A stretch of 64,000 bases of DNA. It comes from Microbacterium maritypicum (lineage in GTDB: Bacteria > Actinomycetota > Actinomycetes > Actinomycetales > Microbacteriaceae). The notes under the pieces were generated by a model. It searched no databases, was not told where the DNA came from, and worked only from the letters and a program-made list of their open reading frames with translations. Both the position numbers and the translations under genes were made by a program. Positions 1 to 64,000 of this stretch are shown here, in pieces (the first letter of the stretch is position 1; each line of letters begins with the position of its first letter). The stretch spans positions 1 to 64,000 of the forward strand of contig NZ_WAAQ01000001.1 of NCBI RefSeq assembly GCF_008868125.1, given 5' to 3'.

Positions 1-1
1 T

Positions 2-322
2 GAGTCGGTGACGTGCACGGCGGATGCGCCGTATACGGTCACCGAGCAGGACATCATCGATGGCGGTGTCGTGAACACCGCGACCGGTAATGCCACGACT
101 CCTGAGGGTGTCGATCCGATCACCCCGCCGACCGATACGGTGGTGACGCCCACGGGGCCGGTTCCGGCGCCTCCGACGACGCCTCCTGGCGGCGGTCTCG
201 CGACGACGGGAGCCGACAGCCTGGCTCCGATCCCGGTCGCGTTGGCACTCGTGCTCCTGGGTACAGTGATCTTCCTCGTAACGCGGCGCCGTCGGCAGAG
301 CATGGAATCGAACTCCCAGTAA
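2..322 (+). CDS. C-terminal end of a LAxTG-anchored repeat surface protein (5' end outside window)
   Basis: Only the last ~106 codons are present; the frame is open to the left edge, so the ATG at 8 is probably internal. The visible part starts inside a repeat ending (VTCTA, then a VVNTATGNA stretch) like the DUF11/DUF7507-type repeats of the 31.8-37.8 kb protein. A proline/threonine linker follows, then LATTG, a hydrophobic span (about residues 77-95) and an RRRR tail. This is a C-terminal sorting signal of the LAxTG type associated with class E sortases. The protein is inferred to be wall-anchored, with the repeats acting as a stalk. No sortase gene lies in the window. A hairpin terminator follows 14 bases after the stop. 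Confidence 0.8.
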   Translation, partial: ESVTCTADAPYTVTEQDIIDGGVVNTATGNATTPEGVDPITPPTDTVVTPTGPVPAPPTTPPGGGLATTGADSLAPIPVALALVLLGTVIFLVTRRRRQSMESNSQ

Positions 323-336
323 CAGCAGGGGCCGCA

Positions 337-374
337 GCGGGCAGACGTATCCTCAGCGGGTTACGTCTGCCCGC
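337..374 (+). terminator. Intrinsic terminator after the LAxTG protein
   Basis: A perfect 13-bp inverted repeat (337-349 with 362-374) around a 12-base loop begins 14 bases after the stop codon. There is no long T-tract, as is usual for actinobacterial terminators. Confidence 0.75.
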
Positions 375-844
375 CGCCTCTCTGTGGCGTGTCGGTCCTG
401 CGATAGCCATCGATGGCTCTGGTGCGCCCCCCAGGGAACTGGCGCCTGCGACGTTGCTGATCCCGGACGTGGCTCGGATCAGCAGTGTCACGCGTTCACT
501 TGGTGTCGGTGCCGAAAACCGAGCAGCGAGGACTCGAACGCTGGCCGCGCCGGGCACGCGCAGGATGGCGATCCGTGAGGCGGCTGCGCGATTCCGACGG
601 TGCGAGGCACACTTTCTTGCGGCAGCTCGGGTATTGCCGCTCGGACGCGAGAGGCACTGCGTGGAGGGTACGTCAACCTCGGATGCGGAATTGCACAGCA
701 CCTACTACTTAAGTCTAGACATTCTGGAACAACGTCCGCCCTGCTCCGGAGATGCTGTGGGTGGAGCAGGCGGGATGCCCGTCGGCGCTCTGATCTGCGG
801 GGGAGGGCCGCTATCGGGGTGGCGCCCTATGGGGAGGCTCCTTG
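375..844. other. Non-coding stretch with no recognisable gene
   Basis: About 470 bases between two terminator hairpins. Open frames exist on both strands (for example 120-701 minus and 454-1002 plus), but their translations are Arg/Ala/Ser-rich, show no domain and lack a ribosome-binding site. I see no promoter, RNA gene or repeat that I can defend. It may hold decayed coding sequence. Confidence 0.5.
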
Positions 845-878
845 GGGGTGGCCTTGCGATGGGGAGCAAGGTCACCCC
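845..878 (-). terminator. Terminator downstream of the ECF sigma factor gene
   Basis: Inverted repeat with 13-bp arms (845-857 and 866-878, one G.T pair) and an 8-base loop. It lies about 48 bases downstream of the minus-strand sigma factor stop codon. Confidence 0.6.
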
Positions 879-926
879 GGCCCTGCCTGCCGTGCGAGCA
901 ACGGCCGCGTCGAGAGTGATCGTGGG

Positions 927-1544
927 TCAGTGTCGCACGCGACGACGGGCGCGGAATGCGGCGATCGCCGTCCGCAGACGGCCGTCCTCCGTCTCCAGAT
1001 AGCTCTTCTTGAGTGCGCGTCGAGCACGGTGGTAGAGCATCGCCTCTGCCGTCGCCGCGATTCCGAGGTCGGCGGCGGACTCTCTGTTGGACTTGCCCTC
1101 CAGCACCCGTGCCCAGAGCACACGCTGGTAGCGCTCGGAGAGCCCGGCGAACGCCGCCGCGAGATCACTGTCGAGGTCGCGTCCGAAGTCGGCGTGATCG
1201 GGCACGTGGTCGACCACGATCCGCTCGATGTTGTCGATCGTGTGCATCCTCGCCCGGTGTCGCAGCGCGCTGAACGAGGTGTTGCGCACGGTGGAGCGGA
1301 GGTACAGCGAGAAGGAGTCGGCGGGTCCACCGCCCCGACGGATCGCTTCCAGAACCCGGGCGAAAGACTCGCTCGCGATCTCTTCGGCCTCCGAAGGGTG
1401 AGGGGCAGTGCGTCGCGCAAGTCGCACCGCCATCTCGAAATGCCGTTGATACAGCAGGTGAGCGGAGTCGGCGTCACCAGCGCGGAAGAGTCGCACGAGC
1501 TCAGTGTCGCTGATGCTCTCGTCGACCCCGGCAGTGTCCTCCAT
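927..1544 (-). CDS. ECF-type RNA polymerase sigma factor
   Basis: A 205-residue sigma-70 family protein with only regions 2 and 4. Region 2 (about residues 12-90) contains the DTELVRLFRAGD start and an AEEIASESFARVLEAI helix. Region 4 (about 130-190) has LSERYQRVLWARVLEGKSN and a helix-turn-helix recognition helix. I chose ATG 1544 because the protein then starts just before region 2; an in-frame GTG at 1592 would add 16 residues. No anti-sigma factor is adjacent. It is the last gene of the minus-strand block holding sipW and two SipW-type secreted proteins, both preceded by a shared ECF-like promoter element, so it is the natural candidate regulator of that block (inference). Confidence 0.85.
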   Translation of the reverse strand: MEDTAGVDESISDTELVRLFRAGDADSAHLLYQRHFEMAVRLARRTAPHPSEAEEIASESFARVLEAIRRGGGPADSFSLYLRSTVRNTSFSALRHRARMHTIDNIERIVVDHVPDHADFGRDLDSDLAAAFAGLSERYQRVLWARVLEGKSNRESAADLGIAATAEAMLYHRARRALKKSYLETEDGRLRTAIAAFRARRRVRH

Positions 1545-1675
1545 CCCTGAATGATCCACCTCGGCGGGGCTCGGGAGCAAGAGCCGCGTCACCTATGGTG
1601 TCCATCCACACGCAGGAGGAGGGGCGGGGAGTCGAAGTTCCGGGCGGAGATAGGGGCTGCCCTCGGCGAGTCCAT

Positions 1676-2302
1676 TCATGACTTCCATCGCGTCCTCGGA
1701 AGACCGAGCACGCGGATTGACCCATCGGAACCTCTGCTCCGTCGTCGTTCGGTCATTGCACGCACGATTGTGACGGCCGCGTAGAGGAAGAGTCCGCCGG
1801 CAATCAGGGGGACCAGGAGCACACGGACGTCACCGCTCAGGGTGTTCTGCACCCAGCCGAGACCCGGGACCGCGTAGAGGAGCTTGCCCTTAAGCTGCAC
1901 TTCCCGCACGGCCTGCACATCGGGATCGAGGTTGTTGTCACCCTGCGTGCGGAAGACGTGGTCTCCCGCCGCGTTCACAGCGACTTCGATCACCCGGTGA
2001 GTGACGACAGTCGGCTCGCCCGAGTGCAGCTGAAACGTGATCACATCGCCGCCGCGGATGGCGTCGGCGGGGGTCGGCTGCACCACGATGAGCGTGCCGG
2101 GCGGGTAGGTCGGCTCCATCGAGGAGGTCAGCACAGCGAGCGGGGTGGCCCCGAGGAGAGCGGGGACGGCGATCGTTGCACCTGCGACGAGCAGCAACCC
2201 GACCAGGACGAAGAGGCCGATCCCCTGGCCCACGAGGTACAGCGATCGACCCAGGAAGCCTGTGGAGCGAGGACGTGTCGCCGGGATCGCGAGAGTGGTC
2301 AT
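1676..2302 (-). CDS. sipW: SipW-type signal peptidase I
   Basis: A 208-residue membrane protease with an N-terminal TM helix (about 26-50), then the catalytic serine in SSMEP (Ser61). A histidine (His102 in THRVIEV) stands where bacterial-type enzymes have lysine, so this is the ER/archaeal/SipW class. The RTQGDNN motif follows, and a C-terminal TM helix (about 165-185) precedes a basic tail. SipW enzymes cleave a special class of exported proteins such as Bacillus TasA. The two genes immediately upstream encode proteins with just such signal peptides and are the likely substrates. A 13-bp hairpin separates it from the gene before, so its level may be set by read-through. Confidence 0.88.
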   Translation of the reverse strand: MTTLAIPATRPRSTGFLGRSLYLVGQGIGLFVLVGLLLVAGATIAVPALLGATPLAVLTSSMEPTYPPGTLIVVQPTPADAIRGGDVITFQLHSGEPTVVTHRVIEVAVNAAGDHVFRTQGDNNLDPDVQAVREVQLKGKLLYAVPGLGWVQNTLSGDVRVLLVPLIAGGLFLYAAVTIVRAMTERRRSRGSDGSIRVLGLPRTRWKS

Positions 2303-2340
2303 GGGGGTCCGTTCATCGAGTGCGTCGAAAGGACGCGGGG

Positions 2341-2370
2341 GACCGGGCGGGATGGGGATCCCGCCCGGTC
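2341..2370 (-). terminator. Hairpin between secreted-protein gene and sipW
   Basis: Perfect 13-bp inverted repeat (2341-2353 with 2358-2370) with a GGGG loop, 39 bases after the stop of the 2409-2948 gene. It is probably a partial terminator giving more of the secreted protein than of the peptidase. Confidence 0.65.
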
Positions 2371-2408
2371 GGGGAAATCAGGCGGGGTGGGAGTCCGCCC
2401 GCGGGGAG

Positions 2409-2948
2409 TCAGGCCTGGGTGGCGGTGATGGCGAAGTCTGCGAGAGACACGCTGCCGAGCTTGGCGAGGTTGTCCGTTGCCGGGTTTCCCGACGGCCAGC
2501 TGATGGTCACGGTGACGTCGACCGGCTGGGGTGTCCCGGTAGCGGTGAAGGTGTTGACCGCCGAGCCGTTGACGGTGAAGGTCGCCGACTCGGTCAGCAG
2601 AGCGGCGAGTTCGGTGTCTGCCGCGCCCGCCGTGGCGGGGGCGATCGACGCCGTGCCGATGCCAATCGTTCCGGTGAGGTTGTCGCCGATCGCCGTGACG
2701 TCGATCGTGGTCGTGTAGGTGAGCACGTCGCCCGGGACTGCACGGAAGCTCGCGATGTCGAGCGCATTGCCGTTCTGGTCCGTCCAGGAGCCGGCGGTCG
2801 CGTTCGAGAGCGACAGGGTTCCAGCGCTGATCGAACCGGTGGTACCGGCGTCGATCGTGTCGTTCCAGAAGGCGAGGGATCCAGCGCCTCCCATGAGGAG
2901 GGCGATTCCGGCGGTGACGGCGATGGAGCTCTTGGCCAGCTTGTTCAT
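2409..2948 (-). CDS. Small exported protein with SipW-type (alternate) signal peptide, TasA-like
   Basis: 179 residues. The N-terminus (MNKLAKSS, then a 20-residue hydrophobic stretch ending GSLAFWND) is the SipW-dependent signal type known from TasA/CalY-like proteins, in which cleavage falls near an A-F-W segment. The mature part is a Thr/Ala/Val/Gly-rich, likely all-beta domain of about 150 residues with no cysteine. The start is fixed by an AAAAGGAA ribosome site 6 bases upstream; the frame runs open 210 bases further up but without such a site. The gene sits immediately before sipW and has its own ECF-like promoter. It is probably a fibre- or matrix-forming surface protein (family inference). 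Confidence 0.82.
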   Translation of the reverse strand: MNKLAKSSIAVTAGIALLMGGAGSLAFWNDTIDAGTTGSISAGTLSLSNATAGSWTDQNGNALDIASFRAVPGDVLTYTTTIDVTAIGDNLTGTIGIGTASIAPATAGAADTELAALLTESATFTVNGSAVNTFTATGTPQPVDVTVTISWPSGNPATDNLAKLGSVSLADFAITATQA

Positions 2949-3006
2949 GTGGGTTCCTTTTCTAGGAGTGGAGGTCGAAGCTCTGGTGGTGCTTGTTTCA
3001 TTGGAG

Positions 3007-3032
3007 AGACGGCGGGCGGGCGCATTCATAAC
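3007..3032 (-). promoter_or_regulatory. ECF-type promoter of the 2409-2948 gene
   Basis: On the minus strand, GTTAT (3032-3028) and CGTCT (3011-3007) are separated by 16 bases. Identity with the element at 3674-3699 includes the flanks GTTATGAA and CGTCTCTCC. The spacing and the CGTC core fit a -35/-10 pair read by an ECF sigma factor. A transcript would start about 50 bases before the ATG. Confidence 0.6.
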
Positions 3033-3058
3033 ACCTCCGCCGAGAGAGATCTGGTGGC

Positions 3059-3628
3059 TCATCGATCTCGTTGTGTTCCGGTGACGGTGGCCGTGAACGA
3101 CGCCGACTGTCCGGCCTGTGTGATCGGTGTGGTGTCGAGGAGTGAGAGCTCGAGGCACACGATCACGGACTCGCCGGCCTCGACGGTCGCGTAGCCGGAG
3201 GAGCTGAAACCGTCGAGCGCGCCTTGTGCGCCGGCGAGATTCGCTACACAGCCCTCCCTATCCGCGACCGTCGTCACGCGTGCGCGCATGCTCTCCTTGA
3301 TCGGCTCTGTGGACGACACCGCGATCGTCGTGGTCAGGTCGGCTGCCGTGGTCCCCGTGTTGGTCACCGTGAACGCATGGGCCTGTGGCGCTCCGGGGAC
3401 CACCGAGTACGCTCCGAGTTCTGCGCTGTCGGTGCCGTTCACGGTGAGGTCGAGGCTTCCCGCTGTGATGGTGGCGCCGGGCATGGTCTGGCTCGCCGAG
3501 AGAGCCGCCGTGGTCGTCCCTGCCGCGGCGAGTCCCAGCGCGATCGCGCCGGCGACGACACCCGTAGCGATGAGCACGGGAGTTCTCCGGGTGCGGGGCC
3601 GCGATCTCCGCCTGCTTGTCCTCGTCAT
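3059..3628 (-). CDS. Exported protein with SipW-type signal peptide
   Basis: 189 residues. A very basic N-terminus (about 15 residues rich in Arg) precedes a hydrophobic helix (about 18-40) and then a TTAALSAS region resembling SipW-type cleavage sites. The mature part carries a PGAPQAHAFTVTNTGTTAADL segment typical of DUF11-like or TasA-like beta folds, and two cysteines far apart that could form a disulfide. ATG 3628 is chosen over 3652 because a strong GGAGGAG site lies just upstream of it. First gene of the secreted-protein/sipW block, with its own ECF-like promoter. Function in the envelope is inferred from signal type and neighbours only. Confidence 0.78.
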   Translation of the reverse strand: MTRTSRRRSRPRTRRTPVLIATGVVAGAIALGLAAAGTTTAALSASQTMPGATITAGSLDLTVNGTDSAELGAYSVVPGAPQAHAFTVTNTGTTAADLTTTIAVSSTEPIKESMRARVTTVADREGCVANLAGAQGALDGFSSSGYATVEAGESVIVCLELSLLDTTPITQAGQSASFTATVTGTQRDR

Positions 3629-3673
3629 GGTCTCTCCTCCGGGGTGCCTCATGGTCTGGGGTTTTCAGGGGAG

Positions 3674-3699
3674 AGACGAGGAGAGCGCTCGTTCATAAC
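3674..3699 (-). promoter_or_regulatory. ECF-type promoter of the 3059-3628 gene
   Basis: GTTAT (3699-3695) and CGTCT (3678-3674) on the minus strand with a 16-base spacer, the second copy of the element at 3007-3032. It lies 46 bases upstream of the start codon. Confidence 0.6.
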
Positions 3700-3885
3700 G
3701 GTGCGGGCCTCAAGGCGCCGCGAACGTCCTCTACGAAGCGCTGTCTACGCCCGCGGTGTGACCGTGGTGGATGGCCTCGCCGCCGGCGAGCAGCGTAAGT
3801 GGAGCACGTCAGCCGATCTGCCGGAGTCGGCGACCAACGTCACCACCGTTCTCGGCGCCGTCATCATGGAGGCGTGAACGAACCG

Positions 3886-4521
3886 TCACGCGGACTCGCC
3901 AACCACCAGTCCGTCTTCGACAGCGCGCCGGAAGAGATCCACCTTGGTGAAGGCCGGCCGTCCTGCGACGACGTACTTCAGGCGGATGCGCTTGATATGG
4001 TCCACGACGGTGTTCCGGGTGATGCCCAGCGCTTCCGCGACCTGCGAGGCCGTAGCGCCGGCGGCATACAACTCCAGCACCTGGTGCTCACGCGGTGACA
4101 GCGAGACCTCGGGTGCGGAGTCGGGGGTTCGCATCTGGGAGCCGACGATCGACCACCCTGATCGACTCCGCTGCGCTGCACGTATGCCCGCGACGACCCG
4201 ATGGAGCGGGTCGGTCTTCTGGATCGTCTCCACGCCTCCGTGCTCGAGCGCATCGAACGAGGATCGGGGTTGCGTGGCGGCTGTGAAGAAGAGAACCCCG
4301 ATGCCGCACGACAACAGTGCCGCCACAGAAGCCGCCTGTGCCCGTCCCTCGTCGAGCACCGGGTCGACCAACACCACGTCCAGTGTCGTCCCGGCAGACA
4401 GAAGCTCGGGAACGCTGCGGAACGCGCCGATGAACGTCATATCAGGCTGAGCATTCACCAGGACCGTGATGCCCAACACCAGTGCCGGTTGATCGTCGAT
4501 GATCCCCACACGTATAGGCAC
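3886..4521 (-). CDS. LuxR/NarL-family response regulator
   Basis: 211 residues, GTG start. An N-terminal receiver domain (about 1-120) begins PIRVGIIDDQPA with the acidic pocket, and the phospho-acceptor is the Asp in VVLVDPV. The switch/lysine end is poorly conserved (ETIQKTDPL), so phosphorylation may be weak or absent. The C-terminal LuxR helix-turn-helix (about 140-205) starts LSPREHQVLELYAAGATASQVAEAL. No histidine kinase is next to it, making it an orphan regulator. An inverted repeat 15 bases upstream of the start could be its own operator. It lies upstream of, and in the same direction as, the SipW block. Confidence 0.85.
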   Translation of the reverse strand: MPIRVGIIDDQPALVLGITVLVNAQPDMTFIGAFRSVPELLSAGTTLDVVLVDPVLDEGRAQAASVAALLSCGIGVLFFTAATQPRSSFDALEHGGVETIQKTDPLHRVVAGIRAAQRSRSGWSIVGSQMRTPDSAPEVSLSPREHQVLELYAAGATASQVAEALGITRNTVVDHIKRIRLKYVVAGRPAFTKVDLFRRAVEDGLVVGESA

Positions 4522-4536
4522 GTTTCAAGTCTTGGT

Positions 4537-4554
4537 GTTGCGAGTGCACGCAAC
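4537..4554 (-). promoter_or_regulatory. Inverted repeat before the LuxR-family regulator
   Basis: GTTGCG-N6-CGCAAC, a perfect 6-bp dyad, 15 bases upstream of the GTG start of the response regulator. Its size suits a LuxR-family dimer, so autoregulation is possible. Confidence 0.4.
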
Positions 4555-4721
4555 CGCGATGCATCCCGCAATCGGTAACTGGAGGCCATGATCCTGCGTG
4601 CTCCCGAGACGGCGATGCGTAGGTCTTCGCTCTCGTGCCGTGGTGACGCAGATCCCACATCAGGGCTGGACGACCGTGGGGGAGGGGGAGAGTGGGCGTC
4701 CAGCCCTGAGCGTTGACCTCG

Positions 4722-4935
4722 TCATACCCTACGATCGCGCTCGATCGAGGGATAGACCCAGTTGTGGGGGGTGTCCTCGGAATACGAGTGGTCTGAGAGT
4801 CCTTGCCGCAGGATCGCGGTCCAGCGTCGTACAGATCGTCGCCGATGCGTGTCAGCGAGTCGAAGCGCGGGGTGTGGAAGATCGGCAGTTCGCCGTCGCG
4901 GCCCCGGCGTCACCGGTGACAGTGAGGGTGGTCAT
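4722..4935 (-). pseudogene. Possible frameshifted small gene
   Basis: ATG 4935 follows a GAAAGGA ribosome site but reads only 27 codons (stop at 4852). Protein-like sequence continues in the other two frames: ELPIFHTPRFDSLTRIGD, then WTAILRQGLSDHSYSEDTP and NWVYPSIERDR up to a stop at 4722. Joined by two frameshifts these would give a protein of about 70 residues. It follows the rhodanese gene by 44 bases and was probably its operon partner. I do not recognise the family. The rest of 4555-4721 shows nothing. Confidence 0.35.
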
Positions 4936-4979
4936 TGTGGTCCTTTCATTCCGAGCCGTGGGTAGCGGGGTGGGGGACG

Positions 4980-5351
4980 TCATCGGATGACGGGGAGACC
5001 GGTGGCCTCTGCGGCCTCAGAGATCCCGCCCGCGTCCTGCACGTCGAGTCCCGCGGCTTCCATCGCGGCGACCGCCTGCGCGGATCGGTTGCCGGACTGG
5101 CAGTAGACGACGTACTCATCCTCGGGATCGAGCTCCGAGATGGTCGTGTCGAATTCCGGGGATTGAAGGTCGATGTTGATGGCGCCGTCGAGATGGCCCT
5201 CGGCGTACTCCGCGGGGGTGCGCACATCGACAACGACCGTGTCTTCGCCGATCGCTACAGAGGGAGACGCCGTGGCAGCGCAGCCGCTCATCGCGACGGA
5301 GAGGGCGAGAGCCGCCCCGAGTGCGACGGCTCGCAGGCTACGCCGCGCCAT
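4980..5351 (-). CDS. Rhodanese-domain lipoprotein
   Basis: 123 residues. A lipoprotein signal (MARRS, hydrophobic core, lipobox MSGC) is followed by a single rhodanese domain (about 35-123) with VDVRTPAEYAEGHLDGAINID and an active-site loop CQSGNRS whose cysteine would carry the persulfide. A surface-attached sulfurtransferase or sulfane-sulfur binder is the likely role. ATG 5351 was chosen over longer in-frame starts because it places the lipobox correctly and has a GAGGGG site. It diverges from the DUF4395 membrane protein across a CsoR/CstR-like operator, which ties both genes to reactive sulfur. Confidence 0.85.
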   Translation of the reverse strand: MARRSLRAVALGAALALSVAMSGCAATASPSVAIGEDTVVVDVRTPAEYAEGHLDGAINIDLQSPEFDTTISELDPEDEYVVYCQSGNRSAQAVAAMEAAGLDVQDAGGISEAAEATGLPVIR

Positions 5352-5506
5352 GCGGGTGCCCCTCGCACCGCTGATCGTCGGGGACCCCGTAGAGCGCCTC
5401 CTCCACATGCTGACCGCAACCTTCCCACGTTGCTTTACCGCACTGGCCACACGTCACGCGAGCGCACATCTCCTGCACCTTTCCTTGGATCGAAGTGATT
5501 CCGATT

Positions 5507-5525
5507 ATACCCCCCGGGGTATTAT
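5507..5525 (+). promoter_or_regulatory. CsoR/CstR-like operator overlapping a leaderless promoter
   Basis: ATACCCC-CC-GGGGTAT (5507-5522), a 7-bp dyad with G/C tract, is the classic shape of operators bound by CsoR-family repressors (CsoR for copper, CstR for persulfide). TATTAT (5520-5525) is a good -10 box, and the ATG of the DUF4395 gene follows after exactly 7 bases with no ribosome site, suggesting a leaderless transcript. Since the site overlaps the -10, binding would block transcription. No csoR/cstR gene is in the window. Confidence 0.65.
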
Positions 5526-5532
5526 TTCGTCC

Positions 5533-6099
5533 ATGCGCTCATCTCAGCCCGTGAAGGAACAGCCCGTCGTCGGTCAGTGGGTCGAGGGCATCGACACTCC
5601 GGTCGTGAACGAACGCGCGGTTCGAGCGTCAGCGGGGATCCTGTTCCTGGCTGGTTTCTCGGCGTGGCTCTGGAGTGTGATCACCGGTGACCTGCAGCCG
5701 ATGCGGATCTTCGGAATCGTGTTCGCCATCGAGATGATGCTGCGGTTGTTCGTCGGAACAGCTTTCACTCCTACGCTCATCCTGGGTGCGCTGATCACTC
5801 GCCCGCAGCGTCCGGAGTGGGTGGAGGCGCGGTCGAAGATCCTTGCCTGGGGCATGGGGTTAGGAATGTCCCTCGCGGGGTGCTTCAGCTTGGGATGGTT
5901 GGGCCTGCCGACAATCGTCGCTCAGGTGATCTGCGGGGTGTGTCTTCTCCTGCTGTACCTGGAGACAGCCTTCGGGATCTGCCTGGGATGCGTTGTTGCC
6001 CAGCGCTTCGCGCGGCGCAAGCCGCAGTTGTGTGCGGGTGACACCTGCGCATACACACCGCCGGCGAAGGGCGAGCAGCACTCGATTCTCCGCGACTGA
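5533..6099 (+). CDS. DUF4395 family membrane protein
   Basis: 188 residues with about four TM helices (near 30-50, 55-75, 100-125 and 130-150). The segments VNERAVRASAGILFLAG and FGICLGCVV and the cysteine-rich tail (LCAGDTC) match the DUF4395 family, whose members are often coded next to, or fused with, rhodaneses. The cysteines (two in the last helix, two in the tail) may bind sulfur or metal. Leaderless start at 5533, chosen from the -10 spacing; a longer frame reaches back to 5173 but would cover the operator and the neighbouring gene. Divergent from the rhodanese lipoprotein and presumably co-repressed. A transport or thiol-transfer role is inferred. Confidence 0.75.
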   Translation: MRSSQPVKEQPVVGQWVEGIDTPVVNERAVRASAGILFLAGFSAWLWSVITGDLQPMRIFGIVFAIEMMLRLFVGTAFTPTLILGALITRPQRPEWVEARSKILAWGMGLGMSLAGCFSLGWLGLPTIVAQVICGVCLLLLYLETAFGICLGCVVAQRFARRKPQLCAGDTCAYTPPAKGEQHSILRD

Positions 6100-6124
6100 A
6101 CCCGGGTCGATGCAGCGACCTCGA

Positions 6125-6715
6125 TCAGCGAGAGGCGTCGCGACGCGGTGCGGTGTCGTCCCAGCGGGGCGAGGGGAGGTGCAGCAGCACCAGGCCGATG
6201 CCGGCGATCACCGAGTTGCGGAAGGCGGGGTCGAGTCCGTTCCACGAGGTGGAGCGCCACATCTGGAACCACTCGCCGCCGATCGAGATGAACCCGCCCA
6301 CGAAGAGGAGGATGATCATCACCAGTCCGATCGACGACCACACGCGGGCGGCGTGGAAGCCGTGGCCGAGGAATCCGCGCACGAAGAACACGACCGCGAC
6401 GATCAGGACGATCGCGCTCAGCGACTCCCAGATGATCACGCCGATGTAGGCGATGTTCCACAGCACAGGGTTGTCGATCGCCCGCCACATCACGTCGGGA
6501 TCGAGCCCCTTGCCGGCCTCCTGGCCGAAGTTCGTGGTGTCCATCGCCAAGACGTGCTGCACGAAATCGAAGTTGGTGCCGTAGTCGGTGATGTTTCCGA
6601 GCGCCACCAGGAAGATGTAGAGCCCGTTCACGAGGACGAGCGCGGCCGCCGCGAAGGGCAGCGAACCGAGAAGGTGCCAACGAGGTGAGCGCACCGGCGC
6701 GTCGGTCGTAGTCAT
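6125..6715 (-). CDS. DUF2165 family integral membrane protein
   Basis: 196 residues with four to five TM helices (about 12-38, 85-112, 120-140, 165-180). The long loop between the first two helices holds NFDFVQHVLAMDT and the GEWFQMWRSTSWNG block near the end, both typical of DUF2165 proteins. Function unknown. Convergent with the DUF4395 gene, 25 bases away. It diverges from the methyltransferase gene. Confidence 0.75.
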   Translation of the reverse strand: MTTTDAPVRSPRWHLLGSLPFAAAALVLVNGLYIFLVALGNITDYGTNFDFVQHVLAMDTTNFGQEAGKGLDPDVMWRAIDNPVLWNIAYIGVIIWESLSAIVLIVAVVFFVRGFLGHGFHAARVWSSIGLVMIILLFVGGFISIGGEWFQMWRSTSWNGLDPAFRNSVIAGIGLVLLHLPSPRWDDTAPRRDASR

Positions 6716-6799
6716 GACCAGACAGTATCGGTCGTCGTGTCCGGGCGTCGAGGGGGTGCTGCGGCGGGATCCGGATACCGTGGACGACGGTGATCGCGA

Positions 6800-7435
6800 A
6801 TGGACGCTGAGGGGAGAGCCGTGGTGGACGACTCAGGGAGCGACCGGCGCATCCGAGACGGATACGCCGCACGTGCCGCCGAGTACACGCAGCTGTTCGG
6901 CGACATCGGGCAGATGGACGAGGCCGACCGGGAGCGCATCGGGGGCTGGGCGGATGCGGTCGACGGGCGCATCCTCGATGCCGGGTGCGGCCCGGGGCAC
7001 TGGACCGCGTTCCTCGCCGAACGAGGGATCGACGCCGAAGGCATCGACCTGGTGCCGGAGTTCGTCGCCGGTGCCTGCGCGCGGTTCCCGCACGTTCCGT
7101 ATCGGGTGGCATCGCTGACAGACGTCGGCGTCGCCTCGGGCTCCCTCGGCGGCGTGCTCGCCTGGTACTCGCTGATCCACGCAGGGCCGGATGAGCTCGC
7201 GGTCCTCCTCGCCCATGCTCGACGCGTTCTCCGCGACGGGGGAGCCCTGTTGGTCGGGTTCTTCGCCGGGGTCGACGGGGAGCCCTTCCCGCATGCCGTC
7301 ACGACGGCGCACTACTGGTCAGTCGAGGGGCTGTCCGTGCTGCTGGAGCGCGCCGGCTTCCGCGTGGTCGACAGCGACGCCCGGGTGCAGGACGGACGCC
7401 GTCCGCACGCATCGATCAGCGCTGTCGCGGTCTGA
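6800..7435 (+). CDS. Class I SAM-dependent methyltransferase
   Basis: 211 residues with a Rossmann-fold methyltransferase core. Motif I is ILDAGCGPGHWTAFLA (about 56-71), the acidic motif II EGIDLVPEFV, motif post-I around VLAWYSLIHA and motif III LRDGGALLVGFF. Highest resemblance is to the small Methyltransf_11/25 type acting on unknown small molecules. The gene stands alone, convergent with the Lrp regulator. ATG 6800 is used; a GTG eight codons later is also possible. Confidence 0.82.
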   Translation: MDAEGRAVVDDSGSDRRIRDGYAARAAEYTQLFGDIGQMDEADRERIGGWADAVDGRILDAGCGPGHWTAFLAERGIDAEGIDLVPEFVAGACARFPHVPYRVASLTDVGVASGSLGGVLAWYSLIHAGPDELAVLLAHARRVLRDGGALLVGFFAGVDGEPFPHAVTTAHYWSVEGLSVLLERAGFRVVDSDARVQDGRRPHASISAVAV

Positions 7436-7463
7436 TCAGAGCGCCGGCGCTGTCCTTGCTGCG

Positions 7464-7919
7464 TCAGGGGATCGGCACGGCCCGATCGGCCCCGAGCCGC
7501 TTCATCACCATGGTCGAGGTGAGACGCTGCACGCCGGGCAGGGCGCCGAGGGTGTTGTCGTAGAGCTCCTGGTAGGCGCCCATGTCGCGGGTGAGGATGC
7601 GCAGCATGTAGTCGGGGTCGCCGAACAGACGCTGCGCCTCGACGACCGCGGGGATCGCCACGACGGCCTCTTCGAACGCCACGATCGTGTCCTTGTCGGT
7701 GCGCCCGATCGTCACGAAGACGATGGCCTCGAAGGTGAGGCCGACCGCTGCCGGGGCGACCACCGCGCGGTACCGCTCGATCGCGCCGGACTGCTCCAGT
7801 TCTTTGAGCCGGCGATGACAGGCGGACAGGCTCAGGCCGACCTGCGAGGCGAGGTGGGTCGCGCTCATCCGGCCGTCATCCTGCAGCAGAGAGAGGATCT
7901 CCCGGTCGAGTGCGTCCAT
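7464..7919 (-). CDS. Lrp/AsnC-family transcriptional regulator
   Basis: 151 residues. N-terminal winged helix (MDALDREILSLLQDDGRMSA..., recognition helix around LSLSACHRRLKELE), then a RAM ligand domain (about 68-145) with GDPDYMLRILTRD. ATG 7919 chosen because Lrp proteins regularly begin M-D-x-L-D. It diverges from a LysE-type exporter 98 bases away, the usual arrangement in which the regulator senses an amino acid and switches on its exporter. Confidence 0.9.
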   Translation of the reverse strand: MDALDREILSLLQDDGRMSATHLASQVGLSLSACHRRLKELEQSGAIERYRAVVAPAAVGLTFEAIVFVTIGRTDKDTIVAFEEAVVAIPAVVEAQRLFGDPDYMLRILTRDMGAYQELYDNTLGALPGVQRLTSTMVMKRLGADRAVPIP

Positions 7920-8017
7920 GACGACAATTCTTGCAGGTGAAGGCGCGGATGGCTCGAAGAATCGGAGCACCTTTCGCTTGATCCTTCGTAGTCTCTTCCT
8001 CGGATTGAGGAGAACCG

Positions 8018-8641
8018 ATGGATATCGCTCTGGTGATGCAGTTCTGGGTGGTCGCCGTCATGCTCGCGCTGACCCCCGGCGCCGACTGGGCGTATGCGAT
8101 CTCCGCAGGCCTGCGTGCACGCTCCCTTGCACCGTCGATCCTCGGGATGATCGCCGGATACACCGTCGTGATCGTCGCCGTCGCTCTCGGTCTCGGCGCG
8201 CTGGTCACCGCGTATCCCGTCACCCTCACGACCCTGACGGTGGTCGGTGCGCTCTACCTGATCTTCCTCGGAGCCACGACCTTGGCCAGCCGTCCGGCTC
8301 CGATCGCGGAGAGCGGCGAGCCGATCGCGACCGGAGGGTGGGGGCAGTTCCTGCGCGGATCCGGTGTCAGCGGCATCAACCCGAAGGGGCTCCTGCTGCT
8401 CCTCGCCCTGCTGCCGCAGTTCACGAGTCCGAATGGCTGGCCGTCGACGACGCAGATGCTCGCGCTGGGCGGACTGCACCTGCTCAACATCGCGATCGTC
8501 TATACGACGGTCGGTCTGCTCGCCCGTCGACTGCTGCGCACCCGGCCCCGCGCGAGTTCGGTGGTCACGCGGATCGCCGGCATCGCCATGACCGTCATCG
8601 GCGTGGGCATCCTGATCGAGCAGGTGCTCGAATGGATGTGA
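8018..8641 (+). CDS. LysE/RhtB-family amino acid exporter
   Basis: 207 residues with six TM helices. The LTPGADWAYAIS segment in the first helix-loop and GINPKGLLLLLALLPQF are family hallmarks. Exports amino acids or derivatives such as lysine, threonine or homoserine lactone; the substrate cannot be told. A GAGGAGA site precedes the ATG. Divergent from the Lrp regulator, its probable controller. Confidence 0.88.
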   Translation: MDIALVMQFWVVAVMLALTPGADWAYAISAGLRARSLAPSILGMIAGYTVVIVAVALGLGALVTAYPVTLTTLTVVGALYLIFLGATTLASRPAPIAESGEPIATGGWGQFLRGSGVSGINPKGLLLLLALLPQFTSPNGWPSTTQMLALGGLHLLNIAIVYTTVGLLARRLLRTRPRASSVVTRIAGIAMTVIGVGILIEQVLEWM

Positions 8642-8678
8642 CGCCTGCGTGAGCGGCGGCTGACGAGGAGTCAGACGG

Positions 8679-8906
8679 TCACGGGCGGACGCGGACCGTT
8701 CGTCCCTCGAACGACACCAGGTCGCCGTCGCGCAACTGGCGTCCTCGGCGGCGGTCGATCTCGCCGTTCACCGTCACGTACCCGTCGATGATGACCTCTT
8801 TGGCGTCGCCACCCGAGTCGAGGAGTCCGGCGAACTTGAGGAACTGCCCGAGGCGGATCACCTCACCGCCGATGGAGATGTCGTCGATCGGATCGGAGTT
8901 CGTCAT
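8679..8906 (-). CDS. Small S4-domain RNA-binding protein
   Basis: 75 residues that are almost entirely one S4 domain: IRLGQFLKFAGLLDSGGDAKEVIIDGYVTVNG and a basic GRQLRDGDLV end. It resembles the YbcJ/YaaA family of ribosome- or RNA-binding proteins. Convergent with the LysE gene, 37 bases away. Probably monocistronic. Confidence 0.88.
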   Translation of the reverse strand: MTNSDPIDDISIGGEVIRLGQFLKFAGLLDSGGDAKEVIIDGYVTVNGEIDRRRGRQLRDGDLVSFEGRTVRVRP

Positions 8907-8942
8907 CCTTGAATGCTAATCGGCTTCGAGGCCCGGCGGATG

Positions 8943-8984
8943 CGACGGTGCCGCCGCCCCCGGGTGGGAGCGGCGGCACCGTCG
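8943..8984 (-). terminator. Terminator of the two-component operon
   Basis: Perfect 15-bp stem (8943-8957 with 8970-8984) and 12-base loop. A second 8-bp hairpin (8986-8993 with 9003-9010) lies between it and the stop codon at 9031, giving tandem hairpins after the 9031-9876 gene. Confidence 0.75.
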
Positions 8985-9030
8985 AGTCGGGCGTCTCGGG
9001 TCCGCCCGACAGGACGCGGCCCTGATCTGC

Positions 9031-9876
9031 TCAGTCGATGTCGGTTCCGACGACGGCGAAGTCGGCGCTGAAGTCGATGTCGATCGAGCGGTTGTCCGAG
9101 GTGAGCACCGAGGCGTCGTAGGGGCTCACGTCGTCGCCGTCGACATCGAGGTCGGTGATCATCCCCTCGGCCTCGGCGAGTGCGGCGGAGACCAGGGCGC
9201 GGATCGTCTCGTCGTCGAGGGTGAGCGCGGGGCCGGTGTCGTCACCGTCGGCCGCGTCGGTGGAGGTGACGGATGCGACCAGGGCCTCGTCGACCCGGAC
9301 CTCGGTCTCCGCCCCGGCGGCTGTCGTCAGCTGCACCTCCCAGGTGCCGTCGCGCTTCGCGTCGATCGAGGTGACCTCGCCATCGGCTGCTCCCCGCGCG
9401 GCGTCGGCGATCTCGATGAGCTCGTCGGCGGATGCCGTGCCGATTCCGGTCACCGGGCCGCGGCCGTTCGAGGGGGCGTTGCCGCGGTCGTCGTCTCCGC
9501 GGTCGTCGCCGCGCGGACCGTGGTCATCCGCATCGTGGCGGGGGCCGTCGTCGGACATCGACGAGCGATCGTCGTCGCCGAACTCGTCGCCGATCGCCGC
9601 GCCGACCGCGACGCCGCCACCCGCCAGGACGACGGCCGCAGCGATGCCTCCGCCGATGAGGAGCGCGCGCGTGCGGCCGGGCTTCGATGCGGCCGTCGCG
9701 GGAGCGGGCACGGGTTCTGCGGCGGGGAAGACCGGGTGCTGTCCGGAGCCCGCGATCGGGGCCTCCGCGCCGGGCGTCGGGGGCGGGGTCACCGGCACGG
9801 TCTCGGCATCCGGAGTGCTCTGCGGCGTCTGGTCAGGAGCGGGCGTCTGGTCGGGGGTGGGTGTCTTGTCGTCCAT
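9031..9876 (-). CDS. Membrane-anchored protein with PepSY-like extracytoplasmic part
   Basis: 281 residues. A Pro/Thr-rich cytoplasmic stretch (1-75) leads to one TM helix (about 78-100), an Asp/Arg/Gly-rich flexible linker (about 105-145), then a domain (about 150-275) with two similar halves. Each half contains a helix (ADELIEIADAA; DETIRALVSAALAEA) and a strand pattern (EVTSIDAKRDGTWEVQLTT; MITDLDVDGDD) reminiscent of PepSY repeats. ATG 9876 was chosen because the upstream extension lacks a start signal. It is the third gene after a response regulator and a sensor kinase, so it may be a periplasmic modulator of that kinase (inference). Confidence 0.65.
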   Translation of the reverse strand: MDDKTPTPDQTPAPDQTPQSTPDAETVPVTPPPTPGAEAPIAGSGQHPVFPAAEPVPAPATAASKPGRTRALLIGGGIAAAVVLAGGGVAVGAAIGDEFGDDDRSSMSDDGPRHDADDHGPRGDDRGDDDRGNAPSNGRGPVTGIGTASADELIEIADAARGAADGEVTSIDAKRDGTWEVQLTTAAGAETEVRVDEALVASVTSTDAADGDDTGPALTLDDETIRALVSAALAEAEGMITDLDVDGDDVSPYDASVLTSDNRSIDIDFSADFAVVGTDID

Positions 9877-9955
9877 GTCTCGATGGTCTCCCGCGGGCGC
9901 TGAAGCCTCCCTGAAGCGTCCTGAAGACCTCTTCAGGAACCTCGGGTCCGTCTGG

Positions 9956-11272
9956 TCAGGCGCCGAGGGGCAGGGTGAGCACGAAGCGCGCACCACCCCA
10001 GCGGGAGTCGTCGACCGTGAGGGTGCCGTGGCCGCTGGCGGCGATGCCGCGGGCGATCGCGAGGCCCAATCCGCTGCCTCCGGCGTCGCGGCTGCGGGCC
10101 TCGTCGAGGCGGACGAAGCGTTCGAAGATCCGCTCCCGCTCCTCGGTCGGCACTCCGGTGCCGTCGTCCTCGATCGTGACGAACACGTATCCGTCCGATG
10201 GCGTCACCCCGATCGCGACGCGCCCGCGGCTGTGGCGCACGGCGTTGTCGGCGAGGTTTCGCACCAGCTGCCCGAGCAGTCGCGGGTCGCCGTGCACCCG
10301 GGCGGCGTGGATCCCGGAGCCGTCGACGTCGATTCCCGCGGCCCGGAGCCGGCGCACCTCGCCGAGGGCGATGTCGTCGAGGTCGACCGCCTCGTCATGG
10401 GTGCTCGCTCCCTCATCCAGGCGGGCGAGCAGCAGCAGTGATTCGACGATGCCCTGCAGGCGCAGTCCCTCCTCCGACACCACCTCGGCGAGTTCGCCGA
10501 TGCTCGTCACATCGGGATGGGCCTGGGCCAGTTCGGCATGCTGACGGATCGTCGCGAGGGGCGAGCGCAGCTCGTGGGAAGCGTCCGAGACGAAGCGCCG
10601 CTGCGCGGTGGCCGCCGCGTCGAGCCGATCGAGCATGCCGTTCATGGTCGTCGCGAGCGCGGCGATCTCATCGGCGGTCTCCGGCACCGGTACCCGCTGG
10701 TGCAGGCGCTCTGCGGTGATGCCGTCGACCTCTTCGCGGATGAGCTCGACCGGGCGGAGGGCCCGGCCGACCACCGACCATGTGGTCACGGCGACGAGCA
10801 GCAGAAGCAGGGGGAGGGCGATGGCCAGCAGCGTCGCGACCGTGGCGAGGGTCTCGGCATCGTCCTCCATCGAGACGGCGAGCACGAGGGTCTGGTCGCG
10901 CTCGATGTCCTCCGAGACGACGAGGACGGTCTCTCCGTCGACAGTGGTCGTCTGCGGATCGTCGTCGACGGGGAGGGGTGTCGACCCGAGCTTCTCCCTG
11001 GCGTCTTCGCTGGCGGCGCGCACCGAACCGTCCGCACCGATGATCTGCAGGATCTCGTCGTCGAGCGCATCGATGCCCTTGCCGCCTGGGCCGTCTGTGC
11101 GTTCGGTGAGCTCTTCGAGGCGCTGTTCCGCCGCGCGCTCGGTGCTGCCGTGGATGCTGGCGCTGAGCACGCCGTAGAACGAGAAGGCGCCGATGAGGAG
11201 TGCGACGGCGACGACGACGGTGGCGCCGAGCGTGGTCCTGCCGCGCACAGAGCGCCAACTGCGACTAGCCAC
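9956..11272 (-). CDS. Sensor histidine kinase (OmpR-type partner)
   Basis: 438 residues. TM1 (about 15-38), extracytoplasmic sensor (about 40-145), TM2 (about 147-170), HAMP domain (about 172-225), a HisKA H-box (VSDASHELRSPLATIRQH, phospho-His near residue 240) and HATPase_c with an N-box (LVRNLADNAVRHS) and G-boxes (DDGTGVP, GSGLGLAI). The GTG at 11272 overlaps the regulator's stop by 8 bases, so the pair is translationally coupled; the frame extends to 11302 but that would run further into the regulator. Confidence 0.92.
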   Translation of the reverse strand: MASRSWRSVRGRTTLGATVVVAVALLIGAFSFYGVLSASIHGSTERAAEQRLEELTERTDGPGGKGIDALDDEILQIIGADGSVRAASEDAREKLGSTPLPVDDDPQTTTVDGETVLVVSEDIERDQTLVLAVSMEDDAETLATVATLLAIALPLLLLLVAVTTWSVVGRALRPVELIREEVDGITAERLHQRVPVPETADEIAALATTMNGMLDRLDAAATAQRRFVSDASHELRSPLATIRQHAELAQAHPDVTSIGELAEVVSEEGLRLQGIVESLLLLARLDEGASTHDEAVDLDDIALGEVRRLRAAGIDVDGSGIHAARVHGDPRLLGQLVRNLADNAVRHSRGRVAIGVTPSDGYVFVTIEDDGTGVPTEERERIFERFVRLDEARSRDAGGSGLGLAIARGIAASGHGTLTVDDSRWGGARFVLTLPLGA

Positions 11273-11942
11273 CGTCGGCCGCCAGCCGGTAGCCCGCTCC
11301 ACGGATGGTCTCGATCGCCTCGCGTCCGAACGGCTTGTCGAGCTTGCGGCGCAGGTGCCCGACGTAGACCTCGACGATGTTGGGATCGCCGTCGAAGTCG
11401 TCGTCCCAGACGCCGTCGATGAGGGTGCGCTTCGACAGCACCTGGCCGCGATGACGCATCAGGTATTCGAGCACCGAGAACTCCCGAGCGGTCAGGCTCA
11501 CGGGAGTCTCGCCCCGCCAGACCCGGTGCGCTGCGGGATCGAGCCGCAGATCGCCCGCTTCCAGGATCGCCGGACGCGCGACGGCTCCGCGCCGCACGAG
11601 AGCACGCAGGCGCGCGACGAGGATCGCGAACGAGAAGGGCTTGGTGACGTAGTCGTCGGCCCCGGTCTCGAGCGCTTCGACCTGGTCCCACTCGCCGTCC
11701 TTCGCCGTGAGCATCAGCACGGGGGTCCAGTTCTCTTCGGCCCTGAGCGCCTCGCACACCTTCCAGCCGCTCATGCCCGGCATCATCAGGTCGAGCACGA
11801 TCGCGTCGTACCGTGTCTCACGCGCGCGCCAGAGTCCGTCGACGCCGTTGTGTGCCACGTCGACGGCGAAGCCCTCGGCCTCCAGGCCGCGGCGCACGCC
11901 CTCGGCCAGACGCACCTCGTCGTCCACCACCAGGATCCGCAT
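11265..11942 (-). CDS. OmpR/PhoB-family response regulator
   Basis: 225 residues. Receiver domain (1-118) with MRILVVDDE, the phospho-acceptor Asp in VLDLMMPGM, and Lys in YVTKPF. C-terminal winged helix (about 128-222) with the SLTAREFSVLEYLMRHRGQVLSK start. ATG 11942 because receiver domains begin at this motif; the upstream frame is spurious. First gene of a three-gene operon with the kinase and a PepSY-like protein. Confidence 0.93.
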   Translation of the reverse strand: MRILVVDDEVRLAEGVRRGLEAEGFAVDVAHNGVDGLWRARETRYDAIVLDLMMPGMSGWKVCEALRAEENWTPVLMLTAKDGEWDQVEALETGADDYVTKPFSFAILVARLRALVRRGAVARPAILEAGDLRLDPAAHRVWRGETPVSLTAREFSVLEYLMRHRGQVLSKRTLIDGVWDDDFDGDPNIVEVYVGHLRRKLDKPFGREAIETIRGAGYRLAADGG

Positions 11943-11995
11943 GCCTCCAGTGTGGCCGCTCGACGCTGAATCGGGGCTGAAGCGGGTCGTGAGCC

Positions 11996-12529
11996 TCAGG
12001 CGCCGAGGGCGGCCTGGATCTCGCGGATCACCTCCCCGAGCGTGCCGGAGGCGAGCAGGCCCGGGCCGAGGGGGCCCGCGGTGTCGGAGCCGAGGGGAGG
12101 CAGTCGCCGGAGTGCGGATGCGACCTCGGGCGACAGGGCGGCGAGCTGCCACCGCACCTCGGCGGCGCGGGCATCCGGGTCCTCCGGGTGCGTGAGCTCC
12201 ACGGCCTTCACGGCGTAGGCGGCGGCTCCGAGCGCATGGGCACCCATGTGCGCGACCCCTGCGGCCTGGGCGGCCGAGCGGGCTGCGGCGACCCCCGCGG
12301 GTGAAGCGGCGCTGTGGGCGGCCCGGCCCGCGACGAAGCGGCGACGGATCTCTCCCGCAGCCGTGAGCTCACCCCGTGCGAAGGCTCGAGCTCGCGCGAT
12401 GGCGTCGCGCGCGCGGTCGTCGTCGGGTGCCTCCGCGTCGAACAGGGGCAGCACCCGTTCCGCGCAGTCGGCCGCCCACACCGCGACGATCCGTCGCTCG
12501 GTCTCGGTCATGCCCTGCGCAGTGGACAT
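11996..12529 (-). CDS. Imm5-like putative immunity protein
   Basis: 177 residues, mostly alpha-helical and rich in Ala. ERRIVAVWAADCAERVLPLF at the start, a short helix with ARDAIARARAFARGEL, then repeated A-A-x-x-A-A helices and AHMGAHALGAAAYAVKAVEL follow the pattern of the Imm-5 family, predicted immunity proteins of polymorphic toxin systems. No toxin is adjacent. ATG 12529 has GGTGGGG upstream. Its role could be protection against neighbours' toxins, but Imm5 members also occur without toxins. Confidence 0.6.
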   Translation of the reverse strand: MSTAQGMTETERRIVAVWAADCAERVLPLFDAEAPDDDRARDAIARARAFARGELTAAGEIRRRFVAGRAAHSAASPAGVAAARSAAQAAGVAHMGAHALGAAAYAVKAVELTHPEDPDARAAEVRWQLAALSPEVASALRRLPPLGSDTAGPLGPGLLASGTLGEVIREIQAALGA

Positions 12530-12661
12530 GCTCACCCCACCCGCCGTTCGGCACCCTGCGGGAAGCCGCGGACCGTCTCGATGATCTCCTGCATCTCCAT
12601 CCCTCAATGATGAACCCCACGTGCTTATGTGGACTCTGATGCCGAAAGGATGGGGAAGATC

Positions 12662-12787
12662 ATGACAAACCCTCCAGAGCATGTGATGACCACGGTCGCG
12701 CTCGGGCGACGGGTGGGGTACTCGGCGCAGCAGCTGCGCGACCTCGCCCGGGCGCTCGTCATCCGCGGCGTCGGACGGCTCGCCTAG
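12662..12787 (+). CDS. Short hypothetical protein (41 residues)
   Basis: ATG 12662 is preceded by a GGATGGGGAAG ribosome site. The product (MTNPPEHVM..., then SAQQLRDLARALVIRGVGRLA) has high third-position GC and a predicted amphipathic helix in its second half. Unrecognised; it might be the remnant of a longer protein. It is divergent from the Imm5-like gene. Confidence 0.4.
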   Translation: MTNPPEHVMTTVALGRRVGYSAQQLRDLARALVIRGVGRLA

Positions 12788-12871
12788 GGTGGCTCGTATG
12801 ACATGCAGCTCTCTGTCGGCGACGCCGACGCGCGGGGTCGCCGCGCCGACCCGGAAGCCGGGGGGCTGAAC

Positions 12872-13747
12872 GTGCAGAAGTCAGGACGCTACGTCCGCGT
12901 CGGGAACACGGAGTACCCGCTCGCCACACCCGGAGGCCATTGGGCACTCTGGAGCTCGACCCCGGTCGAGGGTTTCCGGCGGATCGGGAACGGGTGGGTA
13001 CGCAACATCTCTCCGGATGAACAGCTGGAGTGCTTCCGCGTCGAACACCGCGGTACGTATCGCGGCATCACGGTCACCGTAGAGCCCGGCAGAGACGGGC
13101 CGGACCGTCGAGGGCTGGCGCGACTCGGCACCCTCGATCCACGAGCAGCCGAGCAGGGATTCGAGATGCTCGGGTTCGAGCGGCCGGAGCTGCAGCCGTG
13201 GCTGAAGTTCGTACCCATGGATGATCCCGACCTCGACTTCGAGACGATCCGCACGCCTGAGCCGATGCCGTGGGCTGCGACGAGCCGAGACGCCGTCGCG
13301 CAGCGTTCCGTCCCGCGGGCATCCGACGCGCAGCCGTCGGCGTGGGGAGCCTTCGGGCTCCGTCTCGTCACGGCGCTCCGCGGTGTGACCGACCAGGTGT
13401 TCCTCATCGTGTCGGTCGACGGTGACCCGCTGCGCTACGTCCAGTTCGCCGGAGATCCCGACAAGCTGTACGCCGAGGCGCCGGGACTCGATGTGGTCAC
13501 GGATGCCGACGAGACGGTGCTGAAGGCCGCCGGCTGGGAAGAGCCGGGGGTCGCGCAGCCGAACTGGACCTCGGAACTCGCGCTGCCTGCGTACGCGGCC
13601 GACTATCGGGAGTTCGCCGATAGGTGCGTCGCCGCGCTGCGCGACGCCTATCGGGTGTCGAGTCCCGACGTCCTCGTGCACCGTGCCTGGCGCGATCAGG
13701 AGCAGACCTCGCTCGACTTCCCCGGACTCGGTCGCGCCCAGCTCTGA
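12872..13747 (+). CDS. Hypothetical protein, possible two-domain TY-Chap/YbjN-like
   Basis: 291 residues from GTG 12872, which follows a GGGGGG site; the frame is open from 12803. The first half (to about 140) begins YVRVGNTEYPL and contains several Trp residues and an EQGFEMLGFERPELQPWLKF segment. The second half (about 165-285) has a buried beta pattern (QVFLIVSVDGDPLRYVQFAG) and a C-terminal helix (REFADRCVAALRDAYRV) that recalls YbjN/T3SS-chaperone-like (TY-Chap) domains linked to secretion or toxin systems in actinobacteria. That resemblance is weak. It lies beside an Imm5-like gene. Confidence 0.5.
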   Translation: MQKSGRYVRVGNTEYPLATPGGHWALWSSTPVEGFRRIGNGWVRNISPDEQLECFRVEHRGTYRGITVTVEPGRDGPDRRGLARLGTLDPRAAEQGFEMLGFERPELQPWLKFVPMDDPDLDFETIRTPEPMPWAATSRDAVAQRSVPRASDAQPSAWGAFGLRLVTALRGVTDQVFLIVSVDGDPLRYVQFAGDPDKLYAEAPGLDVVTDADETVLKAAGWEEPGVAQPNWTSELALPAYAADYREFADRCVAALRDAYRVSSPDVLVHRAWRDQEQTSLDFPGLGRAQL

Positions 13748-13818
13748 CCGGCGTCGGCCGGAACCGGAGGGGCGTGAAGCTCAGGGGATCATGCTCGTGC
13801 GCTCGCCGCCCACGCCCA

Positions 13819-14568
13819 TCACTCCTGTCCGGCGATCCTCGACTCGACCTCCGCGGTGAGCGGGTTGTCGTCGGCCGGGTCGGTGATGATCGCGGTGACG
13901 GCGTCGAGCGCGAGGATGGGATAGCGCGCGACAGCGCCGATCTTCTCCTCGCTCGCGAGCACGACGGTCTCGGTGCAGCGCGAGGCCAGTGCCCGCTTGG
14001 TGACGGCATCGTCGAGCTCGCCGGTGGTCAGGCCGCGTGCGGGATCGATGCCGGTGGCGCCGAGGAAGAAGGTGTCGGCCGCGAGGTGCTGGATGGCCTC
14101 CATCGCCATTCCGCCGCCGGTCACCAGTGAGTGTCGAGAGAGCTCCCCACCGACCATGATCACCCGTGCGTCCGAGTGCTCCGCCGCCGCGAGTGCGACG
14201 GTCGGGCTCGCCGTGATCACCGTGAGCCCCGTGCCGGAGGGCAGTATCCGGGCCATGGCGAGAGTGGTCGTGCCGGCATCGAGGATGATCGTCGAGTCGG
14301 GCCGGATGGTGGCCACGGCCGCGCGTGCGACGCGCTCCTTGCTCGCGGTCGCCAGCTCGGTGCGTTCGCTCACCGGGGCCTCCGGGGCAGGGATCGGCAG
14401 GGCGCCGCCGTACACGCGCTGGAGCTTTCCCTCTTCGGCGAGTTCCCGGAGGTCGCGTCGGATCGCGTCCTCCGAGACCCCGACCTCGTCGGCGACGGTC
14501 TTGGCCACCACCCGTCCATCACGGGCGAGAAGGTCGAGCAGGTGGTCTTTGCGCTGGGCGGCGAGCAT
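13819..14568 (-). CDS. DeoR/GlpR-family transcriptional regulator
   Basis: 249 residues. N-terminal DeoR helix-turn-helix (about 1-58: RKDHLLDLLARDGRV..., recognition helix VSEDAIRRDLRELAEEG) and a C-terminal sugar-phosphate sensor of the DeoRC type (about 75-235) with ILDAGTTTLAMA and a GGELSRHSLVTGG loop. ATG 14568 has GAGGAAA just upstream. It diverges from a DUF4406 gene across a palindrome it probably binds. Ligand is likely a phosphorylated sugar. Confidence 0.9.
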   Translation of the reverse strand: MLAAQRKDHLLDLLARDGRVVAKTVADEVGVSEDAIRRDLRELAEEGKLQRVYGGALPIPAPEAPVSERTELATASKERVARAAVATIRPDSTIILDAGTTTLAMARILPSGTGLTVITASPTVALAAAEHSDARVIMVGGELSRHSLVTGGGMAMEAIQHLAADTFFLGATGIDPARGLTTGELDDAVTKRALASRCTETVVLASEEKIGAVARYPILALDAVTAIITDPADDNPLTAEVESRIAGQE

Positions 14569-14584
14569 GCGTTTCCTCACGAAG

Positions 14585-14615
14585 TTGCACGATTGTGCAT
14601 GATTCAGACTACAGT
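14585..14615 (+). promoter_or_regulatory. Promoter and palindrome of the DUF4406 gene
   Basis: TTGCAC (14585-14590) and TACAGT (14610-14615) form a -35/-10 pair 19 bases apart. The ATG lies 7 bases after the -10, so the transcript is probably leaderless. TGCAC-GATT-GTGCA (14586-14599) overlaps the -35 and is a plausible DeoR-family operator controlling both directions. Confidence 0.5.
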
Positions 14616-14622
14616 CATCCCC

Positions 14623-14988
14623 ATGACGACGCCACTGCTGATCCTGATCGCCGGCCCCTACCGCTCGGGCGCCGACGGCGACCCCGCCCTCATCGCGAGG
14701 AACCTCGCCCGCCTGGAGGAGGCCGCGGGCCCGATCTTCCGCCTCGGCCACGTGCCGATGATCGGCGAATGGGTGGCGCTTCCGGTGCTGCGCACCCTCG
14801 ACCCGGTGGATGCCGGAGAGGGCGACGTGATGTACGAGACGGCCCGCCGCCTGCTGCAGCACTGCGATGCCGTGCTGCGTCTGCCGGGGGAGTCGTCGGG
14901 TGCGGACAAGGACGTCGAGATCGCGCAGGAGCTCGGACTTCCCGTCTACCGGTCGCTCGACGAGATTCCCTCGGCCGCGACTCCGTAG
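14623..14988 (+). CDS. DUF4406 protein (nucleoside deoxyribosyltransferase-like)
   Basis: 121 residues. LLILIAGPYRSGADGD at the N-terminus, the helix ARNLARLEEAAGPIFRLGHVP and a C-terminal AVLRLPGESSGADKDVEIAQELGLPVY segment match the nucleoside 2-deoxyribosyltransferase superfamily as seen in DUF4406. The PGESSGADKDVEIA part corresponds to the nucleotide-sugar pocket. Enzymatic action on a nucleoside or sugar nucleotide is inferred. No ribosome site; see the leaderless promoter. The DeoR regulator next to it fits a sugar-related role. Confidence 0.8.
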   Translation: MTTPLLILIAGPYRSGADGDPALIARNLARLEEAAGPIFRLGHVPMIGEWVALPVLRTLDPVDAGEGDVMYETARRLLQHCDAVLRLPGESSGADKDVEIAQELGLPVYRSLDEIPSAATP

Positions 14989-14997
14989 GCTGGAGGC

Positions 14998-15174
14998 ATG
15001 ACCAAGAACATCTGGACCATCCTCGGCGTCATCCTCGCCGTCGTGATCGCGTGGTGGATCGTGAGCGCGCTGTTCTCGGTGCTGGCCTTCATCTTCAAGC
15101 TCATGATCGTCGCCGTCGTCGCGGTCGTGGTCTTCCTGGTGCTCCGCGGGATCTTCAGCCGCAGCGACGACTGA
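14998..15174 (+). CDS. Small hydrophobic membrane protein (58 residues)
   Basis: ATG 14998 has a CTGGAGG site. The product begins MTKNIW and is nearly all hydrophobic, with two TM segments (about 6-27 and 29-50) and an RSDD end. It starts 9 bases after the DUF4406 stop and is probably cotranscribed. Function unknown. Confidence 0.7.
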   Translation: MTKNIWTILGVILAVVIAWWIVSALFSVLAFIFKLMIVAVVAVVVFLVLRGIFSRSDD

Positions 15175-15183
15175 CGTCACCTC

Positions 15184-16566
15184 TCACGCCTTCGCGAACG
15201 CCCCGACGCGGTACTTCGCGGCGCGGTGCGTGTCCTGCACCCGGTCGCCGCGGCCGTGGAGCTTGTTGCGAAGAGTGCCCGGCGCGTACTCCTCGGGATA
15301 GGCGCCGCGCTCGCGCAGCACCGGGATCACGTGCTCGATGATGTCCTGCCAGGTGCCGGGGGTGACCGCGTAGGCGAGGTTGAAGCCGTCGATGTCGGTC
15401 GCCTCGATCCAGGACTGCAGCTCGTCGGCGATCTCGACGCCGGACCCGACGATCGTGGGGCCGAGGCCGCCGATCGCGTTGTGGCGTCCGAAGTCGCCGA
15501 CGGTCCATTCGCGGCCGAGGTCGGCCTCTTCCTTCAGATGCTGCAGAACCGACTGGATCGCGTTCGACTCGACGTTCCCGACCGGCTCGTCCTCGGCGTA
15601 CTGCGACAGATCCACGCCCATCCACCCCGACATGAACGTCAGGGCGCCTTCGGGGCTCGCATAGGAGAGGTACTCCGCGTGCTTCGCCGTCGCCTCTTCG
15701 GCGGTGGCGGCGGTGATCACGGTGAGCAGCGTGTAGATGCGGGCGTCGTACCGGTCGCGTCCTGCCGCCTCGAGGGCGTCGCGAATGCGCTTGACCGTTC
15801 CGGCGAGCACCTCCTTCGAGGGGGCGGCGACGAAGATGGCCTCGGCGTTCTCGGCCGCGAACTTCACGCCGCGCGGACTCGCACCGGCCTGGTAGATCAC
15901 CGGCGTGCGCTGTGGCGAGGGTTCGGAGATATGGATGCCGGGCACGCTGAAGTGCTTCCCCTCATGCCCGATCGGGTGCACCTTGGCCGGGTCGGTGAAG
16001 ATGCCGCGCTCGCGGTCCTCGACCACGGCGTCGTCTTCCCACGACCCCTCCCAGAGCTTGTAGAGCACCTCGACGTACTCGTCCGCGTGGTCGTAGCGGT
16101 CATCGTGGGCGAGCTGGTCCTCCTGGCCCATGTTGCGCGCGGCGCTGGGCAGGTATCCGGTCACGACGTTCCAGCCGACGCGGCCCTGCGTGAGATGGTC
16201 GAGGGTGCTCAACCGGCGCGCGAACGGGTAGGGGTGCTCGAACGCGGTGCCGGCCGTGATGCCGAAGCCCAGGTTCTCGGTGACCGCGGCCATCGCGCTC
16301 ACCAGCAGGATCGGGTCGTTCACCGGCACCTGCGCGCCGTTGCGGATAGCGGCCTCGTTCGTGCCGCCGTACACGTCGTAGGTGCCGAGCACGTCGGCGA
16401 TGAAGATGCCGTCGAAGGTCGCGCTCTCCAGCAGCTTCGCAAGCTCCGTCCAGTACGAGATGGTGTTGTACTGGCGCGAGCGGTCGTCGGGGTGCCGCCA
16501 CAGGCCGGACGACTGGTGGGCGACGCAGTTCATGTCGAAGGCGTTGAAGCGGATCTGACGGGTCAT
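15184..16566 (-). CDS. Flavin-dependent monooxygenase, NtaA/SnaA/DszA family
   Basis: 460 residues, a bacterial luciferase-like TIM barrel of the large NtaA/SnaA/SoxA/DszA class. Visible signatures are FNAFDMNCVAHQSSGLWRHP at the start, the LESATFDGIFIADVLGTYD strand, FEHPYPFARRLSTLDHLTQGRVGWNVVTGYL (first turn, split here by motif) and VIYQAGASPRG. These enzymes use reduced FMN from a separate reductase to oxidise C-S or C-N compounds. ATG 16566 was chosen because the family starts with a short lead before the first strand. Divergent from the SAHH-like gene, so possibly coregulated. Confidence 0.88.
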   Translation of the reverse strand: MTRQIRFNAFDMNCVAHQSSGLWRHPDDRSRQYNTISYWTELAKLLESATFDGIFIADVLGTYDVYGGTNEAAIRNGAQVPVNDPILLVSAMAAVTENLGFGITAGTAFEHPYPFARRLSTLDHLTQGRVGWNVVTGYLPSAARNMGQEDQLAHDDRYDHADEYVEVLYKLWEGSWEDDAVVEDRERGIFTDPAKVHPIGHEGKHFSVPGIHISEPSPQRTPVIYQAGASPRGVKFAAENAEAIFVAAPSKEVLAGTVKRIRDALEAAGRDRYDARIYTLLTVITAATAEEATAKHAEYLSYASPEGALTFMSGWMGVDLSQYAEDEPVGNVESNAIQSVLQHLKEEADLGREWTVGDFGRHNAIGGLGPTIVGSGVEIADELQSWIEATDIDGFNLAYAVTPGTWQDIIEHVIPVLRERGAYPEEYAPGTLRNKLHGRGDRVQDTHRAAKYRVGAFAKA

Positions 16567-16688
16567 GCCCCCATGAAAGGGGAAGGGCGTGGACGAATCC
16601 AGAGTCCCCGAAATGCACGGACACATTCCGGTTGCGGGTCTGCCTCGCCCTGGCATTCGGCCACCCCCGCGGGCTCTACCCTTGACTG

Positions 16689-18131
16689 GTGACCGACGAG
16701 ACCGTGACCGCCCAGCGGCTGGTGCGCCGCTTCGCCCGTGAGACCAACCTGCTCGTGTCGGGCCGGGACTTCTCGGTCATCGGGACGGATGGCGTGGCCG
16801 AGGCTCTCCGCGCTCTGCTTCCGGCGCTCGGTGCGCATCTCGGCGACGCGGGGGTCGTGTTCGCGCCGGGAGGGACGCCCGAGATCCTGCTCGACGGTGA
16901 GGCGCTGCCGCCCCGCGAGAGGGCCGAGGATCGCGTCGATGCGGCCGGACGCCATATGCCCGTCGCGACCGACCGTGCGCGGCGTCTGCGCGAGAACGGC
17001 ACGGTGCGCGGAGTGCGCATCGGCATCGCGATGGTGCTCGAGCCGAAGACCGCCCAGCTCGCCCTGCTGCTGCGGGATGCGGGAGCCACGGTCGCCGTCT
17101 ACGCCCACCCCGATGAGATCGACGTCGAGGTCGCCGAGGTGCTGCGTTCCCGCGGGATCCCGGTCGACGGCGATCCCTCGCTCTCGGGAGCCGCCGAACG
17201 CGCCGCCGCCGTGTCGTTCCTGCGCCGCGGCTTCGACCTGCTGCTCGACGACGGCTCGCACCTGATCCGCCTCGCGCATGAGGAGTCTCTCGCGCCGCAG
17301 CTGCGAGGTGCGGCCGAGGAGACCACGAGCGGTCTCACACCGCTGCGGCTCATGGAGCGGGAGGGCGTGCTCGAGATCCCCGTGATCGCGGTGAACGACG
17401 CCCTGACCAAGACCTCCTTCGACAACCGATACGGCACCGGGCAGTCGTGCGTGTTCGCGATCGCGGACGCGTTGGACGACGCCGGCATCCGCCTTCGTGA
17501 CCAGCCGGCGGTCGTGGTCGGCTACGGGCCCGTCGGCGAGGGCGTCGCCGCCCACCTGCGTGCGCTCGGCGCGCAGGTCGGCGTCAGCGAGACCGATCCG
17601 GTGCGCGCCCTCAGGGCCGCGCACGACGGGTACCGCATCGGACGTCTGCACGATCTCGCCCCCGGTGCGCTCGTCGTCTCGGCCACAGGGGCGCCGCACA
17701 CGGTCGACGCCGAGGTGCTGCGCACGGCGGCGATCGTCGCGGTCGCGGGTGGCGTCCCGCACGAGATCGACCTCGATGCCTCGACGCTGCGACCGTATGA
17801 GGGAGTGAACGGCGAGGTCTCCACTTTCGTCGAGCGCGCCGGCACCGGGGCGCTCGTGATCGCCCGCGGCGGATGTGTGAACCTGTCCGCGGGGGAGGGC
17901 AACCCGATCGAGATCATGGACCTGTCGTTCTCGGTGCAGCTCTTCGCCGTCGAGCACCTTCTCGCCCATGAACTGCCCGCCGGCGTGCATCCGCTCCCGG
18001 CCGAGGCCGACGTCACGATCGGCACCGCCGCTCTCGCCCTGCGCGGAGAGCACATCGACCAGCGCAGCCGCGCGCAGGTCGACGCGCAGCGCGAGTGGCG
18101 CTCGCCGCGATTCCGAGGAGAGTCCGCATGA
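16689..18131 (+). CDS. Divergent S-adenosylhomocysteinase-like protein
   Basis: 480 residues, GTG start. The NAD-binding Rossmann segment is VVVGYGPVGEGVAAHLRALGA (about 277-297). Upstream, PVIAVNDALTKTSFDNRYGTGQS corresponds to the SAHH catalytic Lys-x-x-x-Asp region, in which K and D are kept but the rest is altered. The family's strict GKG end of the NAD motif and its C-terminal Lys-Tyr-Tyr tail are absent. So it is an SAHH-superfamily member with a probably different substrate. It begins an operon: the next gene's ATG overlaps its stop. Confidence 0.75.
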   Translation: MTDETVTAQRLVRRFARETNLLVSGRDFSVIGTDGVAEALRALLPALGAHLGDAGVVFAPGGTPEILLDGEALPPRERAEDRVDAAGRHMPVATDRARRLRENGTVRGVRIGIAMVLEPKTAQLALLLRDAGATVAVYAHPDEIDVEVAEVLRSRGIPVDGDPSLSGAAERAAAVSFLRRGFDLLLDDGSHLIRLAHEESLAPQLRGAAEETTSGLTPLRLMEREGVLEIPVIAVNDALTKTSFDNRYGTGQSCVFAIADALDDAGIRLRDQPAVVVGYGPVGEGVAAHLRALGAQVGVSETDPVRALRAAHDGYRIGRLHDLAPGALVVSATGAPHTVDAEVLRTAAIVAVAGGVPHEIDLDASTLRPYEGVNGEVSTFVERAGTGALVIARGGCVNLSAGEGNPIEIMDLSFSVQLFAVEHLLAHELPAGVHPLPAEADVTIGTAALALRGEHIDQRSRAQVDAQREWRSPRFRGESA

Positions 18132-19441
18132 CCGCCGTCACCGTCTACTCGGCAGGTCTCGTGGTGCCGATCACCGCGCCTCCCATCGTCGACGGCGCGG
18201 TCGCCGTGCGCGAGGGGCGGATCATGCATGTCGGCGAACGCGAGTGGGTGCTCCGATCGCTGTCCGAGCGCGGCATCGACGCGGACGAGGTGCACTGGCC
18301 GGGCGTGCTGACCCCCGGACTCGTGAACGCCCACACGCACCTGCAGTACACCGGCATGGCCTCGGTCGGCCGTGGCCAGTACGACGGCTTCGACGACTGG
18401 GTGCGGGCATTCGACCCGGTGTACGAAAGCGGTCGCGACTGGGCGGCGGATGCGGCGGACGGCGCGGCTCAGGCGCTGCGCTCCGGCACGACGGCCGTGG
18501 CCGACGTGGTGACCGATCGTGCGGCGGCGACAGCTCTGCACGACGCCCGGCTGCACGGCATCACCTACTGGGAGGTGATGAGCTGGACCAACGCCGACTG
18601 GGCGCGCACCGGACGCACCCAGGTCGAGCAGGCCCTCGACGCGCTGCCGACCCCGCCCGGAACCGGCCTGTCGCCGCACGCCCCGTACTCGCTCGACATC
18701 GAGCCGCTCCTGGAGATCCCCGACATCGTGCGCGAGCGCGGCGGGCGCATCCACATCCACCTCGGAGAGGCCGCGTTCGAGAGCGAGTTCGCGCACGAGC
18801 ATCCACAGGCCTGGCATACCGCGGGGCTCGCCAGCTTCCAGGAGCTGCGCAAGGCCGGATTCGGTACCAGCGCCACCGAGTTCGTCGATCAGCTCGGCGT
18901 GCTCGGGCCCGATTGCCATATCGCCCATGGTGTCTACATGAGCGCCAGGGACCGTGCCATCCTGCGCGAGCGCCGCACGACCGTGGCCCTGTGTCCGCGG
19001 TCGAACGCCGTCATCGGACTCGAGGAGCCGCCGATCGCGGCGTATCTGCGCGAGGGCAGTCCGATCGCCGTGGGCACCGACTCGCTGTCGTCGAGCCCCT
19101 CGCTCGATGTGCTGGCCGACGTGGCCGAGCTCGCGCGCATCGCCCGCTCGCAGGGCTACACCGACCGCGACCTGCATGCCCGCCTGCTGGGTGCCGCGAC
19201 TCTCGGCGGGGCACACGCCATGGGGATCGACGTGGGCCCCGACCGCACCGGCTACCTCGCCGTGGGTGCCCTCGCCGACCTGACGTTCTTCGACGTGCAG
19301 GCCGGCCCCGACGCCGTTCCCGAACTCGTCGAGCACGGGGCGGGCCGCACCGCTGCCACGATCGTCTCCGGCGAGGTCCGTTTCGCGATCGACTCCTTCG
19401 ACCGCGCCGCGGTCACCCCCGAGACCGGAGGTGTCTCATGA
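18128..19441 (+). CDS. Amidohydrolase, deaminase-like (MtaD/TrzN type)
   Basis: 437 residues of the metal-dependent amidohydrolase superfamily. Metal and catalytic residues: NAHTHLQYTG (HxH, about 67-72), HIHLGEAAFESE (His and Glu, about 210-220), CHIAHGVY (His) and VGTDSLSSSPSLD (Asp). This set is typical of 5-methylthioadenosine/SAH deaminases and related amino-heterocycle deaminases. ATGA overlap with the SAHH-like gene means coupled translation. A pathway acting on an adenosyl- or purine-like compound is inferred from the pairing. Confidence 0.82.
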   Translation: MTAVTVYSAGLVVPITAPPIVDGAVAVREGRIMHVGEREWVLRSLSERGIDADEVHWPGVLTPGLVNAHTHLQYTGMASVGRGQYDGFDDWVRAFDPVYESGRDWAADAADGAAQALRSGTTAVADVVTDRAAATALHDARLHGITYWEVMSWTNADWARTGRTQVEQALDALPTPPGTGLSPHAPYSLDIEPLLEIPDIVRERGGRIHIHLGEAAFESEFAHEHPQAWHTAGLASFQELRKAGFGTSATEFVDQLGVLGPDCHIAHGVYMSARDRAILRERRTTVALCPRSNAVIGLEEPPIAAYLREGSPIAVGTDSLSSSPSLDVLADVAELARIARSQGYTDRDLHARLLGAATLGGAHAMGIDVGPDRTGYLAVGALADLTFFDVQAGPDAVPELVEHGAGRTAATIVSGEVRFAIDSFDRAAVTPETGGVS

Positions 19442-19866
19442 CACAGCGCCCCACGACCGCCGAGCGGCTCGACCTCGCCCCGCACCCCGAGGGTGGCTGG
19501 TTCCGCCGAACCTGGACGAGCCCTCTGCCGGTCGAGACGCCGAACGGTCCACGACCGGCGGCCACCTGCATCCACTACCTCCTGCGTCCATCGGAGAAGA
19601 GCGAATGGCACGTCGTGACCAGCGACGAGCTGTGGCTGTGGCACGGACCTGGGCGGCTCGAGCTGAGCCTCGGCGGCGATGGCGCGGAACCGGGCGAGGC
19701 GACCGCCGTGGTGCTCGGCCCCGACGACGCCGCGCAGGTGCTGGTGCCCGCCGGCGTCTGGCAGGCCGCCCGTCCGCTGGATGCGGAGGAGGTCCTGGTG
19801 TCGTGCTTCGTGTCCCCAGGTTTCGATTTCGCCGATTGGCGACTGGCCGCATCGCCTACTCTGTAG
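19438..19866 (+). CDS. DUF985-type cupin protein
   Basis: 142 residues. APHPEGGWFRRTW at the start, IHYLLRPSEKSEWHVVTSDELWLWHGPG in the middle and LVPAGVWQAARP near the end are diagnostic of the DUF985 cupin family (small beta barrel with a metal site; His in EWH and WHG). It may be an isomerase, epimerase or a small-molecule binding protein. ATGA overlap with the amidohydrolase; third gene of the operon. Confidence 0.85.
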   Translation: MTQRPTTAERLDLAPHPEGGWFRRTWTSPLPVETPNGPRPAATCIHYLLRPSEKSEWHVVTSDELWLWHGPGRLELSLGGDGAEPGEATAVVLGPDDAAQVLVPAGVWQAARPLDAEEVLVSCFVSPGFDFADWRLAASPTL

Positions 19867-19944
19867 AGGCAGACCCGTCTCTGCAGAAGCAGACCCGTCC
19901 TGCCTCGCCGTCTTCTCCATACCCTTCCTCGCCCTGGAGTCATC

Positions 19945-20796
19945 GTGCCCTTCGCCCCCTCCCTCCGCCGCGCGACGGTCGTCGCCGCTGCGGCCGCCGC
20001 CATCGCCCTCACCCTCTCCGCGTGCAGCACGCCGTCGACCGACTCCGGCAGCGGAGATGGCTCGGGACTTCCGACCGTGACCGAGGGCAAGCTCACCATC
20101 GCCACGGGTGAGCCCAACTACGAGCCGTGGTTCGTCGACGACGACCCCTCCAACGGCGAGGGCTTCGAGGGTGCGGTCGCCAACGCCGTCGCCGAGCAGC
20201 TCGGCTACACGGCCGACGACATCGTCTGGGTGCGCACCACCTTCGACGGCGCCATCGCGCCCGGCCCCAAGGACTGGGACATCAACCTGCAGCAGTTCTC
20301 CATCACCGACGACCGCAAGAAGGCCGTCGACTTCTCGTCGCCGTATTACACGACCACGCAGGCCGTCGTCGCGGTCGGCGGCTCGCCCGCGGCGTCGGCG
20401 ACGACCATCGACGAGCTCAAGGCCACCAAGGTCGGCGTCGCCAGCGGCACCACCAGCTACACGGTCGCCAAGGCTCAGCTCGGCGAGGCCGACCTCAACG
20501 TCTTCAACTCGGTCGACGACGTCGTGCTCGCACTCAAGGGCGGTCAGATCGACGCCATGATCACCGACCTTCCCGGTGCCTTCTACGTCGTCGGCGCTCA
20601 GCTCGACGACGGCGTGGTCACCGGACAGTTCGCCGACGCGAACGGCGGAGACGACTTCGGCATCGTGCTGCCCAAGGGCTCAGCCCTCACGGCCGATGTC
20701 ACCAAGGCGGTCGACGCCCTGCGTGACAACGGCACGCTCGACGAGCTGCAGCAGAAGTGGCTCAGCGACGCGGTCGACGTCCCCGTCCTGAAATGA
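19945..20796 (+). CDS. ABC transporter substrate-binding lipoprotein (polar amino-acid type)
   Basis: 283 residues, GTG start with a TGGAG site. Signal peptide with lipobox LSAC (Cys near 27), then a type II periplasmic-binding fold of the SBP_bac_3 family: KLTIATGEPNYEPWF, GFEGAVANAVAEQLGY, and VDFSSPYYTTTQAVV. Binds a small polar ligand outside the cell. The operon context (SAHH-like, deaminase-like, cupin) suggests a ligand other than a plain amino acid, for example an adenosyl-amino acid; that is inference. Confidence 0.88.
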   Translation: MPFAPSLRRATVVAAAAAAIALTLSACSTPSTDSGSGDGSGLPTVTEGKLTIATGEPNYEPWFVDDDPSNGEGFEGAVANAVAEQLGYTADDIVWVRTTFDGAIAPGPKDWDINLQQFSITDDRKKAVDFSSPYYTTTQAVVAVGGSPAASATTIDELKATKVGVASGTTSYTVAKAQLGEADLNVFNSVDDVVLALKGGQIDAMITDLPGAFYVVGAQLDDGVVTGQFADANGGDDFGIVLPKGSALTADVTKAVDALRDNGTLDELQQKWLSDAVDVPVLK

Positions 20797-21659
20797 CCTC
20801 GACCTCCGTCGACGCGGAGTGGCAGCCGAGCGAGCTCGAGCTGTCACGCCGCGCTCTGCGGCGTCGGGCGACCACCCGATCCGTCCTGATCGCGTTCGGC
20901 AGCAGCATCGCGCTGTTGGCGGTGCTGATCGTGGTCGTCGTCAACACTCCAGGCTGGGCGATCGTCAGCCAGACGTTCTTCGACCCGCAGGTCGCACTCC
21001 AGAGCATCGGACCGATCTTCCAGGGCCTGCTCGTCAACCTGCTGGTGCTCGTCATCGCCGTGGTGTGCGTCGCGATCCTCGGCACGCTCCTGGCCACCAT
21101 GCGCTCGCTGCGCGGCCCGGTGTTCTTCCCGCTGCGCGCGCTCGCCGCGGCCTACACCGACTTCTTCCGCGGCATCCCGCTGCTGATCGTGCTCTACCTC
21201 GTCGGCTTCGGCATCCCCGCGCTGGGGATCTTCCCGCGCATGCCTCCGATGTTCTGGGGCACGATCGCGCTGGTCCTGACCTACTCGGCCTATGTCGCCG
21301 AGGTGCTCCGCGCGGGCATGGAGGCGGTGCACCCCTCGCAACGCATCGCGGCGCGTTCGCTCGGCCTCACTCACGGCCAGACCCTGCGGATCGTCGTGAT
21401 CCCGCAGGGCGTGCGCAAGGTCGTCCCCGCCCTCATGAACGACTTCGTGTCGATGCAGAAGGATGTCGGCCTGATCTCGGTGCTCGGGGCGGTCGATGCG
21501 GTGCGCGCGGCTCAGCTGATGGTCGCCGAGACCTACAACTTCACGCCCTACGTCGTCGCCGGTCTCATGTTCATCGTGCTCAGCTGGCCGATGATCCGCC
21601 TGACCGATGTCGTCACGGCGCGTCTGAACAAGCGCGAGCAGGCCGGAGGAGTCGTATGA
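20793..21659 (+). CDS. ABC transporter permease (His/Glu/Gln/Arg family)
   Basis: 288 residues with five to six TM helices. The YTDFFRGIPLLIVLYLVGFG segment and the EAA loop (EVLRAGMEAVHPSQRIAARSLGLTHGQTLR, shortened here) are hallmarks of HisMQ-type permeases. A single permease suggests a homodimer. ATGA overlaps on both sides couple it to the binding protein and the ATPase. Confidence 0.9.
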   Translation: MTSTSVDAEWQPSELELSRRALRRRATTRSVLIAFGSSIALLAVLIVVVVNTPGWAIVSQTFFDPQVALQSIGPIFQGLLVNLLVLVIAVVCVAILGTLLATMRSLRGPVFFPLRALAAAYTDFFRGIPLLIVLYLVGFGIPALGIFPRMPPMFWGTIALVLTYSAYVAEVLRAGMEAVHPSQRIAARSLGLTHGQTLRIVVIPQGVRKVVPALMNDFVSMQKDVGLISVLGAVDAVRAAQLMVAETYNFTPYVVAGLMFIVLSWPMIRLTDVVTARLNKREQAGGVV

Positions 21660-22393
21660 GCGTCCCCGTGATCGAGGCCAGGGGCGTGCGCAAGCGCTTC
21701 GGCGACCACGACGTGCTGCGCGGCATCGACCTCTCGGTCGGCACGCACGAGGTCGTCGTGCTGATCGGCGCCTCGGGCTCGGGCAAGTCGACGCTGCTCA
21801 AGACCATGAACCTCATCGAGGGCATCGACGACGGACAGATCTTCCTGTCCGGCGAAGACATCACCGACCCGCGGGTCGACGCCGATGCCGTGCGGGCGCG
21901 GATCGGTGTCGTTTTCCAGCACTTCAACCTGTTCCCGCACCTCACCGTGCTCGACAACGTCACGCTCGCGGCGGTGCGCGTGCACGGCATGCGCAAGACG
22001 GAGGCGCGGGCCAAGGCGCGCGAGCTGCTCGATACTCTCGGGCTCGGCGCCAAGGCCGACGAGTATCCTGACCGGCTCTCGGGCGGACAGCAGCAGCGCG
22101 TGGCGATCGTGCGCGCCGTCCTCACGCAGCCCGAGGTGCTGCTGCTCGACGAGATCACCAGCGCGCTCGACCCGCAACTGGTCGGCGAGGTGCTCGACCT
22201 GGTGCGGCAGCTGAAGCGGCAGGGCGCCACGATCGTGATGGCGACCCACGAGATGTCGTTCGCCCGCGAGGTCGCCGACCGCATCGTGTTCCTCGAACAC
22301 GGCGTCGTCGTCGAGCAGGGCCCGCCCTCTCAGGTGTTCGACGCCCCGCAGCACGCGGCCACCGCGGAGTTCCTGGCACGCGTGCAGCACTGA
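21656..22393 (+). CDS. ABC transporter ATP-binding protein (polar amino-acid type)
   Basis: 245 residues. Walker A GASGSGKST (about 38-46), Q-loop VFQHFNLFPH, signature LSGGQQQRVAIVRA, Walker B EVLLLDEITSALD and switch His in MATHEMSF. Energises the importer. Last gene of the six-gene operon starting at 16689; convergent with pnuC, 22 bases away, with no clear hairpin between them. Confidence 0.94.
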   Translation: MSVPVIEARGVRKRFGDHDVLRGIDLSVGTHEVVVLIGASGSGKSTLLKTMNLIEGIDDGQIFLSGEDITDPRVDADAVRARIGVVFQHFNLFPHLTVLDNVTLAAVRVHGMRKTEARAKARELLDTLGLGAKADEYPDRLSGGQQQRVAIVRAVLTQPEVLLLDEITSALDPQLVGEVLDLVRQLKRQGATIVMATHEMSFAREVADRIVFLEHGVVVEQGPPSQVFDAPQHAATAEFLARVQH

Positions 22394-22415
22394 GTCGGGG
22401 TGCTCGACGAAGCGC

Positions 22416-23126
22416 TCAGGCGAGCTCGTCCTCCGGCCGTCGAGGACTCGGGTCGGGCGGCAGGATCTCGATCGGATGCGCGGCGGTGCGCTGAGCCCGC
22501 CACCAGATCACGAAGCCGATCGCGGTGAAGACGCCGTAGAACACGTACATGAAGCCCGTCGCGTAGTAGCCCGAGCTGAACAGCAGGGGCACCCCGACCA
22601 CGTCGACGGCGATCCAGACCAGCCAGAACTCGGTCCAGCCCTTGGCCATGCCGTAGGTGGCGAGCAGCGACCCGACGAATGTCCAGGCATCGGCCCAGAC
22701 CGGCTCCCACGACCCCAGCAGACGGAACAGCGGCGTGAGGGCTACGGTGCCGACGACCATCACCAGCACCATGCCGATGCGCGCGCTCGTCGGTGCCCAG
22801 CGCGGCACCACACGTCCGCCGTCGAGATTCCGCCAGCGGATCCAGCCGTAGATCGCCACGGCGATGAACATGATCTGCCGCCCGGCCTGACCCAGCAGAT
22901 GCGGGAGTGACGGATCGGGGCTGAGTGCGGAGCCCAGGAACACCGTGAGCAGCAGCAGGTTGCCGATGATGCCGACCGGCCACGCCCACACCTTGCGACG
23001 CATGCCGCCGAGCGCACTCGCGAGACCGAACGCGTTGCCCACGACCTCGCGCACCAGGAGCGTCTGCCCGCCGGGCAGCATCCACTGCGAGTTGAAGGCG
23101 TCGACGAACCACTCGAGCAGGTTCAT
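22416..23126 (-). CDS. pnuC: PnuC-type nicotinamide riboside transporter
   Basis: 236 residues, seven TM helices. VGNAFGLASALGGMRRKVWAWPVGIIGN and WVWIAVDVVGVPLLF (here WLVWIAVDV) with the conserved Trp residues of the pocket are PnuC marks, as is the W-R-N region after helix 3. Imports nicotinamide riboside or a related vitamin precursor by facilitated diffusion. ATG 23126 follows the acetyltransferase stop by only 2 bases, so the two form an operon. No NadR or riboswitch is visible upstream. Confidence 0.85.
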   Translation of the reverse strand: MNLLEWFVDAFNSQWMLPGGQTLLVREVVGNAFGLASALGGMRRKVWAWPVGIIGNLLLLTVFLGSALSPDPSLPHLLGQAGRQIMFIAVAIYGWIRWRNLDGGRVVPRWAPTSARIGMVLVMVVGTVALTPLFRLLGSWEPVWADAWTFVGSLLATYGMAKGWTEFWLVWIAVDVVGVPLLFSSGYYATGFMYVFYGVFTAIGFVIWWRAQRTAAHPIEILPPDPSPRRPEDELA

Positions 23127-23128
23127 CG

Positions 23129-23656
23129 TCAGGAACCGGCGTCGGGCTCGACGCGGTCGTCGAGCACCAGCTGCAGCATGCTCAGATCGAGCCAGCGCCC
23201 GAACTTGGTGCCCACCTGCGGCATGCGTCCGACCTCGACGAAGCCCAGGCGCTCGTGCAGGGCGATGGAGGCGGCGTTCCCGCTCTCGATCCCCGCGATC
23301 ATCACGTGCATCCCCGCGGCGGTGGCGCGCTCGACGAGCGCGGCCATCAGGGCCGTGCCGATGCCGCGACCGTGCTGACCGCCGAGAACGTAGACCGAGT
23401 GCTCGACCGTGAGTCGGTAGCCGCTGTGGGGACGCCACTGCGCGTATGACGCATAGCCCAGCACGCCGGTGTCGTCGACCGCGACGATGACCGGGTAGCC
23501 GCGGGTGGTGCGATCGGCGAGCCAGGCGACGCGGTCGGCGAGGTCGACCGCCTCCTCGTTCCAGATCGCGGTGGTGTGCAGCACGGCATGGTTGTGGATC
23601 GCGGTGATCGTTTCGAGATCGGCGGTCTCGGCATCCCTGATTCGCACGGCTGTCAT
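23129..23656 (-). CDS. GNAT-family N-acetyltransferase, phosphinothricin-type
   Basis: 175 residues of the Pat/Bar-like GNAT group: IRDAETADLETITAIHNHAV at the start, the acetyl-CoA loop VLGGQHGRGIGTALM (R/Q-x-x-G-x-G/A) and SIALHERLGFVEVGRMPQVGTKFG near the end. Acts on a small amine such as a glutamate analogue or N-terminal amine; the real substrate is unknown. First gene of a two-gene operon with pnuC. Confidence 0.87.
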   Translation of the reverse strand: MTAVRIRDAETADLETITAIHNHAVLHTTAIWNEEAVDLADRVAWLADRTTRGYPVIVAVDDTGVLGYASYAQWRPHSGYRLTVEHSVYVLGGQHGRGIGTALMAALVERATAAGMHVMIAGIESGNAASIALHERLGFVEVGRMPQVGTKFGRWLDLSMLQLVLDDRVEPDAGS

Positions 23657-23780
23657 CGGCGGGCGGTCTCTCTTCTTCAGCGCTTCGGGTGCGCGTGCTT
23701 CGTCGGCGCTCGGGTGCGCATCGCCGACGCTAGCAGGAGGAACCGGTGTCCGGGGGGAAGCAACCGAACAGTTACGCAGC

Positions 23781-24986
23781 TCAGCCCACGGGCCTCGCGC
23801 TCACGGCCTCGCGCACGAGGATCGCGCGCCTCATGTCGACCATGATCGGGTCGAAGAAGCGCTCCCGATAGCGGGCCTCGCTCACGGCGGAGAACACGAA
23901 CGGCAGGGCCGCGATCACCGAGAGCAGGGTGGCCGCCTTGAGCAGGTTCACGGTGAGCGGCAGCTTCGCTCCGAAGAACTCCAGAGGCTGGACGGCGAGC
24001 GGCTGCGCGGCGCTGCCGGGGCCGAGCCAGATGCCGACGACCCCCGTGGGGACCGCGATGCCGCCGATCACGATCAGCAGCGCCGCGAGGAGGCCCGCGA
24101 AGAACAGCGCCTGCACCAGTTGCGCGACGGTCATGGCGAGCAGGATGTTGATGCGCTGCGGTGCGCGCAGTCGACCCGGAGCGCCGGGCAGGAGGCGGTG
24201 CCCTTCGGCGGGGGTGCCGAGCAGCAGTGCGCTTCGCTGTTCCGCTGTGGGCGCCTGCGCGTCGTCGTCGATCTCGGACGCACTGACCCGCAGTACGACG
24301 ATGCCGGCGAGCACGGCGACGACGAGGCCGAGCAGGGCGATCGATCCCCAGGACAGGGCGGAGGCCATCTGCCACACCTCGGCCGAGAAGAAGGAGAACA
24401 CGACGAGCATCAGGATGACCGGGAGAGCGATCGAGGCCATGTGTCCGATCGCCGAGGCGTTGCGCACCGCGAGGCGCGAGGCCCAGGAGATCATCGCGCC
24501 ACCGCCCATGCCGGTGACCAGGATGCAGAGAGCGAGGACGAGTATCGTCCGCAGGACCGGACCGACGGTCGCATCCGGCTGGACGCTGTAGCCGTAGCTG
24601 ATCGTGAAGGCGAGGCACGCGGCGATCAGGAGGAGCGCGACCGCCGTGCCGATGCCCATCGGGAGGCGACGCAGCACGGCGCGCACCAGGAAGTAGGCGG
24701 CCCAGGCGAGCCCTGCCGAGAGCGTGAAGAGTACGACGGCGACGACCACGACGAAGGCGGCCTCCTCGGCCGAGTCGTCGAGCGCGAAGTCGAACACGAC
24801 CTCGATCCCGTCCTGGAAGAGATAGGCCGCCACCGCGACCCAGGCGATCAGCGGCGCGACGCGTCGCGGAAGGTCGGTGAACCAGCGCCGCAGCGGCACG
24901 AACGTCGGAAGGCCCTGTTCACGGAACCAGCGGTCGGCGTCGCGCTTCGTGCTGTGCGGCTTCGGCGAGGGCGGGGACGTGGGCAT
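23781..24986 (-). CDS. Hypothetical multi-pass membrane protein
   Basis: 401 residues with about nine TM helices spread from 42 to 390 and a central soluble loop (about 245-290). The N-terminus is a short charged cytoplasmic stretch (HSTKRDADRWFREQGLPTFVP) that precedes the first helix. No transporter motif recognised. It is divergent from the HNH gene and stands alone; the 124 bases downstream show no gene. Confidence 0.7.
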   Translation of the reverse strand: MPTSPPSPKPHSTKRDADRWFREQGLPTFVPLRRWFTDLPRRVAPLIAWVAVAAYLFQDGIEVVFDFALDDSAEEAAFVVVVAVVLFTLSAGLAWAAYFLVRAVLRRLPMGIGTAVALLLIAACLAFTISYGYSVQPDATVGPVLRTILVLALCILVTGMGGGAMISWASRLAVRNASAIGHMASIALPVILMLVVFSFFSAEVWQMASALSWGSIALLGLVVAVLAGIVVLRVSASEIDDDAQAPTAEQRSALLLGTPAEGHRLLPGAPGRLRAPQRINILLAMTVAQLVQALFFAGLLAALLIVIGGIAVPTGVVGIWLGPGSAAQPLAVQPLEFFGAKLPLTVNLLKAATLLSVIAALPFVFSAVSEARYRERFFDPIMVDMRRAILVREAVSARPVG

Positions 24987-25019
24987 GGCGATGAGATTAC
25001 GGCATCCGCGATGCCCGAG

Positions 25020-25062
25020 TTATCCACAACCCTTCTGAATCTTCGAATATATGTTCTAAACT
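25020..25062 (+). promoter_or_regulatory. LexA-like SOS box, with a DnaA-box match, before the DUF222-HNH gene
   Basis: CGAATATATGTTCT (25044-25057) keeps GAA-N6-TTC of the actinobacterial LexA box (CGAAC-N4-GTTCG), with two mismatches in the arms. It lies 11 bases before the start codon, over the likely -10. TTATCCACA (25020-25028) is an exact DnaA-box consensus. DUF222/13E12-type genes are known in mycobacteria to belong to the DNA-damage response, which supports the LexA reading. Confidence 0.5.
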
Positions 25063-25068
25063 GGAGGC

Positions 25069-26418
25069 ATGGCGAACCCGCATCTGAACCCCGTCCTCGA
25101 GGCAGTGAAGTGCCTCGAAGACGTGTGGGGCGATGCGACGAACGCGAGCGACCTGACCCGAGCGGAGCTGCTCGAGGCGCACCGGGCGTTGGGGCTGGTG
25201 CAGCGTCGGCTCGACGGCGTCCACGCCGAGATCGCGGCGAGCATCGCCCGGGAATCGCGTCCCGAACTGGGAGCTGCGGGTCTCGCCAAGCAGCAGGGCT
25301 TCCGCAGCCCGGCGACCATGATCGCCGCAACGACCGGCGGATCGACAGGCGACGCGGTGCGGCTCGTGAAGGTGGGGGAGGCGACCGCGCCTCGGGCGAA
25401 CCTGATCGGCGAGCCGCTTCCGCCGCGGTATCCCGAGGTGCAGCGGGCGATCGGTGCCGGCGTGCTCGGTGCGGCATCCGCGGCGCTGATCGTGACCCTG
25501 CTCGATCGGGCGCGACTCAAGGTCGGCGTCGACCGCCTCGTCGAGGCCGAGCGACTGCTCGTCGAGCGTGCCGAGGGGCTCTCGCTCGATGATGTGCGCA
25601 AGCTCGTCGCGCATGCCGAAGCCTGGCTCGACTCCGACGGTGTGGCACCGCGCGAAGAAGAGGCCCGGTCGCGGCGCTCGCTGACGATGTTCGAGCGCGA
25701 CGGGTCGCTGCACCTCACCCTGCAGACCGACATCGCCTCCGGGGCTCCCGTGAAGGCGGCGATCCAGGCCTACGTCACGGCGACGTTCCAGACGCGGGCG
25801 CACGCGCTCGACCCCGAGGCGCCCGATGCCGACCGTCGCACGGTCGGAATGATCCAGGCCGACGCGCTCACAGAGATCTGCGCGCATGCGAGCGGATGCG
25901 ACAACGGCGGGCTGCCGGTGTCCGGGGCGACCGTCGTCGTCCGTGTGGGGCTCGGCGACCTGACGACCGGCGCCGGGTTCGCGACGGTCGACGGCCTTGA
26001 CGAGCCGGTCAGCATCGCTGCATGTCGTCGGATGGCGGCGGGCGGTGGCATCATCCCCGTCGTGCTCGGCGGTGCAGGCGAGATCCTCGACTGGGGACGC
26101 GAGAAGCGGTTGTTCACCCGTGCGCAGAGGCTCGCGCTCGTGGAGCGCGACGGCGGCTGTGTCATGTGCGGGCTGCCCCCGCAACTGACCAGGGCGCATC
26201 ATCTGCGCTGGTGGCAACGTGATGGCGGATCGACCGATCTCGACAACGGCGTGCTGCTCTGCGACAGCTGTCACCACCGCATCCACGACAACGAGTGGGA
26301 GATCAGGATCGAGGGGTGCGGCTTCGCCGCGCGGGTGTGGCTCATCCTGCCGCCGAGCGTCGACCCCGAGCGCAGACCGAGACTCGGCGGCAGAGCCCGG
26401 TACGACATCGCGGCGTGA
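25069..26418 (+). CDS. DUF222 domain HNH endonuclease-like protein (13E12 family)
   Basis: 449 residues. The DUF222 region (about 10-310) includes RAELLEAHRALGLVQRRLDGVHAEI and DRRTVGMIQADALTEI. The C-terminal HNH nuclease (about 345-410) shows CVMCGLPP, AHHLRWWQRDGGSTDLDNGVLLC and CHHRIHDNEWEI, with the CxxC...CxxC zinc and the His residues of the active site present. ATG 25069 has CTGGAGG. Widespread in actinobacteria in many copies; role uncertain, probably DNA-damage linked. Confidence 0.9.
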   Translation: MANPHLNPVLEAVKCLEDVWGDATNASDLTRAELLEAHRALGLVQRRLDGVHAEIAASIARESRPELGAAGLAKQQGFRSPATMIAATTGGSTGDAVRLVKVGEATAPRANLIGEPLPPRYPEVQRAIGAGVLGAASAALIVTLLDRARLKVGVDRLVEAERLLVERAEGLSLDDVRKLVAHAEAWLDSDGVAPREEEARSRRSLTMFERDGSLHLTLQTDIASGAPVKAAIQAYVTATFQTRAHALDPEAPDADRRTVGMIQADALTEICAHASGCDNGGLPVSGATVVVRVGLGDLTTGAGFATVDGLDEPVSIAACRRMAAGGGIIPVVLGGAGEILDWGREKRLFTRAQRLALVERDGGCVMCGLPPQLTRAHHLRWWQRDGGSTDLDNGVLLCDSCHHRIHDNEWEIRIEGCGFAARVWLILPPSVDPERRPRLGGRARYDIAA

Positions 26419-26452
26419 GGTGTGAGGGTGTGAGGGTGTGAGGGCGTGAGGG
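26415..26452. repeat. 8-bp tandem repeat after the HNH gene
   Basis: GTGAGGGT/GTGAGGGC units repeated about five times in a row starting at the stop codon. Likely polymerase slippage; could vary between strains. Confidence 0.75.
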
Positions 26453-26489
26453 CGCGCTACGGTCGCTCGGCGCCGTCGCGTCGCTGGAT

Positions 26490-27407
26490 TCAGACGTGCA
26501 CGTCGGCGGGGGATTCCTCGCCCTCGTGGAAGTTGGGCGTCTTGCCGAACAGCCGCGCGACGCCCAGCACGATCCCGACGATGACCAGTCCCAGAAGAAG
26601 GCCAGCGATCGCGGAGATGATCGTGTCCACGATCCAGACCACGACCGGACCGAGGCCGTGGAGCGCGTGCTCCACGGCGTGCAGCATGTCGACCGGGAAG
26701 TGCCAGCCCACCTCGCCGAGGTTGACGAGCACCAGGTGGCCACCGACCCACAGCATCGCGACCGTGCCGAGGATGCTGATGAAGCGGAACACCGCGGGCA
26801 TGGACCGCACGATCCTGGTGCCGGTGTGACGCACGCGCTGCACCGGGTTCTTCGCCATCTTCAGGCCGATGTCGTCGATCTTCACCAGCAGCGCGACGGC
26901 GCCGTAGACGACGCCCGTCATCAGAAGCGCGATCACGGCGAGGATCGCCAGCGTCGCCCAGATGTCGAGGCCCTTGTCCAGACTCGCCAGCGAGATCAGC
27001 ATGATCTCGGTCGAGAGGATCAGGTCGGTGCGCACCGCACCCAGCACGAGCTTCTTCTCATCGCGCGCGCCTTCGTCGGCGTGGCCGTGCTGCACGCCGA
27101 ACCACTCCAGCACCTTCTCGGCACCCTCGAAGCAGAGGTACGCGCCACCCAGGATCAGCAGGTACGGGAGCACCCAGGGCGCGAACGCGGTGAGCAGCAG
27201 GGCGGCCGGGATGATGATCAGGAACTTGTTCGCGAGCGACCCGAGGGCGATCTTGCCCACGACGGGCAGCTCCCTGGCCGGTGTGAGGCCCTGCACGTAC
27301 TGCGGGGTGACCGCGGCGTCATCGATCACGACGCCGGCCGCCTTCGCCGACGCCTTCATCGCAGCGCTCAGGATGTCATCGACGACGGCGAGCAGTCCAA
27401 CGGACAT
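26490..27407 (-). CDS. DUF808 family membrane protein (YedI-like)
   Basis: 305 residues. Begins GLLAVVDDILSAAMKASAKAAGVVIDDAAVTPQYVQG, which is diagnostic of DUF808. Six or more TM helices follow (for instance FLIIIPAALLLTAFAPWVLPYLLILGGAYLCFEG and several near 150-290). Function unknown; E. coli YedI is a relative. Monocistronic; convergent with the HNH gene. Confidence 0.87.
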   Translation of the reverse strand: MSVGLLAVVDDILSAAMKASAKAAGVVIDDAAVTPQYVQGLTPARELPVVGKIALGSLANKFLIIIPAALLLTAFAPWVLPYLLILGGAYLCFEGAEKVLEWFGVQHGHADEGARDEKKLVLGAVRTDLILSTEIMLISLASLDKGLDIWATLAILAVIALLMTGVVYGAVALLVKIDDIGLKMAKNPVQRVRHTGTRIVRSMPAVFRFISILGTVAMLWVGGHLVLVNLGEVGWHFPVDMLHAVEHALHGLGPVVVWIVDTIISAIAGLLLGLVIVGIVLGVARLFGKTPNFHEGEESPADVHV

Positions 27408-27571
27408 GGGCGGTTCCCCTCGGCAGGTGTGCAGTGCGGAGGCAACTCTATCGAGTCGGAGGGGCCTGGAAACTCACAGCCCGCTCCCAGGGCCACGGGA
27501 CCAAAACGGGCCGCTCGTCGGTTCTCCTTCTATGACGCCGCAGCCAGCGACGTCGGACAAGGAGTCAGATC

Positions 27572-28072
27572 ATGTCGAACGACTACCGCAAGACCCCCGA
27601 GGCCGTCAGCGGCCTCAGCCACCTGCAGTACGAGGTGACCCAGGAGGACGCGACCGAACCGCCGTTCCGCAACGCGTACTGGAACAACCACGAAGACGGC
27701 ATCTACGTCGACGTCGTCTCGGGAGAGCCCCTGTTCTCGTCGACAGACAAGTTCGACAGCGGCACCGGGTGGCCGAGCTTCACCAAGCCCATCGAGGCGG
27801 ACGCGGTGACCACGCGCACCGACCGCTCGCTGTGGATGAAGCGCACAGAGGCGCGTTCGGCCGGAGCCGACAGCCACCTCGGGCACGTCTTCGACGACGG
27901 CCCCCGCGCCGAGGGCGGACTTCGCTACTGCATGAACTCGGCGGCCCTCCGCTTCATCCCGGCTGCCAGTCTGGAGGAGGAGGGGTACGGTCGCTACAGT
28001 CCCCTCTTCGCCGCGACGACGGACACCCCCACCACCGACACCCCCACCGACACCTCTGAGGAGCAGTCATGA
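27572..28072 (+). CDS. msrB: Peptide-methionine (R)-S-oxide reductase
   Basis: 166 residues. [22 protein letters not shown] and the catalytic-cysteine motif [11 protein letters not shown] (Cys near 117) define MsrB. The CxxC zinc pairs found in many MsrB proteins are replaced ([15 protein letters not shown]), so this is the zinc-free form. Repairs Met-R-sulfoxide. The C-terminal tail is a Thr/Asp/Pro-rich addition. Its stop overlaps the msrA ATG by 4 bases. Confidence 0.95.
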
Positions 28073-28614
28073 CCGACACGGGAAACATCACCCGCACCCC
28101 TGGCACCGAGACCGCCGTGCTCGCCGGCGGCTGCTTCTGGGGCATGGAAGACCTGATCCGCCGCCAGCCCGGTGTGCTCAGCACCCGGGTCGGCTACACC
28201 GGCGGCTCGAACGACCACGCCACCTACCGCAATCACCCCGGTCACGCCGAGGCGGTCGAGATCGTGTTCGACCCGGCCCAGACGACCTACCGCGACATCC
28301 TGGCGTTCTTCTTCCAGATCCATGACCCGTCGACCCTGAACCGTCAGGGCAACGACGTCGGGTCGAGCTATCGCTCCGCGATCTTCCCGCTCTCCCCTGA
28401 GCAGGAGACGGTCGCGCGCGACACGATCGCGGATGTCGACGCCTCCGGCCTCTGGCCCGCGAAGGCCGTCACCACGATCGAGCCTGCCGGCCCGTTCTGG
28501 CAGGCCGAGGAGGAGCACCAGGACTACCTGATCAAGTACCCCAACGGCTACACCTGCCACTTCCCCCGTGCGGGATGGGTGCTGCCGAAGCGCGACGAAG
28601 CCGCCGCCGTCTGA
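28069..28614 (+). CDS. msrA: Peptide-methionine (S)-S-oxide reductase
   Basis: 181 residues. [14 protein letters not shown] holds the catalytic cysteine (near 23); [25 protein letters not shown] and [19 protein letters not shown] are family blocks. No C-terminal recycling cysteines are seen, so it likely takes electrons directly from thioredoxin or mycothiol systems. Coupled to msrB by an ATGA overlap; together they repair both sulfoxide diastereomers. Confidence 0.95.
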
Positions 28615-28634
28615 CGACAGCGGTCTCCGGCTGC

Positions 28635-28665
28635 GCGTAGCCCGGTCGTTTCGACCGGGCTACGC
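28635..28665. terminator. Bidirectional terminator between msrA and the hydrolase
   Basis: Perfect 14-bp stem (28635-28648 with 28652-28665) and a TTT loop, lying between the stops of two converging genes. Its right arm runs over the last codons of the alpha/beta hydrolase. Confidence 0.85.
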
Positions 28666-29460
28666 CTCTGCCAGGAACGCCACGGCCGCGTCCTTGAAGT
28701 CACGCGAGCCCGGGGCGTTGAAGTGATTCCGGTTCGGGATCTCGAAGAATCGTCCGTCGGGGGTCGCTGAGGCCAGCGCCCGCGAGCCCTCGATGATGGC
28801 GTCCTTCGATCCGGTGGCGAACAGGATGGGCCGGGTCGGCGCATCAGAGGGGTCGGGGTCGATCATGCCCGACGCCCGCATACCCTCCGCGAGTGCGACC
28901 AGCGCCTGCAGGTCGTTGCCCGGCACCCGCTCGGTCAGCGCGATGTAGTTCTGGGTCGTCCGATCCGCCACCGGCGTGCCGTCGGCGATGTATCTGCGCA
29001 CCTGGTCGAGATCCAGGCGGGCCAGCGGAATGCCGTCAGGAACTCCGCCCAGCACCGCGCGTCCGATGCGGTGCGGCAGCTCGCGCACCACCTCCCAGCC
29101 CACGCGCGCACCGAGCGAGTACCCGACATAGAACGCGTCGTCGACGAGATAGGTGTCCATCACCGTCTCGACATCGGTGACGAGGGTGCGGATGCGGTAG
29201 CCGTCGGGGTCGTGCGGCTTCTCGCTGAGCCCGTGCCCGCGCTGGTCGAGCGCCAGCACGCGATAGCCCGCGCGGGTGAGCTCACGCACCCAGCCGGTCA
29301 GCACCCAGTTGTCGCGTGCGTTCGAGGCGAAGCCGTGCACGATCACCACGACGGGGGCGTCGGGCTCGCCCCAGGTGTAGGTCGCCAGCCGGGTGCCGTC
29401 GGCGGCGTACACCTGCTGGGGCTCGGGCATGCTGGTCAGGTCGGAGAGAGGGACGGCCAC
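28660..29460 (-). CDS. Alpha/beta hydrolase
   Basis: 266 residues. Oxyanion HGF (VVVIVHGFASNARD), strand-5 nucleophile elbow GYSLGARVG (Ser near 118), Asp in LFATGSKDAI and His in NRNHFNAPG make a complete triad. It resembles small ester or epoxide hydrolases; the substrate is unknown. The frame starts at a GTG (29460) with GGAGGA very close to it; ATG 29430 is an alternative. Confidence 0.85.
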   Translation of the reverse strand: MAVPLSDLTSMPEPQQVYAADGTRLATYTWGEPDAPVVVIVHGFASNARDNWVLTGWVRELTRAGYRVLALDQRGHGLSEKPHDPDGYRIRTLVTDVETVMDTYLVDDAFYVGYSLGARVGWEVVRELPHRIGRAVLGGVPDGIPLARLDLDQVRRYIADGTPVADRTTQNYIALTERVPGNDLQALVALAEGMRASGMIDPDPSDAPTRPILFATGSKDAIIEGSRALASATPDGRFFEIPNRNHFNAPGSRDFKDAAVAFLAEA

Positions 29461-29530
29461 TCCTCCATCTTGGACCCGTTCCCGGGTCGTCGGCGCAGGA
29501 CGGTTCCCCCGGGAAAGGCGACACGACGAA

Positions 29531-29567
29531 ACGGCCTCCCGGGGACGAGGTGTCCCCGGGAGGCCGT
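29531..29567 (-). terminator. Terminator after the catalase gene
   Basis: Perfect 16-bp stem (29531-29546 with 29552-29567) and a 5-base loop, 57 bases downstream of the catalase stop. Confidence 0.85.
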
Positions 29568-29627
29568 GCGGATCAGGTGACCGTGCGGATCAGGTGACCC
29601 AGCCGATCAGATGATCGTGCGGATCAG
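29565..29627. repeat. 17-bp direct repeats at the 3' end of the catalase gene
   Basis: CGTGCGGATCAGGTGAC occurs twice in tandem (29565-29581, 29582-29598), with a third partial copy (CGTGCGGATCAG) at 29616-29627 that includes the catalase stop codon. The array touches the terminator stem, so it looks like a duplication of the gene's 3' edge. Confidence 0.8.
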
Positions 29628-31075
29628 AAGCGCGCACGCAGCGCGGCGCCGAGGTCGGCGTCGACGTTCGTCCAGTACTGGAAGAAGCGCTCGCGGATCG
29701 CGTCGATCGTGATCGAGCGCCCCTGGCCGGTGAGGGTCTCCAGGAAGCGCGCCCGCTGCTCGGCGTCGAAGACCTCGCGGTAGAGCGTGCCGGCCTGGCC
29801 GAAGTCGTCGTCTTCGGAGTGCAGGGTGGCGGCGGCGCGCATGAGCTCGCCGTCCGACTCCCAGCTCGCCTCGACGCCGGCCGCGGGATCGGCCTCGGGG
29901 CCGCCCGCAGCGCCGTAGGAGTTCGGGGTGTAGGTGCGGTGCTCGGCCGGGTTGAACCGGTACTGCATCTGCCCCTCGTGCATGTAGTTGCGCACCTCGG
30001 CGGCGTGCGGCTGGTTCACCGGCAGCTGGTTGTAGTTGGCGCCGATGCGGTAGCGCTGCGCGTCGGAGTAGGAGAACACGCGGGCCATGAGCATCTTGTC
30101 GGGCGAGATCCCGGTGCCGGGCACCTGGTTCCCCGGCGAGAACGCGGCCTGCTCGATCTCGGCGAAGAAGTTCTGCGGATTGCGGTTCAGCGTGAACGTG
30201 CCGACCTTGATGCGCGGGTAGTCCTTCTTCGACCAGGTCTTCGTGAGGTCGAAGGGGTTGAAGCGGTAGTCCTTGGCCTCGTCGTACGGCATGATCTGCA
30301 CGAACACATCCCACGAGGGGTTCTCGCCGCGCGCGATCGCGTCGAACAGGTCGCGACGGTAGTAGTCGGCGTCCGAGCCGGCGAGCTTCTCTGCCTCGTC
30401 GGCCTCCATGGTCTCGAAGCCCAGGGTGGAGAGGAAGTGGTACTGCACCCAGAACCGCTCGCCGGCCGCGTTCACCCACTGGTAGGTGTGCGAGCCGTAG
30501 CCGTTCATGTGGCGCCAGCTGCGGGGAAGGCCGCGGTCGCCCATGAGGTACGTGACCTGGTGGGCGGTCTCGGGCGAGAGCGTCCAGAAGTCCCACTGCA
30601 TGTCGGCATCGCGCAGACCCGAGTCGCCGAGGCGCTTCTGCGAGTGGATGAAGTCGGGGAACTTCATGGCGTCGCGCAGGAAGAACGTGGGGGTGTTGTT
30701 GCCGACGATGTCGAGGTTGCCCTCGGTCGAGTAGAAACGCAGCGAGAATCCGCGCACGTCGCGCCAGGTGTCGGGCGACCCCTGCTCTCCGGCGACCGAC
30801 GAGAAGCGGATGAGTGTCTCGCTCACGGCGCCGGGCTGGAACACCGCGGCCCTGGTGTACGCCGACACGTCTTCCGTGACGACGAACTCGCCGAACGCGC
30901 CGCCGCCCTTCGCGTGCGGGTTGCGCTCCGGCACACGCTCCCGGTTGAAGGAGGCGAGCTTCTCGACCAGGTAGCGATCGTGCAGGACGGTGGGGCCGTC
31001 GGCGCCGACCGTGAGGGAGTGCGCGTCGCTCGCGACGGGGGTCCCGGTCTGGGTCGTGGTGGCAGGTTTCGTCAT
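29624..31075 (-). CDS. katA: Monofunctional heme catalase (clade 3-like, small subunit)
   Basis: 483 residues, the usual size of small-subunit catalases. Active-site His lies in [20 protein letters not shown] (near 52), the distal Asn in [13 protein letters not shown], and the proximal heme Tyr in [15 protein letters not shown] (near 340). Breaks down hydrogen peroxide in the cytoplasm. ATG 31075 has AAGGAGAA. It follows the Fur-family regulator by 77 bases in the same direction, the standard regulator-catalase pair. Confidence 0.95.
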
Positions 31076-31152
31076 GGTGTTCTCCTTCTCCTTATCCGCA
31101 TCCGCGCAGGCGCGACGAACACCCCATCCGAGGATGGGCGATCGGCGGACTG

Positions 31153-31575
31153 CTACTGTGCGGCGTTCTGGCAACTGGGGCAGAGGCCCCAGAAGGTGAC
31201 TTCGGCTGTCTGGACGGTGAATCCCCCCGTCGAGGACGGGGTGAGACACGGCGCTTCACCGACGACGCAGTCCACATCGCCGATGGCACCGCAGGAGGTG
31301 CAGACGACGTGATGGTGGTTGTCGTCGATGCGCCGCTCGTAGAGCGCCGCGGAGCCTGCCGGTTCGATCCGGCGGATGAGGCCCGCCGTCGTCAGGTCCG
31401 CGAGGATGTTGTGCACCGACTGGATCGACGTGGTCGGCAGCACTTCGGACACAGCGCGGTAGAGCCGTTCCGCGTCTGAATGGGCCATGGAGTCGAGAGC
31501 CTCGAGAACGGCGACGCGGCCCGCGGTCGCACGAAGCCCGGCACCGCGAAGCGCTGAGTCGAGTTCCGTCTCCAT
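31153..31575 (-). CDS. Fur-family (PerR/FurA/CatR-like) peroxide regulator
   Basis: 140 residues. N-terminal winged helix ([18 protein letters not shown]...[18 protein letters not shown]), then the [17 protein letters not shown] dimerisation/metal region and a second CxxC (CPSC) forming the structural zinc site. Peroxide-sensing members repress catalase until oxidised. A palindrome lies 20 bases before the ATG. Placed directly upstream of katA, so autoregulation and katA control are expected. Confidence 0.9.
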
Positions 31576-31595
31576 GCCTCGAGTGTACCCCGTGA

Positions 31596-31610
31596 TTTGA
31601 ATAACTCAAA
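31596..31610 (-). promoter_or_regulatory. Putative Fur/PerR box before the regulator gene
   Basis: TTTGA-ATAAC-TCAAA, a 5-bp dyad in an AT-rich patch unusual here, 20 bases upstream of the regulator ATG. Position and AT-rich form suit a FurA/CatR autoregulatory operator. Confidence 0.5.
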
Positions 31611-31732
31611 AGAACGAATGCCGGGATTCTGCCTCGGGTCCTTCCGGCACGTTCGGAACTCACCCAGGTGAAGTGGAAAAAACCTGTGGGCTCCGGTGAC
31701 GCCTCCTGTACTCTGGGCAAAATCTCAGCTTG

Positions 31733-31759
31733 AGCGACGAGGACGTCGCTTCTGCGACG
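31733..31759 (+). promoter_or_regulatory. Two mutually exclusive hairpins before the giant surface-protein gene
   Basis: AGCGACG (31733-31739) pairs with CGTCGCT (31744-31750); the same CGTCGC also pairs with GCGACG (31754-31759). The second hairpin ends one base before the GAGGGGG ribosome site (31761-31767). Only one can form at a time. Confidence 0.35.
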
Positions 31760-31772
31760 CGAGGGGGCCTCG

Positions 31773-34700
31773 ATGCATTCTCAGACCAGCACGTCCGGTG
31801 CCATCCAGCGAGTGCGCGAGCGGCGGCGCGAATCGTTCCTCGCTCGTCTTCGGCTCTCCCGGGCGCGTCGCAAGCCCTTCGCCGTCGTCGCACTGCTGAC
31901 GCTCGTGCTGGCGGGTCTCGTCGTTCCTGCGACGACGGCGGCGGCCGCCCCCGGTGACGCCGCCCAGCTCTACCTCGGCCCGTCGTTCGAGGCCGCGGTG
32001 GTGGGATCCGACAAGGATCTGACCGCGCCGACCGAGTGCCCATCGAACTCCGTGCTCACGGGAGTGCGGACCGAGAACCGCCAGAACATCAACCCGACCA
32101 GCGCGAATGCCATCCTGACGCGCTTCGCCGTGCAGTGCTCGACGATCACGGTGAGCAACGCCGGCGTCGTCACCGGCACCGTGAACCCGACGTGGATCAA
32201 CGGCCCGGTCTACGACCAGAGCCGGGGCAACCTGCAGACCGGCACGTGCCCCGCCAACACGTTCGTGCATCGCATCACCGGCACGACCTTCGTCGGCGAC
32301 GGGGTGGCGCGCTGGCCGTCCTCCGTCCAGATCACCTGCCGACCGATGATCCTCACCGCAGCCGGGCAGCTCCGTGTCAACCTGGCGGCCACCCCGACGG
32401 TGCTGACCATCGGCGAGAACTTCAACACCACCGGGGGGCTCCAGACTCCGACCCCTCGCTGCGGTCCCGGGACCACGACCGGCACGAGCGACATCGTGGT
32501 GCGCGGCTACCGCGCGCAGAGCGGCGGCGAGGGCATCGACGGATTCAACCCCTCGTGCGCCACCATCCCGGACGACTTCGGCGATGCTCCCGCCAGCTAC
32601 GGCTCCGCCTCCCACGAGCTGAACGCCGCGACGTATCTCGGATGGTCCGCCGACACCGAGGCGGCGATGCAGTACAGCGCGAACGCGACCGGTGACAACC
32701 AGGTCGGCGGCGCGGCCCCGAACCAGTTCATCAACGACGAGAACGGCGTCTCGACGTTCGGGCCCATCACGGCCGGCATCACGAGCAGCTACTCCGTGTC
32801 GGTGCTGGTGGCGAACAAGGCGCCGGGAACGAACGCGACCCTCGTCGGCTGGGTCGACTTCAACCGGAACGGTGTCTTCGACGCCAACGAGGGCGTCTCC
32901 GCGCCCGTGCCTGCAGGAACTGCGGATGGTTCGTCCGTCACGCTCACGTGGCCGGGGATCATCTCCCAGACGGTCGCCGGCCCGACGTTCGCGCGATTCC
33001 GGATCGCGAACGGCACGGATCTGACGACGGCGACCCCGACGGGTGCCGCCATCACCGGCGAGGTGGAGGACTACGCCCTCACCATCGCCGCCGTGAATCC
33101 GGGGATCTCGCTGGTCAAGTCCGCGACACCCTCCGGCCCGGAGGCCTTCACCGTCGGGCAGGTCATCGACTACTCGTTCTTGGTGACCAACACGGGCGAC
33201 GTGACTCTCACCGGCGTCGCGGTCACCGAGACCGCGTTCGACGGCTCGGGGACGATCTCGCCGGCAGTGTGTCCGACGACGACCCTCGCCGCCGGCGCCT
33301 CGACGACCTGCACGGCGAGCTATACGCTCACACAGGCCGACATCGACAGAGGCTCCCTCTCCAACACGGCGACGGCGACGGGAACACCTCCGGGCATCCT
33401 CGTTCCTCCGGTGTCTCCCCCCTCCACTGTGACGGTGCCCGCCGCGGCGGCCCCGGCGTTGACGGTGGTCAAGAGTGCGGACACGACGGAGATCACTTCG
33501 GCGGGTCAGACGATTGCGTATTCGTTCCTGGTGACGAACACCGGCAATGTGACGTTGACGGATGTGAGTGTGGATGAGACGGCGTTCACGGGGACGGGGA
33601 CTGCTCCGGTGGTCACGTGTCCGGCGGGTGCGGCATCATTGGCTCCCGAGGCAGCGGTCACGTGCACGGCGACGTATACGACGACGGCAGCCGATTACCG
33701 CACCGATTCGCTCGACAACACGGCGACGGCGACGGGTACTCCGCCGTCGGGTGAGCCGCCGGTGTCTCCGCCGTCGACTCTGGAGATTCCGGTGGTGCCG
33801 GCTCCGGGGATCACGGTGGTGAAGTCGGCGGATGCGACGGAGATCAGTTCGGCGGGTCAGACGATCGGGTATTCGTTCCTGGTGACGAACACCGGCAATG
33901 TCACTCTCACCGATGTGAGTGTGGATGAGACGGCGTTCACGGGGACGGGCACCGCTCCGGTGGTGACGTGTCCGGCGGGTGCGGCGTCGCTCGCGCCGGG
34001 GGCCAGCGTGACGTGCACGGCGACGTATACGACGACGGCAGACGACTACCGCACCGACTCGCTCGACAACACGGCGACGGCGACGGGTACTCCGCCGTCG
34101 GGTGAGCCGCCGGTGTCTCCGCCGTCGACTCTGGAGATTCCGGTGGTGCCGGCTCCGGCGTTGACGGTGGTGAAGTCGGCGGACACGACGGAGATCAGTT
34201 CGGCGGGTCAGACGATCGGGTATTCGTTCCTGGTCACGAACACCGGCAATGTGACGCTGACGGATGTGAGTGTGGATGAGACGGCGTTCACGGGGACGGG
34301 GACTGCTCCGGTGGTGACGTGCCCGGCGGGTGCGGCGTCGTTGGCTCCGGAGGCAGCGGTGACGTGTACGGCGTCGTATGTGGTGACGCAGGCGGATGTG
34401 GATGCGGGTGGCGTGTCGAACACGGCGACGGCGACGGGTACTCCGCCGTCGGGTGAGCCGCCGGTGTCTCCGCCGTCGACTCTGGAGATTCCGGTGGTGC
34501 CGGCTCCGGGGATCACGATGGTGAAGTCGGCGAGCCCGAATACGGCTGATGCGTATGTGGTGGGTCAGGAGATCACGTATTCGTTCGTGGTGACCAACAC
34601 CGGCAATGTCACTCTCACGGATGTGAGGGTGGATGAGGGTGTGTTCACCGGTTCGGGGTCGTTGTCGGCGATCACGTGTCCGGCGGGTGCGGCCTCGCTC

Positions 34701-37700
34701 GCGCCGGGTCTTCAGGTGGTGTGCACGGCGTCGTATGTGCTGACGCAGGCGGATGTCGATTCCGGGAGCCTGTCGAACACGGCCACCGCGACCGGTACCC
34801 CGCCGACGGGCGAGCCCCCTGTCTCACCTCCGTCGACGACCGAGGTGCCGGTGGACCCGGCCCCGGCGTTGACCGTTGTGAAGTCGGCGGATGCGGACGG
34901 GCTCACATCGGCGGGTCAGACGGTCGAGTATTCGTTCCTGGTCACCAACACGGGCAACGTCACCCTCACCGACGTGAGCGTCGATGAGACGGCGTTCACG
35001 GGGACGGGCACCGCTCCCGTGGTCACGTGTCCGGCGGGAGCCGCGACTATGTTGCCGGGGGCTGCGGTCACGTGCACGGCGTCGTACGTCGTCACGCAGG
35101 CCGACCTGGACTCCGGAGGCGTGTCGAACACGGCCACGGCGACGGGCACTCCGCCTTCCGGCGAACCGCCGGTGTCGCCCCCGTCCACTCTGGAGATCCC
35201 GGCGGACCCGGCCCCGGGATTGACGGTGGTGAAGTCTGCTGATCTGGACGAGTTGTCGGCAGCGGGTCAGACGATCGAGTATTCCTTCCTGGTCACGAAC
35301 ACCGGCAACGTCACCCTCACCGACGTGAGTGTGGATGAGACGGCCTTCACCGGGACGGGGACCGCTCCGGTGGTGACGTGCCCGGCGGGTGCGGCGTCGC
35401 TGGCTCCGGGAGCCGACGTGACGTGCACGGCGTCGTATGTGGTGACGCAGGCGGATGTCGATTCCGGAGGCGTGTCGAACACGGCCACCGCGACGGGTAC
35501 CCCGCCGTCGGGCGAGCCCCCCGTCTCACCCCCATCCACCACCGACGTCCCGGCGGAGCGGGCCCCGGCGTTGACGGTGGTCAAGAGTGCTGACACGACG
35601 GAGATCACTTCGGCGGGTCAGACGATTGCGTATTCGTTCCTGGTGTCGAACACCGGCAATGTGACGCTGACGGATGTGTCGGTGGCGGAGACGGCCTTCA
35701 CCGGGACGGGGACCGCTCCGGTGGTCACCTGCCCGGCGGGTGCGGCGTCGCTCGCACCGGGAGCCGATGTCACGTGCACGGCGTCGTATGTGGTGACGCA
35801 GGCGGATGTCGATTCCGGAGGCGTGTCGAACACAGCGACGGCGACGGGTACCCCGCCGTCGGGCGAGCCCCCCGTCTCACCCCCATCGACGATCGAGGTC
35901 CCGGCGGAGCCGGCTCCGGCGTTGACGGTGGTCAAGTCGGCGGACACGACGGAGATCACCTCGGCGGGTCAGACGATCGGGTATTCCTTCCTGGTCACGA
36001 ACACCGGCAATGTCACCCTCACCGACGTGAGTGTGGATGAGACGGCCTTCACCGGGACCGGGACCGCTCCGGTGGTCACCTGCCCGGCGGGTGCGGCCTC
36101 GCTCGCACCGGGAGCCGATGTCACGTGCACGGCGTCGTACGTCGTCACGCAGGCCGACCTGGACTCCGGAGGTGTGTCGAACACGGCGACGGCGACGGGT
36201 ACTCCGCCTTCGGGCGAGCCCCCCGTCTCACCCCCATCGACGACCGAAGTCCCGGCGGTGCCGGCTCCAGGGATCACGGTGGTCAAGAGCGCTGACACGA
36301 CGGAGATCACTTCGGCGGGTCAGACGATCGGGTATTCGTTCCTGGTCACGAACACCGGCAATGTGACGCTGACGGATGTGAGTGTGGATGAGACGGCGTT
36401 CACGGGGACGGGGACTGCTCCGGTGGTGACGTGCCCGGCGGGTGCGGCGTCGTTGGCTCCGGAGGCAGCGGTGACGTGTACGGCGTCGTATGTGGTGACG
36501 CAGGCGGATGTGGATGCGGGTGGCGTGTCGAACACGGCGACGGCGACGGGTACTCCGCCGTCGGGTGAGCCGCCGGTGTCTCCGCCGTCGACTCTGGAGA
36601 TTCCGGTGGTGCCGGCTCCGGGGATCACGATGGTGAAGTCGGCGAGCCCGAATACGGCTGATGCGTATGTGGTGGGTCAGGAGATCACGTACTCGTTCGT
36701 GGTGACCAACACCGGCAATGTCACTCTCACGGATGTGAGGGTGGATGAGGGTGTGTTCACCGGTTCGGGGTCGTTGTCCGCGATCACGTGTCCGGCGGGT
36801 GCGGCCTCGCTCGCGCCGGGTCTTCAGGTGGTGTGCACGGCGTCGTATGTGCTGACGCAGGCGGATGTCGATTCCGGGAGCGTATCGAACACGGCCACCG
36901 CGACCGGTACCCCGCCGACGGGCGAGCCCCCCGTCTCACCTCCGTCGACGACCGAGGTCCCGGCGGACCCTGCTCCCGGAGTGAGCATCGTGAAGTCCGC
37001 GACGCCGGAGACGATGACGACCGTGGGGCAGACGCTCACGTACTCGTTCGTGGTCACCAACACGGGCAACGTCACCCTCACCGACGTGAGCGTCGATGAG
37101 ACGGCGTTCACGGGGACGGGCACCGCTCCCGTGGTCACGTGCCCGGCAGGAGCCGCGAGTATCCTGCCCGGCCAGTTCGTCACCTGCACGGCGGAGTATC
37201 AGACGACGCAGGCCGACGTGGATTCCGGGCTGCTGACGAACACCGCCACCGCGACGGGTACGCCGCCTTCCGGTGAGCCGCCGGTGTCGCCGCCGTCGAC
37301 GGTCGAGGTGCCCTTCGACGGCACCAACTCGCTCGGACTCGAGAAGCGCGCGAATCCGGTCGACGTCAACGGGAACGGCGTGATCGATCCGGGTGATCGC
37401 ATCGAGTGGACGATCATCGTGACGAACACCGGCGCTCAGACGGTCGCCGACATCGTGGTGTCCGACCCCACCGCGGGTGCGGTCTCGTGTCCGCAGACCA
37501 GCCTCGCCTCCGGAGCGCAGATGACCTGCACCGTGCCCGCGCACACCGTCACCGCTGCCGACGTGCGAAACGGACAGGTGCGCAATGTGGCCACGGCAAC
37601 GGGAACCACGCCCGGTGGGGACCCGATCGACCCGCCGACCTCGGAGACGACCACACGGGTCTTCCCGTCGCCGCCGCCCACCCTCGCGGTGACCGGCGGA

Positions 37701-37781
37701 ACGCTCTCGGCCGGTCTGCTCCTCGGAGGGTTGATGCTGGTCGTCGGGTCGGCGCTCATCCGGCGTCGTCGACTGACCTGA
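31773..37781 (+). CDS. Giant LAxTG-anchored surface protein with DUF7507/DUF11-type repeats
   Basis: 2002 residues. Signal peptide (about 35-62), a unique N-terminal domain (about 65-265), a GEVED-type domain (about 270-440, ending TGEVEDYALTI), then 12 repeats of 117-119 residues (from about 444), each built as VVKSAD...SAGQTI.YSFLVTNTGN and SNTATATGTPPSGEPP. A 13th divergent repeat follows, then LAVTG, a TM segment and RRRR. This gives a rigid wall-anchored stalk presenting the N-terminal domains; adhesion or matrix contact is the likely role. GAGGGGG precedes the ATG. Repeat ends (PPVSPPST) resemble hinge linkers. The fragment at 1-322 belongs to the same class. Confidence 0.9.
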   Translation: MHSQTSTSGAIQRVRERRRESFLARLRLSRARRKPFAVVALLTLVLAGLVVPATTAAAAPGDAAQLYLGPSFEAAVVGSDKDLTAPTECPSNSVLTGVRTENRQNINPTSANAILTRFAVQCSTITVSNAGVVTGTVNPTWINGPVYDQSRGNLQTGTCPANTFVHRITGTTFVGDGVARWPSSVQITCRPMILTAAGQLRVNLAATPTVLTIGENFNTTGGLQTPTPRCGPGTTTGTSDIVVRGYRAQSGGEGIDGFNPSCATIPDDFGDAPASYGSASHELNAATYLGWSADTEAAMQYSANATGDNQVGGAAPNQFINDENGVSTFGPITAGITSSYSVSVLVANKAPGTNATLVGWVDFNRNGVFDANEGVSAPVPAGTADGSSVTLTWPGIISQTVAGPTFARFRIANGTDLTTATPTGAAITGEVEDYALTIAAVNPGISLVKSATPSGPEAFTVGQVIDYSFLVTNTGDVTLTGVAVTETAFDGSGTISPAVCPTTTLAAGASTTCTASYTLTQADIDRGSLSNTATATGTPPGILVPPVSPPSTVTVPAAAAPALTVVKSADTTEITSAGQTIAYSFLVTNTGNVTLTDVSVDETAFTGTGTAPVVTCPAGAASLAPEAAVTCTATYTTTAADYRTDSLDNTATATGTPPSGEPPVSPPSTLEIPVVPAPGITVVKSADATEISSAGQTIGYSFLVTNTGNVTLTDVSVDETAFTGTGTAPVVTCPAGAASLAPGASVTCTATYTTTADDYRTDSLDNTATATGTPPSGEPPVSPPSTLEIPVVPAPALTVVKSADTTEISSAGQTIGYSFLVTNTGNVTLTDVSVDETAFTGTGTAPVVTCPAGAASLAPEAAVTCTASYVVTQADVDAGGVSNTATATGTPPSGEPPVSPPSTLEIPVVPAPGITMVKSASPNTADAYVVGQEITYSFVVTNTGNVTLTDVRVDEGVFTGSGSLSAITCPAGAASLAPGLQVVCTASYVLTQADVDSGSLSNTATATGTPPTGEPPVSPPSTTEVPVDPAPALTVVKSADADGLTSAGQTVEYSFLVTNTGNVTLTDVSVDETAFTGTGTAPVVTCPAGAATMLPGAAVTCTASYVVTQADLDSGGVSNTATATGTPPSGEPPVSPPSTLEIPADPAPGLTVVKSADLDELSAAGQTIEYSFLVTNTGNVTLTDVSVDETAFTGTGTAPVVTCPAGAASLAPGADVTCTASYVVTQADVDSGGVSNTATATGTPPSGEPPVSPPSTTDVPAERAPALTVVKSADTTEITSAGQTIAYSFLVSNTGNVTLTDVSVAETAFTGTGTAPVVTCPAGAASLAPGADVTCTASYVVTQADVDSGGVSNTATATGTPPSGEPPVSPPSTIEVPAEPAPALTVVKSADTTEITSAGQTIGYSFLVTNTGNVTLTDVSVDETAFTGTGTAPVVTCPAGAASLAPGADVTCTASYVVTQADLDSGGVSNTATATGTPPSGEPPVSPPSTTEVPAVPAPGITVVKSADTTEITSAGQTIGYSFLVTNTGNVTLTDVSVDETAFTGTGTAPVVTCPAGAASLAPEAAVTCTASYVVTQADVDAGGVSNTATATGTPPSGEPPVSPPSTLEIPVVPAPGITMVKSASPNTADAYVVGQEITYSFVVTNTGNVTLTDVRVDEGVFTGSGSLSAITCPAGAASLAPGLQVVCTASYVLTQADVDSGSVSNTATATGTPPTGEPPVSPPSTTEVPADPAPGVSIVKSATPETMTTVGQTLTYSFVVTNTGNVTLTDVSVDETAFTGTGTAPVVTCPAGAASILPGQFVTCTAEYQTTQADVDSGLLTNTATATGTPPSGEPPVSPPSTVEVPFDGTNSLGLEKRANPVDVNGNGVIDPGDRIEWTIIVTNTGAQTVADIVVSDPTAGAVSCPQTSLASGAQMTCTVPAHTVTAADVRNGQVRNVATATGTTPGGDPIDPPTSETTTRVFPSPPPTLAVTGGTLSAGLLLGGLMLVVGSALIRRRRLT
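33102..37668 (+). repeat. Array of 12 close and 1 divergent ~351-bp coding repeats
   Basis: Unit starts: 33102, 33456, 33807, 34158, 34509, 34866, 35217, 35568, 35919, 36270, 36621, 36978; a divergent 13th unit covers about 37323-37668. Most units are 351 bp; the fifth and eleventh are 357 bp. Units 4-5 (34158-34865) and 10-11 (36270-36977) are almost identical in DNA, at a distance of 2112 bp. Confidence 0.92.
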
Positions 37782-37812
37782 CCCTGAGCGCCTGATCGTG
37801 AGGCGCAGTGCA

Positions 37813-37848
37813 GGCCCACGAGCTGGTCCCACGACCAGCTCGTGGGCC
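37813..37848. terminator. Bidirectional terminator after the giant surface-protein gene
   Basis: Perfect 16-bp stem (37813-37828 with 37833-37848) with a CCAC loop, between converging stops at 37781 and 37866. Confidence 0.88.
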
Positions 37849-37865
37849 CGCACGGCCGACCGGCG

Positions 37866-38798
37866 TCAGACGAAGCGGACGGTCTGCTGCAGTCGGGTGC
37901 GCACGTCGAACAGTTCGTTCCCGCCGATCGCCCGCGCCTGCGGAACGCCCTGACGCAACACCATCGCCAGCGCGCTGCGGCGCACGACGACGACCGGAAC
38001 GCCGCGGCTCGTGCCGAGCGGTGTGACGGCCTGCGCGAGGTCGTCGTCGGGCAGCACGATGATCGCACCGCTGAAGCGCACGCGGGCGGTCTTGGCGATC
38101 GAGCGCATCCGACCGAGGGCAGCCGTGACCGGCGCGCGGGTTCCCAGGCTCGGCCCGGTGATCTCGCCGCGCCGGAAGCCGACCACCCCTCCGAAGTCCT
38201 CCGACATCACCCCGTACAGGCCGGAGGGGCCCAGCACCACATGGTCGAGCTTGTCGTCGGCATCCGTCCCCACGGCCACGTCGTGCCACACCGTGAAGCC
38301 CATGCCGAGGTCGGAGACCGTGCGCGCCGTGGCCTCTTCCGCCAGGGCATCGGCGAGCAGTCGGCGCAGATCGCGGGGAGCCGAGCGCACCAGGGCGGGG
38401 TCGTAGGGGTCGGGGACCTCGACGCCACGGCCCGCCCATTCGCGGATGAGGACGAGGTAGCGCTCACGACGCCATCCGCCGGGGTGGCCGTAGGAGCGGG
38501 CGCGCGGACGGGTGTCGGTGCGCGCTGCCTGAGGGCGCCATCCGCTCCACCCGGTGTCGGCGTCGGGTGTCGCCGCTGACGCCACACCTGAGCGGCGGTC
38601 GTAGGCGGCACGGCTCTCGACGGTGCCGACCAGCTCCCACGCGCGCTGCACCTGGATGAAGATCGCGGCGTCGCCACCGGCGTCCGGGTGCGTCTGGCGC
38701 AGCCGCAGACGGTAGGCGCGGCGCAGCTCGGCGTCGTCGACGGAGGGGTCGACCCCGAGGATCTCGTAGGCCGAGGCCGAGAGCGGACTGTCGAACAT
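37866..38798 (-). CDS. J-domain protein fused to a NERD-like nuclease-related domain
   Basis: 310 residues. A DnaJ J-domain (about 8-68: AYEILGVDPSVDDAELRRAYRLRLRQTHPDAGG, with the HPD motif) is joined by a variable linker (70-110) to a C-terminal domain (about 120-305). That domain's DHVVLGPSGLYGVMSEDFGG core resembles the NERD fold (D-H-V-V-x-G-x-x-G). The Lys/Gln of active NERD domains is not evident. J-domain contact with DnaK is expected; the second domain may bind nucleic acid. No dnaK nearby. Confidence 0.75.
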   Translation of the reverse strand: MFDSPLSASAYEILGVDPSVDDAELRRAYRLRLRQTHPDAGGDAAIFIQVQRAWELVGTVESRAAYDRRSGVASAATPDADTGWSGWRPQAARTDTRPRARSYGHPGGWRRERYLVLIREWAGRGVEVPDPYDPALVRSAPRDLRRLLADALAEEATARTVSDLGMGFTVWHDVAVGTDADDKLDHVVLGPSGLYGVMSEDFGGVVGFRRGEITGPSLGTRAPVTAALGRMRSIAKTARVRFSGAIIVLPDDDLAQAVTPLGTSRGVPVVVVRRSALAMVLRQGVPQARAIGGNELFDVRTRLQQTVRFV

Positions 38799-38869
38799 CG
38801 CTCTCCCTCCGCGACCGCGGCATCCAGGATATCCGTCGTTCGTTGTGGTTTCGCCGATGCCCGTCGGTG

Positions 38870-39532
38870 TCAGGCGGGCACGTCGACGATGCGCTCGACA
38901 CCGAGGACAGGCGCGATCGCACCCGCGGATGCCGCGGCCAGATCATCGACGAGCCGGGGGACTTCGGCCTCGGGGACCCACAGCTCGAGCGTGGCCATCG
39001 CGGCATAGCTCGGCGCGCCCAGCGTCGCACCATGATGGACCGCCCAGTCGCGCAGCAGATTGTCGTAGCGGCCGGCGTCTGCGTGCGGCACCTCGAGCGT
39101 CACCTGCCGGAGGGCTGCCCGCCGCACGAGGGACGCCAGATCGAGTGCCTCAGACACGGCGGACGAGTAGGCGCGCACGAGGCCTCCCGCCCCGAGCTTC
39201 ACACCGCCGAAGTAGCGGGTCACCACCGCGACCACATCGGTCAGCTCGCGCCGACGCAGCACCTCGAGCATCGGTATCCCCGCGGTGCCGGAGGGCTCGC
39301 CGTCATCCGAGGACCGCGCCTGATCGCCGAGCAGACCCGTCACCATCGCGGTGCAGTTATGGTTGGCGTCCCAGGCCCTCTTCCGGATGGCGGCGATCAC
39401 GGTGTCGGCCTGCTCGACCGAGGAGACGGGCTCGATGCGGGTGAGGAAGCGTGACTTGCGGATGACGGTCTCGTGCTCGACAGCGGACGCGATGGTCGCG
39501 GGATAGCTGCGGGCGGAGATCACCCGCCTCAC
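38870..39532 (-). CDS. yigZ: YigZ/IMPACT family protein
   Basis: 220 residues, GTG start. The IMPACT N-domain (about 15-130) shows IRKSRFLTRIEPVSS, ANHNCTAMV, SSDDGEPSGTAGIPMLEVL and TRYFGGVKLGAGGLVRAY, all family signatures. A C-terminal DUF1949-like domain (140-205) follows. Probably linked to translation or stress control, as for YigZ/YvyE. 21 bases downstream of the aldo/keto reductase and in the same direction. Confidence 0.92.
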   Translation of the reverse strand: MRRVISARSYPATIASAVEHETVIRKSRFLTRIEPVSSVEQADTVIAAIRKRAWDANHNCTAMVTGLLGDQARSSDDGEPSGTAGIPMLEVLRRRELTDVVAVVTRYFGGVKLGAGGLVRAYSSAVSEALDLASLVRRAALRQVTLEVPHADAGRYDNLLRDWAVHHGATLGAPSYAAMATLELWVPEAEVPRLVDDLAAASAGAIAPVLGVERIVDVPA

Positions 39533-39553
39533 GATACCGAGGCCGCGGAGGAC

Positions 39554-40705
<1,152 letters not shown>

Positions 40706-40755
40706 TCAGCCCCCCGCCCGATCCTCGGAAGGGCGGCGACGGCTGGACTGGATCC

Positions 40756-42882
40756 ATGCTCCGCACCCTCCGCTCTCTTCCCCTGTGGCTCACCTCGCGA
40801 CGCGGCGGGTGGATCTCCCTGCTGGTCGCCGTCGTGGCGTTCACCGCGCTCCTCGGGGCGCTCGGCCGGGCGTCGCTGCCCTCGGGCACCGATGTGGCTC
40901 CGCCGGATTCCGAGTCGGCCCGGACGGCCGCCCTCGCCGAGCAGTTCCCCGACGCGGATGAGTCCACGGTGCTGCTGGTCGCGTCCCGAGACGACGGTGA
41001 GCGACTCGCCGCCGACGACATCGCCGCCCTGCGTTCCCTCTCGGCAGAGGTCGAAGCGGAGACAGGGCACGAGCCGCACGGGCCGATCGTCAGCGAAGAC
41101 GAGAAGGCCGCGGTGCTGCAGGCGACGCTCACGCTCGCCGACGACGATGCCGCCGCAGAGGCCGTGCACGGTCTGCGCGACACCGTGACGGAGCATCCGA
41201 TCGAGGGGGTGAGCGTGCAGGTCACGGGTGGACCCGCGTTCGGTGTCGACGTCGCCTCCGCGTTCGACGGCGCCGACTTCACGCTGCTGATGGTGACACT
41301 CGGGATCGTCGCGCTGCTGCTCATCGTCACCTACCGCTCGCCCGTGCTGTGGATGATCCCCCTCGTCGTCGTCGCCCTCGCCGACCAGCTGGCGAACAAG
41401 GCCACCGCGGCGATCGGTGCCGGACTCGGGCTGCAGTTCGATTCCGGCATCGTGAGCGTGCTCGTGTTCGGCGCCGGGACGAACTATGCGCTCCTGTTGA
41501 TCTCGCGCTATCGCGAGGAACTCGCGCATGAGTCCGATCACCGTCGTGCGCTCGTCGGCGCGTGGCGCGCCACCGCACCCGCGATCGTCGCCTCGAACCT
41601 CACCGTGGTGCTCGCCCTGTCGACTCTCGCCCTCGCGGTGATCCCTGGCACGCGTGGACTCGGCATCGCCTCGGCCATCGGCCTTCTGATCGCCCTCGCC
41701 GCCGTGCTGCTGGTGTTGCCGCCCGCTCTCGCGGTGTGCGGCCGCCGCATCTTCTGGCCGTTCGCGCCGCGGGTCGGCGATGACGCGAAGACCGGTCGCG
41801 TGTGGGGTGCTGTCGCGCAGCGCGTCTCCCGGCGTCCGTGGGTGCCGCTGGTCGGCGGGCTGGCGTTGCTCGGTGTCTTCGCGGGTGGTCTCGCCGGAGC
41901 ATCCGTCGGGCTCACCCAGGTGGAGAAGTTCCGTGTCGCGTCGGAATCGGCAACGGGGCTCACGGTGCTGGGCGAGCACTTCCCCGCCGGTGAGGCTCAG
42001 CCGATGATCGTGATCGGTGACACGGCGGCAGCCGATGCGCTGGCCGGCGCGGTCGAAGACGTGCCGGGCGTGCTCCGGGTGTCGACGACCGGTGAGAGCA
42101 CCGATGGCGCACTCACGCGACTGATGGTCGTCGGGGAACCGGCGCCGGGCACCCCGGAGAGCCTCGATCTCGTGAGTGCAGTGCGAGAGGCCGCGGCCTC
42201 GGTGCCGGAGGCCGATGCCGTGGTCGGTGGTCCGGTGGCGGCGGATCTCGACGCGCGCGAGGGCAATCAGCGCGACCTGCAGCTGCTGGTCCCGCTCGTG
42301 CTCGCGGTCAGTCTGCTCGTCCTGATCGTGCTGCTGCGCTCCCTGGTGGCACCCGTGCTGCTGCTCTTGGTGAACATCCTCAGCGCCGTCGCCGCGATCG
42401 GCGCGGGCACCTGGCTGAGCCGGGTGCTGTTCGGATGGGATGCCCTCGACCTGCAGGTGCCGCTGCTGTCGTTCCTGTTCCTGGTGGCGCTCGGAATCGA
42501 CTACACGATCTTCCTGGTGCACCGGGCGCGCGTGGAGGCGCGGACGGTCGGCACGCGGCAGGGGATGGTCCGAGCGCTCACGGCGACGGGGGGCGTGATC
42601 ACCAGCGCCGGTGTCGTGCTCGCAGCGGTGTTCGCCGCCCTCGGGCTGCTGCCGCTGGTCACTCTCGGACAGATCGGGCTCATCGTCGGCATCGGCGTGC
42701 TCGTCGACACCTTCGTGGTGCGCACCCTCGTGGTCCCCGCGATCTTCGCGATCGTCGGGGATCGGATGTGGTGGCCGGGAAAGAGCGGTGCGGATGAATC
42801 CACCACCGATCGAGGTGCGCAGCGACCGCACGGGGGAGAATACGAGGATGCCGCAGTCGACACCTCTCCCGCCGCGAGCTGA
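40756..42882 (+). CDS. MMPL/RND-family exporter
   Basis: 708 residues, 11-12 TM helices in two similar halves. Each half has TM1, a large extracytoplasmic domain, then five helices; the proton-relay-type helices appear as FGAGTNYALLLISRYREEL and VALGIDYTIFLVHRARVEA (D-Y core in the second, N-Y in the first). Exports lipids or hydrophobic compounds; MmpL relatives transport cell-envelope lipids. Followed, with overlap, by its own two-component system, so expression may respond to envelope stress or to the transported compound. Confidence 0.9.
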   Translation: MLRTLRSLPLWLTSRRGGWISLLVAVVAFTALLGALGRASLPSGTDVAPPDSESARTAALAEQFPDADESTVLLVASRDDGERLAADDIAALRSLSAEVEAETGHEPHGPIVSEDEKAAVLQATLTLADDDAAAEAVHGLRDTVTEHPIEGVSVQVTGGPAFGVDVASAFDGADFTLLMVTLGIVALLLIVTYRSPVLWMIPLVVVALADQLANKATAAIGAGLGLQFDSGIVSVLVFGAGTNYALLLISRYREELAHESDHRRALVGAWRATAPAIVASNLTVVLALSTLALAVIPGTRGLGIASAIGLLIALAAVLLVLPPALAVCGRRIFWPFAPRVGDDAKTGRVWGAVAQRVSRRPWVPLVGGLALLGVFAGGLAGASVGLTQVEKFRVASESATGLTVLGEHFPAGEAQPMIVIGDTAAADALAGAVEDVPGVLRVSTTGESTDGALTRLMVVGEPAPGTPESLDLVSAVREAAASVPEADAVVGGPVAADLDAREGNQRDLQLLVPLVLAVSLLVLIVLLRSLVAPVLLLLVNILSAVAAIGAGTWLSRVLFGWDALDLQVPLLSFLFLVALGIDYTIFLVHRARVEARTVGTRQGMVRALTATGGVITSAGVVLAAVFAALGLLPLVTLGQIGLIVGIGVLVDTFVVRTLVVPAIFAIVGDRMWWPGKSGADESTTDRGAQRPHGGEYEDAAVDTSPAAS

Positions 42883-44170
42883 CCCCACGCGGGCTCAGCG
42901 AGCCGGCCGCGACGAGCGCGCGGCCGGCTCGGGCACCCCGCGCACCTGGGCGAGCCTGGTCGGATCGATCCGGATAGGCCAGGCCGTCATCACGGTCGTG
43001 CTGCTCGTGGTCGGCGCCGGGCGCGCCGCAGCCGACGGAGTGCCGCTTCCGTGGGTGCTGGCCCTCTCGCTGGTGTTCCTCGGCTGGTACGGCGGCGGGC
43101 TGCTGCTCAGCGAGCGCATCTCCGACCGTCGGTTGGCGACGTGGTGGCTGCTCGGGCTGACACTCATCTGGCTCGGCGCGGTCGTGGTCTCGCCCGAGTT
43201 CGTGTGGCTCGCCTTCCCGCTGTGGCTGCTCGCCGGGTTCGTGATGCGCCTGCGGTGGGCGTTGCTGCTCAGCGTGGCGATCCTCGCGGTCGTGGTGAGC
43301 GCCCCGCTGCTGCACACCGGTGCCACGACCTATGCGAACGTGATCGGTCCCCTCGTCGGCGGCATCTTCGCGCTGGGGATATCCCGCGGATACCTCGAGC
43401 TCGTCCGTGACGGGCGGGAGCGGCGTCGGCTGATCGCCTCGCTCGTCGCGACCCAGGAGGAGATGGCCGCGCTGCAGGACGAGCTCGCCCGCACTCAGCG
43501 CGAGTCCGGGGCGAGCGCCGAGCGCACCAGGGTGTCGCGCGACATCCACGACACGGTCGCCCAGAGCGTGTCGTCGATCGGGATGCTGGCGCGTTCGGCC
43601 CTGGAGGCGGACGATCCGGCCCAGCGCACGCGAGCCCTCGAGCAGATCGGTGCCCTCGCCACGGAGGGGATGGCGGATGCGCGGCGCATCGTGAACGCGC
43701 TGATGCCGGCCGAGCTGGAATCCACCGCGCTCGGCGACGCCCTGGCCCGGATGCTCGAACGCCTGGCCGACGAGACCGGTATCGAGGTGACGCTGCACGC
43801 CGACGACGACCTGCCCTCGCTCGGCATCGACGCCGAGGTCGCCCTGCTGCGGACGGCGCAGTCGGCCCTCGCGAACGTCCGCTCCCACGCGTCGGCCACC
43901 CGGGTCGTGGTCACCCTCGCCGATGCCGGCGACACCGTGCGGCTCGACATCGTCGATGACGGGCGCGGCTTCGACGCCCGGCACTGGGATGCGCAGGGCG
44001 GGGTGGGCAGTCGGGGCGGCGGCTACGGGCTGCGCTCGATGCGTGCGCGCCTGCGGGAGCTCGGCGGTGGGCTCGATGTGGAGAGCGCCCCGGGTGACGG
44101 CACCGCGCTCTCGGCGCACATCCCCCTGGGCGGCACTGCTCAGGCACGGCGACCTGGGGGTGAAGGATGA
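42848..44170 (+). CDS. Sensor histidine kinase (NarL-type partner, HisKA_3)
   Basis: 440 residues. Six or so TM helices (about 40-200) form the sensor. A coiled-coil stretch (about 205-235) precedes a HisKA_3 domain (TRVSRDIHDTVAQSVSSIGML, phospho-His in DIHD near 236) and a HATPase_c with DDGRGFD and GGGYGLRSM. I chose ATG 42848 (site GGGGGAGA upstream) over ATG 42794. It overlaps the MMPL gene by 35 bases and the regulator by 4. Confidence 0.88.
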   Translation: MPQSTPLPPRADPTRAQRAGRDERAAGSGTPRTWASLVGSIRIGQAVITVVLLVVGAGRAAADGVPLPWVLALSLVFLGWYGGGLLLSERISDRRLATWWLLGLTLIWLGAVVVSPEFVWLAFPLWLLAGFVMRLRWALLLSVAILAVVVSAPLLHTGATTYANVIGPLVGGIFALGISRGYLELVRDGRERRRLIASLVATQEEMAALQDELARTQRESGASAERTRVSRDIHDTVAQSVSSIGMLARSALEADDPAQRTRALEQIGALATEGMADARRIVNALMPAELESTALGDALARMLERLADETGIEVTLHADDDLPSLGIDAEVALLRTAQSALANVRSHASATRVVVTLADAGDTVRLDIVDDGRGFDARHWDAQGGVGSRGGGYGLRSMRARLRELGGGLDVESAPGDGTALSAHIPLGGTAQARRPGGEG

Positions 44171-44790
44171 CCGCGGTGCGCGTGCTGCTCGTGGACGACC
44201 ACCCCATCGTCCGGGCCGGGGTGCGCTCGCTGTTCGACCATCGCGACGACGTCGAGGTGGTCGGTGAGGCGGCATCCGGCGAGGAGGCCGTGACCCTCGC
44301 GCGGCATCTGCGTCCCGACGTCGTGCTGTGCGACCTGCGGCTGGGTGACGGCATGGACGGGGTGGAGACGACCGCCGCGCTGCGTGCGCAGCAGCCGGCC
44401 CCCGCCGTGCTGATCCTGACGACGTTCGACCGCGACGCCGAGATCCTGGGCGCTATCGAGGCGGGAGCGGCCGGCTACCTGCTCAAGGACGTCGCCCCCG
44501 ACGACATCGTGCGCGCGATCCGGCAGGCGGCTTCGGGCGGACTCGTGCTCACTCCCGAGCTGAGCGCACGCGTCGTGCAGGTCATGCGCGCACCGCGGGT
44601 GCGCCTGACCGACCGCGAGCTGGAGGTGCTCCGACTGCTCGACACGGGGGCATCCAACCGCGAGATCGCGAAGACCCTGTTCGTGACCGAGGCCACCGTG
44701 AAGACCCACCTCGTGCACGTGTTCGAGAAGCTCGGCGCCGACAGTCGTGCGCGCGCCATCGCCATCGCGCGCGACAGCGGCCTGCTCTGA
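44167..44790 (+). CDS. NarL/FixJ-family response regulator
   Basis: 207 residues. Receiver (1-118): VRVLLVDDHPIVRAG, phospho-Asp in VVLCDLRLGDG, Lys in YLLKDVAPD. LuxR helix-turn-helix (about 140-200): LTDRELEVLRLLDTGASNREIA. ATGA overlap with the kinase. Probably controls the mmpL operon it ends. Confidence 0.93.
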   Translation: MTAVRVLLVDDHPIVRAGVRSLFDHRDDVEVVGEAASGEEAVTLARHLRPDVVLCDLRLGDGMDGVETTAALRAQQPAPAVLILTTFDRDAEILGAIEAGAAGYLLKDVAPDDIVRAIRQAASGGLVLTPELSARVVQVMRAPRVRLTDRELEVLRLLDTGASNREIAKTLFVTEATVKTHLVHVFEKLGADSRARAIAIARDSGLL

Positions 44791-44825
44791 GCCCTCCGCT
44801 TGCGCGTCGGGCCCGCTTCCGGCAT

Positions 44826-44931
44826 CTCAACCGTTCGATGGATCCCGGGAATCCGCGCGGCGACGAGGCTGGAATCAGACCGAAAGGATTCCCGATGCGC
44901 AGGCTCTTCTCCGCCGCGTTCGCCTACGGAG
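44826..44931 (+). pseudogene. Truncated duplicate of the DUF2871 gene 5' end
   Basis: The stretch from CTCAACCG (44826) through GCGAGGCTGGA, CGAAAGGA and ATG 44895 with the first 12 codons (M-R-x-LFSAAFAY) repeats the leader and start of the intact DUF2871 gene at about 45932-46042. After the shared CGCCTAC, the copy breaks off into a different sequence with an early stop. The remaining 44932-45053 shows no gene. Confidence 0.75.
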
Positions 44932-45053
44932 TGAGCTTCACTTCATGCAGACACCGAAGACGCTGATGCGCACGAGCCTGAACCGAGCCTGAACCCGTTG
45001 AGGAAGTCTTCTCCGACCAGCATCTCGGTCGGAGAAGTGCTCTCAGGGCAGTG

Positions 45054-45725
45054 TCACGGGGCGAGGAGCGCCGAGATGCTACCCGGCGTCGACGTGACGC
45101 CGGCGGTGTCGCTCACCTGATAGGGCAATGGGAACAGCGTGGTGTAGTCGACCGCGAAGGGGGCCTGCATCGTGAGCATCTGCGTCGTCGCGTCGAAGGC
45201 GACCGTGATCGTCGCGGCGTCGATCACGAAATCCCTCGTCTGCTGGATGCCGGGTGCGGAGGTGTCGAGATCGAAAGTCGTCCAGTCGATGGTCGCCTCG
45301 GGCGAGCTGGGCTCGATGACCACCGTCGCGAAGTTGAAACCAGCCGTATACCCGGTGTCGGTGAACGAGAGGAACTGGTCGATGACGATGTCCGGTACGG
45401 CGAACGGCTCGGGCTGGGGCGTCTCGGTTGGCGTCGGTGTTGGCGTCGGTGTCGACGTCGGCGTTGCAGTGGCTTCACTGCCCGGGAGACTGGACTCCGG
45501 CGCGCACGGGTCGACCCCCGCGGCGTGAGCTGACGTGGGGGCGATCGCGAGTCCGAAGGCTCCGACGGCCACGAGCACCGCGGCGGCGAGCACTGTCCCG
45601 CCGGTTTTGGGCGACCTGCGCTTCCGCAGTGCGAAGATGCCGGCGCCGACGACGATCAGGAGCACGCCTATGGCCAGCGGCAGGGCAGGATTCGCTCCGG
45701 TTTCAGCGAGGCAATCGGGTGTCAT
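45054..45725 (-). CDS. Secreted protein with a sorting-signal-like N-terminus
   Basis: 223 residues with an unusual order. It begins MTPDCLAETGANP, i.e. an LAxTG motif, followed by a TM stretch (about 14-32) and RKRR, which is what one expects at a C-terminus. A second hydrophobic segment (about 42-65) ending TSAHAAG looks like a normal signal peptide. Then come a Thr/Pro repeat linker (about 75-95) and a beta-rich domain (about 98-223) with no cysteine. Start 45725 has GGAAGGA. It lies between the broken and the intact DUF2871 copies, as if inserted. Function unknown; two TM helices could place both ends outside or anchor it. Confidence 0.7.
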   Translation of the reverse strand: MTPDCLAETGANPALPLAIGVLLIVVGAGIFALRKRRSPKTGGTVLAAAVLVAVGAFGLAIAPTSAHAAGVDPCAPESSLPGSEATATPTSTPTPTPTPTETPQPEPFAVPDIVIDQFLSFTDTGYTAGFNFATVVIEPSSPEATIDWTTFDLDTSAPGIQQTRDFVIDAATITVAFDATTQMLTMQAPFAVDYTTLFPLPYQVSDTAGVTSTPGSISALLAP

Positions 45726-45800
45726 CGGTGGGGTCCTTCCGGGGGGGGCAGTGCGGCCGAACCCGGGAGAGCCGGGCCGTCGAGAGACGAATGGCGAGAG

Positions 45801-45825
45801 TGTGTCTGTCATAGAGATAGACACA
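45801..45825. promoter_or_regulatory. Long inverted repeat, candidate operator
   Basis: TGTGTCT (45801-45807) and AGACACA (45819-45825) around 11 bases, with further symmetry inside (TC...GA). It is in the gap between the divergent 45725 and 46007 genes. The size suits a TetR/GntR-type dimer. Confidence 0.45.
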
Positions 45826-46006
45826 TGAACTGCGTTTTCATGACGCGATTACGTAGAACGCGAGCCCCGTCGGGAGAGCGCTTGTGCCTCGCCGGTATCG
45901 CCGCGGGGTGCGGAGAGTCGGTCCGGCGTGGCGTCTCAACCGAACGATGGATCTGCTGTCGGGGTTGCGGCGCGAGGCTGGAGTCGGCCTCGAAAGGACA
46001 TTTCTC

Positions 46007-46462
46007 ATGCGCAAGCTCTTCTCCGCCGCGTTCGCCTACATGCTCGTGGGCGTCGCCTCCGGACTCTTCTACCGAGAGTTCACCAAGATGAACGACTTCC
46101 CCGAGGGCGAGGCGACGCAGCTCGGCCTCGTGCACACGCACCTGCTCACGCTGGGCTTCGTCGTGCTGCTGATCGTCCTGCTCCTGGAGAAGGCGTTCGC
46201 GCTCTCCGAGAGCCGTCTCTTCAGCTGGTTCTTCTGGCTGTACAACGCCGGCCTCGTGCTGACGTCGGCGATGATGGTGTGGCACGGCTGCCTGACGGTG
46301 CTCGGCCAGGAGTCGTCGAGCATGATCGCGGGCATCGCCGGCATGGGGCACATCCTGCTCAGCGCCGGGATGGTCCTGCTGTTCCTGGCACTACGCAAGC
46401 GCCTGTTCGCCACGGCACCCGCGACGCCGGCCATCCCCGCGGCCCCCGCCTCTGCCGGCTAG
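46007..46462 (+). CDS. DUF2871 family membrane protein
   Basis: 151 residues, four TM helices. MRKLFSAAFAYMLVGVASGLFYREFTKMNDFPEG, GLVHTHLLTLGFVVLLIVLLLEKAF and MMVWHGCLTVLG are typical DUF2871 blocks, with His residues in membrane helices that could bind heme or metal. AAAGGA lies 8 bases upstream of the ATG. Function unknown. Its 3' end overlaps the convergent permease gene by 4 bases. Confidence 0.85.
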   Translation: MRKLFSAAFAYMLVGVASGLFYREFTKMNDFPEGEATQLGLVHTHLLTLGFVVLLIVLLLEKAFALSESRLFSWFFWLYNAGLVLTSAMMVWHGCLTVLGQESSSMIAGIAGMGHILLSAGMVLLFLALRKRLFATAPATPAIPAAPASAG

Positions 46463-47928
46463 TCCGCCTCGACCGAGTCGTCGCGCAGGTGGGCGATGTG
46501 CGCCGCATGCCGGGCCAGGTGGTTCGGTGAGCGGCGCACGAAGATCCACGCCACGAACAGCAGCACGAACCAGAGCGGCGTCACCAGAAGTGCCGTCAAC
46601 GTGTCGGGCTGCGTCGTGAGCGCCCACAGGATGAACACGAAGAAAGCCAGCACCACGTAGACCATGAACACGCCGCCCGGCAGCCGGAACGTCGAGGCGG
46701 CGACCTTGTCCTTGCGGGTGCGCCGGTACACGAGGTAGCTGCACAGGAAGATCGTCCACACGAACATGAAGCACAGCGCCGAGACCGTCGTCACCATGTC
46801 GAAGGCGGTGCCGATGTCCTTGCCCGCGTAGAGCAGCACGACGCCGGAGAGCAGCAGGATGCTCGACAGGAACAGCGCGTTCTGCGGCACCCGGCGGCGG
46901 GAGAGCCGGGCGAACACCCGCGGGGCATCGCCGTCCTGCGCCAGGCCGAACACCATGCGCGAGGTCGAGTAGATGCCGGAGTTCGCGCTCGACATGGCCG
47001 AGGTGAGCACGACGAGGTTGACCACGGTCGCGGCGATGCCGAGCCCGGCGAGGGCGAACATCGCGATGAACGGGCTCTCGCCGGCGACGTACTCGGTCCA
47101 CGGAGTGACCGCCATCAGCACGATGAGCGCGCCCACGTAGAACAGCAGCACACGGATCGGGATCGCGTTGATGGCCTTGGGCAGGTTGCGCTTCGGGTCC
47201 TTGGTCTCCGCCGCGGCGGTGCCCACGAGCTCGATGCCGACGAAGGCGAACACCGCGATCTGGAATCCGGCGACGAAGCCCATGAACCCGTGCGGGAACA
47301 TGCCGCCCTTGTCCCAGAGGTTCGAGAAGCTCGCCGTGCCCGCGTCATGCTGGAAGCCGGTGAAGATCATCACGAGACCGGTGATGATGAGCGCGACGAT
47401 CGCGACGATCTTGATCAGCGCGAACCAGAACTCCATCTCGCCGAACGCGGCGACGGTGGGGAGGTTCAGGGCGAGCAGGATGACGATGACGAGGACGCCG
47501 GGGATCCACAGCGGGACGCCGGGGATGAGAGCATCCGTGTACCCGGCGATCGCGATCACGTCGGCGACGCCGGTGACCACCCAGCAGAACCAGTAGGTCC
47601 ATCCGGTGAAGAACCCCGCCCACGGGCCGAGCAGATCGCTCGCGAAGTCGCTGAACGACTTGTACTTCAGGTTCGACAGCAGCAGCTCGCCCATGGCCCT
47701 CATGACGAAGAACAGCATGAACCCGATGATCATGTAGACGAAGATCACCGACGGGCCCGCGACCGAGATGGTCTTGCCGCTGCCCATGAAGAGTCCGGTG
47801 CCGATGGCCCCGCCTATCGCGAGGAGCTGGATGTGGCGGTTGCTCAGCGCGCGCCGCAGGTGCTGTTCCTCTCCGTCCGCGGCGACGTCGTGCGCGCGTC
47901 CGGTTCCCCCCGTGTGCTGCGTGGTCAC
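46459..47928 (-). CDS. Amino acid permease (CycA/AnsP-like APC family)
   Basis: 489 residues, 12 TM helices, GTG start. LSNRHIQLLAIGGAIGTGLFMGSG (first helix consensus of the AAT family), YWFCWVVTGVAD and FAFVGIELVGTAAAETKDP are hallmarks. Closest in style to D-serine/D-alanine/glycine or GABA permeases. Proton-coupled uptake is expected. Divergent from the MATE gene. Confidence 0.92.
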   Translation of the reverse strand: MTTQHTGGTGRAHDVAADGEEQHLRRALSNRHIQLLAIGGAIGTGLFMGSGKTISVAGPSVIFVYMIIGFMLFFVMRAMGELLLSNLKYKSFSDFASDLLGPWAGFFTGWTYWFCWVVTGVADVIAIAGYTDALIPGVPLWIPGVLVIVILLALNLPTVAAFGEMEFWFALIKIVAIVALIITGLVMIFTGFQHDAGTASFSNLWDKGGMFPHGFMGFVAGFQIAVFAFVGIELVGTAAAETKDPKRNLPKAINAIPIRVLLFYVGALIVLMAVTPWTEYVAGESPFIAMFALAGLGIAATVVNLVVLTSAMSSANSGIYSTSRMVFGLAQDGDAPRVFARLSRRRVPQNALFLSSILLLSGVVLLYAGKDIGTAFDMVTTVSALCFMFVWTIFLCSYLVYRRTRKDKVAASTFRLPGGVFMVYVVLAFFVFILWALTTQPDTLTALLVTPLWFVLLFVAWIFVRRSPNHLARHAAHIAHLRDDSVEAD

Positions 47929-48083
47929 TTTCTTCCTCCGGTCGTCGTCGACGGTGTCGTTCCGACGGTACCTTCCGAGTCCGGGATGCTCGGAATCCTG
48001 ATCCGGTATTCCGCTCCGCCGAATCGATTCGATAGGCTTGTTCCACCCCCGATCATCCCTTCAGTTCTGCGAGCCGCTCCTTC

Positions 48084-49556
48084 ATGGCCACCTCCCTCAC
48101 CACGGGCCGTCCGTGGCGCGTCATCCTTGCCTTCTCCATCCCCCTCCTCCTCGGCAACGTGGTGCAGCAGCTGTACCAGTTCGCCGATGCCATCGTCGTC
48201 GGCCGACACCTGGGCGTTACCTCGCTCGCGGCCGTCGGTGCGACCGGCAGCCTGCTGTTCCTGCTGCTCGGGTTCGCCTGGGGGCTGACGAGCGGTTTCG
48301 CGATCCCGATCGCGCAGGCCTTCGGCGCGAGAGACGACGCGGCCGTGCGTCGTTCGGTCGCGACCGGCGTTCTCCTGAGCGCCCTCACGAGCGTGATCCT
48401 GACCGTGGGAGCGCCCCTCCTCGCCGCCCCGATCCTCGCCCTGCTGCAGACGCCGCCGGAGCTGATGGCCGAGGCCACGATCTTCACGCAGATCAGCTTC
48501 CTCGGCGCGAGCGCGACGATGTTCTTCAACTACCTCTCCGCGATCATCCGCGCGATCGGCGACTCGAAGACGCCGCTGGTGTTCCTCACCGTCTCGTGCG
48601 TGCTGAACGTCGGGCTCGTCGTGCTCATGGTCGGCCCCCTCGAGTGGGGCGTGGGCGGAGCCGCCATCGCCACCGTCGTCGCGCAGGCCGTGTCGGTGGC
48701 GCTGTGCCTCGAGTTCGTGCGCCGCCGCCTGCCCATGCTGCATCTGCGCCGTGCGGACTGGCGCATCACCCGGGCCGACATCGCCGAGCACCTGCGCCTC
48801 GGCCTGCCGATGGGCTTCCAGGCGTCGATCATCGCGATCGGCACGCTCACCGTGCAGGTGGCGTTGAACACCCTCGGAGCCGATGCGGTCGCGGCCTACA
48901 CCACGGGATCCCGCGTCGACAGCCTCGCGGTCGCCCTGCTCTCCTCCCTCGGCCTCGCGGTCTCGATGTACGCGGCGCAGAATCACGGCGGACGTCGTCC
49001 CGACCGCATCCGCCGCGGTGTGGTCGAGGCGACCTGGATGGCCGTCGTCGCCGGTCTCGTGCTCGGCGGGCTGCTGATCGCGTTCGGTGCGCCGATGGTG
49101 CGCCTGTTCATCGGAGAAGGGTCCGACGCCGTCGTCGACGACGCGCACCGGATGCTCATCATCAATGGCTGCGGCTACTGGGCGCTGGGCATGCTGTTCG
49201 TGCTGCGCGGCGCCCTGCAGGGGCTCGGCCATACTCTCGTGCCCACCGTGACCGGCGTGATCGAGCTCGTGATGCGCGTGGGGGCGGCCATCGTGCTGGG
49301 CGCGTGGATCGGTTTCGACGGCGTCGCCCTGAGTAACCCGCTCGCGTGGCTCGGCGCGATCGTGCTGCTCGTGCCCGCGTACGTCCGCGCCCATCGGGCG
49401 CTCGGGCGGCTGCCCATCGACCCCGCGGAGGCGACCGAGACCTCGGCCATCGCGATCGTCGGGCCGATCGACGGGTCGATGGTCGTGGATGCGGTCGTCA
49501 CCCGGCCGGTGCGGGTGCAGCGGGCGCGCCGCCTGCGCTGGCCGAGACGCCGCTGA
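48084..49556 (+). CDS. MATE-family multidrug/sodium exporter
   Basis: 490 residues, 12 TM helices in two halves. LAFSIPLLLGNVVQQLYQFADAIVVGRHLG and ALNTLGADAVAAYTTGSRVDSLA are MatE signatures. The last ~50 residues are a soluble tail rich in Arg, longer than usual. Exports drugs or metabolites by cation antiport. The start at 48084 was chosen because the family begins close before the first helix; no strong ribosome site is visible. Confidence 0.9.
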   Translation: MATSLTTGRPWRVILAFSIPLLLGNVVQQLYQFADAIVVGRHLGVTSLAAVGATGSLLFLLLGFAWGLTSGFAIPIAQAFGARDDAAVRRSVATGVLLSALTSVILTVGAPLLAAPILALLQTPPELMAEATIFTQISFLGASATMFFNYLSAIIRAIGDSKTPLVFLTVSCVLNVGLVVLMVGPLEWGVGGAAIATVVAQAVSVALCLEFVRRRLPMLHLRRADWRITRADIAEHLRLGLPMGFQASIIAIGTLTVQVALNTLGADAVAAYTTGSRVDSLAVALLSSLGLAVSMYAAQNHGGRRPDRIRRGVVEATWMAVVAGLVLGGLLIAFGAPMVRLFIGEGSDAVVDDAHRMLIINGCGYWALGMLFVLRGALQGLGHTLVPTVTGVIELVMRVGAAIVLGAWIGFDGVALSNPLAWLGAIVLLVPAYVRAHRALGRLPIDPAEATETSAIAIVGPIDGSMVVDAVVTRPVRVQRARRLRWPRRR

Positions 49557-49691
49557 AGCCGCGTCTCGGTCTGTCCGATCCGTACGGATATCCGCCTCCA
49601 GGATGATGCGCGTCGCACTTGAGACGGATGCCCTTTCCGGGAGACACTTCTAATGTCGAATGAGTGGAGTAACCACTGACGGGGGGTCGTC

Positions 49692-50114
49692 ATGACGACA
49701 ATGAGAGTGGCCAGCGATCTGGCCGCGGTGATGGTGCCGATCGGTTACGCGGGTGCGGCGCTCGCCGCCATCTTCGCGATCGTCGCGGCGGTCGCGATCA
49801 TCCGAGGAGCCGGTGGGCTCGCCGGGGGCGCGGTGGGTCTGTGGATCGTGGGCGCGCTGATGAGTGTCGCAGCCTCGTTCGGGCAGGACTGGACGCCGCT
49901 GATCGTGGCGTGCGGATCGCTCGTGGCGATGCTGATCGTCGGCGCCATCGTGCGTGCGATCGTGAACGCGGCCGGTGACGGACGGGTCGACCGTGCGGCC
50001 GAGGACGCGCTGCCGAAGGCGGTTCCCGCCTCGAAGGCACCCACGGCTCCGACCTCGAAGCCAGCACTGTCGAAGACCGGGCCGGCGACGGCATCGGTCG
50101 CGATCGTACGCTGA
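49692..50114 (+). CDS. Hypothetical membrane protein
   Basis: 140 residues with three TM helices (about 10-38, 42-62, 68-90) and a Pro/Ala/Lys/Ser-rich cytoplasmic tail. A GGGGGG site precedes ATG 49692. The pattern (small Gly/Ala-rich helices, loop with DWTP) recalls actinobacterial type IV secretion/conjugation VirB2-like membrane subunits, but there is no further support. Convergent with the synthetase, 4 bases apart. Confidence 0.55.
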   Translation: MTTMRVASDLAAVMVPIGYAGAALAAIFAIVAAVAIIRGAGGLAGGAVGLWIVGALMSVAASFGQDWTPLIVACGSLVAMLIVGAIVRAIVNAAGDGRVDRAAEDALPKAVPASKAPTAPTSKPALSKTGPATASVAIVR

Positions 50115-50118
50115 GCGT

Positions 50119-51828
50119 TCAGCGGTAGTCGCGATCGCGGTGCTGTCCGCTCTCGTCTCCTGATTCCACCCGCGCGGCCTCGCGAGCGCGCAGCTCGACA
50201 CGGCGGATCTTGCCCGAGATCGTCTTCGGCAGCTCCGGAACGAACTCGATGATCCGCACCCACAGGTGCGACGACAGCCGCTCGTGCGCGTAGGCGAAGA
50301 TCGCGCGCGCCGCGTCCGAGTCGGCGGCTGCGACATCGGAGGTCAGGCACACGTAGGCCTTCGGCACGGCCAGACGCGTCGGATCGGGACTCGGGATCAC
50401 CGCCGCCTCGATCACGAGGTCGTGCTCCAGCAGCACGGACTCGAGCTCGAACGGCGAGATCTTGTAGTCGGAGGCCTTGAACACGTCATCGGAGCGTCCG
50501 ACGTAGGTGAGGTAGCCATCGTCGTCGCGCACCGCGATGTCGCCGGTGTGGTGGTAACCACCCGCCCGGGACTCGGCGGTCTTCTCTGGGTCGTCGTAGT
50601 ACCCGGCCATGAGCCCGAGCGGAGGCCGGGACAGGTCGAGCGCGATCTCGCCCTCGGCGTCGACGACCTCTCCGGTGACGGGGTCCAGCAGCACCACCGG
50701 GTATCCGGGCAGGGGGCGGCCCATGGAACCGACCTTCACGGCTTGACCAGGGGAGTTGCCGATGCAGGCGGTCATCTCGGTCTGGCCGAAGCCGTCGCGG
50801 ATCGTTCCGCCCCAGGCGTCGCGCACCCGGTCGATGACCTCAGGGTTCAGCGGCTCACCCGCCCCCACCAGCTCCCGCGGCGGGTGGGTGAGGCGGGCGA
50901 GGTCGGCCTGGATCAGCATCCGCCACACCGTCGGCGGCGCGCAGAACGTCGACACGTGGTGGGTGTCCATGACCTGCATGAGCGTGTTCGCGTCGAAGCG
51001 GGCGTAGTTGTAGACGAAGACGGTCGCCTCTGCGAGGAACGGCGAGTAGAAGCTCGACCAGGCGTGCTTCGCCCAGCCGGGGGAGGAGATGTTGAGGTGC
51101 ACATCGTCGGGGCGCACACCGAGCCACCACATGGTCGACAGATGCCCGATCGGATACGAGGCGTGCGTGTGCTGCACGAGCTTCGGCCGGTTCGTGGTGC
51201 CCGAGGTGAAGTAGAGCAGGGCGGTGTCGGACGAGGGGGTCGGGCCGTCGGGCTCGAAGACCGCCGTGGCAGCGGTCGAATCATCGAAGCGCGCCCAGCC
51301 GGACGGGATGCCGTCGCCCACACCGATGCGCAGGATGTCGGGCCCGATGCCGTCGAGGCGGTCGGCGAGGGCTCCGAGCGTGATGACCGCCCGCGCGCGG
51401 CCGTGGTCTACGCGGTAGGCGAGATCCGCCGCGGAGAGGAGGGTCGAGCTCGGGATGGAGACGGCGCCGATCTTCGTGATCGCCAGCATCACCTCCCACA
51501 GCTCGATCGTGTTGTTCAGCATCACGATCACGTGGTCGCCGCGGCCGATGCCGAGAGCGGCGAGCCAGGCGGCCACCTGGTCGGATCGTGCCGACAGCTC
51601 GCCGTAGGTCCAGGAGCGCAGGCTCAGGTCGGCCTCGACGATCTGCACCGCCGGTCGGTCGGGATTCTCGCCAGCGACCACGTCGAACCACTCCAGCGCG
51701 AAGTTGAACTCCGGCACCTGCGGCCAGGCGAACCCGGCCCGCGCCGCCTCGTAGTCCGTGGCGTTCGCGAAGAGGAAGTCCCGCATCTCGCGGACGGTGT
51801 GCGTGGCGGCGGTGGCGCTGCGGCTCAT
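50119..51828 (-). CDS. AMP-forming acyl-CoA synthetase
   Basis: 569 residues of the ANL superfamily. ATP motif LLYFTSGTTNRPKLVQHT (about 210-227), DGFGQTEMT, the hinge/adenylation region HHTGDIAVRDDDGYLTYVGRSDDVFKASDYKI and the catalytic Lys in LPKTISGKIRR near the end. It most resembles medium-chain acyl-CoA or acetyl-CoA-like synthetases. ATG 51828 with AAGGGAG. Activates a carboxylic acid with ATP and CoA. Confidence 0.92.
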   Translation of the reverse strand: MSRSATAATHTVREMRDFLFANATDYEAARAGFAWPQVPEFNFALEWFDVVAGENPDRPAVQIVEADLSLRSWTYGELSARSDQVAAWLAALGIGRGDHVIVMLNNTIELWEVMLAITKIGAVSIPSSTLLSAADLAYRVDHGRARAVITLGALADRLDGIGPDILRIGVGDGIPSGWARFDDSTAATAVFEPDGPTPSSDTALLYFTSGTTNRPKLVQHTHASYPIGHLSTMWWLGVRPDDVHLNISSPGWAKHAWSSFYSPFLAEATVFVYNYARFDANTLMQVMDTHHVSTFCAPPTVWRMLIQADLARLTHPPRELVGAGEPLNPEVIDRVRDAWGGTIRDGFGQTEMTACIGNSPGQAVKVGSMGRPLPGYPVVLLDPVTGEVVDAEGEIALDLSRPPLGLMAGYYDDPEKTAESRAGGYHHTGDIAVRDDDGYLTYVGRSDDVFKASDYKISPFELESVLLEHDLVIEAAVIPSPDPTRLAVPKAYVCLTSDVAAADSDAARAIFAYAHERLSSHLWVRIIEFVPELPKTISGKIRRVELRAREAARVESGDESGQHRDRDYR

Positions 51829-51891
51829 GGTGCTCCCTTGCTCCTGGCTGACGTGCATTCCATCCTCGCGCACGCACCGACGCCCCGCTCG

Positions 51892-51950
51892 TTCCGGTCG
51901 CAGTTCCTGCCGCCTGAGACGGAATCGGACGGCAGGAACTGCGACCGGAA
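51892..51950 (-). terminator. Very long perfect inverted repeat after the Lrp gene
   Basis: 21-bp arms (51892-51912 and 51930-51950) around 17 bases. The right arm ends 3 bases from the Lrp stop codon. It works as a terminator for the Lrp gene in position, but is longer than the other hairpins in this window. Confidence 0.75.
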
Positions 51951-51953
51951 GGG

Positions 51954-52421
51954 TCAGGTGGAGAGCACTCCCGGTCCGTCGCGCAGCTCGAACACGAGCT
52001 GGGTCTCGGTGCCGCGCACGACCGGATGGACCGTGATGTGCTCGAGCACGATGTCGCGCAGTGCCGTCGCATCCTGCACCGCCACGTGCACGAGGAAGTC
52101 GTCGACGCCGGCCACGTGGAAGACCTGCAGCACGCGCGGGATGTCGGCGAGGGCATCGAAGAGCGCGGTCACCTTCGCCCCGGTGTGGTTCGCGAGGCGC
52201 ACCTTGATGATCGCCTGGAGCGGGAAGCCGAGGGCGGTCCCGTCGATGCGGATGCGGGTGTCGCGGATGACGCCGCGCTCGCGCAGCGCCCGCACCCGAT
52301 GCGCGCAGGTCGACTCGGCGAGGCCGAGCCGATGCGCGAGCGCCTTGTTCGTCGTCTCGGCATCACGAGTGAGGACCGCGAGCAGTTCGAGGTCGATCTC
52401 GTCGAGTTGTGCTTTCGCCAA
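51954..52421 (-). CDS. Lrp/AsnC-family regulator
   Basis: 155 residues from a TTG start at 52421, backed by AGGAGG at a spacing of 7; no ATG/GTG in frame sits nearer. Winged helix (DEIDLELLAVLTRDAETTNKALAHRLGLAESTCAHRV, shortened) and a RAM domain (about 70-150). Divergent from a PLP-dependent lyase, its likely target, with ligand possibly methionine or a related amino acid. Confidence 0.9.
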   Translation of the reverse strand: MAKAQLDEIDLELLAVLTRDAETTNKALAHRLGLAESTCAHRVRALRERGVIRDTRIRIDGTALGFPLQAIIKVRLANHTGAKVTALFDALADIPRVLQVFHVAGVDDFLVHVAVQDATALRDIVLEHITVHPVVRGTETQLVFELRDGPGVLST

Positions 52422-52533
52422 CGGAAGGCCTCCTTGCCTGCTGGATATTGCACAGAGTAGCGTTCCGCATCGATTTTCTGGCGGCTTCTGTCGATCTTCT
52501 GCGCATTCATCGTGATTCCGGCAACGTGGAGGC

Positions 52534-53784
52534 ATGACTGCACCGCTGCATCCCGACACCGTCGCCGTCCACAGCGGACGCTCCGATCTCGAGGGTCTCG
52601 GGGTCCACGCGCTGCCGATCGACCTGTCGACGACGAACCCGCTCCCCGACATCGAGCGCGGCGGGGACTCGTACGAGGCGATGGCGACGGGCGGGCGTCC
52701 CCCGGCCGACGGCAGCATGGTCTACGCGCGGCTGTGGAATCCCACGGTCGCCCGCTTCGAGGAGGCACTGGCCGAACTCGAGCACGCCGATGCGTCCGTC
52801 GCCTTCGCCTCGGGCATGGCCGCGATGACGGCCGTGATCCTCGCACACACCGGTGCGACGGGGGCGCGCCACGTGGTCGCGGTGCGTCCGCTCTACGGGG
52901 GCACCGACCACCTGCTCGGATCCGGGCTGCTCGGCGTCGAGACCACCTACTGCCATCCCGACGAGGTCGCGGCAGCCGTCCGTCCCGATACCGGCCTCGT
53001 GGTCGTCGAGACCCCGGCGAACCCGACGCTCGAGATCGCCGACATCGCCGACGTGGTGCGTCAGGCCGGGTCGGTGCCGGTCGTCGTCGACAACACCTTC
53101 GCGACCCCGGTGCTGCAGAATCCGATCGACCTGGGCGCTGCGATGTCGTTGCACAGCGCCACCAAGTACCTCGGCGGCCACGGCGATGTGATCGCTGGCG
53201 TGGTCGCGTGCGGGGAGGAGACGGCGCAGGCGCTGCGCCGCGTGCGGGCGGTGACCGGTGGGCTGCTGCATCCCCTCGGGGCGTATCTGCTGCACCGTGG
53301 CCTCACGACCCTGCCGGTGCGCGTGCGGCACCAGCAGGAGAGTGCGCGACGGATCGTGCAGTGGCTCATCGATCGGCCGGAGATCGCCGAGGTCTACTAC
53401 CCGGGTCTGGACGGTGACCCGCGCGGCATCCTGGTACGGCAGATGCGGGGCACCGGTGCGATGATCGCGATGCGGATGCGGGGCGGTTTCGCCGCAGCCT
53501 CCGCCGTCACGACCGCGACGACCCTGTTCACGCACGCCGTCTCGCTGGGCGGCGTCGACTCGCTGATCCAGCACCCCGCCGCACTCACCCATCGCCCGGT
53601 GCCGCCGGAGGCGCGGCCCGCCGCCGACGTGCTGCGGCTGTCGATCGGCCTGGAAGACGTCGACGATCTCATCGCCGATCTGGCTCAGGCGTTCGCCGCT
53701 GCGCCGGCCTTCACGGTCGAAGCGCCCCTCTCCGACCGGGTCACCTCCTCGAGCGAGACACACCGGGGGGCTGTTCGCGCCTGA
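52534..53784 (+). CDS. Cys/Met-metabolism PLP enzyme (cystathionine/methionine gamma-lyase-like)
   Basis: 416 residues, fold type I. YARLWNPTVARFEEALAELE, FASGMAAMTAVI, the PLYGGTDHL loop and the Schiff-base lysine in SLHSATKYLGGHGDVIAG (near 208) define the family. It cleaves or forms a C-S bond in cystathionine, methionine or homocysteine derivatives; which reaction cannot be told. Controlled most likely by the divergent Lrp protein. Confidence 0.9.
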   Translation: MTAPLHPDTVAVHSGRSDLEGLGVHALPIDLSTTNPLPDIERGGDSYEAMATGGRPPADGSMVYARLWNPTVARFEEALAELEHADASVAFASGMAAMTAVILAHTGATGARHVVAVRPLYGGTDHLLGSGLLGVETTYCHPDEVAAAVRPDTGLVVVETPANPTLEIADIADVVRQAGSVPVVVDNTFATPVLQNPIDLGAAMSLHSATKYLGGHGDVIAGVVACGEETAQALRRVRAVTGGLLHPLGAYLLHRGLTTLPVRVRHQQESARRIVQWLIDRPEIAEVYYPGLDGDPRGILVRQMRGTGAMIAMRMRGGFAAASAVTTATTLFTHAVSLGGVDSLIQHPAALTHRPVPPEARPAADVLRLSIGLEDVDDLIADLAQAFAAAPAFTVEAPLSDRVTSSSETHRGAVRA

Positions 53785-53812
53785 GGAGGTGGCTCGGCGC
53801 TGTCGAGCAGTG

Positions 53813-54286
53813 TCAGGGAGAGGGGAGCCGGATCGTCCCGGTGACGATGTGCTCGGTCGGCATCCGGTCTCGGTCGTAGGTGATCTCGGTGTAGCCGTGC
53901 GGAGTCGGTGTCCCGTCGTCGTCGAGGCTCACGAACACGATCTTCTCGATCGTGAGGATGCGCTTGCGCGTGATCATGTTCCTGGCCACCGCGCGCATCG
54001 TCAGGGAGGTCCTGCCGAAGTGGGTCGCCTGCAGGCCGATCTCGATCAGGTCGCCCTGCACGGCCGAGGCCTCGAAGTTGATCTCCGAGATGTGCTTGGT
54101 CACGGCGCGGTAGTTGCCCAGCTGCACGATCGCGTAGATCGCCGCCTCTTCGTCGATCCACTTCAGCAGGCTGCCGCCGAACAGCGAGCCGTTCGCGTTG
54201 AGATCCTCCGGGCGCACCCACTTGCGGGTGCGGAAGTTGAGTCCGTCCTCCGACCACTGCCACGCCGGTGCCTTCTGCTTCGCCAT
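53813..54286 (-). CDS. Acyl-CoA thioesterase (hotdog fold)
   Basis: 157 residues. VRPEDLNANGSLFGGSLLKWIDEEAAIYA is the hotdog active-site block of acyl-CoA thioesterases (N-x-x-G-x-x-x-G-G), followed by SEINFEASAVQGDLIEIG. Hydrolyses acyl-CoA in the cytoplasm. ATG 54286; the longer frame belongs to the complement of another gene. Convergent with the lyase, 28 bases apart. Confidence 0.9.
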   Translation of the reverse strand: MAKQKAPAWQWSEDGLNFRTRKWVRPEDLNANGSLFGGSLLKWIDEEAAIYAIVQLGNYRAVTKHISEINFEASAVQGDLIEIGLQATHFGRTSLTMRAVARNMITRKRILTIEKIVFVSLDDDGTPTPHGYTEITYDRDRMPTEHIVTGTIRLPSP

Positions 54287-54500
54287 GGGCACGAGACTAG
54301 GCGGGCCGTGAGTCCACGATGTTACGTTCCGTTTTCGTGGAAGACACAGCGGTCTGCGCCCATCGTTTGTGCACTCGCCACAAGAAACTGAGTCCCAGGC
54401 GTGCTGAGACTTGGTATCGAACGGCAAATCCGGGGGTCGGGGTCGAGCCTGCCCATACAGTCGCCGGTGGCAACGACGCCACTGACCTCGGGAGTCCTCG

Positions 54501-55928
54501 ATGACGAGTACCACACCCCATTCGCACGGCATCGGCATGCGCATCGCCGTGATCGTCCTCAGCCTGCTGCTGGCCGCCATGGTGATCCTGTTCTTCGTGA
54601 CGACGAGCAAGATCGCCGCCGGAGCGTCCGAACTCGCCGACGGCACCACATCGGCGAAAGACGGTTCCGCCGATCTCGCCGCCGGCGCCGCAGACCTCTC
54701 GGCCGGCGCATCGCAGCTCGCCGAGGGCAGCATCGACCTCTCCGCGGGGGCAGCCAGCGCGCACGCGGGATCGCAGAAGCTGAGCGACGGTGCCACGACG
54801 GCCGCGACCGGTGCCACGACGCTCGCCGAGGGTGCCAGCAGCCTCGCCGCCGGAGCGTCTTCGGCGGTGGCCGGCGCGGACAAGGTCAGCGGGGGAGCGC
54901 AGACGGCGCTCGCCGGAGCTCAGGAGCTCGCGTCGAAGCTGGCGACGGCGGATGCCGGGGCCCAGGCGCTCTCCAGCGGGATGTCGACGCTCGCAGCAGG
55001 CGTCAACGGTGCGCACGCATACGCGAACGGCGTGCTCGTCGGCGCGACGGGTTTCAGCGACACGCTTCGCAAGGGTGTGACGCCCGCAGTGCAGGGCCTG
55101 GCGCAGCCGTCCACCGAGGCGACGCTCAAGGGTCTCGCGTCCATGGCCCCCGGCCACTCCCAGCAGCTCGCCGATGGCCTCGCCGATCTGCTCGCGACCT
55201 CCCCCGACGACGCGAAGCTCCGTGACCTCGTCACGCTCGCCATGCAGGTCGACGGGGAGGTCGACGCTCTGGTGGCCCCTGCGGCGTCGGCTCCCGCTCT
55301 CGCACAGGGGCTCGTTGCCGCAGCCGGTGGCTCCGCGAGGGTCACGGCCGGCGTCAACGCGCTCATCAGCGGAGACGCGTCCCAGAAGTGGCCCGGCACC
55401 GCGGCGCTCATCGCACCTCAGGGGGCGCCCGCCCTCGTCGCCGGCGCGCAGACTCTGCAATCGGGCACGTCGCAGCTCTCGGCCGGCGCCGCGAAGCTCG
55501 CCTCCGGTCTGCAGGCACTCTCCACCGGTGCATCGTCCCTCTACTCGGGCACGGCCAACCTCAGCGCGGGCGCGACCCGCCTGAACGACGGGGCGAGCAC
55601 GCTCGCCGCCGGCGTCGGCGCGCTGCAGTCCGGTGCCGGCGACCTCAACATCGGCATCGGCGAACTCTCGACGGGAGCCTCCGCGGTCGCGGACGGCTCT
55701 GGTGATCTCGCAGCGGGCGGGGACAAGCTCGAAGTCGGAGCCGCCGATCTCGCCGAGGGCAACGGCCTGATCGCGGAAGGCTCCGGCACCCTCGCCACCG
55801 CCACCGCAGGGGCCGCGCCCTCGATGCTGCCCTGGATCCTCGGTGTCGCCCTGGCCGGGCTGATCGCGATCGGCTTCTGGGTCGGTCACCGCATCACCCA
55901 CCGGCGCGCTCTCGCCCTCGCTGCCTGA
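54501..55928 (+). CDS. Heptad-repeat membrane protein (YhgE/Pip-like stalk)
   Basis: 475 residues. TM1 (about 12-34) and TM2 (about 445-468) flank a long extracytoplasmic region of 7-residue repeats with the form L-A/S-x-G-A/S-x-x (LADGTTSAKDG, LAAGAADLSAGAS...). This is the YhgE/Pip and SMC-like stalk pattern seen in phage-receptor, ESX-associated and MMPL-accessory proteins. An interior block (about 165-310) is not repetitive. No SD is evident near 54501. The 214 bases upstream show nothing else and are less GC-rich than the surroundings. Confidence 0.75.
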   Translation: MTSTTPHSHGIGMRIAVIVLSLLLAAMVILFFVTTSKIAAGASELADGTTSAKDGSADLAAGAADLSAGASQLAEGSIDLSAGAASAHAGSQKLSDGATTAATGATTLAEGASSLAAGASSAVAGADKVSGGAQTALAGAQELASKLATADAGAQALSSGMSTLAAGVNGAHAYANGVLVGATGFSDTLRKGVTPAVQGLAQPSTEATLKGLASMAPGHSQQLADGLADLLATSPDDAKLRDLVTLAMQVDGEVDALVAPAASAPALAQGLVAAAGGSARVTAGVNALISGDASQKWPGTAALIAPQGAPALVAGAQTLQSGTSQLSAGAAKLASGLQALSTGASSLYSGTANLSAGATRLNDGASTLAAGVGALQSGAGDLNIGIGELSTGASAVADGSGDLAAGGDKLEVGAADLAEGNGLIAEGSGTLATATAGAAPSMLPWILGVALAGLIAIGFWVGHRITHRRALALAA

Positions 55929-55962
55929 CCCCACCCACCCCCATCCCCACCCCCACCCGAGT

Positions 55963-56005
55963 CCCCCTGGGCGGATGCCGCCCCCACCAGCATCCGCCCA
56001 GGGGG
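55963..56005 (+). terminator. Terminator after the heptad-repeat gene
   Basis: Perfect 16-bp stem (55963-55978 with 55990-56005) with an 11-base loop. It is preceded by a C-rich run of CCCCAC-like units (about 55928-55958). Confidence 0.85.
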
Positions 56006-56128
56006 CTCGGTGAACAGCTCCGAGGTGGACGCCACCGGTGAGCCCGCGTCTGCACGCATCCGCTCAGGGCAGAGCCGCCCACGGCAGAATCCGGTCCTGC
56101 TCGGAGCGCTGCGGCAGATGCTGGGGGC

Positions 56129-56743
56129 ATGAGCGAAGACAACCCCATCCGGCAGTTCGGTCCTGAAGCCCGGCGGGCGCTGTTCCACGAGCGGGTGCTC
56201 GTGCTCGACGGTGCTCTCGACGACGACAACGGCACGCTGCTGATGACGCAGCTGCTCGCGCTCTCGACGGAAGACCCCCTCGCCGAGATCGCGCTCTGGA
56301 TCCACTCGCCCGGCGGCTCCGTGCCATCGATGCTCGCGATCCGCGACATCATGCGGCTCATCCCCAACGATGTCGCGACCCTGGCCCTCGGGCTCGCGTG
56401 CAGCGCCGGGCAGTTCCTGCTCTCCTCCGGCACGCCGGGCAGACGGCGGGCGCTCGCGCACGCGCGCATCCTCATGCATCAGGGGTCTGCGGGCATCGGC
56501 GGCTCGGCCGGCGAGATCGAGACGCAGGCCGACGACCTCCGACACATGCGCGACACCGTGCTCGGGCTCATCGCCACCGACACGGGTCAGCCGGTCGCCC
56601 GCATCTTCGAGGACTCGCTGCACGACCGCTGGTACACCGCGACACAGGCGCAGGAGTACGGCTTCATCGACGGCATCGTCGCCTCGATCGCCGAGGTCAT
56701 GCCGCGACGACGCACACGAGTCGGGCTGGGGACGGACGCGTGA
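56129..56743 (+). CDS. clpP: ClpP-family serine protease subunit, catalytically complete
   Basis: 204 residues, a ClpP core protease. Catalytic triad Ser92 (in LACSAGQFLL), His117 (RILMHQG) and Asp166 (LHDRWYT), with spacing 25 and 49 as in E. coli ClpP. SPGGS at 60-64 is the oxyanion glycine turn. The protein is not the main actinobacterial ClpP1/2 pair by sequence and lacks an obvious propeptide. Overlaps the next clpP-like gene by GTGA. The regulator gene at 57443 is nearby. Confidence 0.9.
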   Translation: MSEDNPIRQFGPEARRALFHERVLVLDGALDDDNGTLLMTQLLALSTEDPLAEIALWIHSPGGSVPSMLAIRDIMRLIPNDVATLALGLACSAGQFLLSSGTPGRRRALAHARILMHQGSAGIGGSAGEIETQADDLRHMRDTVLGLIATDTGQPVARIFEDSLHDRWYTATQAQEYGFIDGIVASIAEVMPRRRTRVGLGTDA

Positions 56744-57330
56744 GCGGCTACACGATCCCGAACGTCATCGCGCAGCATCCGCGAGGGGAGCGCATCATGG
56801 ACGTGTACTCGCACCTGCTCGCGGAGCGCGTCATCTATCTCGGAACCGGCATCGATGCGGGGGTCGCGAACGCCCTCATCGCGCAGCTGCTGCACCTCGA
56901 CGCGGACAGCCCGGAGTCCGGTGTCCAGTTCTACATCAACAGCGAGGGTGGGGATCCCGGCGCGGCGCTGGCGATCTACGACACGATGCGGCACATCCGT
57001 CCGCGCATCGCGACGACGTGCGTGGGGCAGGCGATCGGCCCCGCCGCGCTGCTCGTCGCCGCCGGATCACCAGGGGAGCGGGCTGCCCTCGCGCACGCCC
57101 GCATCGTGCTGCATCAGCCGGCCGGGCAGTCTCGAGGCGCGATCCCCGACCTGATCCTCGCGGCCGACGAGGTGGTGCGGGTGCGCTCGGATATGGAGGA
57201 GATCCTCGCCGGGCACAGCGGCCGCGCGGTCGCACAACTGCGCGCCGACACCGACCGCGATCGGGTGTTCACCGCCGCGGCCGCGCTCGAGTACGGACTG
57301 ATCGACACGGTGCTGGGCGCGCGGGGCTGA
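56740..57330 (+). CDS. ClpP-like subunit lacking the catalytic serine (ClpR-like)
   Basis: 196 residues, GTG start overlapping the first clpP stop. FYINSEGGDPGAALAIYDTM and CVGQAIGPAALLVAAG match ClpP, but the nucleophile position (Gly100 in QAIGPAA) is glycine rather than serine. His125 (VLHQP) and Asp174 (DRDRVF) remain at the normal spacing. So it is likely inactive and would form mixed rings with the preceding active subunit, as ClpR does in cyanobacteria and chloroplasts. Role inferred. Confidence 0.85.
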   Translation: MSGYTIPNVIAQHPRGERIMDVYSHLLAERVIYLGTGIDAGVANALIAQLLHLDADSPESGVQFYINSEGGDPGAALAIYDTMRHIRPRIATTCVGQAIGPAALLVAAGSPGERAALAHARIVLHQPAGQSRGAIPDLILAADEVVRVRSDMEEILAGHSGRAVAQLRADTDRDRVFTAAAALEYGLIDTVLGARG

Positions 57331-57348
57331 GGTGGCGTCCGGGCTGGC

Positions 57349-57413
57349 GGACGGATGCATGAGCGTTGGACGGATGCATGACCGAAGTGGGACCTGTGGT
57401 CATGCATCCGTCC
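57349..57413. repeat. Direct and inverted copies of a 14-16-bp element, convergent terminator
   Basis: GGACGGATGCATGA at 57349-57362 and 57368-57381 are direct repeats; the second, as a 16-mer (57368-57383), is a perfect inverted repeat of 57398-57413 (14-base loop). It lies between the converging clpP-like gene and the XRE regulator and would act as a terminator, though the extra copy is odd. Confidence 0.7.
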
Positions 57414-57442
57414 GTCGATCATGCAGATGACGGGTCCGGGGA

Positions 57443-57808
57443 TCAGGCGGCGAGGGCGAGTGCCCCACGTGACACCGCAGCGGAGATCGACACCGCAGCG
57501 GATGCCGACACCGCAGCAGAGCGCAGCTCATCGGCCACGGCGCTCGTCAGCTCGATGAGGCTCGTGTCGAGAGCGCCGGCTATCGCAGCGATCATCTCGC
57601 TCGACGGCTCCTTCAACCCGCGCTCGACCTCGGAGAGGTACTGCGGAGAGACGCCGGCCTTCTCCGCGGTCTCCGTGAGGGTCTCTTCGCGGTCGTGGCG
57701 TCGACGCCGCAGCTGGTCGCCCAGCATGTGCCGCCAGAGCGGTTCGGGTCCGCTCGGCTGCGGACGGTCGGGGCGAGGGGCGCGCGGGAACGAGAGGATG
57801 TCGGCCAT
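57443..57808 (-). CDS. XRE-family regulator, ClgR/PopR-like
   Basis: 121 residues. A Cro/C1 helix-turn-helix (about 32-88) with LTETAEKAGVSPQYLSEVERGLKEPSSEMI is very close to ClgR/PopR, the actinobacterial activators of clp genes (the SEVERG-x-KE-x-SSE signature). The C-terminal tail is an Ala/Ser/Val repeat ending LALAA, a plausible Clp degradation tag that would give feedback control. Convergent with the ClpP pair and so a likely regulator of it. Confidence 0.82.
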   Translation of the reverse strand: MADILSFPRAPRPDRPQPSGPEPLWRHMLGDQLRRRRHDREETLTETAEKAGVSPQYLSEVERGLKEPSSEMIAAIAGALDTSLIELTSAVADELRSAAVSASAAVSISAAVSRGALALAA

Positions 57809-57873
57809 GCCTCACGATAATCCGGGGCATCAGGCGCGTTCGAGCGGTTCTGCTCAGAGCAGAACCACGCGGC

Positions 57874-58764
57874 TCAGGCCTCCGCGCGGTCGGATGCGGA
57901 TGCCGCGGAGGGGAATGCCCCCGCATCCGTCGCCGCCCAGCTGGCGAGCATCCTCAGCTTGTCGGCCGAGGGTGTTCCCGGTTCCGCCGTATAGGTCGAC
58001 AGGTGCAGGCCGGGATCGGCGGGCAGCTCGAACGCCTCGTATGTCAGCTCGATCTCCCCGACCACCGGATGCGCGATGCGCTTCACACCCGTGCGGTGGA
58101 AGCGCACGTTGTGGGCAGCCCACAGTGTGCGGAACCGCTCGCTCCGCGTCGAGAGCTCGCCGACGAGATCGGTGAGCCTGCGGTCGAAGGGGTTGCGTCC
58201 GGCTTCGCCCCGCATCGCGGCCACGAGCTCCTGCGTGTTGCGCTCCCATTCGGGGTAGAACTCCTGCGCCGCCGGATCGAGGAAGGCGAAGCGGGCGCTG
58301 TTCGGCTGCGGCTGGGCGAACACGGGAGCGTACAGGGCTCGCCCCAGGGCGTTTGCGGCGAGGTAGTCGAAGTGGTTGTCGCGCACGATCGCCGGCGCCT
58401 CGGTCATCGCATCGAGCAGACGGAGGATGCTGGGCCGCAGCACCGTCGACTTCTTGCGAGGTGTCCGCGCGACCGGGGAGGCGTTCGCGGCGCGGGCGAG
58501 GTCGAACAGGTGCGCGGTCTCGGCCTCATCCAGCTGCAGCGCGCGGGCGAGAGCTTCGAGCACGCTGTCGGAGGCGCCGGACAGGTCACCGCGTTCGAGC
58601 CGTGTGTAGTAGTCCACACTGACGCCTGCGAGCAGTGAGACCTCCTCGCGACGCAGGCCCGGAACCCGGCGGTTGCCACCGAATGCGGGCAGTCCTGCCT
58701 GGTCGGGGGTGATGCGTGCGCGCCTCGTGGAGAGGAACTCGCGCACCTCGCTGCGGGTGTCCAT
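57874..58764 (-). CDS. XRE-family regulator with MmyB-like ligand domain
   Basis: 296 residues. Helix-turn-helix (about 20-85: LRREEVSLLAGVSVDYYTRLERG), then the PAS-like MmyB domain (about 110-270: LLDAMTEAPAIVRDNHFDYLAANALGRALY) known in actinobacterial regulators that sit next to oxidoreductases or exporters. No such partner is adjacent here. ATG 58764. Confidence 0.9.
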   Translation of the reverse strand: MDTRSEVREFLSTRRARITPDQAGLPAFGGNRRVPGLRREEVSLLAGVSVDYYTRLERGDLSGASDSVLEALARALQLDEAETAHLFDLARAANASPVARTPRKKSTVLRPSILRLLDAMTEAPAIVRDNHFDYLAANALGRALYAPVFAQPQPNSARFAFLDPAAQEFYPEWERNTQELVAAMRGEAGRNPFDRRLTDLVGELSTRSERFRTLWAAHNVRFHRTGVKRIAHPVVGEIELTYEAFELPADPGLHLSTYTAEPGTPSADKLRMLASWAATDAGAFPSAASASDRAEA

Positions 58765-58834
58765 GCTCCGACGCTACGCGCTCAGTGACCGTGGAGGGAG
58801 GTACTGGCGGTACCGGTGACCGGCCCGCACCCGT

Positions 58835-59308
58835 TCACAGCGCCGCCGTCACGCCCGGCAGGAGCTTCCCGAGGATCGCCCTCAGCTGTTCGCGCTCCTC
58901 GGCGGTGAGCGGATCGAGCACGAGTTCCCGCACCTGTTCGACGTGCACGGGAGCGGCCGTGCGCAGCATCTCCCGCCCCGCCGGAGTCAGGGCGGCAGAG
59001 AGGGTGCGCTTGTCGGCGCCGCACGAGGCACGCTCGACCCAGCCTCGCTCCTCGAGCGAGTCGAGCGCGTGGCTCAGACGCGAACGGCTGAGCCCGGCGA
59101 TGCGGGCGAGCTCGGTCATGGTGACGGCGCCCTCGCCCCGGCCCGCCAGGGTGACGAGGATGGCGTAGCGCGCGTGATTGAGCCCGACCTCTTCCTTCAG
59201 TGTGCGATCGAGCACCTGCGGCAGCAGCTGGACGAAGCGGATCACGGGCAGCCACGTGTCCATCTCGGTGTCGTCGAGTCGACGCGGATGCGGCTGCTCC
59301 GCCGTCAT
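58835..59308 (-). CDS. MarR-family regulator
   Basis: 157 residues. Winged helix (about 50-115) with MTELARIAGLSRSRLSHALDSLEERGWVER and the basic wing CGADKRTLSAALTPAG. One Cys (in the wing) could sense oxidants. ATG 59308 has a GGAGGA site. 17 bases after the ribA stop in the same direction, so the two are probably cotranscribed. Confidence 0.9.
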   Translation of the reverse strand: MTAEQPHPRRLDDTEMDTWLPVIRFVQLLPQVLDRTLKEEVGLNHARYAILVTLAGRGEGAVTMTELARIAGLSRSRLSHALDSLEERGWVERASCGADKRTLSAALTPAGREMLRTAAPVHVEQVRELVLDPLTAEEREQLRAILGKLLPGVTAAL

Positions 59309-59325
59309 GGTGTCCTCCTGGACTC

Positions 59326-59985
59326 TCACGCCGCCGACAGGTCGAGCGTGTGCGCCGTGTGGTCCCGCTTGGCCTGCAGGTAGCGGGAGTTGGACTCCGA
59401 CAGGTGCACCTCGGTCGGCACCCTCTCGGTCACGCGGATGCCGAGCTCCTCGAGCTGCACGGCCTTGTCGGGGTTGTTGCTCAGCAGACGGATGCCGTCG
59501 ACCCCGACGGCCTTCAGCATCTGGGCGGCCACGGTGTAGTCGCGCTCGTCCTCGCCGCGGCCCAGGGCGACGTTCGCCTCGTACGTGTCGAGCCCCGCAT
59601 CCTGCAGGGCGTAGGCGTCGAGCTTGGCGTAGAGGCCGATCCCCCGACCCTCCTGGCGCAGGTACAGCAGGAAGCCGCCCTCGGCGGCGATGCGCTCCAC
59701 GGCCTCGCGCAGCTGGGGGCCGCAGTCGCAGCGCTCCGACCCGAAGACGTCGCCGGTGAGGCATTCGCTGTGCGGTCGCACGAGCGGGGCATCCCCGCCG
59801 TCGGTCGCGCGTTCGATCGCGGCGTTCCAGTCGCCGAGCCCCAGCAGAAGGTGCTCGCGGGCGTCGATCAGTCCGTCGAACGTGACCACGTCGGCGGTCG
59901 TGGAGAAGCCGTCGCCGAAGCGCAGCGGCACGCGGACGCGCGTGCGCTCCGTGGCGACCGGAGCGACGGTTGAAGTTTCAATCAT
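59326..59985 (-). CDS. ribA: GTP cyclohydrolase II (stand-alone RibA)
   Basis: 219 residues. Zinc cysteines in SECLTGDVFGSERCDCGPQL, the GTP loop LRQEGRGIGLYAKL and the NNPDK end are diagnostic. It opens GTP to start riboflavin synthesis. A single-domain enzyme here (no RibB fusion) next to a MarR regulator suggests a special flavin demand rather than the housekeeping route. ATG 59985 has no clear ribosome site; the frame goes on to 60093 without one either. Confidence 0.92.
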   Translation of the reverse strand: MIETSTVAPVATERTRVRVPLRFGDGFSTTADVVTFDGLIDAREHLLLGLGDWNAAIERATDGGDAPLVRPHSECLTGDVFGSERCDCGPQLREAVERIAAEGGFLLYLRQEGRGIGLYAKLDAYALQDAGLDTYEANVALGRGEDERDYTVAAQMLKAVGVDGIRLLSNNPDKAVQLEELGIRVTERVPTEVHLSESNSRYLQAKRDHTAHTLDLSAA

Positions 59986-60114
59986 GTCGGGTGCAACACG
60001 TGCTCCTGCGGAGTATTCCCGGATCTGTGAATCTCGAAGGGGTTCCCTCAGTACCTCCCATCCGAGGCGGAATCGGCGTAGACTGGATGTCACGCGAGAG
60101 AAGGAGCATCACGA

Positions 60115-61134
60115 ATGCGCGGAGTAGTCATGCACGCCCCCGGCGACGTCAGAGTCGAGGAGCGGGAGAAGCCCACCATCACCCGACCCACCGACGCCGT
60201 GATCCGGATCGCGGCGACCTGCATCTGCGGCTCCGACCTGTGGCCGTACCGCGGTGCGAACGAGGTCGATCATGACCCGATGGGGCACGAGTACGTCGGC
60301 GTCGTGGAGGAGATCGGCGCCGAGGTGCAGACGCTGAAGGTCGGCGACTTCGTGGTCGGCTCGTTCATGGCGTCCGACAACACGTGCGAGATCTGCCAGG
60401 CGGGCTACCAGTCCCGCTGCGTGCACGTCGTGCCGATGGGCAGATACGGCACGCAGGCCGAGTACGCGCTCATCCCGCACGCCGACGGCACGCTGGTCGT
60501 CACACCCGGACAGCCCGATGCCGACCTGATCCACTCGCTGCTCGCCGCATCCGACGTCCTCGGCACGGGCTGGTTCGCGGCCGTCGCCGCCGAGGTCGGA
60601 CCGGGCAAGACCGTCGCCGTCGTCGGTGACGGTGCCGTGGGGCTCCTCGGCATCCTCGCCGCGCGGGAGCTCGGCGCCGAGCGCATCATCGCGATGAGTC
60701 GGCACGCCGATCGGCAGGCGCTGGCGCGCGAGTTCGGCGCGACCGACATCGTCTCCGAGCGTGGAGACGCGGGTGTCGCGCGCATCAAGGAGCTCACGAA
60801 CGGCCTCGGCGCGCACTCGGTGATCGAGGCGGTCGGCACGCAGGAGTCCATGATGCAGGCGATCCGCTCCACCCGCCCCGGCGGCCATGTCGGCTACGTC
60901 GGCATCTCCCACGACGTGGCGATGCCGGGCGACGAGCTGTTCTTCTCCGGCGTGCACCTGCACGGCGGTCCTGCGCCGGTACGCCGCTTCCTCCCCGAGC
61001 TGATCCAGCTCATCTGGGACCGGAAGATCGACCCGGGCAAGGTCTTCGACCTGACCCTCCCGTTGGAGGAGGCCGCGGAGGGCTACCGGGCGATGGACGA
61101 GCGCCGGGCGACCAAGGTGCTGCTCACGCTCTGA
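60115..61134 (+). CDS. Zinc-dependent alcohol dehydrogenase
   Basis: 339 residues of the MDR superfamily. CICGSDLWPYRG (catalytic Cys), GHEYVGVVEEIG (His/Glu), the partly kept structural-zinc loop (SDNTCEICQAGYQSRC, three to four Cys), and NAD(P) loop VAVVGDGAVGLLGILAA. GAAGGAG precedes the ATG. Divergent from ribA, so the MarR-type regulator may control both. Its 3' end overlaps the EamA gene by 11 bases. Confidence 0.92.
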   Translation: MRGVVMHAPGDVRVEEREKPTITRPTDAVIRIAATCICGSDLWPYRGANEVDHDPMGHEYVGVVEEIGAEVQTLKVGDFVVGSFMASDNTCEICQAGYQSRCVHVVPMGRYGTQAEYALIPHADGTLVVTPGQPDADLIHSLLAASDVLGTGWFAAVAAEVGPGKTVAVVGDGAVGLLGILAARELGAERIIAMSRHADRQALAREFGATDIVSERGDAGVARIKELTNGLGAHSVIEAVGTQESMMQAIRSTRPGGHVGYVGISHDVAMPGDELFFSGVHLHGGPAPVRRFLPELIQLIWDRKIDPGKVFDLTLPLEEAAEGYRAMDERRATKVLLTL

Positions 61135-62035
61135 CCTCCGGGGGTGCTTCCTGCTTCGCGCGTCGCCGGACGAGCTTCAGCTCGCTCGCGAGGATCCCGA
61201 GCACGACGAGCGCCCCGCCGATGAGTGCGGTCGCGGGCAGGCGTTCACCGGCGATGCGTCCGATGACCCCTGCCCACACCGGCTCTCCGGCGTAGATGAT
61301 GGTCGCGCGGGTGGGTGACACCGACTTCTGCGCCCAGTTCATGGTCAGCTGGATCAGACAGCTCGCCGCCCCCAGCCCGACCGCGCAGCCGACCCAGACC
61401 CAGGAGAACTCCGGCACGCCCTCGCCCACCACCGGCATCGTGAGCAGCCCCAGCACTCCCGCGGTCAGCAGCTGCACGACGGTGATGCGTCCGAGGTCGA
61501 TCTTCCCCGCGAACAGGCTGATCAGGATGATCTCCGCGGCGATCGGCACGGTGCTGATCATGGTCGCGATCTCGCCGGCGCCGAGCGTCAGCGCGAAGGC
61601 GTCGGGTCCCGCGATGAACAGCAGCCCGACGAAGGCCAGCCCCGCGCCGACGAACGCCATGGCGGGCGGACGCTTGCGGAACACGGCCCACTGCGCGAGC
61701 GGCACCAGCGGCACGTACATCGCGGTGATGAAGGCCGAGGTGCTGCTGTCGATGCTCTGCAGCCCCAGCGTCTGCAGACCGTAGCCGAGGTAGATCATCA
61801 CGCCGATCGCGACGCCGGCGCCGATGTCGCGCCAGCGGATGCCGTGCAGCACGCGGCGGAAGATCACGACGCTGATGAGCCCTGCGATGAGGAACCGGAT
61901 GCCGACGAAGAACCAGGGACCCGCGTGCTCCATCGCCCAGTGCACCAGCAGGAACGTGCTGCCCCAGACCGCGGTGATCGCGATGAGCGCGGCCTCCTGC
62001 GGACGCAGCCGCATGAAACGCAGACGAGAGGGCAT
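61124..62035 (-). CDS. EamA/DMT-family transporter
   Basis: 303 residues, ten TM helices in two EamA repeats (about 8-140 and 150-290): VWGSTFLLVHWAMEHAGPWFFVGIRFLIAG and the second-half AEPVWA-like IYAGEPVWAGVIG. Exports amino acids or metabolites; substrate unknown. AAAGGG precedes the ATG. Convergent overlap with the dehydrogenase. Confidence 0.92.
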   Translation of the reverse strand: MPSRLRFMRLRPQEAALIAITAVWGSTFLLVHWAMEHAGPWFFVGIRFLIAGLISVVIFRRVLHGIRWRDIGAGVAIGVMIYLGYGLQTLGLQSIDSSTSAFITAMYVPLVPLAQWAVFRKRPPAMAFVGAGLAFVGLLFIAGPDAFALTLGAGEIATMISTVPIAAEIILISLFAGKIDLGRITVVQLLTAGVLGLLTMPVVGEGVPEFSWVWVGCAVGLGAASCLIQLTMNWAQKSVSPTRATIIYAGEPVWAGVIGRIAGERLPATALIGGALVVLGILASELKLVRRRAKQEAPPEVRA

Positions 62036-62154
62036 CGTTGGCCCTTTCTCGACGTTGCCGGATAGAGCCTAACGGGCCGCGACCGCCGCACGGATCGTGA
62101 CGGGAGAAGACGTACGCGCACCGGATGCCGTGGCCGACTCGGTAGCCTCGCAGC

Positions 62155-62994
62155 ATGAGCGACTTCGTGAGTGCCGTCGAGCTGAACGACCTTCTGACCC
62201 GGGGAGAGCCGGTGCGCGTGATCGATGTGCGCTGGCGGCTCGACCGTCCCGAGGCGGGGCATGGCGACTACCTCACCGGACACATCCCCGGTGCCGTGTT
62301 CGTCGGGCTCGACACCGAGCTGTCCACCCACGGCGAGCCCTCGGAGGGACGGCACCCGCTGCCGTCGACGGCCGCCCTCCAGGAGGCGGCCCGTCGATGG
62401 GGCGTGCGAGCCGGTGAAACCGTCGTCGCCTACGACGACTTCAAGAGCATCTCGGCTGCCCGCGCGTGGTGGCTGCTGCGTCAGGGCGGCATCGACGTGC
62501 GCGTGCTCGACGGCGGTATCCAGGGCTGGAAGGCCACGGGGTTCGACGTCGCGACCGACGATGTGCGCCCGGAGCCGGGCGACGTCGTGCTCCGCCCGAT
62601 CGGCGGCGATGCGATCTCGATCGACGAGGCTGCCGCCTTCCCGGCATCCGGCGTGCTGATCGACGCCCGTGCTGCCGATCGGTATCGCGGTGACTCCGAG
62701 CCCTACGACCCGGTCGGCGGGCACATCCCCGGCGCGCGCAACCTTCCCGAACCCGTGCACTTCGACGCGCAGGGGCGCATCCTCGATCGAGAGACGATCC
62801 TGGCGAGCTTCGCCGAGGTCGGCGTGACCCCGGGGACGACGGTCGCGGCGTACTGCGGTTCCGGTGTGACGGCCGCCCACACGGCGCTGGTCCTGCACGA
62901 GGTCGGCATCGACGCGAAGGTCTTCCCCGGATCGTGGAGTCAGTGGTCCAACACCCCTGGCCGTCCGGTCGCGACGGGCGATCAGCCCGGCTGA
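62155..62994 (+). CDS. Thiosulfate/3-mercaptopyruvate sulfurtransferase
   Basis: 279 residues with two rhodanese domains (about 8-125 and 145-270). The first lacks the cysteine; the second has the active-site loop YCGSGVTA (Cys near 232), which is the mercaptopyruvate/thiosulfate pattern. GHIPGA occurs in each half. Transfers sulfane sulfur to cyanide or thiols. Overlaps the convergent XRE-type gene by 13 bases. Confidence 0.92.
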   Translation: MSDFVSAVELNDLLTRGEPVRVIDVRWRLDRPEAGHGDYLTGHIPGAVFVGLDTELSTHGEPSEGRHPLPSTAALQEAARRWGVRAGETVVAYDDFKSISAARAWWLLRQGGIDVRVLDGGIQGWKATGFDVATDDVRPEPGDVVLRPIGGDAISIDEAAAFPASGVLIDARAADRYRGDSEPYDPVGGHIPGARNLPEPVHFDAQGRILDRETILASFAEVGVTPGTTVAAYCGSGVTAAHTALVLHEVGIDAKVFPGSWSQWSNTPGRPVATGDQPG

Positions 62995-63905
62995 TCCTCG
63001 CGGGGACCGTATCCCCAGTGCAGGCTGAGGGTGCCGGGGCCGAACGCCCTGCGCACCAGATGCACCGACGTTCCGCGCGGCGGCGGCAGCGGCGTCACCG
63101 TCACGCCGTCCGGCGTCTCGACGTGCTCCTCGCACCAGTCCGGGATGGCATCGGGGTGAAAGCGCGTCCACACCAGCAGCTCTCTGGCCTTCTGAGCCAC
63201 GGCGTGACCGGTGTCGTGCGTCTGCGGATAGTCGGGCGGATACTCGACCGACCATTCGACCATCGCGGTCTCCGGCGCCGTCAGAGGCACGTCGAGCTCG
63301 AACAGCACCCCGTGCACCTCACCGTCCGGGTGGGAGTATCGAGCGGCGATCCTGCCGCCGGACACGGCCGCCAGCTCCGGTGCGGGGGTGCGCACCCCGG
63401 GGTTGATCTCCAGGAAGGGGATCGCCGTGATGGTGCCCACCGTGGACTGCACGATGCTGCGCGTGATGCTGGAGGCGATGTTGCCGTCGGCGCCCACATC
63501 GGTCACCGAATGGGTCGTGAGCTCGCGCGAGGTGTCGGGATACGAGGCGCCGAGCGCGCGGAAGGCCTCGATCACGGCCAGCTCGAGCTCTTCCTCCTCG
63601 ATCGGGAACTGGTTAGGGCCGAGCGGCCCCGTGCGGTTCGTCGAGCGGAGCAGTCTGCTCAGGGCGCCGACGTCGAGCCCGAGGAGCTCCTCGATGTCGG
63701 AGAGCGCGGCCAGCGACTGCACGCCCTCCGGCCGTCGCGCGCCCGATCGCCAATAGCTCAGCGTCGCCATGGACACGCGATTCCCGCGGGCCTTGAGCTG
63801 CCGCTGCAGCCACGACAGCGTCACCGGCTTGGCGTTTATCGCGTCGCGCAGGGCGTTCGCGAAGTCATCGGATTCGGCTCTGCGCGCGTCATCTTCGATA
63901 TTCAT
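62982..63905 (-). CDS. Hypothetical protein with XRE-like N-terminus
   Basis: 307 residues. The N-terminus (about 15-85) is a Cro/C1-like helix-turn-helix (LSWLQRQLKARGNRVSMATLSYWRSG), used in actinobacteria by many small regulators. The remainder (about 110-300) is beta-rich and unrecognised, with Trp and His pairs (HPDAIPDWCEEH). ATG 63905 has GGAGGGG at spacing 7; the frame extends to 63962 without a site. The last 95 bases of the window hold its promoter region. Confidence 0.65.
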   Translation of the reverse strand: MNIEDDARRAESDDFANALRDAINAKPVTLSWLQRQLKARGNRVSMATLSYWRSGARRPEGVQSLAALSDIEELLGLDVGALSRLLRSTNRTGPLGPNQFPIEEEELELAVIEAFRALGASYPDTSRELTTHSVTDVGADGNIASSITRSIVQSTVGTITAIPFLEINPGVRTPAPELAAVSGGRIAARYSHPDGEVHGVLFELDVPLTAPETAMVEWSVEYPPDYPQTHDTGHAVAQKARELLVWTRFHPDAIPDWCEEHVETPDGVTVTPLPPPRGTSVHLVRRAFGPGTLSLHWGYGPREDQPG

Positions 63906-64000
63906 CACAGATCCCCTCCGGTATGTGAAGATCAGCGCCTTAGAGTGAGCATACGACCGCACGCGCGTACCTCAGGGGACCGGGTGGGCATGTGGGGTCA

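Follow-up and report, generated by a model that had tools for sequence, protein, structure and literature searches.

The locus studied here occupies positions 15,184 to 22,393 of the window, a 64,000-nucleotide stretch of Microbacterium maritypicum DNA (contig NZ_WAAQ01000001.1, positions 1 to 64,000). Gene calling on the window confirmed all gene calls of an earlier note at their coordinates, and the following features were assigned:

15184..16572, minus strand: flavin monooxygenase of the NtaA/DmoA family, divergent; a neighbour judged to lie outside the unit (TIGR03860)
16689..18131, plus strand: SAHL, an SAHH-like protein that belongs to the His-less (H-) type; 480 aa, starting at GTG (Pfam AdoHcyase_NAD and AdoHcyase; alignment to solved SAHHs; residue tables; tree)
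16689..16913, plus strand: N-terminal extension of SAHL, residues 1-75 (hhalign profile comparison)
18128..19441, plus strand: AMH, an amidohydrolase, 437 aa (Pfam Amidohydro_1; profile search; invariant residues; SAHL fusions; co-occurrence)
19438..19866, plus strand: Cupin_5 (DUF985) protein, 142 aa, accessory (Pfam PF06172)
19945..20796, plus strand: extracellular solute-binding protein, family 3, polar amino-acid type (Pfam SBP_bac_3; GlnBP alignment)
20793..21659, plus strand: ABC permease, polar amino-acid type (Pfam and NCBIfam scans)
21656..22393, plus strand: ABC ATPase (Pfam and NCBIfam scans)

The gene set was as the earlier note had described it, and the sequence shows both the ATGA overlaps (at 18128, 19438, 20793 and 21656) and the gap ahead of the binding-protein gene, which measures 78 nt. 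No Rfam match at gathering scores, and hence no riboswitch, was detected in the window or in the 7 loci searched out of 119. No convincing common operator was found upstream of SAHL either, where exact palindromes of 5-6 bases were each common to at most four loci.

SAHL, AMH and a three-gene amino-acid-type importer form a conserved five-gene unit, usually accompanied by the DUF985 cupin (64 of 88 loci). Loci were gathered by SAHL similarity and then motif-filtered, giving 88 that were unique and untruncated; one locus set, retrieved through the peptides YGTGQSCV and NPIEIMD, comprised the top 80 among 251. AMH was located near SAHL in 86 of the 88, and the unit is thus conserved beyond chance. 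A single fused SAHL-AMH ORF of 971-1083 aa was present in six loci (five unique). Among 150 family genomes, AMH was found in 25/25 with SAHL and in 1/125 without it (Fisher p 1.3e-27, the genomes not being independent). Genomes were classed as SAHL-bearing when their match reached at least 42% identity, as in 25 of the 38 with E <= 1e-40; the remaining 13 match SAHL at 34-39% identity. In the family genomes a single H- clade protein occurs without AMH, that of locus L018 (genome G024, placed among the 125), and this protein has lost D131, T157 and N191.

The importers beside the SAHL-AMH core were of the PAAT type in 60 of the 88 loci, ECF in 16, CUT1 in 5 and unassigned in 7; the first three are unrelated importer types around one core. 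A nucleoside hydrolase was encoded in three of the five CUT1-type loci (L003, L020 and L021). The earlier note regarded the cluster as undescribed, and no description was found in the literature searched, from which subscription papers were mostly absent, so that absence is not proven.

Residue conservation in SAHL was assessed in two sets. The first, of 95 H- proteins, was retained by the motif [LI]EPKT together with EGNP or GGGNP (SAHL-AMH fusions by [LI]EPKT alone); L017 (contig end), L018 and the L029 protein at 4184-5416 (sister to H-) were left out. ExK and Asn353 are partly built into the counts from this set because these motifs served as filters, while residues 55 and 301 and the redox residues were unfiltered. 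The second, motif-independent set consisted of 120 proteins close to the window, the best 120 of 1881 by similarity. According to alignment with solved SAHHs, the window SAHL carries the motif VLEPK and retains the equivalents of D131, K186, D190 and N191, but has V, G and N in place of His55, His301 and His353. K186, D190, N191, D131 and T157 were found in 95/95 H- proteins and E156 in 94/95; all six were present in 120/120 motif-independent relatives. The catalytic His55 position held no His in the 95 (V72 F9 I8 T4 L1 M1) or in 118 relatives, two more having gaps. The gate Gly-His301-Phe302 was likewise missing: position 301 was G in 93 and A in 2 of the 95, with no Phe at 302, and G in 120/120 relatives. 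No His occurred at position 353 in either set, a loss that says little because some His-bearing relatives also carry Asn there. Of the HxExK nucleobase motif, ExK was present in 95/95 H- loci, where it was a selection filter, and in 118/118 motif-independent relatives with a residue there, the His of the motif being missing. In SAHH, according to a passage of PMC4647836, His55 activates water and His301 gates the pocket.

The claim that the protein is non-canonical is thus borne out by the loss of three active-site histidines, which the earlier note had not mentioned. That note had instead proposed another substrate from the absence of the canonical tail and GKG end. Both absences were confirmed: the window SAHL reads GYGPVGEG where the genome's own AHCY reads GYGDVGKG, and it ends without the C-terminal tail of that protein (...KGPYKLEHYR). 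The tail alone, however, does not imply another substrate, because the C-terminus is shortened in archaeal SAHHs as well, as a part of PMC10978960 describes. Stronger evidence comes from the loss of the histidines, from ExK, from the fusions of SAHL with AMH and from a partner subunit that appears to have decayed. BLASTP aligned SAHL to the genome's own AHCY in the C-terminal part only (37% identity over 252 positions). The two share the NAD domain and the equivalents of K186, D190 and N191, whereas SAHL differs in lacking the HxTxQ motif, the GHF gate, GHP and the C-terminal tail.

At some loci SAHL is encoded in tandem with a His-bearing (H+) paralog, as in the H+/H- pair of L020 (8757-10007 and 10004-11227); at others only short upstream ORFs or the N-terminal extension of SAHL are left of this paralog. 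The 53 H- rows used and the 12 H+ rows each formed one group, with 100/100 support, in a tree that included the canonical AHCY and was made without two long-branch rows (L008 and the first L005 copy). The H+ set was chosen by HLEAKTA and AGHH, with L024 included manually, which makes the His counts of this set at positions 55 and 301 circular. In hhalign comparisons, a profile of 59 extensions matched the truncated upstream ORFs (E 1e-15), the H+ partner (1.6e-7) and the H- core (3e-4), and the 13 rows grouped around the window gave, on their own, 2e-12, 3.5e-5 and 3.9e-4, respectively. The 45 control families consisted of the first clusters that had five or more loci, excluding SAHL and truncated-partner clusters; 44 of them gave E >= 0.018, and the 45th contained the SAHL-AMH fusions. 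The truncated-ORF profile gave E 4e-4 and 8e-4 with two control families (by eye SDR-like and medium-chain-dehydrogenase-like), far from 2.7e-17. The dN/dS of the extension was 0.17 between the window and its relative L098. SAHL residues 1-75 are interpreted as what is left, after decay, of the beginning of the NAD-binding domain of a His-bearing SAHH partner that has been lost. If so, the series of full, shortened and fused-remnant partners would record how a two-subunit enzyme becomes one.

In AMH, the metal ligands and acid Glu were nearly invariant (duplicates included): H69 in 98/99, and H71, H211, E214, H267 and D318 each in 99/99. A profile search gave a single near-full-length block to DR_0824/2imr, an aminofutalosine deaminase, and further matches to the structures of TM0936 and PA3170. 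AMH resembles MTA/SAH and aminofutalosine deaminases in these residues and in the DR_0824 match, but also matched 8-oxoguanine deaminase and triazine hydrolases. It had no NCBIfam match at its cut-off (NF012037, 56.7 bits against 779; best, NF006549, 117.4 against 540), and differs from the former deaminases in forming its own subfamily with a CPRSN/GTDSL signature. The window residue E100, aligned by eye to the ribose-binding Glu of MTA/SAH deaminases such as TM0936, was E in only 29/99, and therefore does not support recognition of ribose by AMH.

The importer of the window has a PAAT make-up (SBP_bac_3, HEQRo permease and ATPase, with Arg/Asp head residues), and so resembles polar amino-acid ABC importers such as GlnH and TcyJLMN. 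At the positions through which GlnBP binds its amino acid, the binding protein has Arg124 and Asp208; in its operon relatives (duplicates included) Arg was found in 70/70 and Asp in 64/70. Unlike GlnH and TcyJLMN, the operon binding proteins carry an invariant QQ (70/70) before an S/T-I-T strand. Among named families the binding protein matched lysine/arginine/ornithine and glutamine proteins best, and cystine came third. The permease was above the cut-off of TIGR01726 (HEQRo permease; 65.3 bits against 42.2), and its best named NCBIfam match, a cystine permease, was below cut-off. For the ATPase the best NCBIfam matches were L-cystine TcyN (269.9 bits, cut-off 406) and GlnQ (269.1). PAAT proteins can bind ligands other than amino acids, which, like these named matches of the binding protein, was counted against the salvage reading given below, and the CUT1 and ECF importers carry no information on an amino-acid arm. 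The DUF985 cupin has PDB relatives 1znp and 3loi/3lzz; a table in PMC11594714 lists 3LZZ with GDP, a line too thin to serve as a substrate clue.

Canonical AHCY (E <= 1e-120) was encoded in 16/25 SAHL genomes and 97/125 others (p 0.20), and LuxS in 6/25, all six without AHCY; G005, G047 and G082 had neither at the thresholds used. A TIGR01704 nucleosidase was above cut-off in 5/25. Since another SAH route is usual in SAHL genomes, a role of the operon as housekeeping replacement for AHCY is not supported in most of them.

From the gene content, its conservation, the fusions, the residue losses and the likeness of the extension to the SAHH NAD domain, all computed here, we infer the catalytic steps, their order and the substrate class. 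The operon may serve to salvage or catabolise a 5'-substituted adenosine taken up from outside, whose 5' arm most likely ends in an alpha-amino acid (SAH class), a reading we hold with about even confidence. The compound would be taken up by the amino-acid-type ABC importer, and AMH would deaminate its adenine to hypoxanthine. SAHL with bound NAD+ would then oxidise the 3'-OH, break the C5' bond and free the arm, leaving a nucleoside for purine and ribose use. Deamination ahead of cleavage would fit, since HxExK is given as a mark of SIH-preferring enzymes in passages of PMC13406329 and PMC10978960, and SAHL has ExK. Counted in favour were the SAHL-AMH linkage and fusions, the single core with three importer types, the conserved ExK and redox residues, the metal site and deaminase likeness of AMH, the Arg/Asp of the binding protein, the nucleoside hydrolase of CUT1 loci, and the residues lost from the AMH-less L018. 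The lost His55 and His301 argue against ordinary hydrolysis, and the cleavage step probably differs from that of normal SAHH in substrate or outcome. Plain SAH would not need the operon in AHCY-bearing genomes. If the salvage reading is true, an imported nucleoside-amino acid conjugate would be an unrecognised nutrient, and an SAHH would work without the textbook histidines.

The nearest known route is that of SIH hydrolase and DadD (M. jannaschii, T. maritima), which likewise combines a deaminase with an SAHH homologue having ExK, the NAD domain, the redox residues and no long tail. In a part of PMC10978960, M. jannaschii is reported to have an SAH-deaminase/SIH route, and one was proposed for a Streptomyces. 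Scavenged SAH could accordingly be imported, deaminated to S-inosylhomocysteine and hydrolysed by SAHL to inosine and homocysteine despite the lost histidines; the ExK motif points this way, and SAH, an alpha-amino acid, would suit the binding protein. This is rather unlikely, as the water-activating and gating histidines of the known enzymes occur in none of the 95 or 120 proteins, and AHCY or LuxS already serves most SAHL genomes. The known route is described as recycling the cell's own SAH, whereas SAHL genes are tied to an importer, and SAHL has the additional N-terminal partner-subunit remnant.

An unlikely, more specific proposal is that SAHL represents a novel type of SAHH-fold enzyme, an NAD-dependent, redox-neutral nucleoside lyase. 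It would oxidise the 3'-OH and eliminate the 5' substituent, perhaps a sulfonium needing no acid help, with no addition of water, since His55, which activates it in SAHH, has been lost along with the His301 gate. SAHL would once have been half of a two-subunit SAHH, the His-bearing half now being an 80-residue chaperone-like N-terminal segment.

AMH could also act on a non-purine aminated heterocycle of pterin or triazine type, with SAHL oxidising a sugar-like part. The 8-oxoguanine deaminase and triazine hydrolase matches, the unconserved ribose-Glu position, and an S component of the riboflavin-transporter family in one type of ECF locus (two examples scanned) are in line with this, but SAHL retains ExK and the residues with which SAHH contacts the hydroxyls of the ribose (E156, D190, T157 and K186), making it improbable. 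It is very doubtful that SAHL is no enzyme but a partner that senses NAD or a ligand, or has a structural role, beside AMH as the only catabolic enzyme. In favour of this view, all three histidines are gone, and AHCYL1/IRBIT is a non-catalytic protein. It provides a regulatory SAHH-like precedent, according to a part of PMC3492294. The NAD and 3'-OH-oxidation residues are nevertheless conserved in SAHL, the decay affects the His-bearing partner and not SAHL, and the fusion of SAHL with AMH points to steps that follow one another.

Oxidative C-S or C-N cleavage by the flavin monooxygenase (551.9 bits for TIGR03860, whose cut-off is 279.7) is scarcely credible as part of the pathway: although divergently adjacent to SAHL in the window, it is near SAHL in only 2/95 unique loci, the other being L098 (likewise divergently adjacent; SAHL 90% and monooxygenase 98% identical), and its relatives (E <= 1e-120) showed no association with SAHL in the 150 genomes (17/25 against 66/125, Fisher p 0.19). 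A 26%-identical luciferase-family protein after AMH in L046 was excluded from this count. Of the steps proposed earlier for an adenosyl-like compound, import, deamination and cleavage remain a consistent reading, and the oxidation step is dropped.

SAHL-type proteins, where named in source databases, are called adenosylhomocysteinase, and methylation-metabolism models of Actinobacteria (Microbacterium, Curtobacterium, Bifidobacterium, Schaalia) may therefore assign them the wrong reaction.

All genes that the earlier note had claimed for the cluster were present on re-analysis of the sequence:

15184-16572, minus strand, divergent: NtaA/DmoA-type flavin monooxygenase
16689-18131: SAH-hydrolase-like protein (SAHL)
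18128-19441: amidohydrolase (AMH)
19438-19866: DUF985 cupin
19945-20796: binding protein
20793-21659: permease
21656-22393: ATPase

The ATGA overlaps were likewise as described, as was the one gap, which precedes the binding protein. A PnuC-family (nicotinamide riboside transporter) gene at 22416-23126 is convergent to the operon, and lies near it also in L090, L092 and L098 (L-numbers denote collected loci of SAHL relatives). In the start region of SAHL (16660-16695) no clear Shine-Dalgarno sequence was seen by eye, and TACCCT precedes the GTG start by 6 bases; this start is compatible with a leaderless transcript, and several relatives look alike. The nearest named SAHL relatives, among the best 120 of 1881, are from Microbacterium, e.g. 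M. maritypicum. A PF05221 search of the 3.67 Mb genome revealed one further site, a canonical adenosylhomocysteinase (AHCY; G000:C1:1228914-1230341) with HMTVQT, GHFD, GHPS and the usual tail.

Eighty named loci (the best 80 of 251), 26 from family genomes and seven plasmid loci were collected. Filtering for the EPKT and GNP motifs in SAHL (EPKT only for six fusions) gave 103 loci of the His-less type (H-), 95 of them unique, and neighbours were counted in the 88 loci with at least 6 kb downstream of SAHL. AMH was near SAHL in 86/88 (all except L022 and L024), the cupin in 64/88 and a nucleoside hydrolase in 3/88. The importer was of the polar amino-acid (PAAT) type in 60, ECF in 16 and CUT1 in five, with no type assigned in seven. 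The hosts among the best 80 of 251 loci were Microbacteriaceae, Bifidobacteriaceae, Actinomycetaceae, Demequina, Mycobacterium, Nocardia, Streptosporangiaceae, Rhizobiales and one Spirochaetales MAG. We infer, as to substrate and reaction, a conserved operon in which the importer would bring the substrate in, AMH would deaminate it and SAHL would cleave it; no description of such an operon was found. A complete CUT1-type version (L003 8676-17584; record Roseateles sp. XES5, UNVERIFIED_ORG), comprising a LacI regulator, His-bearing (H+) and H- SAHH, importer, AMH and nucleoside hydrolase, lies on a 734-kb plasmid typed non-mobilizable.

The monooxygenase, previously proposed as a pathway member, was near SAHL in only 2/88 loci (the window and L098, the two monooxygenases being 98% identical); in L046 a 26%-identical relative comes after AMH. 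Relatives (E <= 1e-120) occurred in 83 of 150 family genomes, 17/25 with and 66/125 without SAHL (p 0.19), and in G049 the best one is at C1:1404517, with SAHL at C1:621949. Given this rare linkage and lack of genome-level association, it was judged a bystander.

Among the 150 family genomes, which are not independent, SAHL of the window type (42% identity or more) was present in 25, and AMH (E <= 1e-40) in all 25 and one more, G093 (Fisher p 1.3e-27). In L066, L067, L069, L072, L110 and L115 (five unique), both form a single open frame of 971-1083 aa. This co-occurrence and the fused frames are strong evidence that SAHL and AMH serve one pathway. The H- clade member L018 (9387-11108, genome G024) has no AMH and carries D131 -> S, T157 -> A and N191 -> K, probably a decayed or repurposed copy; such loss would be expected if SAHL chemistry depends on AMH, on this one case.

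Residues for redox chemistry and binding (SAHH numbering) are kept in the unique H- proteins, E156 in 94/95 and D131, T157, K186, D190, N191 and N346 in 95/95. Histidine was found in 0/95 at positions 55 (V72, F9, I8, T4, L1, M1), 301 (G93, A2) and 353 (N95, Asn353 being a selection filter for most rows), and ExK, itself used as a filter in that set, in 95/95. Among the best 120 of 1881 relatives, taken without the motif filter, ExK was present in 118/118 (two gaps), the redox residues in 120/120, and histidine in 0/118, 0/120 and 0/120 at the three positions. Histidine counts for H+ are circular, since these paralogs were chosen by their His motifs. As outlined in PMC4647836, in SAHH the 3'-OH is held by T157 and K186 and the 2'-OH by E156 and D190, His55 deprotonates the attacking water, Asp131 serves C4', His301 gates the channel and His353 contacts the base via its main chain. 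Because of this main-chain contact, and because some His-bearing relatives also have Asn there, the change at 353 says little. ExK is described as a signature of enzymes preferring hypoxanthine over adenine substrates (PMC13406329, PMC10978960). With redox residues and ExK kept and the histidines lost, SAHL appears capable of oxidising a hypoxanthine nucleoside and of acting at C4', and incapable of activating water by the usual means. The first half of the SAHH/SIH hydrolase mechanism probably applies to it; as the catalytic histidines are missing, it was filed as neither enzyme. A third SAHH class, with PIEAKT/PIEPKT, His55 -> Pro, gate His -> Gly and the His of GHP retained, was seen in L004 (9947-11212, Rubrobacter radiotolerans plasmid) and L029 (4184-5416); AMH was not found in the L004 stretch, where the neighbours are a HAD hydrolase and a bile acid:sodium symporter.

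In AMH, H69, H71, H211, E214, H267 and D318 are kept in 98-99 of 99 loci. Its profile matched DR_0824 (2imr) in a single block (positions 18-370 of 428, E 2.1e-37), 4dyk/4gbd in two blocks with a better E (1e-39), and also TM0936 and an aminofutalosine deaminase. In the NCBIfam scan AMH was above no curated equivalog cut-off, and the Glu that, judged by eye, aligns with the ribose-binding residue in MTA/SAH deaminases is not conserved.

The association of one SAHL-AMH core with three unrelated importer types argues for a single imported substrate or class. Canonical AHCY was found in 16 of the 25 SAHL genomes, LuxS in six others and neither in three at the thresholds used. The operon is thus additional to another SAH-recycling gene in 22/25, which makes plain SAH less likely as substrate, since AHCY would suffice. 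LuxS (G045, G062, G087, G088, G096, G116) and AHCY (E <= 1e-120) never occurred together in these Microbacteriaceae genomes. The binding protein is alignable to glutamine-binding protein, with Arg124 in 70/70 and Asp208 in 64/70 operon relatives, positions that in the latter bind the alpha-carboxylate and the alpha-amino group. Among named NCBIfam models its best matches were Lys/Arg/Orn and glutamine proteins, then cystine; permease and ATPase best matched cystine transporters (ATPase lead under one bit), all below cut-off. These head residues and importer matches favour a substrate carrying an amino-acid arm; the binding components of the ECF and CUT1 types give no evidence on this point. 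Another SAHH relative tied to an importer is L009 (6118-11206, Natronosalvus halobius plasmid), where a His-bearing SAHH (HLEQKT) adjoins a QueT-family protein and an ECF transporter.

A full-length H+ gene precedes H- in 10/95 unique loci, with a 4-base overlap in five (e.g. L020, 8757-10007/10004-11227). CUT1 importers accompany some of these pairs, and L074 combines a pair with a PAAT importer; in the Spirochaetales locus L041 the pair lies with an ECF-cluster c8 ATPase and two small membrane proteins. The other 20 loci whose H- lacks an N-terminal extension (duplicates included) have a same-strand upstream ORF of 101-316 aa. In hhalign, whose values are single comparisons, a profile of 16 such truncated ORFs gave a stronger match to the H+ NAD-binding domain (probability 98.9, E 2.7e-17) than to the H- one (E 5.5e-13), and matched one control family at E 4e-4. 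The 316-aa ORF of L027 still scores AdoHcyase_NAD in Pfam; the 263-aa ORF of L037 had no match in Pfam or NCBIfam. In L038, H- has a recognisable NAD domain fused to its front (vs H+ 97.6, E 3.4e-12). An extension of at least 50 aa (residues 1-75 in the window) is present in 59/60 PAAT-type loci. A profile of 59 extensions (52 used by hhalign) matched the truncated ORFs (98.6, E 1e-15), H+ (93.9, E 1.6e-7) and, weakly, the H- core (40, E 3e-4); among 45 control families, the SAHL-AMH fusions were the one exception to E >= 0.018. When restricted to the 13 rows grouped around the window, the profile matched H+ weakly (71.6, E 3.5e-5), and the link was via the truncated ORFs (97.7, E 2e-12). The extension and short upstream ORFs may thus be read as remains of a lost H+ partner. 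In a tree midpoint-rooted for drawing only, H- and H+ each form one group (100/100); within H-, full pairs branch deepest, with weak support (82/41) for the split between the two deepest groups of pairs, followed by Streptosporangiaceae with fragments and then by the other Actinobacteria, which have short fragments or fused remnants. The dN/dS of the window extension was 0.17 against L098 (core 0.13) and 0.27-0.75 against more distant relatives (core 0.20-0.47), values indicating that it is under purifying selection.
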